A stretch of DNA of 36,885 nt. Origin: Halobacteriales archaeon QS_5_70_17 (lineage in GTDB: Archaea; Halobacteriota; Halobacteria; Halobacteriales; Haloarculaceae). The notes below the pieces were generated by a model. The model made no database searches and was not told the origin of the DNA. It saw only the letters and a program-made list of their open reading frames with translations. Position 1 is the first letter of the stretch. Each line of letters opens with the position of its first letter. Positions 1 to 36,885 of this stretch are shown piece after piece. Where the stretch lies: assembly GCA_003021975.1 (NCBI GenBank), contig PXRR01000032.1, positions 1 to 36,885 of the forward strand, written 5' to 3'. The translations under genes and the position numbers were made by a program.

Positions 1-1
1 A

Positions 2-74
2 AGCCGGTGGAGGGATTTGAACCCTCGGCCTAATCCTTACGAAGGATTCGCTCTGCCAGCTGAGCTACACCGGC
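2..74 (-). tRNA. tRNA-Thr (anticodon CGU)
   Basis: The reverse complement folds into a full cloverleaf. The acceptor stem GCCGGTG pairs with CACCGGC. A D-arm contains AGCTGGCAGA. The anticodon stem AATCC/GGATT encloses the loop TTCGTAA, giving anticodon CGT. The T-arm is GAGGG-TTCAAAT-CCCTC. The discriminator base is U, as in archaeal tRNA-Thr. There is no intron and no encoded CCA. It decodes ACG codons during translation. Confidence 0.96.
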
Positions 75-106
75 GCCGCGACATACGATTGTTGGCGCCA
101 ACGGCA

Positions 107-112
107 GTATAA
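107..112 (-). promoter_or_regulatory. TATA element of the tRNA-Thr gene
   Basis: On the minus strand CCTTATACTG is centred about 35 nt upstream of the mature 5' end. This suits an archaeal TATA box followed by a short precursor leader. A perfect 12-bp palindrome, GTTGGCGCCAAC (91-102), lies between it and the tRNA. Confidence 0.5.
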
Positions 113-147
113 GGATTCCGGACTGCGACCGCTCGCGGGCCGGCGAC

Positions 148-237
148 TCACACCACGAAGCTCAGCGCGATACCGATGGCTATCAGCAGGAAGATCAGCA
201 CGGACACGTACAGAAAGAAGCGATCGGCCAGTCTCAT
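148..237 (-). CDS. 29-aa hydrophobic microprotein
   Basis: This small frame encodes 29 residues: a short basic start (MRLADRF) followed by one continuous hydrophobic stretch of about 20 residues ending at the C terminus, which predicts a single membrane helix. A TTTTAAGT element sits about 25-30 nt upstream of the ATG, as expected for a leaderless haloarchaeal transcript. It lies between tRNA-Thr and the UPF0058 gene on the same strand. No family is recognised and no function is proposed. The promoter spacing and the clean hydrophobic profile are the reasons to believe it is real. Confidence 0.55.
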   Translation of the reverse strand: MRLADRFFLYVSVLIFLLIAIGIALSFVV

Positions 238-286
238 GGATAACGACACGGCGATCCGACACTTAAAACTGGGCGGTCAGAACGGG

Positions 287-544
287 TCAGTCGCTGCGCG
301 CGCTGGCCTGCGGACCTCCGGACTCCGACTCCGCGTCGGCGCTCCCGGTGGTGTCGGCCAGCGACCGCGCCAGCGTCGTCACCGCTTGTTCGTGGTCTCC
401 CTTCGAGCGGTAAACCTCCGTCGGGCCGACGTCCAGGTGGCGATACGACGCCAGTTGGCCCTCCTCGAGATCCTGCTGGTCCCGCATGAATCGGCGCACG
501 CGGTCGAACAGGGCGTGGAGGTGGACCAGCTCCCGCTTTCTCAT
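287..544 (-). CDS. UPF0058 family protein
   Basis: The 85-aa product begins MRKRELVHLHALFDRVRRF, which matches the N-terminal signature of the UPF0058 family, small helical proteins common in haloarchaea and of unknown function. The first 60 residues look like two amphipathic helices. The last 25 are a Ser/Asp/Glu-rich tail typical of halophilic proteins. The ATG at 544 was chosen because it starts the family signature and because GGGTTTAGG (minus strand, around 572) lies about 28 nt upstream, giving a leaderless promoter. A longer open frame upstream has no family similarity. The gene is monocistronic. Confidence 0.85.
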   Translation of the reverse strand: MRKRELVHLHALFDRVRRFMRDQQDLEEGQLASYRHLDVGPTEVYRSKGDHEQAVTTLARSLADTTGSADAESESGGPQASARSD

Positions 545-624
545 TGCGTCTAGTCGTTGGGGTTTGGCGTGCCTAAACCCTTCGTGGCACCGATTGCCAA
601 GGAGAAGGAAGCCTCGAGGGCCGG

Positions 625-1335
625 TCAGCAGAGGTCGACGGTCGCGTAGACGTATCCCCGGTCGTCGACGGTGACGCCGACGCCGAGTTCGTCGGCGTTC
701 TCGTACCGGAGGCGCTCGGTCGCGCTGGAGTCTTCGAGCCACTGGGCGATCAGGCGGTCGGCGATCTCCTCCTCGGCGGTGTCGCGGTCGGCCGGAACGC
801 GGCCGATCACCTCGATCTCTTCGCCGGTCCGGTAGCTCCGCTCGTTGTCGCTGAGGATCCGGCACCTGTCGGCCTCCTCGTACTCCTCGTATCGGTCCAT
901 CGTCGAGTAGCCGGCGGCGTCGTGGTCCGGATACCCCTGATCGCGCATGTTGTCGCTGTGGAAGCGGGCCATCTCGTCGAGCGTGTCGTGACGCTTGAGG
1001 GCGGCGCGGTCCGAACGGACCTCCCCGTTGATCCCGGCGACCAGTTCCGCCTCGACGCTCTCGGCGTCGATCGACTCCGAGAGCGGCGTCGGGGTCGGCG
1101 TGGGCGTCGGGGTCGGATCGTCCGCTGCCTCCGGCGTCGGTGTGGGGGTAAGGGTGGGCGTGGCGGTCGTGGTCGAAGTGGGGGCGGGCGTGGCCGCCGG
1201 GGTCGGCGTCGGAGTCTCCGCTCCCGAGGTCGACCCGTCGCCGCCGTCGCCGGCGACCTGCATCCCGACCAGCCCCCCGACTGCGACCGATATGAGCACG
1301 ATCGCGCCGAGGACCACTACGAGAGCCTTATTCAT
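625..1335 (-). CDS. Secreted or membrane-anchored CAP (SCP/YkwD-like) domain protein
   Basis: The 236-aa protein has a hydrophobic segment at about residues 4-27 (signal or anchor). A low-complexity linker of Pro-Thr repeats follows at about 35-90, then a C-terminal CAP domain. The CAP region shows LVAGINGEVR, LDEMARFHSDNM and DRYEEYEEADRCRI, in the order seen in bacterial and archaeal YkwD-like proteins, with the conserved His in ARFHSDN. The linker is probably glycosylated at the cell surface. The biochemical role of prokaryotic CAP proteins is poorly defined. The ATG at 1335 (MNKALVVV) is preferred over an in-frame ATG 45 nt upstream because it starts directly at the membrane segment. Confidence 0.8.
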   Translation of the reverse strand: MNKALVVVLGAIVLISVAVGGLVGMQVAGDGGDGSTSGAETPTPTPAATPAPTSTTTATPTLTPTPTPEAADDPTPTPTPTPTPLSESIDAESVEAELVAGINGEVRSDRAALKRHDTLDEMARFHSDNMRDQGYPDHDAAGYSTMDRYEEYEEADRCRILSDNERSYRTGEEIEVIGRVPADRDTAEEEIADRLIAQWLEDSSATERLRYENADELGVGVTVDDRGYVYATVDLC

Positions 1336-1441
1336 TATCTCCCGAATCGGACCTCCGATACATCTAAGTTTCGTATACATACATTGAACAGATACAGTTC
1401 TCGGAACCGTGGGGTAGAGTCGATTCAGCGGCGTTCCCGTC

Positions 1442-2233
1442 TCACCGGGACTCGTCGCGGTCCTCGAGCGCCGTCACGGAGGGCGTCCCCGTGGCGGGGT
1501 GGTCGTCGACCGCCACGGGTCCGCCGAACGCCCGTTCGACGACCGACTCGGTGAGCACCTCCTCGGGAGGGCCGGACGCGAGGATCCTCCCGTCGGCGAG
1601 CACGACCAGCGAGTCACAGAACCGCGCCGCGAGGTCGAGGTCGTGGATCGCCGCCACCGCCGTCCGGCCCTCCTCGACGAGGTCCGCGACGAGGCCGAGC
1701 GTCCGCACCCGATGGTGGACGTCGAGGCTGGCGGTGGGTTCGTCGAGCACGAGCGCGGGACTCTCCTGGGCGAGCGCGCGGGCGAGCAGGACTCGCTGGC
1801 GCTCCCCGCCGCTGACCGACCCCACCGACCGGTCGGCGAGGTCGGCGACCGCCGCCCGCCCCATGGCCGCCTCGACGGCCGCGCGGTCGGCCCCCCCGGC
1901 GCGCTCGAAGCGCCCCCGGTGGGCGGTCCGGCCCATCTCGACGACGTCCCGGACGGGGAACTCGAAGGCCAGTTCCGTCGCCTGGGGGACCGTCGCGGCC
2001 AGCCTGGCGACCTCGCGGGCGGAGAGGTCCGCCACCGCCCGCCCGGCGAGCAGGACTCGCCCCCGGTCGGGCGCGAGCACGCCGTTTATCGTCCGCAGGA
2101 GCGTCGTCTTTCCAGCCCCGTTGGGTCCGACGACGGCGACGAACGACCCGGCGGGGACCGAGAGCGAGACCCCCTCCAGGATCCGCGCGCCGCCCAGCGA
2201 CACCTCCACGCTCTCGACGTCGATGTCGATCAC
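1442..2233 (-). CDS. btuD: BtuD-like ABC transporter ATP-binding protein (corrinoid/iron-chelate import)
   Basis: The 263-aa cytoplasmic ATPase of the importer has Walker A GPNGAGKT (36-43), Q-loop VPQA, signature SVSGGERQRV, Walker B ALVLDEPTA and the H-loop AAIHDLDLA. The GTG start overlaps the stop codon of the permease gene (GTGA), so the two are translationally coupled. The spacing between Walker A and the signature and the FPVRDVVEMGR motif match the FecE/BtuD/HmuV branch. From memory, many haloarchaeal BtuD proteins run to about 400 aa with a C-terminal extension after this point. This one stops at TPSVTALEDRDESR and lacks it. Substrate (cobalamin, heme or siderophore) cannot be fixed by sequence alone. 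Confidence 0.85.
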   Translation of the reverse strand: MIDIDVESVEVSLGGARILEGVSLSVPAGSFVAVVGPNGAGKTTLLRTINGVLAPDRGRVLLAGRAVADLSAREVARLAATVPQATELAFEFPVRDVVEMGRTAHRGRFERAGGADRAAVEAAMGRAAVADLADRSVGSVSGGERQRVLLARALAQESPALVLDEPTASLDVHHRVRTLGLVADLVEEGRTAVAAIHDLDLAARFCDSLVVLADGRILASGPPEEVLTESVVERAFGGPVAVDDHPATGTPSVTALEDRDESR

Positions 2234-3333
2234 AGCGCGTGCACCTCCCGCTTCCGGAGCAGGTAGAGGAAGAACGGCGCCCCCAGCGCCGCCGTCACGA
2301 TGCCGACCGGGAGTTCGGCGGGGCCGGATCGCGCGACCGCGTCGGTCGCAACGAGGAAGACGGCCCCCGCGAGCGCGCTCGTCGGCAGGAGGATCCGGTG
2401 GTCCGGGCCGACCAGCAGGCGCACCACGTGTGGGACGATCAGGCCGACGAAGCCGATGACGCCAGCGACGGCGACCGTCCCGGCGGTGACCAGACTGGAG
2501 ACCGCCAGCAGGATCCGCTTCGTCCGCTCGGCGTCGACGCCGAGCGCCCGGGCCTCCTCCTCGCCCAGCAGCAGGACGTTCAGGTCGCGGGCGTACGCCG
2601 CCAAGACGGCGAACCCGACGAGCGCCGGCGGCAGCGTCGCCGCCACGTCCCCCCACGAGGCCGCCGAGAGGTGGCCCATCAGCCAGTACAGCGCCCGCTC
2701 GAGGCTGTCGCCGGCGAGCAACAGCATGTATGAGACGAGCGCGCCGAGAAACGTCTGGACGGCCACGCCCGCCAGCAGCAGCGTCGCGACCGGGGTCCGA
2801 CCCCGCTCCGTGGCGATCAGGTAGACGCCGAACGCGACGACCAGCGCGCCCAGAAACGCCGTCCCCTGGAGTCCCATCGGCACTACGCCCGGGAAGACGA
2901 TGCTGGCGACGGCGCCCGCAGCCGCCCCCGCCGAGACGCCGATGATCGACGGGTCGGCCATCGGGTTGCGGAAGAACCCCTGCATCACGGTGCCGGCGGT
3001 CGCCAGCGCGAATCCGACGACCGCCGCCAGCGCGACTCGCGGGGCGCGCAACCGCGTGACGATCACCTGATCGGAGCGCGCGACGGGAAAGGAAAACGGC
3101 GCGAGGAACTCGACCCGGACCGCCAGCCAGGGGACCTGACCGGCGGAGGGCAGGCGTACCGCGGCCGCCTCGACGCTCACTCCGACCGGGACGACCAGGG
3201 CGTTACAGAGCGCCTTGGCGACCGTCAGCGGGTCGATGGCGACCGAACCGTGAGCGATCGCGACGACGGAGACGACGGCCAGCAGCGCGGCTAACCCCGC
3301 CGACCACGCCGCCGTCCGCGTCCACCGATCCAT
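2230..3333 (-). CDS. btuC: BtuC/FecCD-family ABC permease
   Basis: The 367-aa membrane protein has the FecCD fold: an N-terminal helix, then about nine more hydrophobic segments. Hallmark stretches include RLPR-type LRAPRVALAAVVGFALA, GFFRNPMADPSIIGVSAGA and the cytoplasmic GFVGLIVPHVVRLLVGPDHR, which contacts the ATPase. It is slightly longer than bacterial BtuC (about 330 aa) because of a loop at about 50-95 between the first helix and the conserved core. It forms the translocation pore for corrinoid or Fe-chelate and is transcribed divergently from the binding protein gene. The ATG at 3333 directly precedes the first hydrophobic helix. Confidence 0.88.
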   Translation of the reverse strand: MDRWTRTAAWSAGLAALLAVVSVVAIAHGSVAIDPLTVAKALCNALVVPVGVSVEAAAVRLPSAGQVPWLAVRVEFLAPFSFPVARSDQVIVTRLRAPRVALAAVVGFALATAGTVMQGFFRNPMADPSIIGVSAGAAAGAVASIVFPGVVPMGLQGTAFLGALVVAFGVYLIATERGRTPVATLLLAGVAVQTFLGALVSYMLLLAGDSLERALYWLMGHLSAASWGDVAATLPPALVGFAVLAAYARDLNVLLLGEEEARALGVDAERTKRILLAVSSLVTAGTVAVAGVIGFVGLIVPHVVRLLVGPDHRILLPTSALAGAVFLVATDAVARSGPAELPVGIVTAALGAPFFLYLLRKREVHAL

Positions 3334-3336
3334 ACC

Positions 3337-3350
3337 CCAACCGCGGTTGG
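3337..3350. promoter_or_regulatory. 14-bp palindrome between divergent btuC and btuF
   Basis: CCAACCGCGGTTGG is a perfect palindrome 3 bp upstream of the btuC start codon. It is followed by TTTAGGCAAA, a possible TATA element for btuF. Its position between divergent transporter genes makes it a candidate operator, possibly for a metal- or corrinoid-responsive repressor. The regulator is not identifiable from the sequence. Confidence 0.45.
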
Positions 3351-3391
3351 TTTAGGCAAATACTTGTTGCATACCGTCACAGAAGGTGACG

Positions 3392-4504
3392 ATGCGACTC
3401 ACAGTCACCCTGATCGCCGTCGCGGTCGTTCTGGCCGGCGTGCCCGCGGGAGCGCTCGGCGCGCCGACGGCGGCGGGGAGCGCCGACGCACAGCAGGAGA
3501 CCGACTGCGGTTACCCGTACTCGGCCACCGACGCGACGGGTACCGAGGTCTCCGTCGACGACCGACCGGAGCGGATCGTCGCGCTCCAGGCGAGCACCGC
3601 CCAGATCCTCTGGGAGGTCGGCGCTCAAGACCGGGTCGTCGGGATGCCCGTCCGGTCGTACACCGCCTACCTCAACGGCTCGGAGGAGCGCACCGACGTG
3701 CTCACCGAGGACGGCACGAGCGTCGACGTCGAGCAGGTCGTGGCGCTCGAGCCCGACCTGGTGATCGCGCCCAGTTCGATCCCCAACTCGACGGTCGAAC
3801 AGCTCCGGGACGCCGACGTCACCGTCTACAAGTCCGGCTTCGACCGCTCGATCGGGAGCATCTACGCGAAGACGAACCTCGTCGGTCGGCTCGTCGGCGA
3901 CTGCCAGCAGGCCAACGCGACCGTCGAGGAGATGCGCGCCGACGTCGAGCGCGTCGAGAACGCGGTGGAGGGCCGCGAGGCGCCCCGCACGCTCTACTAC
4001 TTCTACAACTTCACCGCCGGGAACGGCACCTTCATCCACGAGGTGATCGAGACCGCCGGGGGCGACAACGTCGCCGCCAACGCCGGCATCACCGGCTACC
4101 GGGAGATCAGCGACGAGGTCGTCGCCGAGCGCGACCCGCAGTGGATCATCACGCCGGGCGACGCGCCCCTGCCCGAGCGCGAACCGTTCCCGAGCACGAC
4201 CGCCTACCGGGAGAACCAGACCCTCTCGGTCAACCCCAACTACATGAACCAGCCCGCACCGCGGGTGGTGATCCCGATGCTCGAGATCGCACGGGCCCTC
4301 CACCCGGAGGCCTTCGAGAACGGGACCACGGAGACGGCTACCGCCGAACCGGACCCCGAGACTGTTACCGACTCGTCGACCGAGACTGCCGGCGGCGACA
4401 GCGACGTCGAGACGACGACCACGTCCGAGGACGGACCCGGATTCGGCGCCGTCGGGGCCGCGCTCGCCCTGCTCGCGGTCGCGCTGCTGGCGCGTCGCCG
4501 CTGA
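3392..4504 (+). CDS. btuF: BtuF-like substrate-binding protein with PGF-CTERM anchor
   Basis: The 370-aa surface protein has a Sec-type signal at about 1-25 (MRLTVTLIAVAVVLAGVPAG). A class III periplasmic-binding (TroA/BtuF) domain follows, with RIVALQASTAQILWEVGA, VVALEPDLVIAPSS and the long connecting helix near YAKTNLVGRLVG. After it come a Thr/Glu-rich linker and a C-terminal PGFG motif, hydrophobic helix and Arg-Arg-Arg end. That tail is the PGF-CTERM signal processed by the archaeosortase ArtA, which attaches the protein to a membrane lipid. It would deliver corrinoid or a similar ligand to BtuC/BtuD, encoded divergently. ATG 3392 is preferred over an in-frame GTG at 3386; GGTGA lies just upstream. 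Confidence 0.87.
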   Translation: MRLTVTLIAVAVVLAGVPAGALGAPTAAGSADAQQETDCGYPYSATDATGTEVSVDDRPERIVALQASTAQILWEVGAQDRVVGMPVRSYTAYLNGSEERTDVLTEDGTSVDVEQVVALEPDLVIAPSSIPNSTVEQLRDADVTVYKSGFDRSIGSIYAKTNLVGRLVGDCQQANATVEEMRADVERVENAVEGREAPRTLYYFYNFTAGNGTFIHEVIETAGGDNVAANAGITGYREISDEVVAERDPQWIITPGDAPLPEREPFPSTTAYRENQTLSVNPNYMNQPAPRVVIPMLEIARALHPEAFENGTTETATAEPDPETVTDSSTETAGGDSDVETTTTSEDGPGFGAVGAALALLAVALLARRR

Positions 4505-4839
4505 GGGGGAGAGGTAATCAAAGCCGCCACATATCGGGGTAACGTTACTTCATACCTCCCCGACTCGTGTACCACGTTCACTCCCTTCCGGGCGTTCCGG
4601 GCGGAGTGAACGCGTCCCTCGACAGCCGGGCCGGTCGCCGTTTCCCCCCGGCGACCGGCTGCTACCGACGTTCGCGGCGCCGGCGCCCGCCACGCCGCCG
4701 GCGCCGCGGCGCTCCCGGACGGCCGCCTGCGTGCTCTCGCCGTCCGGGGCGCTTCCGATCCTCGGACGACGCTCCGCGAGCGTCGCGACCGCCGAGAGAT
4801 GGCGAAAGGTAGTTCACAGGGCCGCCGGGTAGTGGTGAC
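4505..4839. other. 335-nt gene-free region with serial stem-loops; candidate structured RNA
   Basis: No convincing coding frame is present. Five strong inverted repeats follow each other: 4575-4584/4603-4612 (10 bp, perfect), 4630-4640/4649-4659 (11 bp, perfect), 4673-4685/4696-4708 (13 bp, perfect), 4714-4723/4739-4748 (10 bp, perfect) and 4767-4774/4778-4785 (8 bp, perfect, 3-nt loop). The last is enclosed by CTCGG 4761-4765 pairing with CCGAG 4792-4796. A weaker arm pair (GAGGTA 4511-4516 with TACCTC 4553-4558) surrounds a GTAACGTTAC palindrome. It lies upstream of srp19-gar1. A structured non-coding RNA or a long structured leader are the main readings. No SRP RNA or RNase P RNA signature was found. 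Confidence 0.5.
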
Positions 4840-5118
4840 ATGGTCGAGAACGTCATCTGGCCGGCCGCGCTGGACGCGAACTGCTCGCGCAGCGAGGGCC
4901 GGCGGGTCTCGCTGGACCTCGCCGTCGAGGAGCCCACGGTCGAGGAAATCGCCAAGGCCGTCCAGCAGGTGGGCTACGACGCGGTCGTCGAACGCGACAA
5001 GCGCTACCCCCGGGAGTACGAGGCCCGGGGGCGCGTGCTCGTCCGGAACGCCGACGACGCCGGGAAGTCCGATCTCCTGCAGGCGGTCGCCGCGTACGTG
5101 GGCGCGCTCAGGGCATGA
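4840..5118 (+). CDS. srp19: Signal recognition particle protein SRP19
   Basis: The 92-aa protein shows the SRP19 order: [14 protein letters not shown] at the start (strand beta-1), SRSEGRRVS, then [35 protein letters not shown], matching the archaeal family in length and in the basic RNA-contacting loop. It binds helices 6 and 8 of SRP (7S) RNA and helps SRP54 load, supporting co-translational targeting of membrane proteins. Its stop codon overlaps the gar1 start (ATGA), so the two RNA-binding proteins are translationally coupled. The stem-loop-rich region directly upstream could be its leader or an independent RNA gene. Confidence 0.95.
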
Positions 5119-5342
5119 ACCGCGTCGGCGAGGTCGTCCGCACCGCTCAGGGGCTGGCGATCCTCCGGGCGACCGGGGACGACCGCCCCGAGATCGGGCT
5201 GGCGGTGATCGACGAGAGCCTCGATCCAGTCGGCCGCGTCGTCGACGTCTTCGGCCCCGCCGAGCGCCCCTACGTCGCCGTCGACCCCGACGGGGACGTC
5301 CGCCTGCCCGGGCTGCTCGGGCAGGTACTCTACGCCCGGTGA
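5115..5342 (+). CDS. gar1: H/ACA ribonucleoprotein subunit Gar1
   Basis: The 75-aa protein is the minimal archaeal Gar1 beta-barrel: [17 protein letters not shown], then [29 protein letters not shown], with the conserved [10 protein letters not shown] core. It lacks the Gly-Arg-rich tails of eukaryotic Gar1, as is normal in archaea. Gar1 binds Cbf5 in H/ACA RNPs that convert uridine to pseudouridine in rRNA and promotes product turnover. It overlaps srp19 by four bases (ATGA), so it is probably expressed from the same mRNA. Confidence 0.93.
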
Positions 5343-5418
5343 ACCGGCGACGGCCGGGCGCGACCGCGGGAGCACACCGGAACACAACGCCCAAACGGCC
5401 GGTCGACCACTACCGGGT

Positions 5419-6408
5419 ATGAGACGGTCCCACGTCGCCGCGCTCGCCACGCTGGCGGTCTTCCTCCTCGTCCAGCTCGGGGCGCTCGCGCTCGTCGAAC
5501 CGTTCCGGAGCGCGGGCTACCAGACCGTCGAGGACCCCTCGGACCCCGCCAACAGCCTCCTGTACCTGGTTGCGATCCTGGTCGCGACGGGCGTGATGCT
5601 CGCCGCCTTCCGGTTCGGGGTCGACGGCCTGATCCGCGGGCTGATCGTCCTCTCGAGCGCCTTCCTCGCGTACTACGTGCTCTCCGTGCTCCTCCCGCCG
5701 GTCGTGGCCGTCGGCGGCGTCAACGGGTTCGCGGTCGCCGCCGCCCTCGCGCTGTCGGGCGCGCTCGTGGTCTATCCCGAGTGGTACGTCATCGACGCGG
5801 TCGGGATCGTCATCGGGATGGGAGCCGCGGCGCTGTTCGGCATCAGCTTCGGGCTCCTGCCGGCCGTCCTCCTGTTGAGCGTGCTCGCGGTCTACGACGC
5901 CGTCAGCGTCTACGGTACCGAGCACATGCTCACGCTGGCCTCGGGAGTGATGGACCTCAAGATCCCCGTGGTGCTCGTGATCCCGCTGACGCGGGGGTAC
6001 TCGTTTCTCGACGAGGAGGACGGCGGTGAGCAGAGCGCGGGAGGAGACGGCGCGGGGAGCGAGTCTCGCGACGGGGACGCCCGCGAGGGGCCCGCACCCG
6101 CCGACCGCGACGCCTTCTTCATCGGCCTCGGCGACGCCGTGATGCCGACGATCATCGTCGCGAGCGCCGCCTTCTTTCTCGAGACGCCCTCGCTGGGCGT
6201 CCCCGGCCTCGCGCTCACCCTCCCCGCCCTGACCGCGATGCTCGGGACGCTGGCGGGGCTGCTCGTGCTCGTCTGGCTGGTGATGAAGGGACGGGCTCAC
6301 GCCGGCCTCCCGCTGCTCAACGGCGGGGCCATCGGGGGGTATCTCGTCGGGGCTGCCTTCTCGGGGGTGTCCGTCGTGCGGGCGCTGGGACTGACGCCGT
6401 ACCTCTAG
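5419..6408 (+). CDS. Presenilin-family intramembrane aspartyl protease (PSH type)
   Basis: The 329-aa membrane protein has about nine hydrophobic segments. Both catalytic aspartates of the presenilin/signal-peptide-peptidase (A22) family are visible: D160 in AVYDAVSVYGT (YD motif) and D239 in FFIGLGDAVMP (GLGD motif). A third conserved element appears as GLPLLNGGAIGGYLVG near the C terminus, in the place of the PAL motif. A hydrophilic acidic loop separates the two catalytic helices at about 197-231. It should cleave transmembrane segments of other proteins; natural substrates of archaeal members are unknown. It ends convergently with the next gene, with overlapping stop codons. A CAAACGG element about 27 nt upstream suggests its own leaderless promoter. 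Confidence 0.9.
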   Translation: MRRSHVAALATLAVFLLVQLGALALVEPFRSAGYQTVEDPSDPANSLLYLVAILVATGVMLAAFRFGVDGLIRGLIVLSSAFLAYYVLSVLLPPVVAVGGVNGFAVAAALALSGALVVYPEWYVIDAVGIVIGMGAAALFGISFGLLPAVLLLSVLAVYDAVSVYGTEHMLTLASGVMDLKIPVVLVIPLTRGYSFLDEEDGGEQSAGGDGAGSESRDGDAREGPAPADRDAFFIGLGDAVMPTIIVASAAFFLETPSLGVPGLALTLPALTAMLGTLAGLLVLVWLVMKGRAHAGLPLLNGGAIGGYLVGAAFSGVSVVRALGLTPYL

Positions 6409-7394
6409 CGGCCGGTGAGCGCCTCGCTGCCGGGCGCGATGTCGATCGTCTCGCCCAGCCCGCGGTCGACGGCCTTCCCGTAGAGCATGTACGCGGCCGC
6501 GACGGTCTCGATGGCCGTGCCCCCCGAGTCGAAGACGGTGATCTCCTCGTCGGACTCCCGGCCGGGGACGTCGCCGGCGAGCACCTCGCCCAGGTCGCCG
6601 TGGACGTGGTCCCCGGAAACGACCCCCGCCTCGACGGCCTGGAGGAAGGAGCCGGCGTCGCTGGTCGCTCGGGCGCGCAGGTCGGGGACGTACTTCGCGC
6701 GCTCGATGGTCCGGGCGTCGAGTTCCCGCTTGCCGGGGTCGTACTGGCCCATCGCGGTGACGTGAGTGCCCGGTTCGAGGACGTCGCCGTCGAAGACCGG
6801 GTCGGAGGCGCTGGTCGCGGTGACGACGACGTCGGCGCCCTCGACGGCCGCGTCGCTGGAGGCGACCGCGCCGACCGCAGCGTCGAACTCCTGGTTCATC
6901 TCGCTGGCGAACGACTCGCGGCTCTCCTTGGTCGGCGAGTAGACGTTGACGGTGTCGAACTCCCGGACGGTCATGGTCGCGCGCAGTTGGCCGCGGGCCT
7001 GCGCGCCGCTGCCGATGATCGCGAGCGTCCGCGCGTCCTCGCGGGCCAGCGCGTCGACGCCGACCGCGCCCGTCGCGCCGGTCTTGAAGGGGTTCATGCT
7101 CGCGCCGTCGAGCATCGCCAGCGGCGCGCCGCTCTCGGCGTCGAACAGCGGCGTCATGAAGTGGACGTCCTCGTCGGCGAAGCCCGCGGCGTAGGTGTAC
7201 CCGCCCATCGCTCCCGTCTCCGGGAGGATGGCGATGTAGCTGGTGAGCATCCCCGCCGGGGCCTCGCTGACGAGTTTCGTCCGGGGTTCCGCGGGCCCCT
7301 GCTGGCGGTAGCCCTCTCGGACCGCCTCGACGTACTCGGCGGGGTCGGCCAGCCCCGACAGCTCGTCGCTCCTGAGAAACAGCGTCTCCGTCAT
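6405..7394 (-). CDS. Ornithine cyclodeaminase / archaeal alanine dehydrogenase family protein
   Basis: The 329-aa protein has the mu-crystallin/ornithine cyclodeaminase fold. The N-terminal part carries RTKL (about 38-41), MLTSYIAILPETGAMGGY and MNPFKTGATGAVG. The Rossmann part begins LAIIGSGAQARGQL (nucleotide-binding loop at about 128-135). Family members deaminate ornithine to proline or act as NAD-dependent alanine dehydrogenases; sequence inspection alone does not decide between them. The final bases overlap the end of the convergent presenilin-type gene. A GCTAAGCC element about 27 nt upstream of the ATG indicates a leaderless promoter. Confidence 0.88.
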   Translation of the reverse strand: MTETLFLRSDELSGLADPAEYVEAVREGYRQQGPAEPRTKLVSEAPAGMLTSYIAILPETGAMGGYTYAAGFADEDVHFMTPLFDAESGAPLAMLDGASMNPFKTGATGAVGVDALAREDARTLAIIGSGAQARGQLRATMTVREFDTVNVYSPTKESRESFASEMNQEFDAAVGAVASSDAAVEGADVVVTATSASDPVFDGDVLEPGTHVTAMGQYDPGKRELDARTIERAKYVPDLRARATSDAGSFLQAVEAGVVSGDHVHGDLGEVLAGDVPGRESDEEITVFDSGGTAIETVAAAYMLYGKAVDRGLGETIDIAPGSEALTGR

Positions 7395-7591
7395 GCAACA
7401 GTGGTCCCGCGGACGGGGCTTAGCGTTGGTGGTCCCGGGAAGCGAGAGCCGGTCCGGGGGCGGCCGAAAGAGCGACCGCAGCCGGACCGGGCGGTGCGAT
7501 CAGCCCGGAAAACGCGCCTGCGGCCGGTCGAGCGCGGCGAAGAGGGTTAGATCGGAGCGCCGGGGAGAGAACTGGCGGAGAAGGGGTCGAA

Positions 7592-7798
7592 TCAGTCGGC
7601 GTTGACGCCGCGGTTCGTCGCCGGGGCGGGGTCGGCCGGCGATCGGACGAACATGGCGTGGCCGACCAGGCCGACGGCGACGGTCGCGGCGGCGGGAACC
7701 GCGACCCAGGGAGCGACGCCCGCGAGGATCAGCGCGCCGGAGATGCCTGCCAGTGCGAGCGGAATCAGGCCGAGGACGATGTCGTAGTATCCAGCCAT
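7592..7798 (-). CDS. Small two-helix membrane protein (68 aa)
   Basis: MAGYYDIVLGLIPLALAGI begins a first hydrophobic helix (about 6-27). A second runs at about 31-52, followed by a short polar tail. No family with known function is recognised; small proteins of this shape are frequent in haloarchaea. GTTTTAACTAAC (minus strand, around 7829) lies about 30 nt upstream, supporting the ATG at 7798. An imperfect dyad, TCACT-N6-AGTGA (7803-7818), sits between the TATA element and the start and could be an operator. Confidence 0.72.
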   Translation of the reverse strand: MAGYYDIVLGLIPLALAGISGALILAGVAPWVAVPAAATVAVGLVGHAMFVRSPADPAPATNRGVNAD

Positions 7799-8041
7799 CG
7801 TGTCACTACAGACAGTGAACGGTTAGTTAAAACTTTGGTAGAGATCACGATATGTGCGGCAGATACCAGACCGGTAAACACTCAGAACCCGTCTAGAAGA
7901 ATTTGAATAAGTTATGAAAATACGCTCCGGGAAACCGCAGGGGCGCGCCGCCTCCCTCGGCGTATACGTGTCTTTTGCCTCCCGCGACTGTCGGGGGACT
8001 GAACCGACGGCTTGAAATCGGTTCTGGACCGCAGTACGGTC

Positions 8042-9277
8042 GTGAACGAGAACGACCGGGCGATAACCGGGCTAGTGATGCTCGCTCACTCGCTCGTCCA
8101 CACCTACGAGTTCGCGTTCCCGGTGTTCGTCCCGCTGTGGCTCTCGCAGTTCGGGACCACGGAGGCCGCAGTGGGGTTCGCGCTCACCGTCGGCTTCTCG
8201 CTGTTCGGCCTCGGAGCGCTGCCCGCGGGGATCCTCACCGACCGCCGGGGGTCCAAGCCGCTGATCGTCGCCTGCCTCGGCGGCATGGGGACCTCCTTCG
8301 TCGTCCTGAGCGTGGCGCCGAACCTGATCGTCGTCACCGTCGCGCTCGTGATCTGGGGGGTCGCCGCGAGCGTCTACCACCCGGCGGGGCTCTCGCTGAT
8401 CACCCGCGGCGTCGAGGCCCGCGGCGACGCCTTCGCCTACCACGGCACCGCCGGCAACGTCGGCACCGCGATGGGGCCGTTCCTCGCGACGGTCCTCCTG
8501 TTTCTCCTGAGCGACGACTGGCGGCTGGTCGCCGCCGTGCTCGCCGTGCCGGCCCTGATCGGGGTCCTGCTGGCGCTGCGCGTCGAGGTCGACGAGACCG
8601 CCGCCGTCGCGGCCGACGGCGGGGAGGCCGGTACCGGCGTCGACTCCCTGGAGGAGTTCGCCTCCACCTCGCGGACGCTGTTCACCGGCGGGTTCGTCCT
8701 CGTGTTCGCCGTGGTGATGCTCTCGGGGCTGTACTACCGCGGTGTGCTCACCTTCCTGCCGGCGCTGTTCGAGGGCTTCGACGCCATCCAACCGGCCGAC
8801 GTCTTCGGCCGCACCTTCGAACCGGGCAACTACATCTACACGGGTCTGCTGGCGACGGGCGTGCTCGGCCAGTACGTCGGCGGGAAACTCACCGACCGGA
8901 TGCCGGTCGACCTGGGACTGGCGCTCGGCTACGGCGCGCTCGGCGTCGTCGCGCTGATCTACCTCCCCGCCGTGGAGGCGGGGCTGGGACCGCTGCTCGT
9001 TCTGAGCGCCGTGCTCGGGTTCTTCCTGTTCGTCGTCCAGCCGTTCTACCAGGCGACAGTCGCCGAGTACACCCCCCCGTCGGCCCGCGGGCTCTCCTAC
9101 GGCTACACCTACCTGGGCGTCTTCGGTGTCGGCGCGCTGGGCGCCACCGTCGCCGGGGTCGCCCTGACTGCCTTCTCGCAGGGCGTCCTCTTCGCCGTCC
9201 TCGCGGCGTTCGGCTTCGTCGCCTTCGGCATCGGCCTCGTGCTGTACGCCTACGCCGAGCGACGGGCCGGACGCTGA
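8042..9277 (+). CDS. Major facilitator superfamily transporter
   Basis: The 411-aa protein has about 12 membrane helices. MFS signature loops are visible: GILTDRRGSKPLI between helices 2 and 3 and its echo GGKLTDRMPVDLGL between helices 8 and 9. A hydrophilic acidic central loop (around EVDETAAVAADGGEAGTGVDSLEEF) divides the two halves. The start is set at a GTG giving MNENDRAITGLVMLAHSLVHTYEF, because related haloarchaeal transporters begin this way. An upstream in-frame TTG at 8012 would add ten residues. The drug- or organic-anion-efflux-like architecture does not identify a substrate. A GTATACGTG element near 7962 is a possible distal promoter. Confidence 0.87.
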   Translation: MNENDRAITGLVMLAHSLVHTYEFAFPVFVPLWLSQFGTTEAAVGFALTVGFSLFGLGALPAGILTDRRGSKPLIVACLGGMGTSFVVLSVAPNLIVVTVALVIWGVAASVYHPAGLSLITRGVEARGDAFAYHGTAGNVGTAMGPFLATVLLFLLSDDWRLVAAVLAVPALIGVLLALRVEVDETAAVAADGGEAGTGVDSLEEFASTSRTLFTGGFVLVFAVVMLSGLYYRGVLTFLPALFEGFDAIQPADVFGRTFEPGNYIYTGLLATGVLGQYVGGKLTDRMPVDLGLALGYGALGVVALIYLPAVEAGLGPLLVLSAVLGFFLFVVQPFYQATVAEYTPPSARGLSYGYTYLGVFGVGALGATVAGVALTAFSQGVLFAVLAAFGFVAFGIGLVLYAYAERRAGR

Positions 9278-9310
9278 ACCGCCGGCAGCGCTGGCGGGTC
9301 TCGGTCCCCG

Positions 9311-9745
9311 TCAGCGCCGCCGGAGGGCCGCGGCCGCGAACGGGAGCAACCGCCAGGGGACCAGCAGCACCAGCCCGACGACTAGCGAGACGATCACGAA
9401 CGGCAGCGCGAGGTCCCCGCTGAACAGCGCGGTGCCCCGCAGCAGCTGCCCGATCAGCGCCGCGCCGATCCAGGCGGCGGCGACGGCCCTCGCCGCGCTT
9501 CGCGGGCCGGCCAGCGCGGCCCGGCCGTAGGCGCCCGCCAGCGGCGCCGCGGCCAGCCAGCCCAGGTAGAAGGGGGCGGCCGTCTCCGCGACCGCCAGCG
9601 GCCGGGCGAGCACGTACTCGACTCCGGAGTGATTGACCGCGCCGCTCACGACGAACGCGGCGATCAACAGGAGGTCGCCGACCGCCAGTCCCAGCGTCCG
9701 CGGCGAGGGGACGATCCGCCCGTGGCCGGCCGTCGTCGTTCCCAT
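9311..9745 (-). CDS. DUF3054 family membrane protein
   Basis: The 144-aa protein has four hydrophobic segments. The motif LGLAVGDLLLIAAFVVSGAVNHS near the N terminus and PFYLGWLAAAPLAGAY in the middle are typical of DUF3054 proteins, found in actinobacteria and haloarchaea and of unknown function. The C terminus is Arg-rich (LRRR), consistent with a cytoplasmic end. It is divergent from the GNAT gene, with 89 bp between start codons. ATG 9745 is chosen because the family similarity begins shortly after it; an upstream extension of 25 residues is Arg/Gly-rich and unlike the family. Confidence 0.83.
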   Translation of the reverse strand: MGTTTAGHGRIVPSPRTLGLAVGDLLLIAAFVVSGAVNHSGVEYVLARPLAVAETAAPFYLGWLAAAPLAGAYGRAALAGPRSAARAVAAAWIGAALIGQLLRGTALFSGDLALPFVIVSLVVGLVLLVPWRLLPFAAAALRRR

Positions 9746-9834
9746 GGGTGTCACTTCGGGACCGGTCCCCTTCACTCTCCCTCTCCCGGCGCGCCGACCG
9801 GACGAGTTACGGCCCCGCACGCGGTACTGGGGGT

Positions 9835-10407
9835 ATGGAGTTCGCGGTCCTGGGGTGGCCCCCGGACGGGCCGGCGCTCCGCCTCCACCACGAGCGGTTC
9901 GCCTATGCCGGGAAGTTCGTCATGACGTCCACGGGGAAGGCCGTCGCCCTCGCCGCCGGCGTCGCGCCCGCCGACCTCCCCGCTCCGGAGGAGGGATACG
10001 CCGAGGGCGTCCTCGCGGCCGCGGCGTTCAACGAGGACCGCACGGACCCCGACGCGCTGTGGCTGCGCTACGTGACGACCCGCCGGGACCGCCAGGGGGA
10101 GGGCATCGGGACGCGGCTGGTCGCGTTCGCCGTCGCCCGCGCTCGCAAGCGGGGCTACGAGCGCGTCCGCATCGCCGTCAACAACCCCTACGCCTACGAG
10201 GCGCTCTCGAAGGCCGGCTTCGGCTACGTCGGCCGGGAGACGGGGCTGGCGGAACTGGTCATGGAGCGGCCCAGCGACCGGGCGCGCTACCGGGAGGGGC
10301 TGGCGGCGTTCGCCGACCGCGACCTGCCCGCCGAGCAGCGGGAGTTCGTCGCGGCCCGCCGGGAGCGCGGCCCGCCGCCCGTCGTCGATCCTCTCTCCGG
10401 CGGGTGA
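9835..10407 (+). CDS. GNAT-family N-acetyltransferase
   Basis: The 190-aa protein contains the acetyl-CoA pyrophosphate loop [17 protein letters not shown] (motif A, about 82-98). It is followed by [31 protein letters not shown], the usual strand-helix after motif A. It should transfer an acyl group from acetyl-CoA to an amine; the substrate is unknown. The N-terminal start [22 protein letters not shown] is typical of haloarchaeal members. ATG 9835 is supported by GAGTTACGG about 28 nt upstream, so the mRNA is probably leaderless. Confidence 0.87.
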
Positions 10408-10459
10408 CTGGCGGAGCGGGCCGCAAGGATTGAAGCCGCCGACGCGCCTGCACCCGCCA

Positions 10460-11437
10460 ATGGGTAACGCAGACTTGCGCCAGCTAGCCGTGATCCGGGA
10501 CGTGACGTTCCCCGAACTCGCGGGGAGTGTCGTCGCCGTCGACGCCCACAACTGGCTCTACCGCTACCTGACGACGACCGTCCGGTTCACCGACAGCGCG
10601 GCGTACACCCGGGACGGCGAGGAGGTGGCGAACCTGATCGGCGTCGTCCGGGGGCTCCCGAAGTTTCTCGAGAGCGACGTCACTCCCGTCTTCGTCTTCG
10701 ACGGCGGCGTCACCGACCTGAAAGACGACGAGGTGGCCGACCGCCGCGAGCAGCGCGAGCGCTACGAGGAGCAACTCGAGGCGGCCCGCGAGGAGGGCGA
10801 CGCCGCCGAGATCGCGACCCTCGAGTCGCGCACCCAGCGGCTCACGCCGCTCATCCTGGAGACGACGCGAGAACTGCTCGACCGACTGGACGTGCCCGTC
10901 GTCGAGGCGCCCGCCGAGGGGGAGGCCCAGGCCGCCCACATGGCCCGCCGGGGAGTCGTCGACTACGTCGGGAGCGAGGACTACGACGCGCTCCTGCTGG
11001 GCGCGCCGCGGACGCTGCGAAAGCTCACGAGTTCCGGCGACCCCGAGTGCATGGACTTCGAGGCCACTCTCGCGGAGCACGACCTCACCTGGGAGCAACT
11101 GGTCGACGTCGGGATCCTCTGCGGGACCGACTTCAACGAGGGAGTCGACGGGATCGGGCCGAAGACCGCGGTGGACCTCGTCCGCGAGCACGGCGACCTC
11201 TGGGGAGTACTGGAGGCCGAGGACGTCTACGTCGAGCACGCCGACCGGATCCGGGACCTCTTCTTGCACCCGACGGTGACCGACGACGCCGCCTTCGACG
11301 CGGATCTGTCTCCGGACGTCGACGCCGCCCGGTCGTACGTCTGCGGGGAGTGGGAGGTCCCCGAGGCGGAGGTCGAACGGGGTTTCGAGCGCATCGAGGA
11401 GGCCGTCGCCCAGACGGGACTCGACGACTGGGTCTGA
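10460..11437 (+). CDS. fen: Flap endonuclease 1 (FEN-1/XPG family)
   Basis: The 325-aa nuclease has the N domain ([34 protein letters not shown]), the I domain ([31 protein letters not shown]) and the H2TH region ([20 protein letters not shown]). The acidic metal-binding residues expected in each block are present. It removes 5' flaps during Okazaki-fragment maturation and base excision repair. The C-terminal QTGLDDWV resembles a PIP box (Q-x-x-L-x-x-aromatic) for binding PCNA. ATG 10460 gives the conserved MGNADLR start; a longer frame of ten residues upstream is not conserved. Confidence 0.95.
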
Positions 11438-11484
11438 CCGCGGCCGGCGCCGTCACTGCCCGTCCCGTACTCGCGCTCGCCCGC

Positions 11485-11649
11485 TCAGGAAGGGTCGCAG
11501 ACGGGATCGTCGACCTCGACGGTGACGCTCTCGATCTCCGGGTCGTGGTCCGCCCACTTCTCGAGGAGGGACCGGACGTCCTCGACCGTCAGGTTCCCCT
11601 CGTCTCCGAACTGCTCGGCTTCGACCGTAAACTTCCGCTTGTAGGCCAT
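11485..11649 (-). CDS. 54-aa acidic small protein
   Basis: The frame reads MAYKRKFTVEAEQFGDEGN, then a segment LTVEDVRSLLEKWAD that looks like a helix, then IESVTVEVDDPVCDPS. It resembles a small beta-alpha-beta unit with a single Cys near the end. No named family is recognised. A TTTATC element (11682-11677 on the minus strand) lies about 30 nt upstream, giving a leaderless promoter, and an inverted repeat (11685-11699) abuts it. The acidic composition and codon use match neighbouring genes, supporting a real gene. Confidence 0.7.
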   Translation of the reverse strand: MAYKRKFTVEAEQFGDEGNLTVEDVRSLLEKWADHDPEIESVTVEVDDPVCDPS

Positions 11650-11684
11650 TACGAGCCCTGATAACGTCTATCGGGAGATAAACC

Positions 11685-11699
11685 TTCCTACGTTAGGAA
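11685..11699. promoter_or_regulatory. Inverted repeat abutting the TATA box of the 54-aa gene
   Basis: TTCCTA-CGT-TAGGAA has perfect 6-bp arms around 3 bp. It sits at the BRE position directly upstream of the TTTATC element of the minus-strand gene. A protein bound here could block TFB. The binding factor is unknown. Confidence 0.4.
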
Positions 11700-11843
11700 A
11701 GATCGTTACTGTTCTAACGAGCACAGCAAAGCTGTCGGTTCAGACTACCGGAGTCAGACCGATGCGGTACCAGCGCGGGCGTTCGGCGGCGCTCGACTGT
11801 AAGCCCCAGCGGTTCGGCGGCCCCGCGAGAACTGCCGACCGCC

Positions 11844-12041
11844 ATGACTGCAGTCAGAGTGATCAAGGTGCTCGGCACCTCGGAGGAATCGTGGGAAGAC
11901 GCGGCCCGCGACGCCGTCTCGCAGGCCAACGAGATCGTCGAGGAGATCAGCGGCGTCGGGGTCCTCGACTACACCGGCGGCGTCTAGGACGGGCCCGCCA
12001 CCCAGTACAAGGCGACCGTCGAGATCGCCGTCCCCGTGCGG
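11844..12041 (+). pseudogene. Dodecin-like flavoprotein interrupted by an in-frame amber codon
   Basis: The ATG opens MTAVRVIKVLGTSEESWEDA, then ARDAVSQANEIVEEISGVGV, the strand-helix-strand start of dodecin, a small flavin-binding dodecamer of about 65-70 aa. A TAG stop at 11985-11987 ends the frame after 47 residues. The same frame continues DGPATQYKATVEIAVPVR, which is the expected last strand and includes the Gln of the flavin pocket. A GAG codon probably became TAG. Readthrough would run on without the usual stop, so the 3' end may also be altered. Readings: recent pseudogene, base-calling error, or less likely readthrough. The truncated 47-aa product lacks part of the barrel. Confidence 0.7.
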
Positions 12042-12051
12042 CGGCAGACTA

Positions 12052-12087
12052 CCTCCGACGGTGGGACCACGGGGTCCCGGTCGGAGG
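12052..12087. repeat. Strong two-part hairpin downstream of the broken dodecin
   Basis: CCTCCGAC (12052-12059) pairs with GTCGGAGG (12080-12087), and inside it GGGACC (12063-12068) pairs with GGTCCC (12073-12078) around a 4-nt loop. A run of five T follows about 50 nt later (ACTG-TTTTT-CAGT). It may act as a transcription end or mRNA-stability element for the dodecin transcript. Confidence 0.4.
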
Positions 12088-12170
12088 AGGAGTTCACGTC
12101 GCTGATCGGCCGCCTGCTGGGCTACTGCGAACTGCACTGTTTTTCAGTCACAGTCGTCGCGGGGGACCGT

Positions 12171-12566
12171 TCACCCGACGAACGGCGACCGGGCGTACAG
12201 CACCCCGATCGTGCCGCCGAACGCGAGGCCGGAAAGCAGGCCGCCGGCGGTGGCGGGGCCCCCGGTCAGGGTGGTCGCCCAGAAGAGGACGCCGTAGGCG
12301 ATCCCGACCGCTCCCCCGGTTCGCGGGTCCGCGGCGAGGCTCGCGATCCGATCCACGCCGGCGATCCCGGCGTAGACGAGTCCGAAGGCCGCGCCCGGCA
12401 CGAACAGTACCCCGAGCACCTCGACGGAGAGTTCCGAGACCTCGAACGCACCCGCGGCGAACAGGACCAGCGACCCCGCGACCGCCCCGATCGCTCCCGC
12501 GACCGCGCCGGTGAGCCACCTCCCCGGGTCGATCCGCTCGGTTCCAGCCGCGATGGACTCTATCAC
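12171..12566 (-). CDS. Four-helix membrane protein, 131 aa
   Basis: Four hydrophobic segments lie at about 17-41, 46-71, 83-103 and 105-127, rich in Gly and Ala, with an acidic stretch between the first and second. A short cytoplasmic-type N terminus reads MIESIAAGTERIDPGRW. No family with known function is recognised. The start is a GTG at 12566. It lies inside an inverted repeat, CTATCAC-N5-GTGATAG (12560-12578), and a T/A-rich element TTATTATGTTATTT is upstream, so translation or transcription start may be controlled there. Confidence 0.72.
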   Translation of the reverse strand: MIESIAAGTERIDPGRWLTGAVAGAIGAVAGSLVLFAAGAFEVSELSVEVLGVLFVPGAAFGLVYAGIAGVDRIASLAADPRTGGAVGIAYGVLFWATTLTGGPATAGGLLSGLAFGGTIGVLYARSPFVG

Positions 12567-12578
12567 GTGTAGTGATAG
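12560..12578. promoter_or_regulatory. Inverted repeat overlapping the start of the 131-aa membrane gene
   Basis: CTATCACGTGTAGTGATAG has perfect 7-bp arms with a 5-bp centre and covers the GTG start codon. It is a candidate operator located just downstream of the presumed TATA region. Confidence 0.4.
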
Positions 12579-12680
12579 TAACGAAATAACATAATAATTC
12601 TTTCTAGTTGTATGGACGGGCCCGCCGGCTCTCCCGAACGATCCCGTCTGCCTTTAACCGCGCCGTCCCTCACTCCGCCC

Positions 12681-12860
12681 ATGGAACCAGCCGAGGTCGA
12701 GCGACTCATCGAAGAGGGCGTCGAGGACGCCGACGCGACCGTCTCGCGACCGCGGAACCCCGACGACGACAGCCACCTCGCGGCCGTCGTCGTCGGCACC
12801 GACATCCACGCGCTGGAACTGAAGACCTACACCCCCGAGGAGTACGCCGACCACGGGTAG
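12681..12860 (+). CDS. BolA-like protein lacking the central segment
   Basis: The 59-aa frame starts MEPAEVERLIEEGVEDADATV, like haloarchaeal BolA-family proteins, and ends DIHALELKTYTPEEYADHG, like their C termini, including the conserved His. From memory of the family, about 25 residues (the SPAFEG segment and the following helix) normally lie between HLAAVVV and TDIHALEL. Here HLAAVVV is joined directly through one Gly, in frame. BolA proteins work with monothiol glutaredoxins in Fe-S handling; this product would lack the recognition helix and may not fold. A CCTTTAACC element about 28 nt upstream shows the promoter is intact. It could be a decaying gene or a real short variant. Confidence 0.65.
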   Translation: MEPAEVERLIEEGVEDADATVSRPRNPDDDSHLAAVVVGTDIHALELKTYTPEEYADHG

Positions 12861-12919
12861 CCGCCCGTCTCGGTCCGCGCGCCCGCGGCTTTTTGCCGGC
12901 AGCGTCCCTCCGTCCGCCG

Positions 12920-14128
12920 ATGACACGGCCGTACACGGACCCCGACTGGCTCCGCGACCACGCTATCGACGTCCTCGAGTTCTACTACCCCGCCTGCGTC
13001 GACGAGGAGCGGGGCGGTCACGTCGCGCAGATCGACGAGGCCACCGGCGAGGTCTACGACCCCGACCCGCGCCACCTCGTCGCGACCTGCCGGTTCGTCG
13101 CCAACTTCTCGCTGGGAGCGGCGCTGGACGGGCCCGACTGGTGCGGGTGGGAGGCCGCCCGCGGGTTCGCCTTCCTGCGGAACCGCCACCGGGACCGCGA
13201 CCGGGGCGGCTACGCCTGGCTGCTCGACGGCACCGACGTCGCCGACGCCACCCGGTCGGCCTACGGCCACGCGTTCGTCCTGCTGGCCCACGCCCGGGCC
13301 GGCGAGGCCGGGGTCCGAGAGGCCAAGGCGGGGCTCTCGGGGGTCTTCGACCTCCTCGACGCGTACTTCTGGGAGGACGATCACGGCCTCCACCGGAGCC
13401 GCCTCGACGCCGACTGGGAGCCGATCGAGACCTACCGCGGCCAGAACGCGAACATGCACGCCTGCGAGGCGCTGCTGGCGGCCCACGCCTTCACCGGGAA
13501 AGACCGGTATCTCGACCGCGCGGCGACGGTCGCCCGGCGGCTGGCGGTCGACCTCGCGGGCCCCACCGACGGCCGGATCTGGGAGCACTACACCTCCGGG
13601 TGGGACCACGACTTCTCGTACAACCGCGAGGCGCCCGCGGACCAGTTCCGGCCGTGGGGCTACCAGCCGGGCCACCACGCCGAGTGGGCGAAACTGCTGG
13701 CCGTCCTCGACCGGCGGACCGACGCCGACTGGCCGCTCGAGCGGGCCGCGGACCTCTTCGAGTACGCCGTCGGTCCGGGGTGGGACGAGCGGCGAGGGGG
13801 GCTCTACTACACGCTGGACCGCGAGGACGACCCGCTGATCGAGGAGAAGTACGGCTGGCCGGTCGCGGAGGCCGTCGGCGCCGCGGCGGCGCTGTACGAG
13901 CGCACCGGCGAGGGCCGGTACCTGGAGTGGTACGACCGCCTGTGGTCGTACGCGACCGAGACGCCGGTCGCGCCCGGCGGCAACTGGTACGCGAAGTGCA
14001 CCCCCGGCGGGGAACCGCTCCCGACCGCAGAGGGGCCGGCCGTCGAACCCGGCTACCACCCCGTCGGGGCCTGCTGGGAGGCCCGGCGGTCGCTGTCGGC
14101 GGTCGAGGGGAGCGGCGACCGGGGCTGA
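12920..14128 (+). CDS. AGE-family sugar epimerase/isomerase
   Basis: The 402-aa (alpha/alpha)6-barrel enzyme is of the N-acylglucosamine 2-epimerase superfamily. Typical blocks appear in order: GGHVAQIDEATGEVYD, RHLVATCRFVANFS, SAYGHAFVLLAHA (His), YRGQNANMHACEALLAA (Arg, Asn, His), YQPGHHAEWAKLL (His), KYGWPVAEAVGAAAALY. Family members interconvert aldose and ketose (mannose/fructose, cellobiose/glucosylmannose, sulfoquinovose) or epimerise GlcNAc. The HHAEWAK block and the linked sugar kinases suggest a mannose/fructose-type isomerase, which is inference. A GCTTTTTGCC element about 27 nt upstream gives a leaderless promoter. It ends convergently with the first sugar ABC operon. Confidence 0.88.
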   Translation: MTRPYTDPDWLRDHAIDVLEFYYPACVDEERGGHVAQIDEATGEVYDPDPRHLVATCRFVANFSLGAALDGPDWCGWEAARGFAFLRNRHRDRDRGGYAWLLDGTDVADATRSAYGHAFVLLAHARAGEAGVREAKAGLSGVFDLLDAYFWEDDHGLHRSRLDADWEPIETYRGQNANMHACEALLAAHAFTGKDRYLDRAATVARRLAVDLAGPTDGRIWEHYTSGWDHDFSYNREAPADQFRPWGYQPGHHAEWAKLLAVLDRRTDADWPLERAADLFEYAVGPGWDERRGGLYYTLDREDDPLIEEKYGWPVAEAVGAAAALYERTGEGRYLEWYDRLWSYATETPVAPGGNWYAKCTPGGEPLPTAEGPAVEPGYHPVGACWEARRSLSAVEGSGDRG

Positions 14129-14176
14129 CGGGCCCGCAAACGTACGCGACCCCGTCGGAGAGACGGCGAGCGCCGC

Positions 14177-15325
14177 TCAGATCGTCCGCCCGGTCTCCGT
14201 CTCGGCGGTCTCCCGGGTCAGCGACCGGTCGAGGACCGCCTCGCCGGTCGCGCGGTCGAAGAGGTGGATCCGGTCGGCCGGGAACTCGACGGTGACTGTG
14301 TCCCCCCGCTCGACGCGCTCGTAGCCGTCGACGACCGCGACGAAGGTCCCGTCGATCCCCGGGAACTGCAGGTAGACGTTGTTCTCGTCGCCCATGGGTT
14401 CGACCACGTCGACGGTGGTCTCGAAGCGGCGCTCGCCGGGGCCGTCCGCGACGGCGATGGCCTCCGGGCGGACGCTGAGCGTGAGGTCGTCGCCCGCGCC
14501 GGCCGCGATCCGGTCGACGACCTCCGGCGGCAGGGGGTAGTCGAACCCGTCGCCCCGGAGGACGTCGCCGTCGCGCTCGACCGGGAAGAAGTTCATCGAC
14601 GGTTCGCCGATGAACCCCGCGACGAACTGGTTGGCCGGTTCGTGGTAACACTCCAGGGGCGTCCCGACCTGCTGGAGGCGGCCGCCGTCGAGGATGGCGA
14701 TCCGGTCGCCCATCGTCATCGCCTCCGTCTGGTCGTGGGTGACGTACATCGTCGTCACGTCGAGGTCCTCCTGGAGGCGCTGGAGTTCGGTGCGCATCTG
14801 CGAGCGCAGTTTCGCGTCGAGGTTCGAGAGCGGTTCGTCCATCAGGAACACCTCGGGGTCGCGGACGATGGCGCGCCCGAGCGCGACGCGCTGCTGCTGG
14901 CCGCCGGAGAGCTCCTCGGGCCTGCGCTCGAGCAGTTCGGTGATACCGAGCAGGCCGGCGCTGTCCTCGACGCGGTCGTCGATCCCGTCGTCGCCGAGGT
15001 CCGTCGACTCCTCGAGGCCGAAGCGCATGTTCTCCCGGACGGTCATGTGGGGATACAGCGCGTAGCTCTGGAACACCATCGCGATGTTCCGGTCCTGTGG
15101 CTTCCGGTCGTCGATGGCGGTCTCGCCGAGGCGGATCTCCCCGGAGGTGACCGACTCCAGGCCCGCGACCATCCGCAGGGTCGTGCTCTTACCACAGCCC
15201 GAGGGGCCGACGAGCACGAGGAACTCCCCGTCGCGGATCTCCAGCGAGACGTCGTCGACGGCGACGACGTCCTCGCCGTCGTCGTCGTAGATCTTCGTGA
15301 CGTGATCGAGCGTGAGTGATGACAT
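14177..15325 (-). CDS. CUT1 sugar ABC transporter ATPase (MalK/UgpC type)
   Basis: The 382-aa protein has Walker A GPSGCGKS (40-47), Q-loop MVFQSYALYPHMTV, signature EELSGGQQQRVALGRA, Walker B VFLMDEPLSNLDAK and the switch His in YVTHDQTEAM. The C-terminal third is the TOBE regulatory part (VRPEAIAVADGPGERR, MGDENNVYLQF, RIHLFDRATGEAVLD). It energises the two permeases encoded just upstream. The ATG is two bases after the preceding permease stop codon, so it is the last gene of a four-gene operon: SBP, permease, permease, ATPase. Confidence 0.93.
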   Translation of the reverse strand: MSSLTLDHVTKIYDDDGEDVVAVDDVSLEIRDGEFLVLVGPSGCGKSTTLRMVAGLESVTSGEIRLGETAIDDRKPQDRNIAMVFQSYALYPHMTVRENMRFGLEESTDLGDDGIDDRVEDSAGLLGITELLERRPEELSGGQQQRVALGRAIVRDPEVFLMDEPLSNLDAKLRSQMRTELQRLQEDLDVTTMYVTHDQTEAMTMGDRIAILDGGRLQQVGTPLECYHEPANQFVAGFIGEPSMNFFPVERDGDVLRGDGFDYPLPPEVVDRIAAGAGDDLTLSVRPEAIAVADGPGERRFETTVDVVEPMGDENNVYLQFPGIDGTFVAVVDGYERVERGDTVTVEFPADRIHLFDRATGEAVLDRSLTRETAETETGRTI

Positions 15326-15327
15326 GG

Positions 15328-16230
15328 TTACGTTTCCCCCGCCACTCCCCGGGCGAACTGCTCCCCGAAGAGGACGTAGATGATCAGGGTCGGCAGCGCC
15401 GCGATGAACGCGCCGGCCATCTGCAGGTTGTACTGGTTGACCATCGATCCCTTGAACTGGTTGAGCGCGATCGTCACCGGCGGCGCGTTCGGCGGCGCGA
15501 GCACCAGCGCGAACAGGAGGTCGTTCCAGATGTTCGTGAACTGGTAGATCAGCGCCACCGCGAACATCGGCTTCGACAGCGGTAACACGATCCGCAGGTA
15601 GATGCGGTAGATCGACGCGCCGTCGAGGCGCGCCGCCTCCAGCATCTCCTCGTCGAGGGTGAGATAGTACCCCCGGAACAGCACGGTACAGATCGGGACG
15701 CCGTAGGCGACGTGGGTGATCGCCAGCTCCGCCAGCCCGCCGACGGGCAGGGGGAACCAGTTCCAGAACTGCGTCAGCGGTACGAGCACCGACTGGTAGG
15801 GGATGAACACCCCCGCGACGAACGGGACCAGCAGCGCCACCTGGCCGCGCCAGTCGACGTTGGTCAGTCCGTAGGCCGCCAGCGACCCGAGCAGCGCCGA
15901 CAGCACCGCCGCCGGGACGGTGAACCAGAGGCTGTTGACGATCCCCGGTAGCAGCGCCGCCCAGGCCTCGAGCCACGGCCGGACGGTGAACCCTTCCGTG
16001 CCGGGCAGGGCCGGCGCCAGCGGCGTCGTCCCGAAGAAGGCGTCCTGGGTCTTGAACGCGGTGACGAGGCCGGTCCACAGCGGCGCGAGGTAGAACGCCG
16101 CCATGACGGCCACCACCGCGTAGAGGCTGACGCGCTTGAGGTCGATGCCGCCGCCGGTGCGGGCGCCGTCTCCCTGCCGGGAGGTCGCCGCGCTCGTGGT
16201 CTCGGGATCCGCGTCCGTGTCAGTGCTCAT
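15328..16230 (-). CDS. Sugar ABC transporter permease (MalG type)
   Basis: The 300-aa membrane protein has six helices. The cytoplasmic EAA loop EEMLEAARLDGASIYRIYLR is followed by IVLPLSKP, the site that docks on the ATPase. A hydrophilic N-terminal tail of about 30 residues precedes the first helix. It pairs with the MalF-type permease immediately upstream, whose stop overlaps this start (ATGA). The proline-rich end PLSKPMFAV and NIWNDLLFALVL are typical of the CUT1 MalG group. Confidence 0.92.
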   Translation of the reverse strand: MSTDTDADPETTSAATSRQGDGARTGGGIDLKRVSLYAVVAVMAAFYLAPLWTGLVTAFKTQDAFFGTTPLAPALPGTEGFTVRPWLEAWAALLPGIVNSLWFTVPAAVLSALLGSLAAYGLTNVDWRGQVALLVPFVAGVFIPYQSVLVPLTQFWNWFPLPVGGLAELAITHVAYGVPICTVLFRGYYLTLDEEMLEAARLDGASIYRIYLRIVLPLSKPMFAVALIYQFTNIWNDLLFALVLAPPNAPPVTIALNQFKGSMVNQYNLQMAGAFIAALPTLIIYVLFGEQFARGVAGET

Positions 16231-17270
16231 AGGTCACCTCGCCGGTACTGGTAGTAGAGGTACGGCCCGATGACGGACAGCGCCATCAGGAACAGGACCG
16301 TCGCGATGGCCGACCCGTAGGCCCAGTTCCCGGAGCCGAACGCCTCCCGGTACATCATCACCGCCAGGATGTCGACCGACTTCCCGAGGTTCGTCCCGAA
16401 GAGGACGAACAGGAAGTCGAAGGCCTTCAGGGCGAACACCATCAACACGACGGCGGCGCTGGTGGTCGACGCCCGCAGTTGCGGGATGATCACCCGCAGG
16501 TAGAGCTTCACCGTCCCGGCGCCGTCGACGCGAGCGGCCTCGAACTGGTCGGTCGGGATCGACTGCAGTCCCGCGAGGTAGACGACCATCGCGTACCCCG
16601 AGAACTGCCACACCAGCGCGAAGACGACCGCCGCGAGCTTGAACTGCGGGTCGCTGATCCAGCCCTGGACGAGGAAGTTCGCCCCGACCGCCCGGAACAG
16701 TTCGTTGAGCAGGCCGTTCTCGAAGTTGTAGACCCACGCCCAGAAGATGGCCGTCACGACGAACGAGAGGCTCATCGGCAGCAGGTAGACCGTCCGGAAG
16801 ACGCCCTCGAAGCGGATCCCTCGGTCGACCAGAATCGCGAGGAACAGCCCCAGCAGGAGCGTCACGACGGTGAACGCGACCAGCAGGGCGACGGTGTTGC
16901 GCGCCGCCGCCAGGAAGGTCGCGTCCGAGAGCATCCGGGCGTACATTTCGACGTCGAAGCTGGCGTACTCGGGGTCGCCCAGCCCGTTCCAGTCCGTCAG
17001 CGAGATGACGACGTTCCAGCCGATGGCGCCGTAGACGAACAGCCCCGTCAGTAACAGCGGCGGCAGCCAGAACACCGCCGACCGGAGGAACTCCCCCTCG
17101 GTCGCGGTTCGGACGGTCGCGGCCGCCCGCTCGCCCCGGCTCCGGGAGCCGACCGCGGGATCGACCGTCCCGCCGTCGGTCCGGACGCGGTCCTCGCCGT
17201 CCTGCCGGTGCCCCCCCTGCTGGCGCTCCCGTCGCGCGCGCTCGACCAGTGATCGAATCAGTCGGAGCAT
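16227..17270 (-). CDS. Sugar ABC transporter permease (MalF type)
   Basis: The 347-aa membrane protein has an unusually long polar N terminus (about 1-65, Arg- and Gly-rich), then six helices. The EAA loop reads TDQFEAARVDGAGTVKLYLR followed by VIIPQLR. The segment GYAMVVYLAGLQSIP before it is characteristic. A downstream start at a later in-frame codon cannot be excluded given the polar leader. It follows the binding-protein gene by 18 bp and overlaps the MalG-type gene, so the operon is tightly packed. Confidence 0.9.
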   Translation of the reverse strand: MLRLIRSLVERARRERQQGGHRQDGEDRVRTDGGTVDPAVGSRSRGERAAATVRTATEGEFLRSAVFWLPPLLLTGLFVYGAIGWNVVISLTDWNGLGDPEYASFDVEMYARMLSDATFLAAARNTVALLVAFTVVTLLLGLFLAILVDRGIRFEGVFRTVYLLPMSLSFVVTAIFWAWVYNFENGLLNELFRAVGANFLVQGWISDPQFKLAAVVFALVWQFSGYAMVVYLAGLQSIPTDQFEAARVDGAGTVKLYLRVIIPQLRASTTSAAVVLMVFALKAFDFLFVLFGTNLGKSVDILAVMMYREAFGSGNWAYGSAIATVLFLMALSVIGPYLYYQYRRGDL

Positions 17271-17288
17271 CGATGTCGCTCCGGACGG

Positions 17289-18608
17289 TCAGTTCCCGAG
17301 GGCGCTCTCGAGGTCGCTGTAGGCCGACTCGACGTCCCAGGACTCGATGAAGTTCGCGAACGCGCCCTCGACGTTGCTCTTGGTCTCGGGGTCGACGGCG
17401 GTCCCGTGGGTGATAGTCGGCGGCTGGCTCTCGGAGTTCCCGAAGTCCTCGCGTTGTTGGGTGAGGAAGGGCCCGAACTCGTCGTCGGGCACGTCCGTCC
17501 GGGGCGGGATCGACCCCTTGATGGGGTTGAACCGCTCCTGGGCGTCGACGGTCCCGCAGTACTGGAGGAACTTCGCCGTCGCGTCCGGCGACGGGTTGGA
17601 CTTCGGGAAGACGAAGGAGTCGGTGACGACCGAGTAGACGCCGTCGGTTCCCGGGAAGGCGACGTTGTTCCAGCCGCTCTCGTACTCGAAGCCCTCGCTG
17701 GCCTTGTACTGGCCGGCGGCCCAGTCGCCCTGGTGGATGAAGGCGGCGTCGCCCTCGACGACCTTCGAGTTGGCCTGGTCCCAGGAGATCGACCCCGCGT
17801 CCTGGTTGAAGTGCTCCTCGTAGTCGATCAGCGTCGACAGCGACTGCCTGACGGCCTCCTCGTGGTCGCCGACGTTGCCGTCGACGAGATCCAGGAACGC
17901 GTCGGCGCCCTCGCTGCCGATGAAGACGGTCTCCCAGAGCTGGACCGTCGACCACGGCGCCTTCGTCTGGTGGGCCATCGGCGCGGCGTCGGTCTCCTCG
18001 ACGCTCGCGGGATCGACGCCCGCCGACTCCACGACCTCGACGTTGTAGAAGAGGTTGTTCAGCCGGTGGATGTTGATCGGCACCGCGACGAAGTTCCCCT
18101 CCGGCTGGGCGAGGTCCTTGACTCCCTGGAGGTAGTTGTTCCGCATCTCTTCGCCCCAGACGTCCTCGCCGATGTCCCGGAGGATGTCCGCGTCCGTGTA
18201 CGGTGTCAGGGCCTCGCCGGGCCAGATCTGGAACGTGCTCGGCGGGTCGTCGTTGAGCACGCGGTTCTTGATCACCGTGTCCAGCGCGCTACCGGCCCCG
18301 CCCGGCGCGGGGTTGTTGTTGACGCTGACGTCGGAGTACTCCTGCTCGAACCCCTCGAGGAGCGCGTTCAGTGCGTCCTGCTCGCCGCCGGCGGTCCACC
18401 AGTGGACGATCTCGAGTTCGCCGCTGCCGCCGCCGCCGTCGCCGTCGCTCCCGCCGCCGCTGCCGTTAGTGTCGTTGCCCGACTCGCCGTCGCCGCTCCC
18501 GCCGCCACCGCCGCCGAGACAGCCGGCCAGTCCGACGATCCCGGCCGCGCCTGCGCCTCTCAGTACCGTCCGCCGCCGAAGCCGTCCGCGAGTGTCTTCG
18601 TTCGTCAT
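17289..18608 (-). CDS. Sugar-binding lipoprotein of ABC importer 1 (glucose/mannose-like)
   Basis: The 439-aa protein has a Tat signal (RRRTVLRGAGAAGIVGLAGC) with a lipobox Cys, then a Gly/Ser/Asp linker, then a family 1 solute-binding domain starting LEIVHWWTAGGEQDALNAL. The stretch NPAPGGAGSALDTVIKNRVL and the following NDDPPSTFQIWPG closely resemble the glucose/mannose-binding proteins of Thermus and Pseudomonas GtsA-type systems, suggesting a monosaccharide ligand. It is anchored outside the membrane and feeds the two permeases downstream. TTAAGTG (around 18651) is the likely TATA element, and a TACT-N7-GAGT element is upstream of it. Confidence 0.9.
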   Translation of the reverse strand: MTNEDTRGRLRRRTVLRGAGAAGIVGLAGCLGGGGGGSGDGESGNDTNGSGGGSDGDGGGGSGELEIVHWWTAGGEQDALNALLEGFEQEYSDVSVNNNPAPGGAGSALDTVIKNRVLNDDPPSTFQIWPGEALTPYTDADILRDIGEDVWGEEMRNNYLQGVKDLAQPEGNFVAVPINIHRLNNLFYNVEVVESAGVDPASVEETDAAPMAHQTKAPWSTVQLWETVFIGSEGADAFLDLVDGNVGDHEEAVRQSLSTLIDYEEHFNQDAGSISWDQANSKVVEGDAAFIHQGDWAAGQYKASEGFEYESGWNNVAFPGTDGVYSVVTDSFVFPKSNPSPDATAKFLQYCGTVDAQERFNPIKGSIPPRTDVPDDEFGPFLTQQREDFGNSESQPPTITHGTAVDPETKSNVEGAFANFIESWDVESAYSDLESALGN

Positions 18609-18667
18609 CGTCGTTCAGGCAGAGTTACTGGAGAGATAGCCAGGAAACACTTAACGATTCGGATGTT

Positions 18668-18682
18668 TACTTGCCAGCGAGT
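18668..18682. promoter_or_regulatory. Near-match to TrmB motif upstream of sugar importer 1
   Basis: TACT-TGCCAGC-GAGT is followed by G where the published Halobacterium TrmB motif TACT(N7-8)GAGTA has A. It lies about 14 bp upstream of the presumed TATA element of the binding-protein gene, the position associated with activation in that organism. It also lies between this operon and the divergent ribokinase-like gene. Confidence 0.45.
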
Positions 18683-18784
18683 GAATCTCTCGCACGATCT
18701 GCGGACGGAGGTTCGATCGGCGCGGGCCGCCGATCCGCCGGCCCGAACGGGTGCTTTTACTCCCGGCGGCCCCAGAGACAGTCT

Positions 18785-19732
18785 ATGCCAGCCGTCGCGA
18801 GTTTCGGGAGCGTGAACGTCGACCGCGTCGCGACGGTCGACGCGGCGACCGTGGCGGACCTGACTGCGACCTACGAGTGGTTCCCCGCCGCCGGCGAGAC
18901 GGTCCGCGCCCCGGTGGGCGGCCCGCCAGCGGCGCTGGGCCGCCACGTCGACCGGACGCTACTCGGCGGGAAGGGAGCCAACCAGGCCGTCGCCGCCGCC
19001 CGCGCCGGCGCCGACGCCGCGCTGTTCGGCTGTGTCGGTGCCGACCGGACCGAGCGTGTCCGCGACGCGCTGACCGGCCGCGGCGTCGCCTGCAAGACGC
19101 TGTCGGTCGTCGACGCCCCCACCGGTTGCGCCCACATCTTCGTCACCCCCGACGCGGAGAACCGCATCGTCGTCTCGGCGGGCGCCAACGGCCGCGTCGA
19201 CCCCGCCTACGCCCACGCGCACCTCGACCGACTCCGGGCGGCCGACGCCCTTCTCCTGCAGAACGAGGTCCCCGTCGCGGCCGCCGAGGCCCTGCTGCTG
19301 GCGCTCGACGGCGACGGCCGCCGGCCGACCGTGCTCCTCGATCCGGCGCCGACCGAGGGGGTCGCCGACCTGCTGGTCCACTCTTCGATCGACGTCCTCG
19401 TGCCAAACGAGCGCGAACGGGCGGCGCTGGCCGACGAGGGCGCCCTCGACGCCTTCGACGGAACCGTGGTGACGACTCGCGGTCCCGCTCCCGTCGAGGT
19501 CGACGCCCCGGACGGCCCGTTCACCGTCGCGCCGCCGCCGGCCGACCCCGTCGACACCACCGGCGCCGGGGACGTCTTCGCGGGCTATCTGGCGACCGAA
19601 CTGGCCGAGGGCGCCCCCCTCCGGTCGGCAGTCGAACTCGCGGCCGCCGCCGCCGCCCGCTCGACCGAACGGGAGGGGGTCCAGCGGGCGACCCCGGACC
19701 GGACCGGCCTCGGGGTCGGCTCCGGGCGGTGA
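18785..19732 (+). CDS. PfkB-family carbohydrate kinase, ribokinase-like
   Basis: The 315-aa kinase begins MPAVASFGSVNVDRVATVDA and has the first signature as LLGGKGANQAVAAARAGA. The catalytic second signature is VDTTGAGDVFAGYLATEL, where the Asp of GAGD acts as base. DAPTGCAHIFV, LLQNEVPVAAAE and VLVPNERERAAL follow the ribokinase order. It transfers phosphate from ATP to a sugar hydroxyl; ribose, fructose or a nucleoside are possible. CTTTTACTCC about 30 nt upstream indicates a leaderless promoter, divergent from importer 1 across a 176-bp gap. Confidence 0.9.
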   Translation: MPAVASFGSVNVDRVATVDAATVADLTATYEWFPAAGETVRAPVGGPPAALGRHVDRTLLGGKGANQAVAAARAGADAALFGCVGADRTERVRDALTGRGVACKTLSVVDAPTGCAHIFVTPDAENRIVVSAGANGRVDPAYAHAHLDRLRAADALLLQNEVPVAAAEALLLALDGDGRRPTVLLDPAPTEGVADLLVHSSIDVLVPNERERAALADEGALDAFDGTVVTTRGPAPVEVDAPDGPFTVAPPPADPVDTTGAGDVFAGYLATELAEGAPLRSAVELAAAAAARSTEREGVQRATPDRTGLGVGSGR

Positions 19733-19795
19733 GCGCGGCCGTCAGCGCCGTCGACGGGTCGGTTTCCTTTTGCCGGTTGGGGTCCATCGACCGGC

Positions 19796-20746
19796 ATGTC
19801 GCGTGACATCATCGTCGCCGGGGAGACCCTCGTCGACTTCATCCCCGACCGGCCGGGCGCGCTGGCGGAAGTGGGTGACTTCTCCCGGCGGGCCGGCGGC
19901 GCGCCGGCCAACGTCGCGGTCGGACTGGCGCGCCTCGACCGGACGCCCTGGTTCTGGACCCGCGTGGGGACGGATCCCTTCGGGGACTTCCTCGCCCGGA
20001 CGCTCGCGGAGTACGGGCTCCCGGACCGGTTCCTCGAGCGCGACCCCGAGGCCAAGACGACGCTGGCGTTCGTCGCCCACGACCCGGACGCCGACCGGTC
20101 GTTCAGTTTCTACCGCGACCGCACCGCCGACACCCGACTGGAACCGGGCGGCGTCCCCGACGGCGTCCTCGAGTCTGTCGAATGGGTCTACGCCGGGGGC
20201 GTGGCGCTGGCGAGCGACCCCGCCCGGACCGCGACGCTCGACCTGATCGAGCGGGCCGACTGTCCGGTCGTCTTCGATCCCAACGCCCGGCCGGAACTGT
20301 GGGACGAGTTCGACTTCGGAGCGACCGTCCGGGAGGTCCTCCCGTCGGTCGCAGTGGTGAAAGCCTCCTCCGAGGATCTCCGGGCGGCGGGGATCGAGGG
20401 CGAGGACGCGCCGGCGCTGGCCCGCGCGGTCACCGAGCGGGGGCCCCACACCGCCTTCGTCACCCGCGGGTCCGCGGGTACCTACGCGCTGGCGACCGAC
20501 GACGCCCCGTGGGGTCCCGTCGAGACCGAACACGGCGGCTACGACGCCGACCCCGTCGACACCACCGGCGCCGGCGACGCGTTCACGGCGGGCGCGCTGG
20601 CGGCACTGGCCGACGGCGAACCGCTCGCGGAGGTCGTCGAGTTCGGCAACGCGGTCGCGGCGGCGACCGTCACGGAACGCGGCGCGATGGCCGCCCTGCC
20701 CGACCGCCCGCGGGTCACCGAGATCCGCTCGGGGGGCGGTCGGTAG
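19796..20746 (+). CDS. PfkB-family carbohydrate kinase, fructokinase-like
   Basis: The 316-aa kinase starts MSRDIIVAGETLVDFIPDRP, with ETLVDF typical of fructokinases and 2-keto-3-deoxygluconate kinases. The first signature is FSRRAGGAPANVAVGLARL, and VDTTGAGDAFTAGALAALA holds the catalytic Asp. LERDPEAKTTLAFV and PVVFDPNARPELW fit the fructokinase branch. Phosphorylating fructose made by the nearby AGE-family isomerase would be a coherent path, but this is inference. CCTTTTGCC about 28 nt upstream gives its own promoter, so it need not be co-transcribed with the preceding kinase. Confidence 0.9.
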   Translation: MSRDIIVAGETLVDFIPDRPGALAEVGDFSRRAGGAPANVAVGLARLDRTPWFWTRVGTDPFGDFLARTLAEYGLPDRFLERDPEAKTTLAFVAHDPDADRSFSFYRDRTADTRLEPGGVPDGVLESVEWVYAGGVALASDPARTATLDLIERADCPVVFDPNARPELWDEFDFGATVREVLPSVAVVKASSEDLRAAGIEGEDAPALARAVTERGPHTAFVTRGSAGTYALATDDAPWGPVETEHGGYDADPVDTTGAGDAFTAGALAALADGEPLAEVVEFGNAVAAATVTERGAMAALPDRPRVTEIRSGGGR

Positions 20747-20793
20747 GAGCAGCGGAGTCGGGTCCCGTGGCCGGGCGGGACGGGACGGAGCCG

Positions 20794-20994
20794 TCAGTAG
20801 AGTTGCCGTTCGCGCTCCTCGCGTTCCTGCTCGCGCTTTCGCTGTTCGCGCTGTTCCCTTCGATTGCGGACGTACCGCCGGATCCCGGGGATGATCTTGT
20901 TCTTCAGGTCGAGGGCGAACGAGACGATGCCGTACGCCCAGAAGAAAAACAGCACCGTCATCGCCCCGACGTACAGGACCATCCCTTCCGCCAT
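20794..20994 (-). CDS. 66-aa single-helix membrane protein co-translated with sugar importer 2
   Basis: The protein has one N-terminal hydrophobic helix (MVLYVGAMTVLFFFWAYGIV, about 5-25), an amphipathic basic segment (LKNKIIPGIRRYVRNRR) and a Glu/Arg-rich tail likely to form a coiled coil. Its ATG overlaps the stop of the importer-2 ATPase (ATGA), making it the last cistron of the operon. No known subunit of CUT1 transporters has this form. It could be an accessory or stability factor for the transporter. No function is assigned; the overlap and codon use support it as a real gene. Confidence 0.78.
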   Translation of the reverse strand: MAEGMVLYVGAMTVLFFFWAYGIVSFALDLKNKIIPGIRRYVRNRREQREQRKREQEREERERQLY

Positions 20995-22172
20995 CAGTCG
21001 TCCCCCTCGGCCTGCGCCGACGCGCTGCCGAACTCCGACGCCTCGACCAGCCCGTGCTGGACCGCCTCGCCGGTCGCGGTGTCGAATAGGTGGACGCGCT
21101 CGCGGTCGAGGATCACCGACATCTCCTGGTCCTCCTCGACGTCGCTGTCGGGGTCGACGCTCATCAGCAGCCGACCGCCCGACCCCGGTTTGTCGAGGTC
21201 GGTCTCGGCGTCCTCGTCGACGACGAGGTAGACGAAGATCTCGTTGCCCATCGGTTCGAGCACGTCGGTCCGGGCCCGGATCTCCTTGCTCTGGTTGGCG
21301 ATGCGCCCCGCGTTCTGTACCGGGTAGACGTCCTCCGGCCGGATGCCGAGGGTGACGTCGTCACCGGACGAGAGACCGAACCGCGACGGGTCGAACTCGA
21401 CCTCGTACTTGTCGGCGACGAAGCCATCGTCGACGATATCGCCGTCGATGAAGTTCATCCCCGGCGATCCGATGAAGCCGGCGACGAAGAGGTTCGCGGG
21501 CTCGTTGTAACAGACCAGCGGCGGGTCGATCTGTTGGAGTTCCCCGGAGTCGATCACCGCGATCCGGTCGCTCATCGTCATCGCCTCGGCCTGGTCGTGG
21601 GTGACGTAGATCACCGTCGTCTCCAGTTGCTTGTGGAGCCGCTGGATCTCCGTGCGCATGTGGACGCGGAGCTTGGCGTCGAGGTTCGCCAGCGGCTCGT
21701 CCATCAGGAAGACGTCGGGCTGGCGGACGATGGCCCGCGCGATGGCGACGCGCTGGCGCTGGCCGCCGGACATCTCGTCGGGCATCCGGTCGAGCATGCC
21801 CTCCAGCTGCACGATGTCCGAGGCGTGGTCGACCCGGCGGTCGATCTCCTCCTTGTCGTAGTTACGGAGGCGGAGGCCGAAGCTGATGTTGTCGTAGACG
21901 TCCATGTGCGGGAACAGCGCGATGTTCTGGAAGACCATCGCGATCCCGCGGTCCTTCGGCGGCAGGTTGGTCACGTTCCGGTCGCCGATGTAGACCTGGC
22001 CCTCCGTGGGCTTGGTCAGGCCGGCGACCATCTCCATGGTCGTCGACTTCCCGCACCCCGACGGGCCGACGAGACAGACGAACTCGCCGTCCCGGATCTC
22101 GAGGTTCATGTCGTCGACCGCCGTGACGTCTTCGTAGCGTTTCGTGACGTGTTCGAGTGTTACGTTTCCCAT
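20994..22172 (-). CDS. CUT1 sugar ABC transporter ATPase of importer 2 (MalK type)
   Basis: The 392-aa protein has Walker A GPSGCGKS (36-43), Q-loop MVFQNIALFPHMDV, signature DEMSGGQRQRVAIARA, Walker B VFLMDEPLANLDAK and switch His in YVTHDQAEAM. A C-terminal TOBE part follows (GIRPEDVYPV, MGNEIFVYLVV, RVHLFDTATGEAVQ) with an acidic insertion around DEDAETDLDKPG. A 4-bp gap separates it from the MalG-type permease gene upstream, and it overlaps the small membrane protein gene downstream. Confidence 0.93.
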   Translation of the reverse strand: MGNVTLEHVTKRYEDVTAVDDMNLEIRDGEFVCLVGPSGCGKSTTMEMVAGLTKPTEGQVYIGDRNVTNLPPKDRGIAMVFQNIALFPHMDVYDNISFGLRLRNYDKEEIDRRVDHASDIVQLEGMLDRMPDEMSGGQRQRVAIARAIVRQPDVFLMDEPLANLDAKLRVHMRTEIQRLHKQLETTVIYVTHDQAEAMTMSDRIAVIDSGELQQIDPPLVCYNEPANLFVAGFIGSPGMNFIDGDIVDDGFVADKYEVEFDPSRFGLSSGDDVTLGIRPEDVYPVQNAGRIANQSKEIRARTDVLEPMGNEIFVYLVVDEDAETDLDKPGSGGRLLMSVDPDSDVEEDQEMSVILDRERVHLFDTATGEAVQHGLVEASEFGSASAQAEGDD

Positions 22173-22176
22173 TGTC

Positions 22177-23145
22177 TTACTCCTTGAGCGCTCCCGCGGT
22201 GAGTCCGCTGACGATCTTCTCCTGGGCGACGACCACGAGGATGGCGACCGGGAGGACGCCGATGATGCTCGCGGCCGCCATGAGGTTGTAGAGGCTCCCG
22301 TACTGCGTCTGGAACGCGAGGACCCCCTGCAACAGCGGCGCCCAGTGGTTCGAACTGCTGACGATGCCGAGGATGCTCTGTGCGACCTGTCCGTCGTTCA
22401 TCAGGAACGAGAAGAAGAACTCGTTGTAGACGGCGATGAACGTGAGCACGCCGGCCGTCGCCACGCCGGGCGCCGACAGCGGCATGATCACCCGGAACAG
22501 CGCGCCCAGCCGGGTCGTCCCCTCGACGCGGGCCGCGTCCTCCAGTCCCTCGGGGATCTGGCCGTAGAACGTCGAGAGGATGAAAATCGACAGCGGCATG
22601 AACAGCGCGCTGAACGGCATCACCATCGCTCCCGGCGTGTTGTACCAGGTCGGGCTGTTTATTCCGGCGACCGCGACGTTCCCCGTGAACAGCCGGAACA
22701 GCGGCACGAGAAACGCCGCCGGCGGGAAGTAGGAGATGGCCAGGATCGCGAGCATCAGCGGCGCGCGGCCGGGGAACTCCAGCCGTCCGAAGACGTAGCC
22801 CGCGAGGCTCGCCAGCAACAGCACGATGGCCGTGGTGATCACGGCGAGGAGCAGGCTGTTGAGCATGTAGATGTGGAACGGTACCGTCTCGAATACCTCG
22901 ATGAACACGCCCGGGTTGAACCCGTTGGGCGTCAGGAAGATGTCCTGTAGGTTCCTCTGGGGTGTGACCGCCAACACGAGCAGCCAGTACAGCGGGAACA
23001 GCGTCGTGAACAGGAAGAAGACCAGCGCGACGTAGAACAGCGCGCGGTAGGCCTTCGCCGGGTTCCTGATCGCGCTTCCCACCCACCGGGTGAACGGTCC
23101 CTGGTCGGCCTCGCCTCCGGTCTGTTGTCCAGTTTCGGTTGCCAT
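22177..23145 (-). CDS. Sugar ABC transporter permease of importer 2 (MalG type)
   Basis: The 322-aa membrane protein has six helices, with EAA loop PEGLEDAARVEGTTRLGALF followed by RVIMPLSAPG. The N-terminal 35 residues are polar (MATETGQQTGGEADQG). LTFIAVYNEFFFSFLMND in the fifth helix region is typical of MalG. ATG 23145 is chosen because the upstream part of the open frame is the shadow of the neighbouring permease. A 2-bp gap separates it from the MalF-type gene, implying coupled translation. Confidence 0.92.
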   Translation of the reverse strand: MATETGQQTGGEADQGPFTRWVGSAIRNPAKAYRALFYVALVFFLFTTLFPLYWLLVLAVTPQRNLQDIFLTPNGFNPGVFIEVFETVPFHIYMLNSLLLAVITTAIVLLLASLAGYVFGRLEFPGRAPLMLAILAISYFPPAAFLVPLFRLFTGNVAVAGINSPTWYNTPGAMVMPFSALFMPLSIFILSTFYGQIPEGLEDAARVEGTTRLGALFRVIMPLSAPGVATAGVLTFIAVYNEFFFSFLMNDGQVAQSILGIVSSSNHWAPLLQGVLAFQTQYGSLYNLMAAASIIGVLPVAILVVVAQEKIVSGLTAGALKE

Positions 23146-23147
23146 GG

Positions 23148-24131
23148 TCAGAACCCTCCGGATTCGGCGTCGGCGAATCTCACGATGTACACCGAGACGA
23201 TGATCCCGATCACCAGGGCGGTGAGAAACGCCAGCGCCGAGGCGGTGCCGTACTGGCGCTGGCCCCACGAGGTGACGACTAGACACGACAGCGACGGCAC
23301 GACGGTACAGCCGGCGACCGTCTCGATGAGCCCGTAGACGCGCATCGCCTGGATGCTGCGGAACAGCACCGCGATCAGCACCGAAGGCAACACGAGCGGG
23401 AACGTGATGTACTTGAACTGCTGCCACTTCGACGCCCCGGCGACCTGCGCCACGTCGTACAGCGATCGGTCGATGCTCTGGAGGCCCGCGAGGATCAGCA
23501 GGGCCATGAACGCGGATGTCTTCCAGACGTCGGCGACGATGATGATCATCGTCGCGTCCTGAGCGCTCGACAGCGGCGACGACGAGAGCAGTCCGAGGCT
23601 CTGCAGCGGTCCGGCGAGGAAGCCGACTGTCGGCTGGAACAACAGGAAGAACAGCATCCCCTGGATGACGATCGGGATCGCCCACGGGAGGATGATCGCG
23701 ACCCGGACCCACCGCCGGCCGGAGAAGTCCTGGTCGAGCACCAGCGCCTGCCCGAAGCCGATCAGCGTCTCGAAGGCCACGCTGACGAACGCGAAGATCA
23801 GCGTCACCGTCACCGCGCTCTGGAAGGGACGGCTGAGACTGAAGAACGGCTGAGTCAACAGCGCGTCGCGTTGTCCGCTCAGGATGGCCATGTAGTTCTC
23901 GAAGCCGATGAACTCCCCGTAGTTCGCCGCTCCGAACGCGGCGTCTGCGTGCAGCGACGTCCAGAACGTACTCATCAGGGGCCACAGCGCGATGATCCCC
24001 AGGAGGAGCAACACCGGCGTCAACAGCAGGTACGCGAACTTGGCGTCGCTGAGGTTCTCCATCCAGCGGACTGTCGCCGCGTACGGTCCCGAGCGTGCTT
24101 CCCTTCGTTCCCTGTCAGTGACGTTTGACAT
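23148..24131 (-). CDS. Sugar ABC transporter permease of importer 2 (MalF type)
   Basis: The 327-aa membrane protein has six helices. The EAA loop reads RSLYDVAQVAGASKWQQFKY and is followed by ITFPLVLPSVL. A periplasmic-side loop after helix 1 (HADAAFGAANYGEFIGFENY) matches the segment common to MalF-type subunits. DVWKTSAFMALLILAGLQ is the typical helix before the EAA loop. An extracytoplasmic segment carries two Cys (AGCTVVPSLSC) that could form a disulfide. It follows the binding-protein gene with a 15-bp gap. Confidence 0.92.
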   Translation of the reverse strand: MSNVTDRERREARSGPYAATVRWMENLSDAKFAYLLLTPVLLLLGIIALWPLMSTFWTSLHADAAFGAANYGEFIGFENYMAILSGQRDALLTQPFFSLSRPFQSAVTVTLIFAFVSVAFETLIGFGQALVLDQDFSGRRWVRVAIILPWAIPIVIQGMLFFLLFQPTVGFLAGPLQSLGLLSSSPLSSAQDATMIIIVADVWKTSAFMALLILAGLQSIDRSLYDVAQVAGASKWQQFKYITFPLVLPSVLIAVLFRSIQAMRVYGLIETVAGCTVVPSLSCLVVTSWGQRQYGTASALAFLTALVIGIIVSVYIVRFADAESGGF

Positions 24132-24146
24132 GCGAGATCCGCCTCG

Positions 24147-25670
24147 CTATCCCTGGGCGTACTCCTGTTCGATCTGGTCGAGCGTGTTCTTCAGATCCTC
24201 CATCGCCTGTCCAGGCTGGTTCGACCCCGAGAAGACGCCGTTGACCGACTGGGCGATCTGGCTGGACTGCTGGGGCCACGCGACGGTCACCGGACGGGGC
24301 ATCGCGTTCTCGCCCGAGACCTGGAGCGTGTCGAGGAACTGGCCGGTGGGTTCGACCTGGCGCGCGCGGTCGGAGTTGAACAGTTCGGGCTTGGCCGGCA
24401 CCCACCCGTTGACCTCAAACATCTTCAGGCGGAACTCGTCGGCCGTGATGGCCTTCGCGAGTTCGAGCGACGCTTCCTTCTGGTCGCCCTGCGCGTACGG
24501 GTTGACCGTCAGGTTCCACCCGCCCAGCGAGGAGACGGGACCGCCGGTTCCCGGGTACTGGGCGTTCTCCTCGGAGACGCCGCCCGGGATCGGCATGTTG
24601 CCGTACATGTTCTCGAAGTCCTCGAAGTTGCTCTCGGACTCGACGATGGCGTACGGCCAGTTGCGGTGCATGACCGCGTTGCCGTCGGTGAACGGCGCCA
24701 GCGAGGGGTTCTCGATCCACTGGAGCACCGACGCCGGCGAGATGTCGCTCGCGTACCCCTCCAGGCTCCCGTCGGTCCCCTCGATGAACGTCCGGCCCAT
24801 CTCCAGGGCGGTCATGACGGGCTCGTCGGTCACGGTGATCGGTCGCTCGCCGAGGGGGCCGGTCAGGTTCTCCTCGGGGTTGCCGAAGTAGGCCCCGCCG
24901 AACGCCGTGATGAACTCGTTGAAGTCACAGCACGCGAGCCCCTCGTAGGCCTTCGCCTGCCAGGTGAACCCCGTCTCCGTACCGGTCTGCTCCATCGTCT
25001 CCTTGGCGACCTGGGAGAACTCCTCCCAGTTGGGAGGGTCCGTCGACCAGCCGTCTTCCTCCGGAGTGTAGCCCGCCTCCTCGACGAGGTCCTTCCGGTA
25101 GTGCATGATGGGGAAGTCCGGATACACCGGCACCCCGTGGATGTCGCCCGTCTCCGGGTCCGACAGCGACTTGATCTGGGCGTCGAAGTGGTTCTCCTTG
25201 ATGGCGTTGGCCCTCTCCTCGCCGAGGGCCTCGGTCAGGTTGAGCGTCTGGTCCCGGCCGATGTACGGGATGGTCCACCCGACGTCCATGTGGAGGACTT
25301 CCGGGCTGGATCGCTGGGCGCCCAGCCACTGCTGAAGCTGGGACTGGCGCTGTCCGGAGTCCTGCGGGAGCGCGTTGATCTCGACGTCGATATTATCGGG
25401 CAGGCCCCCGGCGTCGCGGAGGACGGGTTCGAGTTCGCCCCAGTTGTCGTTGATGTTGGGGTCGGTCGCCCACGTGATCGAGACCGAACCGCTGCCGCCG
25501 CCCGTGGAACCGCCGCCCGAACCGTTGCCGCTACCGTTGCCGTCGCCACCGTCGCCGCCGGCACAGCCGGCGAGTCCGGCGACGACTCCCGTCGCGCCGG
25601 CCGCTTTCACGAACTGGCGCCGCGAGACGGGCCGCCGTTGCGATTCTTCCCGCGATGAGTTATCCCCCAT
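24147..25670 (-). CDS. Sugar-binding lipoprotein of ABC importer 2 (trehalose/maltose-like)
   Basis: The 507-aa protein has a Tat signal (RRQFVKAAGATGVVAGLAGC) with lipobox Cys, a Gly/Ser-rich spacer, and a family 1 solute-binding domain starting SVSITWATDPNINDNW. The motif FTWQAKAYEGLACCDFNEF resembles the ligand region WQG-YEGL of trehalose/maltose-binding proteins of Thermococcus, suggesting a disaccharide or glucoside ligand. TrmB, the sugar-sensing regulator of trehalose/maltose genes in Thermococcales, is encoded directly upstream. TATAAT lies about 32 nt upstream of the ATG. Confidence 0.9.
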   Translation of the reverse strand: MGDNSSREESQRRPVSRRQFVKAAGATGVVAGLAGCAGGDGGDGNGSGNGSGGGSTGGGSGSVSITWATDPNINDNWGELEPVLRDAGGLPDNIDVEINALPQDSGQRQSQLQQWLGAQRSSPEVLHMDVGWTIPYIGRDQTLNLTEALGEERANAIKENHFDAQIKSLSDPETGDIHGVPVYPDFPIMHYRKDLVEEAGYTPEEDGWSTDPPNWEEFSQVAKETMEQTGTETGFTWQAKAYEGLACCDFNEFITAFGGAYFGNPEENLTGPLGERPITVTDEPVMTALEMGRTFIEGTDGSLEGYASDISPASVLQWIENPSLAPFTDGNAVMHRNWPYAIVESESNFEDFENMYGNMPIPGGVSEENAQYPGTGGPVSSLGGWNLTVNPYAQGDQKEASLELAKAITADEFRLKMFEVNGWVPAKPELFNSDRARQVEPTGQFLDTLQVSGENAMPRPVTVAWPQQSSQIAQSVNGVFSGSNQPGQAMEDLKNTLDQIEQEYAQG

Positions 25671-25711
25671 GGCGTGCTATCTCACGGTCCCGGCACATAA
25701 ATTATAGTGTT

Positions 25712-25729
25712 TTACAACACCTGTTGTAA
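25712..25729. promoter_or_regulatory. 18-bp operator-like palindrome in the importer 2 promoter
   Basis: TTACAACACCTGTTGTAA has perfect 8-bp arms around CC. It lies directly upstream of the minus-strand TATA element CTATAATTTATG (25707-25696), where a bound factor could recruit or block TFB/TBP. TrmB is the nearest candidate regulator, but the site differs from the known TACT-N7/8-GAGTA motif. Confidence 0.55.
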
Positions 25730-25779
25730 TTACGTTCGACGAGTCGGTGTCCGGATTTCCGACCGATCGCGCCGATCGG

Positions 25780-26844
25780 TCACTCCCGTTCGAGGACGAT
25801 CCGGGTGGCCTCCACATCCTCGACGACTGACCCCCACCCGCCGACGGTCACCTGGCCGTCGCCGCGGTCGACGAGCAGCGCCACCTGTCCCCCGAGCAGG
25901 GCGGTGTCGACGGTCCCGCCGTTCGGCGGCTCCGGGGTGTAGACCACGTCGGCCACTCGACCGGTCAACGAGCAGCGCTCGCCGGTCTCGAGGTCATACC
26001 CCTCGACCGAGACCCGCAGGCGCTCGCCCGACGCGAGCAGGGGGTCGACGTCCTGGACGCAGTACCGGATGTCGATGTACTCCCGGGGAAACCCCCTGTC
26101 GCCGGCCGCGTAGACGGTCTCCCAGGGCTCCCAGAGGCAGGTGAGGAAGTACCAGTGGAAGACGTAGGAGTGGGTCCGGTCGTCGACCACGATCCCGTAC
26201 TGCTCGACGGAGTCGGGGTGATGGGTGAAGCAGGTCCGCTGGCGGTCGACCAGCGCCACGAACGGCGCGGGGAGGGTCCGGTGGCGCGCCTCCCGGCAGG
26301 CGCCCTCGACGAGGTCCCGGTCGGGGAACGGCTCGTCGGGACCGGTGTGGATCGACGCGCGGACGTAGACGTCCCGGTCGCGGGCGTCGACGAGCGCCGG
26401 CCGCAGCGCCGCGAAGTGCTCGGGGGTCACCGACAGCTGGATCCGGTAGTCCGCCCGACCGACGAACTGCCGCGCGCGGTCGAGGACCGTCTCGAACCGC
26501 TTGACGACGCTGACGGCCGTCCCGTCGAGTTCCGGCCGCTCCCAGCGCTGCTCGACCGCCTCGGCGGCCGCCTCGAACCGGTCGGCCCGCGACTGGAGGT
26601 CCTCGAGCATCTCCGCCGGTTCGTGGGCGCGCACCTGGAGGGTGTCCTGCTCGTAGGTCTCCACGTAGCCCGCCGCCTCGAGGTCGGCCAGCACGTCGTA
26701 GATTCGCGGCGCCGGGACGCCGCTCTCCTCGGCGACGGCGGTCGCCGACGCGGTACCGAGACCGAGGACCGTCACGTAGGCCTCGGCCTGGTACGGGGAC
26801 AGGCCGGCGTCCCGGAGCGTCTCGACGAGCGCGTCGGTGTCCAT
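25780..26844 (-). CDS. trmB: TrmB-family sugar-sensing transcriptional regulator
   Basis: The 354-aa protein has an N-terminal winged helix-turn-helix (about 1-75: LRDAGLSPYQAEAYVTVLGL, GVPAPRIYDVLADLEAAGYV), a short coiled-coil linker (about 80-105) and a C-terminal sugar-binding domain (about 115-350). Full-length TrmB is about 340 aa, so both domains are present. In Halobacterium the orthologue controls glycolysis, gluconeogenesis and cofactor genes in response to glucose. Here it sits upstream of sugar importer 2 on the same strand, with a 109-bp intergenic promoter between. CCTAAACC about 25-28 nt upstream supports a leaderless mRNA from ATG 26844. Confidence 0.93.
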   Translation of the reverse strand: MDTDALVETLRDAGLSPYQAEAYVTVLGLGTASATAVAEESGVPAPRIYDVLADLEAAGYVETYEQDTLQVRAHEPAEMLEDLQSRADRFEAAAEAVEQRWERPELDGTAVSVVKRFETVLDRARQFVGRADYRIQLSVTPEHFAALRPALVDARDRDVYVRASIHTGPDEPFPDRDLVEGACREARHRTLPAPFVALVDRQRTCFTHHPDSVEQYGIVVDDRTHSYVFHWYFLTCLWEPWETVYAAGDRGFPREYIDIRYCVQDVDPLLASGERLRVSVEGYDLETGERCSLTGRVADVVYTPEPPNGGTVDTALLGGQVALLVDRGDGQVTVGGWGSVVEDVEATRIVLERE

Positions 26845-26987
26845 GCGCCGCCCCCGGTTCGCGGCGACCTAAACCCCGACGGTCGTCCGTCGCGGTGACA
26901 GCGACGGCGCCCCGGGACCGCGCTCCGCAGGGCCGCTGGTCCCGCCGGGGTCCGTTTCCGGTACGCGGGCCAGCGGGTCGAAACCCG

Positions 26988-27977
26988 CTAGTCCTTCCCG
27001 ATGCCGGGCCAGCGAGGCGTGATCGGCGCCTCGATGCGCTCCATCTCCTCGTCGGTCAGCGACACGGAGACGGCGGCGACGTTCTCCTCGAGGTGGTCGG
27101 TCGACCGCGGGCCGATGATCGGCGAGTCGACGACGTCCTTGTGGAGCAGCCACGCGAGGCTGACCTGGGCCGGCGTCGCGTCCTTCCCGTCGGCGACCGC
27201 CCGGATCGCGTCGAGGGCCTCCCAGTTCTCCTCGCGGAACCGCTCCTGGGTGTAGTCGTCGCCGGCCGCCCGCCCCTCCTCGGGGTCCTCGTCGCGCTCG
27301 TACTTCCCGGTGAGAAATCCCCCCGCCAGCGGCGACCACGGGATGACGCCGATCCCCTGGTCGGCACACAGCGGCAGCAGGTTGGCCTCCTCGTGGCGGT
27401 CGACGGCGTTGTACTCCGGTTGCATGCAGGTGAACCGCTCGTAGTCCTCGATGTCGGCGGTGTACAGCGCCTTCGAGAACTTCCAGGCGGCCATCGTACT
27501 CGCCCCGAGATACCGGACCAGCCCCTCCTCGACGAGGTGGTCGAGCGCGCTCAGCGTCTCCTCGATGGGGACGTTCTCGTCCCAGCGGTGGATCTGGTAG
27601 AGATCGAGGTACTCCAGCCCGAGGCGGTCGAGGCTGGCGTGGACCTGGTCGATGATGTGCTTGCGCGAGAGGCCGCTCTCGTTGGGCCCCTCGCCCATCG
27701 GGAATCGGACCTTGCTCGCGACCGCCAGGCGATCGCGGTTGCGCCCCTCGATGGCCCGCCCGACGATCTCCTCTGACTCCCCGCGGGAGTAGACGTTGGC
27801 GGTGTCCAGGAAGTTGATCCCGAGGTCGAGCGCCTCGTGGATCACCTCGACGCTCGCCTCCGCGTCGTTCATCATCCAGGGCTCGCCGCTCCCGAAGTTC
27901 ATACAGCCCAGACAGAGCTTCGAGACCTCCAGGCCCGTCTCCCCGAGGTACGTGTACTCCATCTCGGTGTCAGCCAT
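26988..27977 (-). CDS. Aldo/keto reductase
   Basis: The 329-aa (beta/alpha)8 oxidoreductase shows the catalytic tetrad: D58 and Y63 (FLDTANVYSRG), K89 (VASKVRF) and H130 (DLYQIHRWDE). NADP-binding elements WSPLAGGFLTGKYE and IIGPRSTDHLEENV are in place. The start MEYTYLGETGLEVSKLCLG is typical of the AKR11/YajO-like group. The physiological substrate is unknown; an aldehyde from sugar catabolism, or methylglyoxal from the nearby mgsA product, are possibilities. A CCTTAGTAC element about 27 nt upstream gives a leaderless promoter. Confidence 0.92.
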   Translation of the reverse strand: MADTEMEYTYLGETGLEVSKLCLGCMNFGSGEPWMMNDAEASVEVIHEALDLGINFLDTANVYSRGESEEIVGRAIEGRNRDRLAVASKVRFPMGEGPNESGLSRKHIIDQVHASLDRLGLEYLDLYQIHRWDENVPIEETLSALDHLVEEGLVRYLGASTMAAWKFSKALYTADIEDYERFTCMQPEYNAVDRHEEANLLPLCADQGIGVIPWSPLAGGFLTGKYERDEDPEEGRAAGDDYTQERFREENWEALDAIRAVADGKDATPAQVSLAWLLHKDVVDSPIIGPRSTDHLEENVAAVSVSLTDEEMERIEAPITPRWPGIGKD

Positions 27978-28061
27978 ACGCCCCGTCCACCCGTCGAGTA
28001 CTAAGGCGTACCGGAGTCCGGGACGGAACGCTCAAACCGGCCCCGGCGAAATGGACGGTCG

Positions 28062-28991
28062 ATGACCACCGAGACGACCGGGGACCGCCCCTCGCGCCCG
28101 GGAGGCGATCCCATCCAGGAACGCCGCTGCTGGCCGTGTACCGCGCTGAACCTCGCGTTGCTCGCCGTGGTCGCGCTCGTCGCCGGACGCCGCCGGCGGG
28201 CGCTGGGCGCGCTCGCCGCCGCCGCCGGCGGCGCGGCCATCTACGCCCGAGGGTACCTCCTGCCGTACACTCCGCAGGTGGCCCCGCGACTAGTCGCCGC
28301 CGCCGGCCTCGAGGAGTGGTTCCACGGCGGGGCCGCGTCCGGCCGGGCGCCGGACGACGCCGGCGGGGGATCGCTGGCCGGCGTCCCCGGCGGGACCGGC
28401 GGGGACACGGGGAGAGACGGGGACCGAGACGGGAGCGCGGGCGCCGACGCGGACGGCCCGGCGCCGTCCGGCGAGGCGGTCGCCGAGGCGCTCGTCGAGT
28501 CGGGCGCGCTCGAGGCGGACAGGGAGGCGCTCGCGCCGTCCGCCGACTTCCGGGAGCGCTGGACCGCCGCGATGGCCGACCTGCGGGAACTGGACGACGC
28601 GGCGCTGGCCGAGGCGACCCTCGCCGCGTCGGCGGCGGCCGAGGCCTGGAGCGTGACCGACGACGGGCCGCTGACGCCCGTGCCCCGGGAGTACGTCGTC
28701 CTCTCGGACGGGTCGGGGGAGGTCACGGGCGAGACGTGGCTCTCGCGGCCGGTGGCGATCGCGGAGACCGCCGCCGTCGAGGCGCTGGAGCCGTACGTCG
28801 ACGACGGCGCGACCCGGAGAGCGGCCGCGCCCGCGTTCCGGGCCTTTCTGGAGTCCTGTCCCGACTGCGGGGCACCGGCCGTGGAGACCACGACCGCCGC
28901 CTGCTGCGGGACGACCACCGGAGCGGACACCCGGCCCGACGAGGTGCTGGCCTGCCCGGACTGCGACGTCCGGCTGTACACCTTCGAGTGA
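28062..28991 (+). CDS. Membrane-anchored zinc-ribbon protein of unknown function
   Basis: The 309-aa protein has an N-terminal CWPC-containing segment (RRCWPCTALN, about 22-31) and two hydrophobic helices at about 30-41 and 45-65. A Gly/Asp-rich linker (about 90-140) and an Ala/Glu-rich helical region follow. The C terminus is a probable zinc ribbon: CPDCG, then CC, then CPDCD about 44 residues after the first pair. I do not recognise a named family. Zinc ribbon plus membrane anchor suggests a role in protein or nucleic acid contact at the membrane. GCTCAAACC about 27-30 nt upstream marks a leaderless promoter, divergent from the aldo/keto reductase. Confidence 0.78.
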   Translation: MTTETTGDRPSRPGGDPIQERRCWPCTALNLALLAVVALVAGRRRRALGALAAAAGGAAIYARGYLLPYTPQVAPRLVAAAGLEEWFHGGAASGRAPDDAGGGSLAGVPGGTGGDTGRDGDRDGSAGADADGPAPSGEAVAEALVESGALEADREALAPSADFRERWTAAMADLRELDDAALAEATLAASAAAEAWSVTDDGPLTPVPREYVVLSDGSGEVTGETWLSRPVAIAETAAVEALEPYVDDGATRRAAAPAFRAFLESCPDCGAPAVETTTAACCGTTTGADTRPDEVLACPDCDVRLYTFE

Positions 28992-29004
28992 GCCCCGCGA
29001 GCGG

Positions 29005-29436
29005 TCAGCGGTCCGATCCCCCGCCCGGGTCCTCTCGGTGCTCGTGGCGCTCGTTCCCGTCCCCGTCCGCGCGGGCAGCGATCCCCGTCGCGACCAGGTC
29101 CGCCGTGGCGCGGTTCGTCGCCAGCGGCACGTTCCGGACGTCGCAGATCCGCGACAGCGCGGTGATGTCCGGCTCGTGGGGCTGAGCGGTCTTTGGGTCC
29201 CGGAGGAAAACGACCGCGTCGCAGGTTCCATCGGCCACCGCCGCGCCGATCATCAGGTCGCCGCCGTCCGGTCCCGAGTTCACCCGCTCGACAGCGAGCC
29301 CTGTCGCCTCCGCGACCCGGTCGCCCGTCGATCCCGTCGCGACGAGGTCGACGCGCTTCAGCAGGTCGCGGCGCTCGCGCGCGAACTCGACGAGGTCGGG
29401 TTTCGTTTCGTCGTGTGCGATGAGCGCGATCCGCAT
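29005..29436 (-). CDS. mgsA: Methylglyoxal synthase
   Basis: The 143-aa enzyme converts dihydroxyacetone phosphate to methylglyoxal and phosphate. Family motifs are complete: [10 protein letters not shown] (3-12), TGSTG (34-38, phosphate loop), [11 protein letters not shown] (54-64) and [14 protein letters not shown] (77-90). The catalytic residues align at a constant offset of 11 from E. coli: D60 (D71), D80 (D91), H87 (H98) and D90 (D101). The C-terminal 20 residues are a polar acidic extension. GTTCAAGCG about 27 nt upstream gives a leaderless promoter. It is divergent from the ugp operon. Confidence 0.95.
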
Positions 29437-29591
29437 ATCCCGGCTGCGGCCGGCCGTCGCTTGAACCTGTGGCCCGCGAGGGGAAACGCCCGGCCGCTCG
29501 GACGGTCGCGGGTCGCGGAAGCGGCGACGGCTCGCCGGCTATTGTGCCCACTATAGCCACGGAGAGCGTTACGTACGAACTGGTATGGAAC

Positions 29592-29608
29592 GATACAAGT
29601 AAGGATAC
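29592..29608. promoter_or_regulatory. Direct GATAC repeat upstream of the ugp operon promoter
   Basis: GATAC-N7-GATAC lies just upstream of the TATA element (AAATATTA near 29626) of the ugpB-like gene. A GGTAT (29582-29586) adds an inverted copy of the second half-site ATACC. The spacing suggests a regulator site, possibly phosphate-responsive, but no factor is known. Confidence 0.3.
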
Positions 29609-29653
29609 CGTCACATTCGATAAATATTAATGGCGGTGGGCTAATCGTCGGCC

Positions 29654-31021
29654 ATGCCAGAAGACGGCGACCCGGTGACCTCCAGGCGCACAGTGCTCAA
29701 GGGAAGCGGAGCGGCGCTCACCGCAGGGGCGACCGGACTGGCCGGCTGTCTCGGCTTCGGCGGCGGCGGTGGCGGCGGATCGTCCGCCCAGCCCGTCAAC
29801 GAGGACAGCCTGACGGTCTGGCACGCCATGGGCGGCGGTCTCGGCGAGACGCTCAACGACCTCGGCAGCCAGTTCGAGGAGGAGACCGGGATCTCCATTT
29901 CGATGGAGTTCCAGGACTCCTACGAGAACGTCCTGACGAACTTCCTCGGCGCGCTCGACAGCGGCGAGGTGCCCGACTTCGCCCAGATCGACAGCCTGTT
30001 CGCCAAGCAGGTCCTCGACACCGAGGCCGTCGAACCGGTCGAGGAGATCATCTCCGACGACTTCCCGACCGACGACTTCCTGGACAACGTCACCGACTTC
30101 TTCCAGGTCGACGGGACGCTCGCGTCCCTGCCGTTCAACAACTCCAACGCCATCATGTACTACAACCGGACGGCGTTCGAGGAGGCGGGACTGGACCCCG
30201 ACAGCCCCCCGCAGACGCTCCAGGAGGTCCGGGAGTACTCCCAGGCGCTCGTCGACGAGGGCGCGACGGAGTACGGCATCACCTGGCCCAACCACGTCTG
30301 GTTCGTCGAGCACTGGTACTCGATGGACGGCCAGTTGCTCTTCGACGCGGAGAACGGCCACGGGGACGACCCGACGACCCTCCGGACGGACAACGAGACC
30401 GCCCGCGGCCTCTACGAGTGGTGGCGCGGCATGGCCGAGGACGGCCTCTACAGCAACCCCGGTATCGAGGCCTGGGGGGAGGCTACCTCCACCTTCCTCA
30501 CCCAGACCGCCGGGATGCTCCTGACCTCGACGGCGTTCGTGGCCGGCGCACAGGAGGGCGCACAGGACGAGGGCTTCGAGATAGACAACGCCTTGTATCC
30601 CGGGGTCAGCGACAAGCAGGTCGGACCGGTCATCGGCGGCGCGTCCTTCTTCGTCCCCGACGGGCTCCCCGACGACCGCCGGGAGGACATCGCGGCGTTC
30701 CTCGAGTTCATGGCCTCGCCGGAGGCGCAGGTCCAGTGGCACAAGGGGACCGGCTACTACCCGATCCGGCAGGAGGCCGTCAGCCAGCTCGAGTCCGACG
30801 GGTGGTTCGAGGAGAACCCCATGTTCCGGACGGCGATGGACCAGCTCACCGAGTCCGACACGTCGAACCCGGCGACCCGCCGGATGCTCGTCGGCCCGGC
30901 GCGGCAGGCCCAGACGACCATCCAGGACACCTCGGTGGAACTGTTCAACGGGGACGTGAGCATCGACGAGGGGCTCCAGTCGATGAAGTCCGACGTCGAG
31001 GAGGAACTCGAGCGGTACTAG
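29654..31021 (+). CDS. ugpB: Glycerol-3-phosphate-type binding lipoprotein (UgpB-like)
   Basis: The 455-aa protein has a Tat signal (SRRTVLKGSGAALTAGATGLAGC) with lipobox Cys, a Gly-rich spacer and a family 1 solute-binding domain. Typical UgpB-like stretches are TVWHAMGGGLGETLNDLGSQ, ASLPFNNSNAIMYYNRTAF and ETTGIS-type EEETGISISMEFQDSYENVL. The identification as a glycerol-3-phosphate or glycerophosphodiester binder rests on these and on the downstream phosphatase and phosphodiesterase genes. It starts the ugp operon; TATA at about 29626 is 28 nt upstream of the ATG (leaderless). Confidence 0.85.
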   Translation: MPEDGDPVTSRRTVLKGSGAALTAGATGLAGCLGFGGGGGGGSSAQPVNEDSLTVWHAMGGGLGETLNDLGSQFEEETGISISMEFQDSYENVLTNFLGALDSGEVPDFAQIDSLFAKQVLDTEAVEPVEEIISDDFPTDDFLDNVTDFFQVDGTLASLPFNNSNAIMYYNRTAFEEAGLDPDSPPQTLQEVREYSQALVDEGATEYGITWPNHVWFVEHWYSMDGQLLFDAENGHGDDPTTLRTDNETARGLYEWWRGMAEDGLYSNPGIEAWGEATSTFLTQTAGMLLTSTAFVAGAQEGAQDEGFEIDNALYPGVSDKQVGPVIGGASFFVPDGLPDDRREDIAAFLEFMASPEAQVQWHKGTGYYPIRQEAVSQLESDGWFEENPMFRTAMDQLTESDTSNPATRRMLVGPARQAQTTIQDTSVELFNGDVSIDEGLQSMKSDVEEELERY

Positions 31022-31025
31022 ACCG

Positions 31026-31913
31026 ATGTCCACGCGCGAGGTCTTCGACAGCCGGCGGGAGGCCGCGGCGTTCCTCCTCCCGACGATCCTGATCTCCGTC
31101 GTCTTCCTCTACTACCCGGCGGTCCGCGCCGTCGGCCTGAGTTTCTACAACGCCAGCTTCGGGCGACCCAACCGGTTCGTGGGTCTGGAGAACTTCCTGC
31201 GGCTGGTGACGTCGTCCGACTACCACTCCAGCGTCCTGATCACCGTCCTGTTCGCAGTCATCGTCCTCGTCGGAGTGATGGCGTTCTCGCTTTTCGTCAC
31301 GTTCCTCATCCACGAGGTCGACGTCGGTCAGAGCGTCTACCTCGTCTCGGCGATCTGGCCGTACGCGCTCCCGCCGGCGGTCGCGGGGCTGGTCTTCCTC
31401 TTCCTGGCCCACCCGACACTGGGGATCCTCACCCACTACGTCGAACTCCTCTTCGGGATCGACGTGAACTGGTTCAGCAATGGCCGGCAGGCGTTCGTCG
31501 TCGTCGCGGTCGCCGCCATCTGGAAGCAGGTCGGCTACAACGTGATCTTCATGATCGCGGCGATGAACAACATCCCCGACTCCCTGACCGAGACCGCGCG
31601 TCTAGACGGCGTCGGGCGGGTCAACCGCCTGCTTCGCGTCTACGTCCCGCTGATGACCCCGACGCTGTTCTTCCTCGTCATCATGAACACGATCTACGCG
31701 TTCTTCCAGACGTTCGCGTTCGTCGACCTCATGACCGGCGGCGGTCCCTCCGGGGCGACGAACATTCTGATCTACGACCTCTACCGGTCGGCGTTCCAGT
31801 TCTACGACTTCGGGCTGGCGTCGGCCAAGTCGGTCGTGCTGTTCGTCGTCGTCGGCGCCCTGATGTACGTCCAGTTCCGAGTGAGCGACAAGTACACGCA
31901 CTTCGGTGGCTGA
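31026..31913 (+). CDS. ugpA: ABC permease UgpA-like
   Basis: The 295-aa membrane protein has six helices and the EAA loop PDSLTETARLDGVGRVNRLLR followed by VYVPLMTPT. FASFVDLMTGGGPSGATNIL-type sequence (TFAFVDLMTGGGPSGATNIL) and the YPAVRAVGLSFYNASFG entry are characteristic of UgpA. It starts four bases after the ugpB stop codon. With the UgpE-like subunit it forms the membrane channel of the importer. Confidence 0.9.
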   Translation: MSTREVFDSRREAAAFLLPTILISVVFLYYPAVRAVGLSFYNASFGRPNRFVGLENFLRLVTSSDYHSSVLITVLFAVIVLVGVMAFSLFVTFLIHEVDVGQSVYLVSAIWPYALPPAVAGLVFLFLAHPTLGILTHYVELLFGIDVNWFSNGRQAFVVVAVAAIWKQVGYNVIFMIAAMNNIPDSLTETARLDGVGRVNRLLRVYVPLMTPTLFFLVIMNTIYAFFQTFAFVDLMTGGGPSGATNILIYDLYRSAFQFYDFGLASAKSVVLFVVVGALMYVQFRVSDKYTHFGG

Positions 31914-31914
31914 G

Positions 31915-32805
31915 ATGCTAGGAACGATCGTGGAGTACTCGAAGCGGTGGTACCGGGCCGTCGGCGGGACCGAGACGGCCGCCGGCGGGATCGACTGGGA
32001 GACCGTCGGCGTTCACGCTCTGCTCGCGCTGTCGGTGTTCCTGCTCGTCCTCCCGGTGCTGATCGCCGCCGTGGTCAGTACCAAGGAGACGGGCATCGTC
32101 ACCACGCCGGCCGACCTGGTGCCCGGGAGCTACGCCTACGAGAACTACCGGCGGGCGCTGGTCGACTTCAACTTCGACCAGTTCCTGCTCAACTCCTTCG
32201 TGATGTCGATCGTGATCGTCGTCGGGAAGCTCCTGCTGTCGCTGCTGGCGGCGCTGGCGATCGTCTACTACCGGATCCCCTACAAGGACTTCGTCTTCCT
32301 GTTCATCCTGTTCACCCTGATGCTACCGGTGCCGGTCCGGTTCGTGCCGCTGTACGAACTCGTCGTCAACATCGGCTGGTCGAACACGCTGGCGGCGATC
32401 ACGATCCCCTACCTGGCCAGCGCGACGACGGTTTTCATCCTCCGCCAGCACTTCCTGTCGATCTCCCCGTCTATGGTCGAAACCGCGAAACTCGACGGCG
32501 TCGGGCCGATCAAGTTCCTCGTCTACGTGCTGATCCCGATGTCGAAGGGGGTGCTCGTCGGCGTGTCGGTCATCATGTTCGTCTACGCCTGGAACCAGTA
32601 CCTCTGGCCGCTGGTCATCATCGACTCCGAGAGCCGGCAGGTCGTCCAGGTGGGGCTGAGCCTCCTCGAGGGGGAGGCGATGGCCGGCGACGTCGCGTGG
32701 GCGATGGTGATGTCCGGCGCGATCCTCACCCTGATCCCGCCGCTGGCACTACTGGTACTGTTCCGCAAACCGCTACTGCAGACGTTCACGATCCAACAGA
32801 AGTGA
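31915..32805 (+). CDS. ugpE: ABC permease UgpE-like
   Basis: The 296-aa membrane protein has six helices. The EAA loop is PSMVETAKLDGVGPIKFLVY followed by VLIPMSKGV. FTLMLPVPVRFVPLYELV and FVYAWNQYLWPLVI match UgpE. An in-frame GTG at 31906, overlapping the ugpA end, would add three residues; the ATG at 31915, one base after the ugpA stop, is preferred. It completes the permease pair. Confidence 0.9.
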   Translation: MLGTIVEYSKRWYRAVGGTETAAGGIDWETVGVHALLALSVFLLVLPVLIAAVVSTKETGIVTTPADLVPGSYAYENYRRALVDFNFDQFLLNSFVMSIVIVVGKLLLSLLAALAIVYYRIPYKDFVFLFILFTLMLPVPVRFVPLYELVVNIGWSNTLAAITIPYLASATTVFILRQHFLSISPSMVETAKLDGVGPIKFLVYVLIPMSKGVLVGVSVIMFVYAWNQYLWPLVIIDSESRQVVQVGLSLLEGEAMAGDVAWAMVMSGAILTLIPPLALLVLFRKPLLQTFTIQQK

Positions 32806-32809
32806 TATC

Positions 32810-33973
<1,164 letters not shown>

Positions 33974-34067
33974 CGATGCTCCCGACGACTCCCGCCCACC
34001 GCAGTCCGCCCGCCCGCGCCAGCGCCGCGGGGCCTCCGGCGGTCGCGGGCGGCCCGAGGTGGCCGCC

Positions 34068-34847
34068 GTGACGGAAGCGGCGCTGGTCGACCTCGACGGG
34101 ACGGTCTACCGGGGCGACCGGCTGCTCCCCGGCGCCGACGACGGAATCGCTCGGCTGCGGACCGCCGGAATCGACCCCGTGTTCCTGTCGAACAACGCGA
34201 CGAGACGCCCGGCGGACTACCGGGCGAAACTCGCCGGGTTCGGGATCGAGGCCCCGGCCGACCGAGTGGTCAACTCCGCCGGGATCACCGCGGAGTTCCT
34301 GGCGGCGGAGCACCCCGGCGTGCGGGTCTACGTCGCCGGCGAGGCCCCGCTGGTGGCCGAACTGGAGGCCGCCGGCGTCCCGGTCACCGCCGCCCCCGAG
34401 CGGACCGACGCCGTGCTCCTGTCGCTGTACCGCTCGTTCGACTACGCGACCCTGGAGGACGTCCTCGCGGCCGACCGGGCGAACGAGCCGCCGGTCTTCG
34501 CGACCAACCCCGACAGGACCTGTCCCGTCGACGGCGGCGAGATCCCCGATTGCGGAGCGCTCGTCGGCGCCGTCGAGGGACTGCTCGACCGGCCGATCGA
34601 CCGGGTGCTGGGCAAGCCCTCGCGGGTGACCGTCGACGTCGCGCTCGCGCGCGCCGGCGCCGCCCCGGAGGACTGCCTGATGATCGGCGACCGGCTCGAG
34701 ACCGACATCCGCATGGGCGCAGAGGCGGGGATGGAGACCGTCCTCGTGACCACGGGCGTGACCGACCGGGCCGACGTCGCCGGCGCGGCCGTCACGCCCG
34801 ACCACGTGATCGACTCGCTGGCCGACGTCGGGACGGTGATCGAATGA
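34068..34847 (+). CDS. HAD-IIA phosphatase (NagD/glycerol-phosphate phosphatase-like)
   Basis: The 259-aa hydrolase has HAD motif I VDLDGTVYRG (nucleophile D8, D10), motif II LSNNATR, motif III Lys in VLGKPSRVT and the acidic motif IV MIGDRLETDI. The cap between motifs II and III is the IIA type, as in NagD, AraL and glycerol-phosphate phosphatases. Position after ugpC suggests dephosphorylation of glycerol phosphate or a related product. The GTG at 34068 is preferred over GTG 34059 because GAGGTG (34056-34061) then sits at ribosome-binding distance. Confidence 0.88.
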   Translation: MTEAALVDLDGTVYRGDRLLPGADDGIARLRTAGIDPVFLSNNATRRPADYRAKLAGFGIEAPADRVVNSAGITAEFLAAEHPGVRVYVAGEAPLVAELEAAGVPVTAAPERTDAVLLSLYRSFDYATLEDVLAADRANEPPVFATNPDRTCPVDGGEIPDCGALVGAVEGLLDRPIDRVLGKPSRVTVDVALARAGAAPEDCLMIGDRLETDIRMGAEAGMETVLVTTGVTDRADVAGAAVTPDHVIDSLADVGTVIE

Positions 34848-34902
34848 CCGCACGCGCCGCGCGCCGGCGGACCGCGCTCCGGGAGCAGCGCCGGAGGCCA
34901 CC

Positions 34903-35583
34903 GTGCCCCGCCTGATCGCCCACCGGGGGTTCGCCGGTCGGTACCCCGAGAACACGCTGACCGCGTTCCGCGCGGCCGCCGCAGACGCCGCGATGGTCGA
35001 ACTCGACGTCCGGCGGTGTCTCACGGGGGAGGCGGTCGTCATCCACGACGCCCGCCTCGACCGCGTCACCGACCGGACGGGCCGGGTCGACGCCACCCCC
35101 TACGAGGCGCTCGCGGACGCCGACGTCCTGGGTACCGGCGAGGGGGTGCCGCTGCTGTCGGACGTCTTCGAGATACTGCCCTCCGAGGTCGGGGTCAACG
35201 TCGAACTGAAGACGCCCCGAGCGACGGAAGCCGCCCTCGACGTCGCCGCGGCCTACGACCACGAGGTCATCGTCTCCTCGTTCGACCCGAACGCGCTCCG
35301 GCAGGCCCGAACCCAGGCCGACTTCCCGACCGGGCTGCTCTATTCCGAGGAGGTCACGTCGCCGGTCGAGTGGGCGACGGAACTGGACTGTTCGTACCTC
35401 CACCCGCCCAAGACGGTCACGAACCGGTCGCTGGTCCGCAGGGCCCGCGACGCGGGGCTCCGCGTCAACGTCTGGACCGTCGAGAACGCGGCCGAGGCGG
35501 CGCTGCTCCGGACGGCCGGCCCGGACGGCCTCATCGCGGACGTCCCCGACGTGGGCGGGGAGGCGACCGGCTGCTCGCCCTGA
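34903..35583 (+). CDS. ugpQ: Glycerophosphodiester phosphodiesterase (UgpQ-like)
   Basis: The 226-aa TIM-barrel enzyme shows LIAHRGFAGRYPENT (H7, R8, E16, N17), MVELDVRRC (E33, D35), VVIHDARLDR (H48) and VNVELKT, the metal and catalytic residues of the family. It hydrolyses glycerophosphodiesters to glycerol phosphate and an alcohol. Start is a GTG with GGAGG about 10 nt upstream. It lacks a signal peptide, so it acts in the cytoplasm on imported diesters, as E. coli UgpQ does after Ugp transport. Confidence 0.93.
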   Translation: MPRLIAHRGFAGRYPENTLTAFRAAAADAAMVELDVRRCLTGEAVVIHDARLDRVTDRTGRVDATPYEALADADVLGTGEGVPLLSDVFEILPSEVGVNVELKTPRATEAALDVAAAYDHEVIVSSFDPNALRQARTQADFPTGLLYSEEVTSPVEWATELDCSYLHPPKTVTNRSLVRRARDAGLRVNVWTVENAAEAALLRTAGPDGLIADVPDVGGEATGCSP

Positions 35584-35640
35584 CCGCGGTCGCCGGAGCT
35601 ACCGCTGGTCGGGGGAGCGGTCGAAAGAAGCGAGGGCGCC

Positions 35641-36153
35641 TTACGAGACGAGGCCGGCGAGTTTCCGATCGCCGGCCTCCCCGGTCTCCTCTTCGGTCGA
35701 GACGTCGTCCCCGCGGACGAACGTGACCGGACAGGGGGCCTCCATCATGACTTTCTGGGCGGTGCTGCCGAAGACGGCCTTGCCGGTCGGCGAGCGCTTG
35801 CGGCCGCCGACGACGACCTGGTCGGCGTCGAGGTCCTCGGCGAGGGCGACGATCCGGTCGCCGCGGTCGCCGACCGCGCCGTGCCAGGTGAACTCGACGC
35901 CGGCCTCGGTCAGCGCGTCGCCGAGGTCGCGGATGGTGACGTAGCGCTTGGCGACGTCGTCGGGGGTCACCTCGTCGTCGGGCGCGAACTCGAGGCGGGA
36001 TCGGGTCTGCTCGTACTCGTCGCGGTCGAAGACGTGGGCCAGCGCGACCGTCGCGTCGGTCGGTTCGGCGAGGCTGATCGCCGTCTCGAAGAGTTCCTCG
36101 ACGCGGCCGCGGTCTGATTCACCGACTGCTAGGAGGATCGTTTCCATGCTCAT
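35641..36153 (-). CDS. Universal stress protein UspA family
   Basis: The 170-aa protein has the Usp fold: METILLAVGESDRGR at the start and the ATP-binding motif VVVGGRKRSPTGKAVFGSTAQKV near the C terminus (G-x2-G-x9-G-S/T spacing). A 25-residue acidic tail follows. ATG 36153 is chosen because the palindromic TATA-like CTCTTAAGAG (36175-36184) lies 26 nt upstream, giving a leaderless start; an alternative ATG two codons later would suit an internal GAGGT site. Its promoter also holds an exact TACT-N7-GAGTA element. Confidence 0.9.
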   Translation of the reverse strand: MSMETILLAVGESDRGRVEELFETAISLAEPTDATVALAHVFDRDEYEQTRSRLEFAPDDEVTPDDVAKRYVTIRDLGDALTEAGVEFTWHGAVGDRGDRIVALAEDLDADQVVVGGRKRSPTGKAVFGSTAQKVMMEAPCPVTFVRGDDVSTEEETGEAGDRKLAGLVS

Positions 36154-36195
36154 ACCTCTCCTAATCCGTCTATCCTCTTAAGAGTTACGAGTATT

Positions 36196-36211
36196 TACTC
36201 AGAAATGAGTA
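36196..36211. promoter_or_regulatory. TrmB-type motif TACT-N7-GAGTA in the UspA promoter
   Basis: TACT-CAGAAAT-GAGTA matches the published Halobacterium TrmB motif TACT(N7-8)GAGTA exactly, and is part of a longer dyad TTACTCA-N4-TGAGTAA (36195-36212). A further GAGTA half-site lies just downstream on this strand (GAGTA-TT-TACTC). It is about 12 bp upstream of the TATA element, the position linked to activation. Confidence 0.6.
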
Positions 36212-36307
36212 ATAATTAACGACAGCGGTTCGCACGGGAGGCGGCCCCACGACTGGCGGGCGGGGAGTACGGAGCGAGCGGCGAGAGGAGGACCCGTCGC
36301 GGCGCGG

Positions 36308-36499
36308 CTAGAGTCCGGGCGGGTTGTCCCGCCCGATACGGATCTCGTAGGCCTCCATGTCCTCCAGGGCGGCGACCTGACCGCCGACGTCGACGCGCTC
36401 GCCGTCGATCTCGACGGTCAGGGCCGCGGTCTCCCGGTTGGTGCCGACCGAGACGTCGACGACCGGCCCCTCGATGACCCGCGTGGTGCCCGACTCCAC
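36308..36499 (-). CDS. Short protein of unknown function, 5' end uncertain
   Basis: The 63-aa frame from a GTG at 36499 reads ESGTTRVIEGPVVDVSVG at its start and ends MEAYEIRIGRDNPPGL, with acidic beta-strand-like content. The frame stays open further upstream as ATIRGRD and then meets ABC-transporter sequence in the other strand, so the native 5' end may have been lost at a junction near 36505-36525. No family is recognised. GTG start and composition are acceptable for a haloarchaeal gene, but the start is not secure. Confidence 0.5.
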   Translation of the reverse strand: MESGTTRVIEGPVVDVSVGTNRETAALTVEIDGERVDVGGQVAALEDMEAYEIRIGRDNPPGL

Positions 36500-36518
36500 G
36501 TCCCGGCCGCGGATCGTC

Positions 36519-36885
36519 GCGGAGAACGTCTCGTTCGGTCTCCAGCAGTCCGACCAGGCCTATTCTGCAGCCGATATCGAGTCTCGCGTCTCCGAGATGC
36601 TTGAGCTACTGGCTATCTCGGAGACACGGGACGACACGCCGGAGGAACTGAGCGGGGGACAGCAGCAACGGGTCGAGCTGGCCCGCCATCTCGTCCGCGG
36701 GTGTGACGTGATGCTACTCGACGACCCGCTGGCCGACCTCGACTACAAACTCCAAAAGCGGATGGAACTCGAACTCCGGCGCATCCACGCACACAGTGGA
36801 GGGACATACCTCTACGTGACGCACAACCAGGATCAGGCACTTTCGTTGGCTGACAAACTCGTCGTGATCAACGACGGACAGATAG
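36519..36885 (+). pseudogene. ABC transporter ATPase fragment, 5' part missing, continues past the window
   Basis: The frame reads AENVSFGLQQSDQAYSAAD, then PEELSGGQQQRVELARHLV (signature), CDVMLLDDPLADLDYKLQ (Walker B and D-loop) and TYLYVTHNQDQALSLAD (switch His). It resembles the MalK/PotA branch. No Walker A or Q-loop precedes it, and the sequence upstream belongs to another gene, so the first half of the domain is missing. The Walker B Glu is replaced by Asp (LLDD). By hand count 36541-36885 is about 60% GC, below its neighbours. Truncated by rearrangement or transfer; the right end lies outside the window. Confidence 0.6.

Follow-up and report, generated by a model that had tools for sequence, protein, structure and literature searches.

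The spacer that separates a btuF-like gene from srp19 in the Halobacteriales archaeon QS_5_70_17 carries a dense series of perfect stem-loops, which raises the question of whether such a cluster is the sign of a structured RNA, a regulatory element of one of its neighbours, or a piece of palindromic DNA without any role of its own. The spacer lies in a window of 36,885 nucleotides (the whole stretch of DNA analysed, contig PXRR01000032.1), and the assembly of the source genome consists of 2.6 Mb in 78 contigs, 73% complete. The best 3 of 80 loci for its SRP19 protein, with 90-91% identity, are from Halomarina rubra, H. oriensis and H. halobia, and we infer from the sequences that the genome belongs with the Halomarina-containing group. 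On the plus strand, a gene for a btuF-like periplasmic-binding protein with PGF-CTERM (3386-4504; gene call, PF01497 with E 3e-26, PF18204 with E 2e-4) is followed by a gap of 335 nt and then by srp19 (4840-5118; PF01922, E 1e-24), gar1 (5115-5342; Pfam Gar1, E 7.5e-6 and 26.1 bits, under the curated cut-off of 29.3) and a signal-peptide-peptidase-like gene; SRP19 and Gar1 are the neighbours named in an earlier note on this DNA. The gap is also gene-free, as had been described there, with the calls of a simple codon-usage caller stopping at 4504 and restarting at 4840. A frame at 4567-4812 was considered as protein-coding and discarded, as it is arginine/proline-rich and the gene caller puts nothing in the gap. 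The GC content is 71% across the gap and 79% at 4575-4785, versus 70% over the 733,590 bases compared.

The five perfect inverted repeats previously listed, of 10, 11, 13, 10 and 8 bp, proved to be exact and correctly placed, and all of them can form on both strands. Hairpin 1 (4575-4612) has 10 bp and a loop of 18 nt, where the tandem TTCCGGGCG already described was found at 4586-4603. It is followed by hairpin 2 (4630-4659; 11 bp, loop of 8), hairpin 3 (4673-4708; 13 bp, loop of 10, to which the fold adds one pair beyond a single mismatch), hairpin 4 (4709-4752, with a core at 4714-4748 made of 10 bp between 4714-4723 and 4739-4748 and a loop of 15) and hairpin 5 (4767-4785; 8 bp, loop of 3). 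Two further elements, absent from the first description, are a 4-bp extension of hairpin 4 (4709-4712 with 4749-4752) beyond one bulged base, and a mini-hairpin in the fold at 4754-4766 (5 bp, loop of 3). An outer stem had also been proposed around the last hairpin, which in our own reading of the sequence is probably CTCGG 4761-4765 with CCGAG 4792-4796; the minimum-energy fold of 4612-4803 lacks this stem on both strands, and the second arm is taken up on the minus strand by a longer closing stem. Upstream of the block, an imperfect hairpin at 4506-4561, predicted in the plus-strand fold, comes straight after the btuF stop. On the minus strand, a short run rich in T comes after a part of this hairpin (4544-4525), and a scan of 4400-5000 for terminator-like sites found 1 where 0.2 were expected, which is a weak excess.

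The cluster is real and highly non-random, and within the genomes searched it occurs in this lineage only. That its density goes beyond chance, as first claimed, was borne out by dinucleotide shuffles, by a genome-wide count of stems, by a ranking of spacers and by folding z-scores. None of 1000 dinucleotide shuffles of 4505-4839 gave five non-overlapping stems of at least 8 bp (mean 0.27, maximum 2). In a background of 733,590 bases from the same genome, composed of the window and 40 other stretches, stems of at least 8 bp appear at a rate of 1.38 per kb; five of them within 335 nt are found nowhere else, four stems of at least 10 bp within 335 nt have their sole occurrence here, and four of at least 8 bp within the same length are found at nine start points, one of them inside the hairpin block. 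By hairpin count, the spacer ranks first among the 190 spacers of 150-700 nt defined in this genome by the simple codon-usage gene caller, with 5 stems against 2 for the next best (134 spacers have no stem, 46 have one, 9 have two and one has five). Once spacers over 450 nt or with N were left out, 166 of the 190 could be folded with 25 shuffles each, and the minus-strand z of the block's spacer (-6.28) was the lowest of the set and its plus-strand z (-4.38) the second lowest, while 100 shuffles of the whole gap gave z values of -3.25 for the plus and -5.23 for the minus strand. Another spacer of the window, at 11988-12170, also has a low fold z on both strands (-2.35 and -3.20).

The two strands do not fold equally well. 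On the minus strand, the arms 4615-4628 and 4786-4799 are predicted to pair as a 14-bp closing stem with 4 G-U pairs around four of the five hairpins, a feature that is new here and had no place in the first description. In the minimum-energy fold of minus-strand 4612-4803, 75% of the bases are paired, and the predicted closing stem, with pairing probabilities of 0.79-1.0, directly abuts hairpin 5 and encloses, in this order, hairpin 5, the mini-hairpin, hairpin 4 with its extension, hairpin 3, the open stretch 4660-4672 and hairpin 2. Apart from the unpaired 4660-4672, the spacers of this compact junction measure 0-1 nt. On the plus strand, the four G-U positions become A-C mismatches and the closing stem keeps 4 contiguous pairs versus 14 on the minus strand, the fold z of 4612-4803 being -4.26 versus -5.80. 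Fourteen contiguous pairs on either strand were reached in 4 of 20,000 shuffles of both flanks, a figure to be taken as a guide and not as a p-value, because the flanks were picked after the fold was known. The confident fold has four non-Watson-Crick pairs, and this long-range stem holds all of them; the five hairpins, with 52 bp in total, are Watson-Crick throughout, partly since they were selected as perfect. The predicted closing stem and the lower z favour the minus strand if an RNA exists, but four transitions in decaying arms would all lie on one strand's G-U side by chance 1 in 8 times; perfect short-range stems next to a long-range stem with 4 of its 14 pairs imperfect would suit a DNA-level correction of short palindromes. 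Large multi-branched noncoding RNAs have a closing stem round several helices, and the minus strand of the block, with its long closing stem round tightly packed helices, is like them in this general respect; it differs from them in having no Rfam match at threshold and no homolog found.

The hairpins stop next to a putative promoter of srp19. A promoter-like block CGAAANNTAGTT, made of CGAAA, two positions that are G or C, and TAGTT, is present 37-38 nt before the srp19 ATG in 8 of 8 genomes of the genus, the window's included. In the window it starts at 4803 (CGAAAGGTAGTT, 4803-4814, plus strand), at the edge of the hairpin block. We take it to resemble the BRE plus TATA-like box expected before a leaderless gene in haloarchaea. 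Between it and the last confidently paired base, at 4799, lie three bases. Since the predicted promoter-like block starts at 4803, the hairpins would lie upstream of the likely srp19 transcript, barring a further upstream start, and the block would thus be outside the srp19 mRNA. The structured srp19 leader suggested in the earlier note was given up on these grounds, as a leader is positioned between the transcription start and the start codon and the putative promoter is here downstream of the hairpins. When 4440-4900 was searched for a small set of words resembling BRE/TATA, the minus strand had none of them.

Membership of a known RNA class finds little in the block to build on. An H/ACA-type guide had been mentioned as a candidate, together with the remark that simple hairpins without clear pockets are unlike typical H/ACA RNAs, and it is the remark that held. 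There is no TGA on either strand of 4612-4803, and therefore no canonical K-turn in the corresponding RNA, while the one TGA that each strand has in 4575-4612 is inside the paired arms of hairpin 1. No pseudouridylation pocket is present in the confident hairpins, which are perfect or show one bulged base or one single mismatch. In work on Haloferax volcanii, H/ACA stem-loops are described as containing an internal loop, a K-turn and an ANA motif, and the H/ACA hairpins HP1 and HP2, which a long spacer separates, as conserved in this species and in further halobacteria (PMC2584109). The block resembles HP1 and HP2 as a set of hairpins in a haloarchaeal intergenic region, but it has neither UGA in 4612-4803 nor pocket, and the searches of its relatives in the genus did not find it. 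A C/D box RNA was likewise rejected, as there is no CTGA on either strand of 4505-4839 in addition to the missing TGA of 4612-4803. Over the whole window, only a tRNA at 2-74 reaches the Rfam threshold, and at E values up to 5 the region 4440-4900 gives one riboswitch match, of 15.2 bits against a cut-off of 40. Among the literature matches listed, nothing corresponds to the block, from which no claim is made that it is absent from print.

Conservation of the stems in relatives, whose lack was one half of the refuting condition given in the earlier note, was not observed in the data searched. The gene srp19 is present in 7 of the 7 other genomes of the genus, and btuF comes right before it in 6 of them, with gaps of 84, 115, 89, 110, 217 and 155 nt; the block was found in none of the seven. 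Local alignments of the block to the six short gaps score at the level of shuffles, and even for the best of them (in genome G005, a likeness first seen by eye) 46 of 300 shuffles score as high. In genome G002, where the gap is of 799 nt, matches at the locus cover only the srp19 promoter stretch. A membrane-protein-like reading frame on the opposite strand sits there between btuF and srp19 (L091, about 988-1400), which indicates that the content of this junction varies within the genus. The short gaps fit an empty site in the relatives, although they do not align and so give no exact borders for it. A covariance model, R1, was built from one sequence, that of the block; its E values are rough, and the large searches were run under stricter filters. 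It finds the window's block at E 1.5e-35 and, at E up to 1, nothing in the 7 other genomes of the genus. At the family level, 15 of 146 genomes match at E up to 1, the own one included (best other, 0.089), and at the order level 5 of 392 do so at E up to 0.1, again with the own one included (best other, 0.038); among the 32 loci searched of 87 related ones, the best E is 0.004. The matches at L016, L177 and L178, which comprise the best two of the order and the best of the related loci, were discarded as homologs because they lie inside coding frames, which presumably encode elongation factor 1-beta for the two order matches and the small subunit of carbamoyl-phosphate synthase for the related locus. 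BLAST matches in 65 of the 146 family genomes, own included, were not accepted as homologs either, since they are pieces of ~26-107 nt, most from the GC-rich middle, and the best other one (G002) is the conserved srp19 promoter stretch. Plasmid and phage records gave no match to the block. In viral contigs, the pattern of hairpin 2 led to 6 stretches that were set aside, with local alignment scores of 28-42 for their surroundings that have no shuffle control and with nothing recognised in them.

In its own genome, the block was found as one full copy. Two other matches, of 48 and 29 nt, sit within long reading frames, no 20-mer of 4566-4802 recurs in the 733,590 bases, and the longest shared word, of 19 nt (L158), is at chance level, as 102 of 500 shuffles of the block share an 18-mer. 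In a genome only 73% complete, a single copy is weak evidence either way. No target-site duplication was noticed by eye at the block, and the 14-bp outer arms, which carry four transitions, are as terminal inverted repeats only candidates for element ends. Elsewhere in this genome, a perfect inverted repeat of 92 bp, its loop 7 nt long, occupies 7773-7963 of L147 (G000:C26), within a large membrane-protein frame that seems to read like an Mrp antiporter subunit; the sensible reading appears to switch frame after the repeat, which suggests an assembly fold-back artefact in the source genome.

The same spacer holds repeated DNA in 3 of 3 other haloarchaea tested. From 87 spacer rows, 35 without a btuF match in the stretch were not used, and the 52 that remain correspond to 48 distinct gaps (L004/L085, L005/L087 and L006/L086 are duplicates, to which one identical gap pair is added). 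A perfect stem of at least 8 bp was found in only 3 of the 47 gap rows of up to 420 nt (43 distinct), namely L046, L075 and L083. The gaps of relatives are on average unstructured, with a mean z of -0.11 for the plus and -0.45 for the minus strand (32 rows, 29 distinct, 60-420 nt), though L019 and L020 (Halosimplex), L075 (Halorientalis) and L083 (Halobium) have low z values on both strands. Three of these spacers, picked for their strong fold z with the likewise strong L020 left out, were searched for in their own genomes, self matches being included in the counts. The gap of Halosimplex carlsbadense (L019) has 27 matches, several of which are both strands of one place, that of Halorientalis salina (L075) has 4, and that of Halobium salinum (L083) has 7, mostly partial. 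Given the choice by strong z, three repeats in three spacers give no estimate of how frequent such repeats are; they do indicate that repeated palindromic sequence occupies the btuF-srp19 spacer in separate lineages. The H. carlsbadense repeat, with the inverted repeat GTGAAAGCCCC ... GGGGCTTTCAC at L019 2170-2370, is a dispersed palindromic element. The H. salina spacer carries a 78-bp MITE-like palindrome (L075 2368-2445), and that of Halobium salinum several hairpins (L083 2249-2460), parts of which recur in its genome. As a class, we regard the three as dispersed palindromic repeats or MITE-like elements of haloarchaea. The block is like them in occupying the same spacer, in its intergenic nature, in its inverted repeats and in its lineage specificity. 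It differs from them in that they have 4-27 matches in their own genomes and the block no second copy in an incomplete one, and in that neither element ends nor a target duplication could be recognised in it.

The most likely reading, with an even chance and no better given the lack of a second copy in an incomplete genome, is an intergenic insert, rich in palindromes and specific to the lineage, that lies between the btuF end and an intact srp19 core promoter. The block would have originated by insertion of ~190-230 bp somewhere within 4575-4799, and the inserted DNA would probably be what survives, as one copy or as a remnant, of a dispersed palindromic element like those of this spacer in some other haloarchaea. 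Template switching within a hairpin would have corrected the short-range stems and so kept them perfect, and the far-apart outer arms would have drifted by four transitions. A simple terminal-inverted-repeat element would be less elaborate than five stems of differing sequence plus a closing stem, which speaks against an insert. Such an insert would have no conserved function, and its position would allow it at most an effect on the 3′ end of btuF transcripts: should transcription of btuF read through past its stop, the hairpins would give the transcript a stable 3′ end and keep read-through away from srp19-gar1. A dedicated role of this sort, where plus-strand hairpins in the btuF 3′-UTR end or protect the mRNA and work by position, not sequence, seems improbable. 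The block does follow btuF on the same strand and stops just short of the srp19 promoter-like block, and the plus-strand fold is also non-random (z -4.38), but the longest T run of that strand in the spacer is 3, the scan of 4400-5000 gave no plus-strand terminator-like site, and the gaps of relatives are mostly unstructured, with the four exceptions given above.

A multi-hairpin RNA is possible, more so on the minus strand than on the strand of the genes, and in its minus-strand form it is the chief new alternative to the insert. That an orphan structured RNA is made from the minus strand, its closing stem 4615-4628 / 4786-4799 predicted to surround hairpins 5, mini, 4, 3 and 2, is consistent with z values further from chance than those of the plus strand, both for 4612-4803 and for the whole spacer, with the probable and contiguous pairing of the closing stem, with the tightly spaced junction and with the scarcity of equal stems among the flank shuffles. 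However, no convincing homolog came out by sequence or by covariance model in the 146 family and 392 order genomes, the minus strand has no BRE/TATA-like site among the words searched, the model stems from a single sequence, and both the choice of the flanks after the fold and the one-sided G-U pairs weaken the case, so that such an RNA appears unlikely. Slightly more doubtful is the fuller proposal of a new, lineage-restricted, multi-branched RNA with the 14-bp closing stem, encoded opposite the btuF-srp19 junction on minus-strand 4612-4803 and perhaps extending to ~4520. As for an H/ACA guide RNA linked to the adjoining gar1, the proximity of that gene is all that speaks for it, and the missing UGA, the pocketless confident stems, the single sub-threshold riboswitch match in Rfam and the failure to find the block in the rest of the genus make it extremely improbable.

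In any case, each outcome would have its own meaning. If the block is an ordinary insert, as in the reading with an even chance, the btuF-srp19 spacer can carry palindromic DNA in separate haloarchaeal lineages, and hairpin density by itself would be a poor indicator of RNA genes. As an RNA, the block would be an orphan structured one, for now past the reach of covariance methods, for which one strand is clearly predicted and which is hence directly testable.
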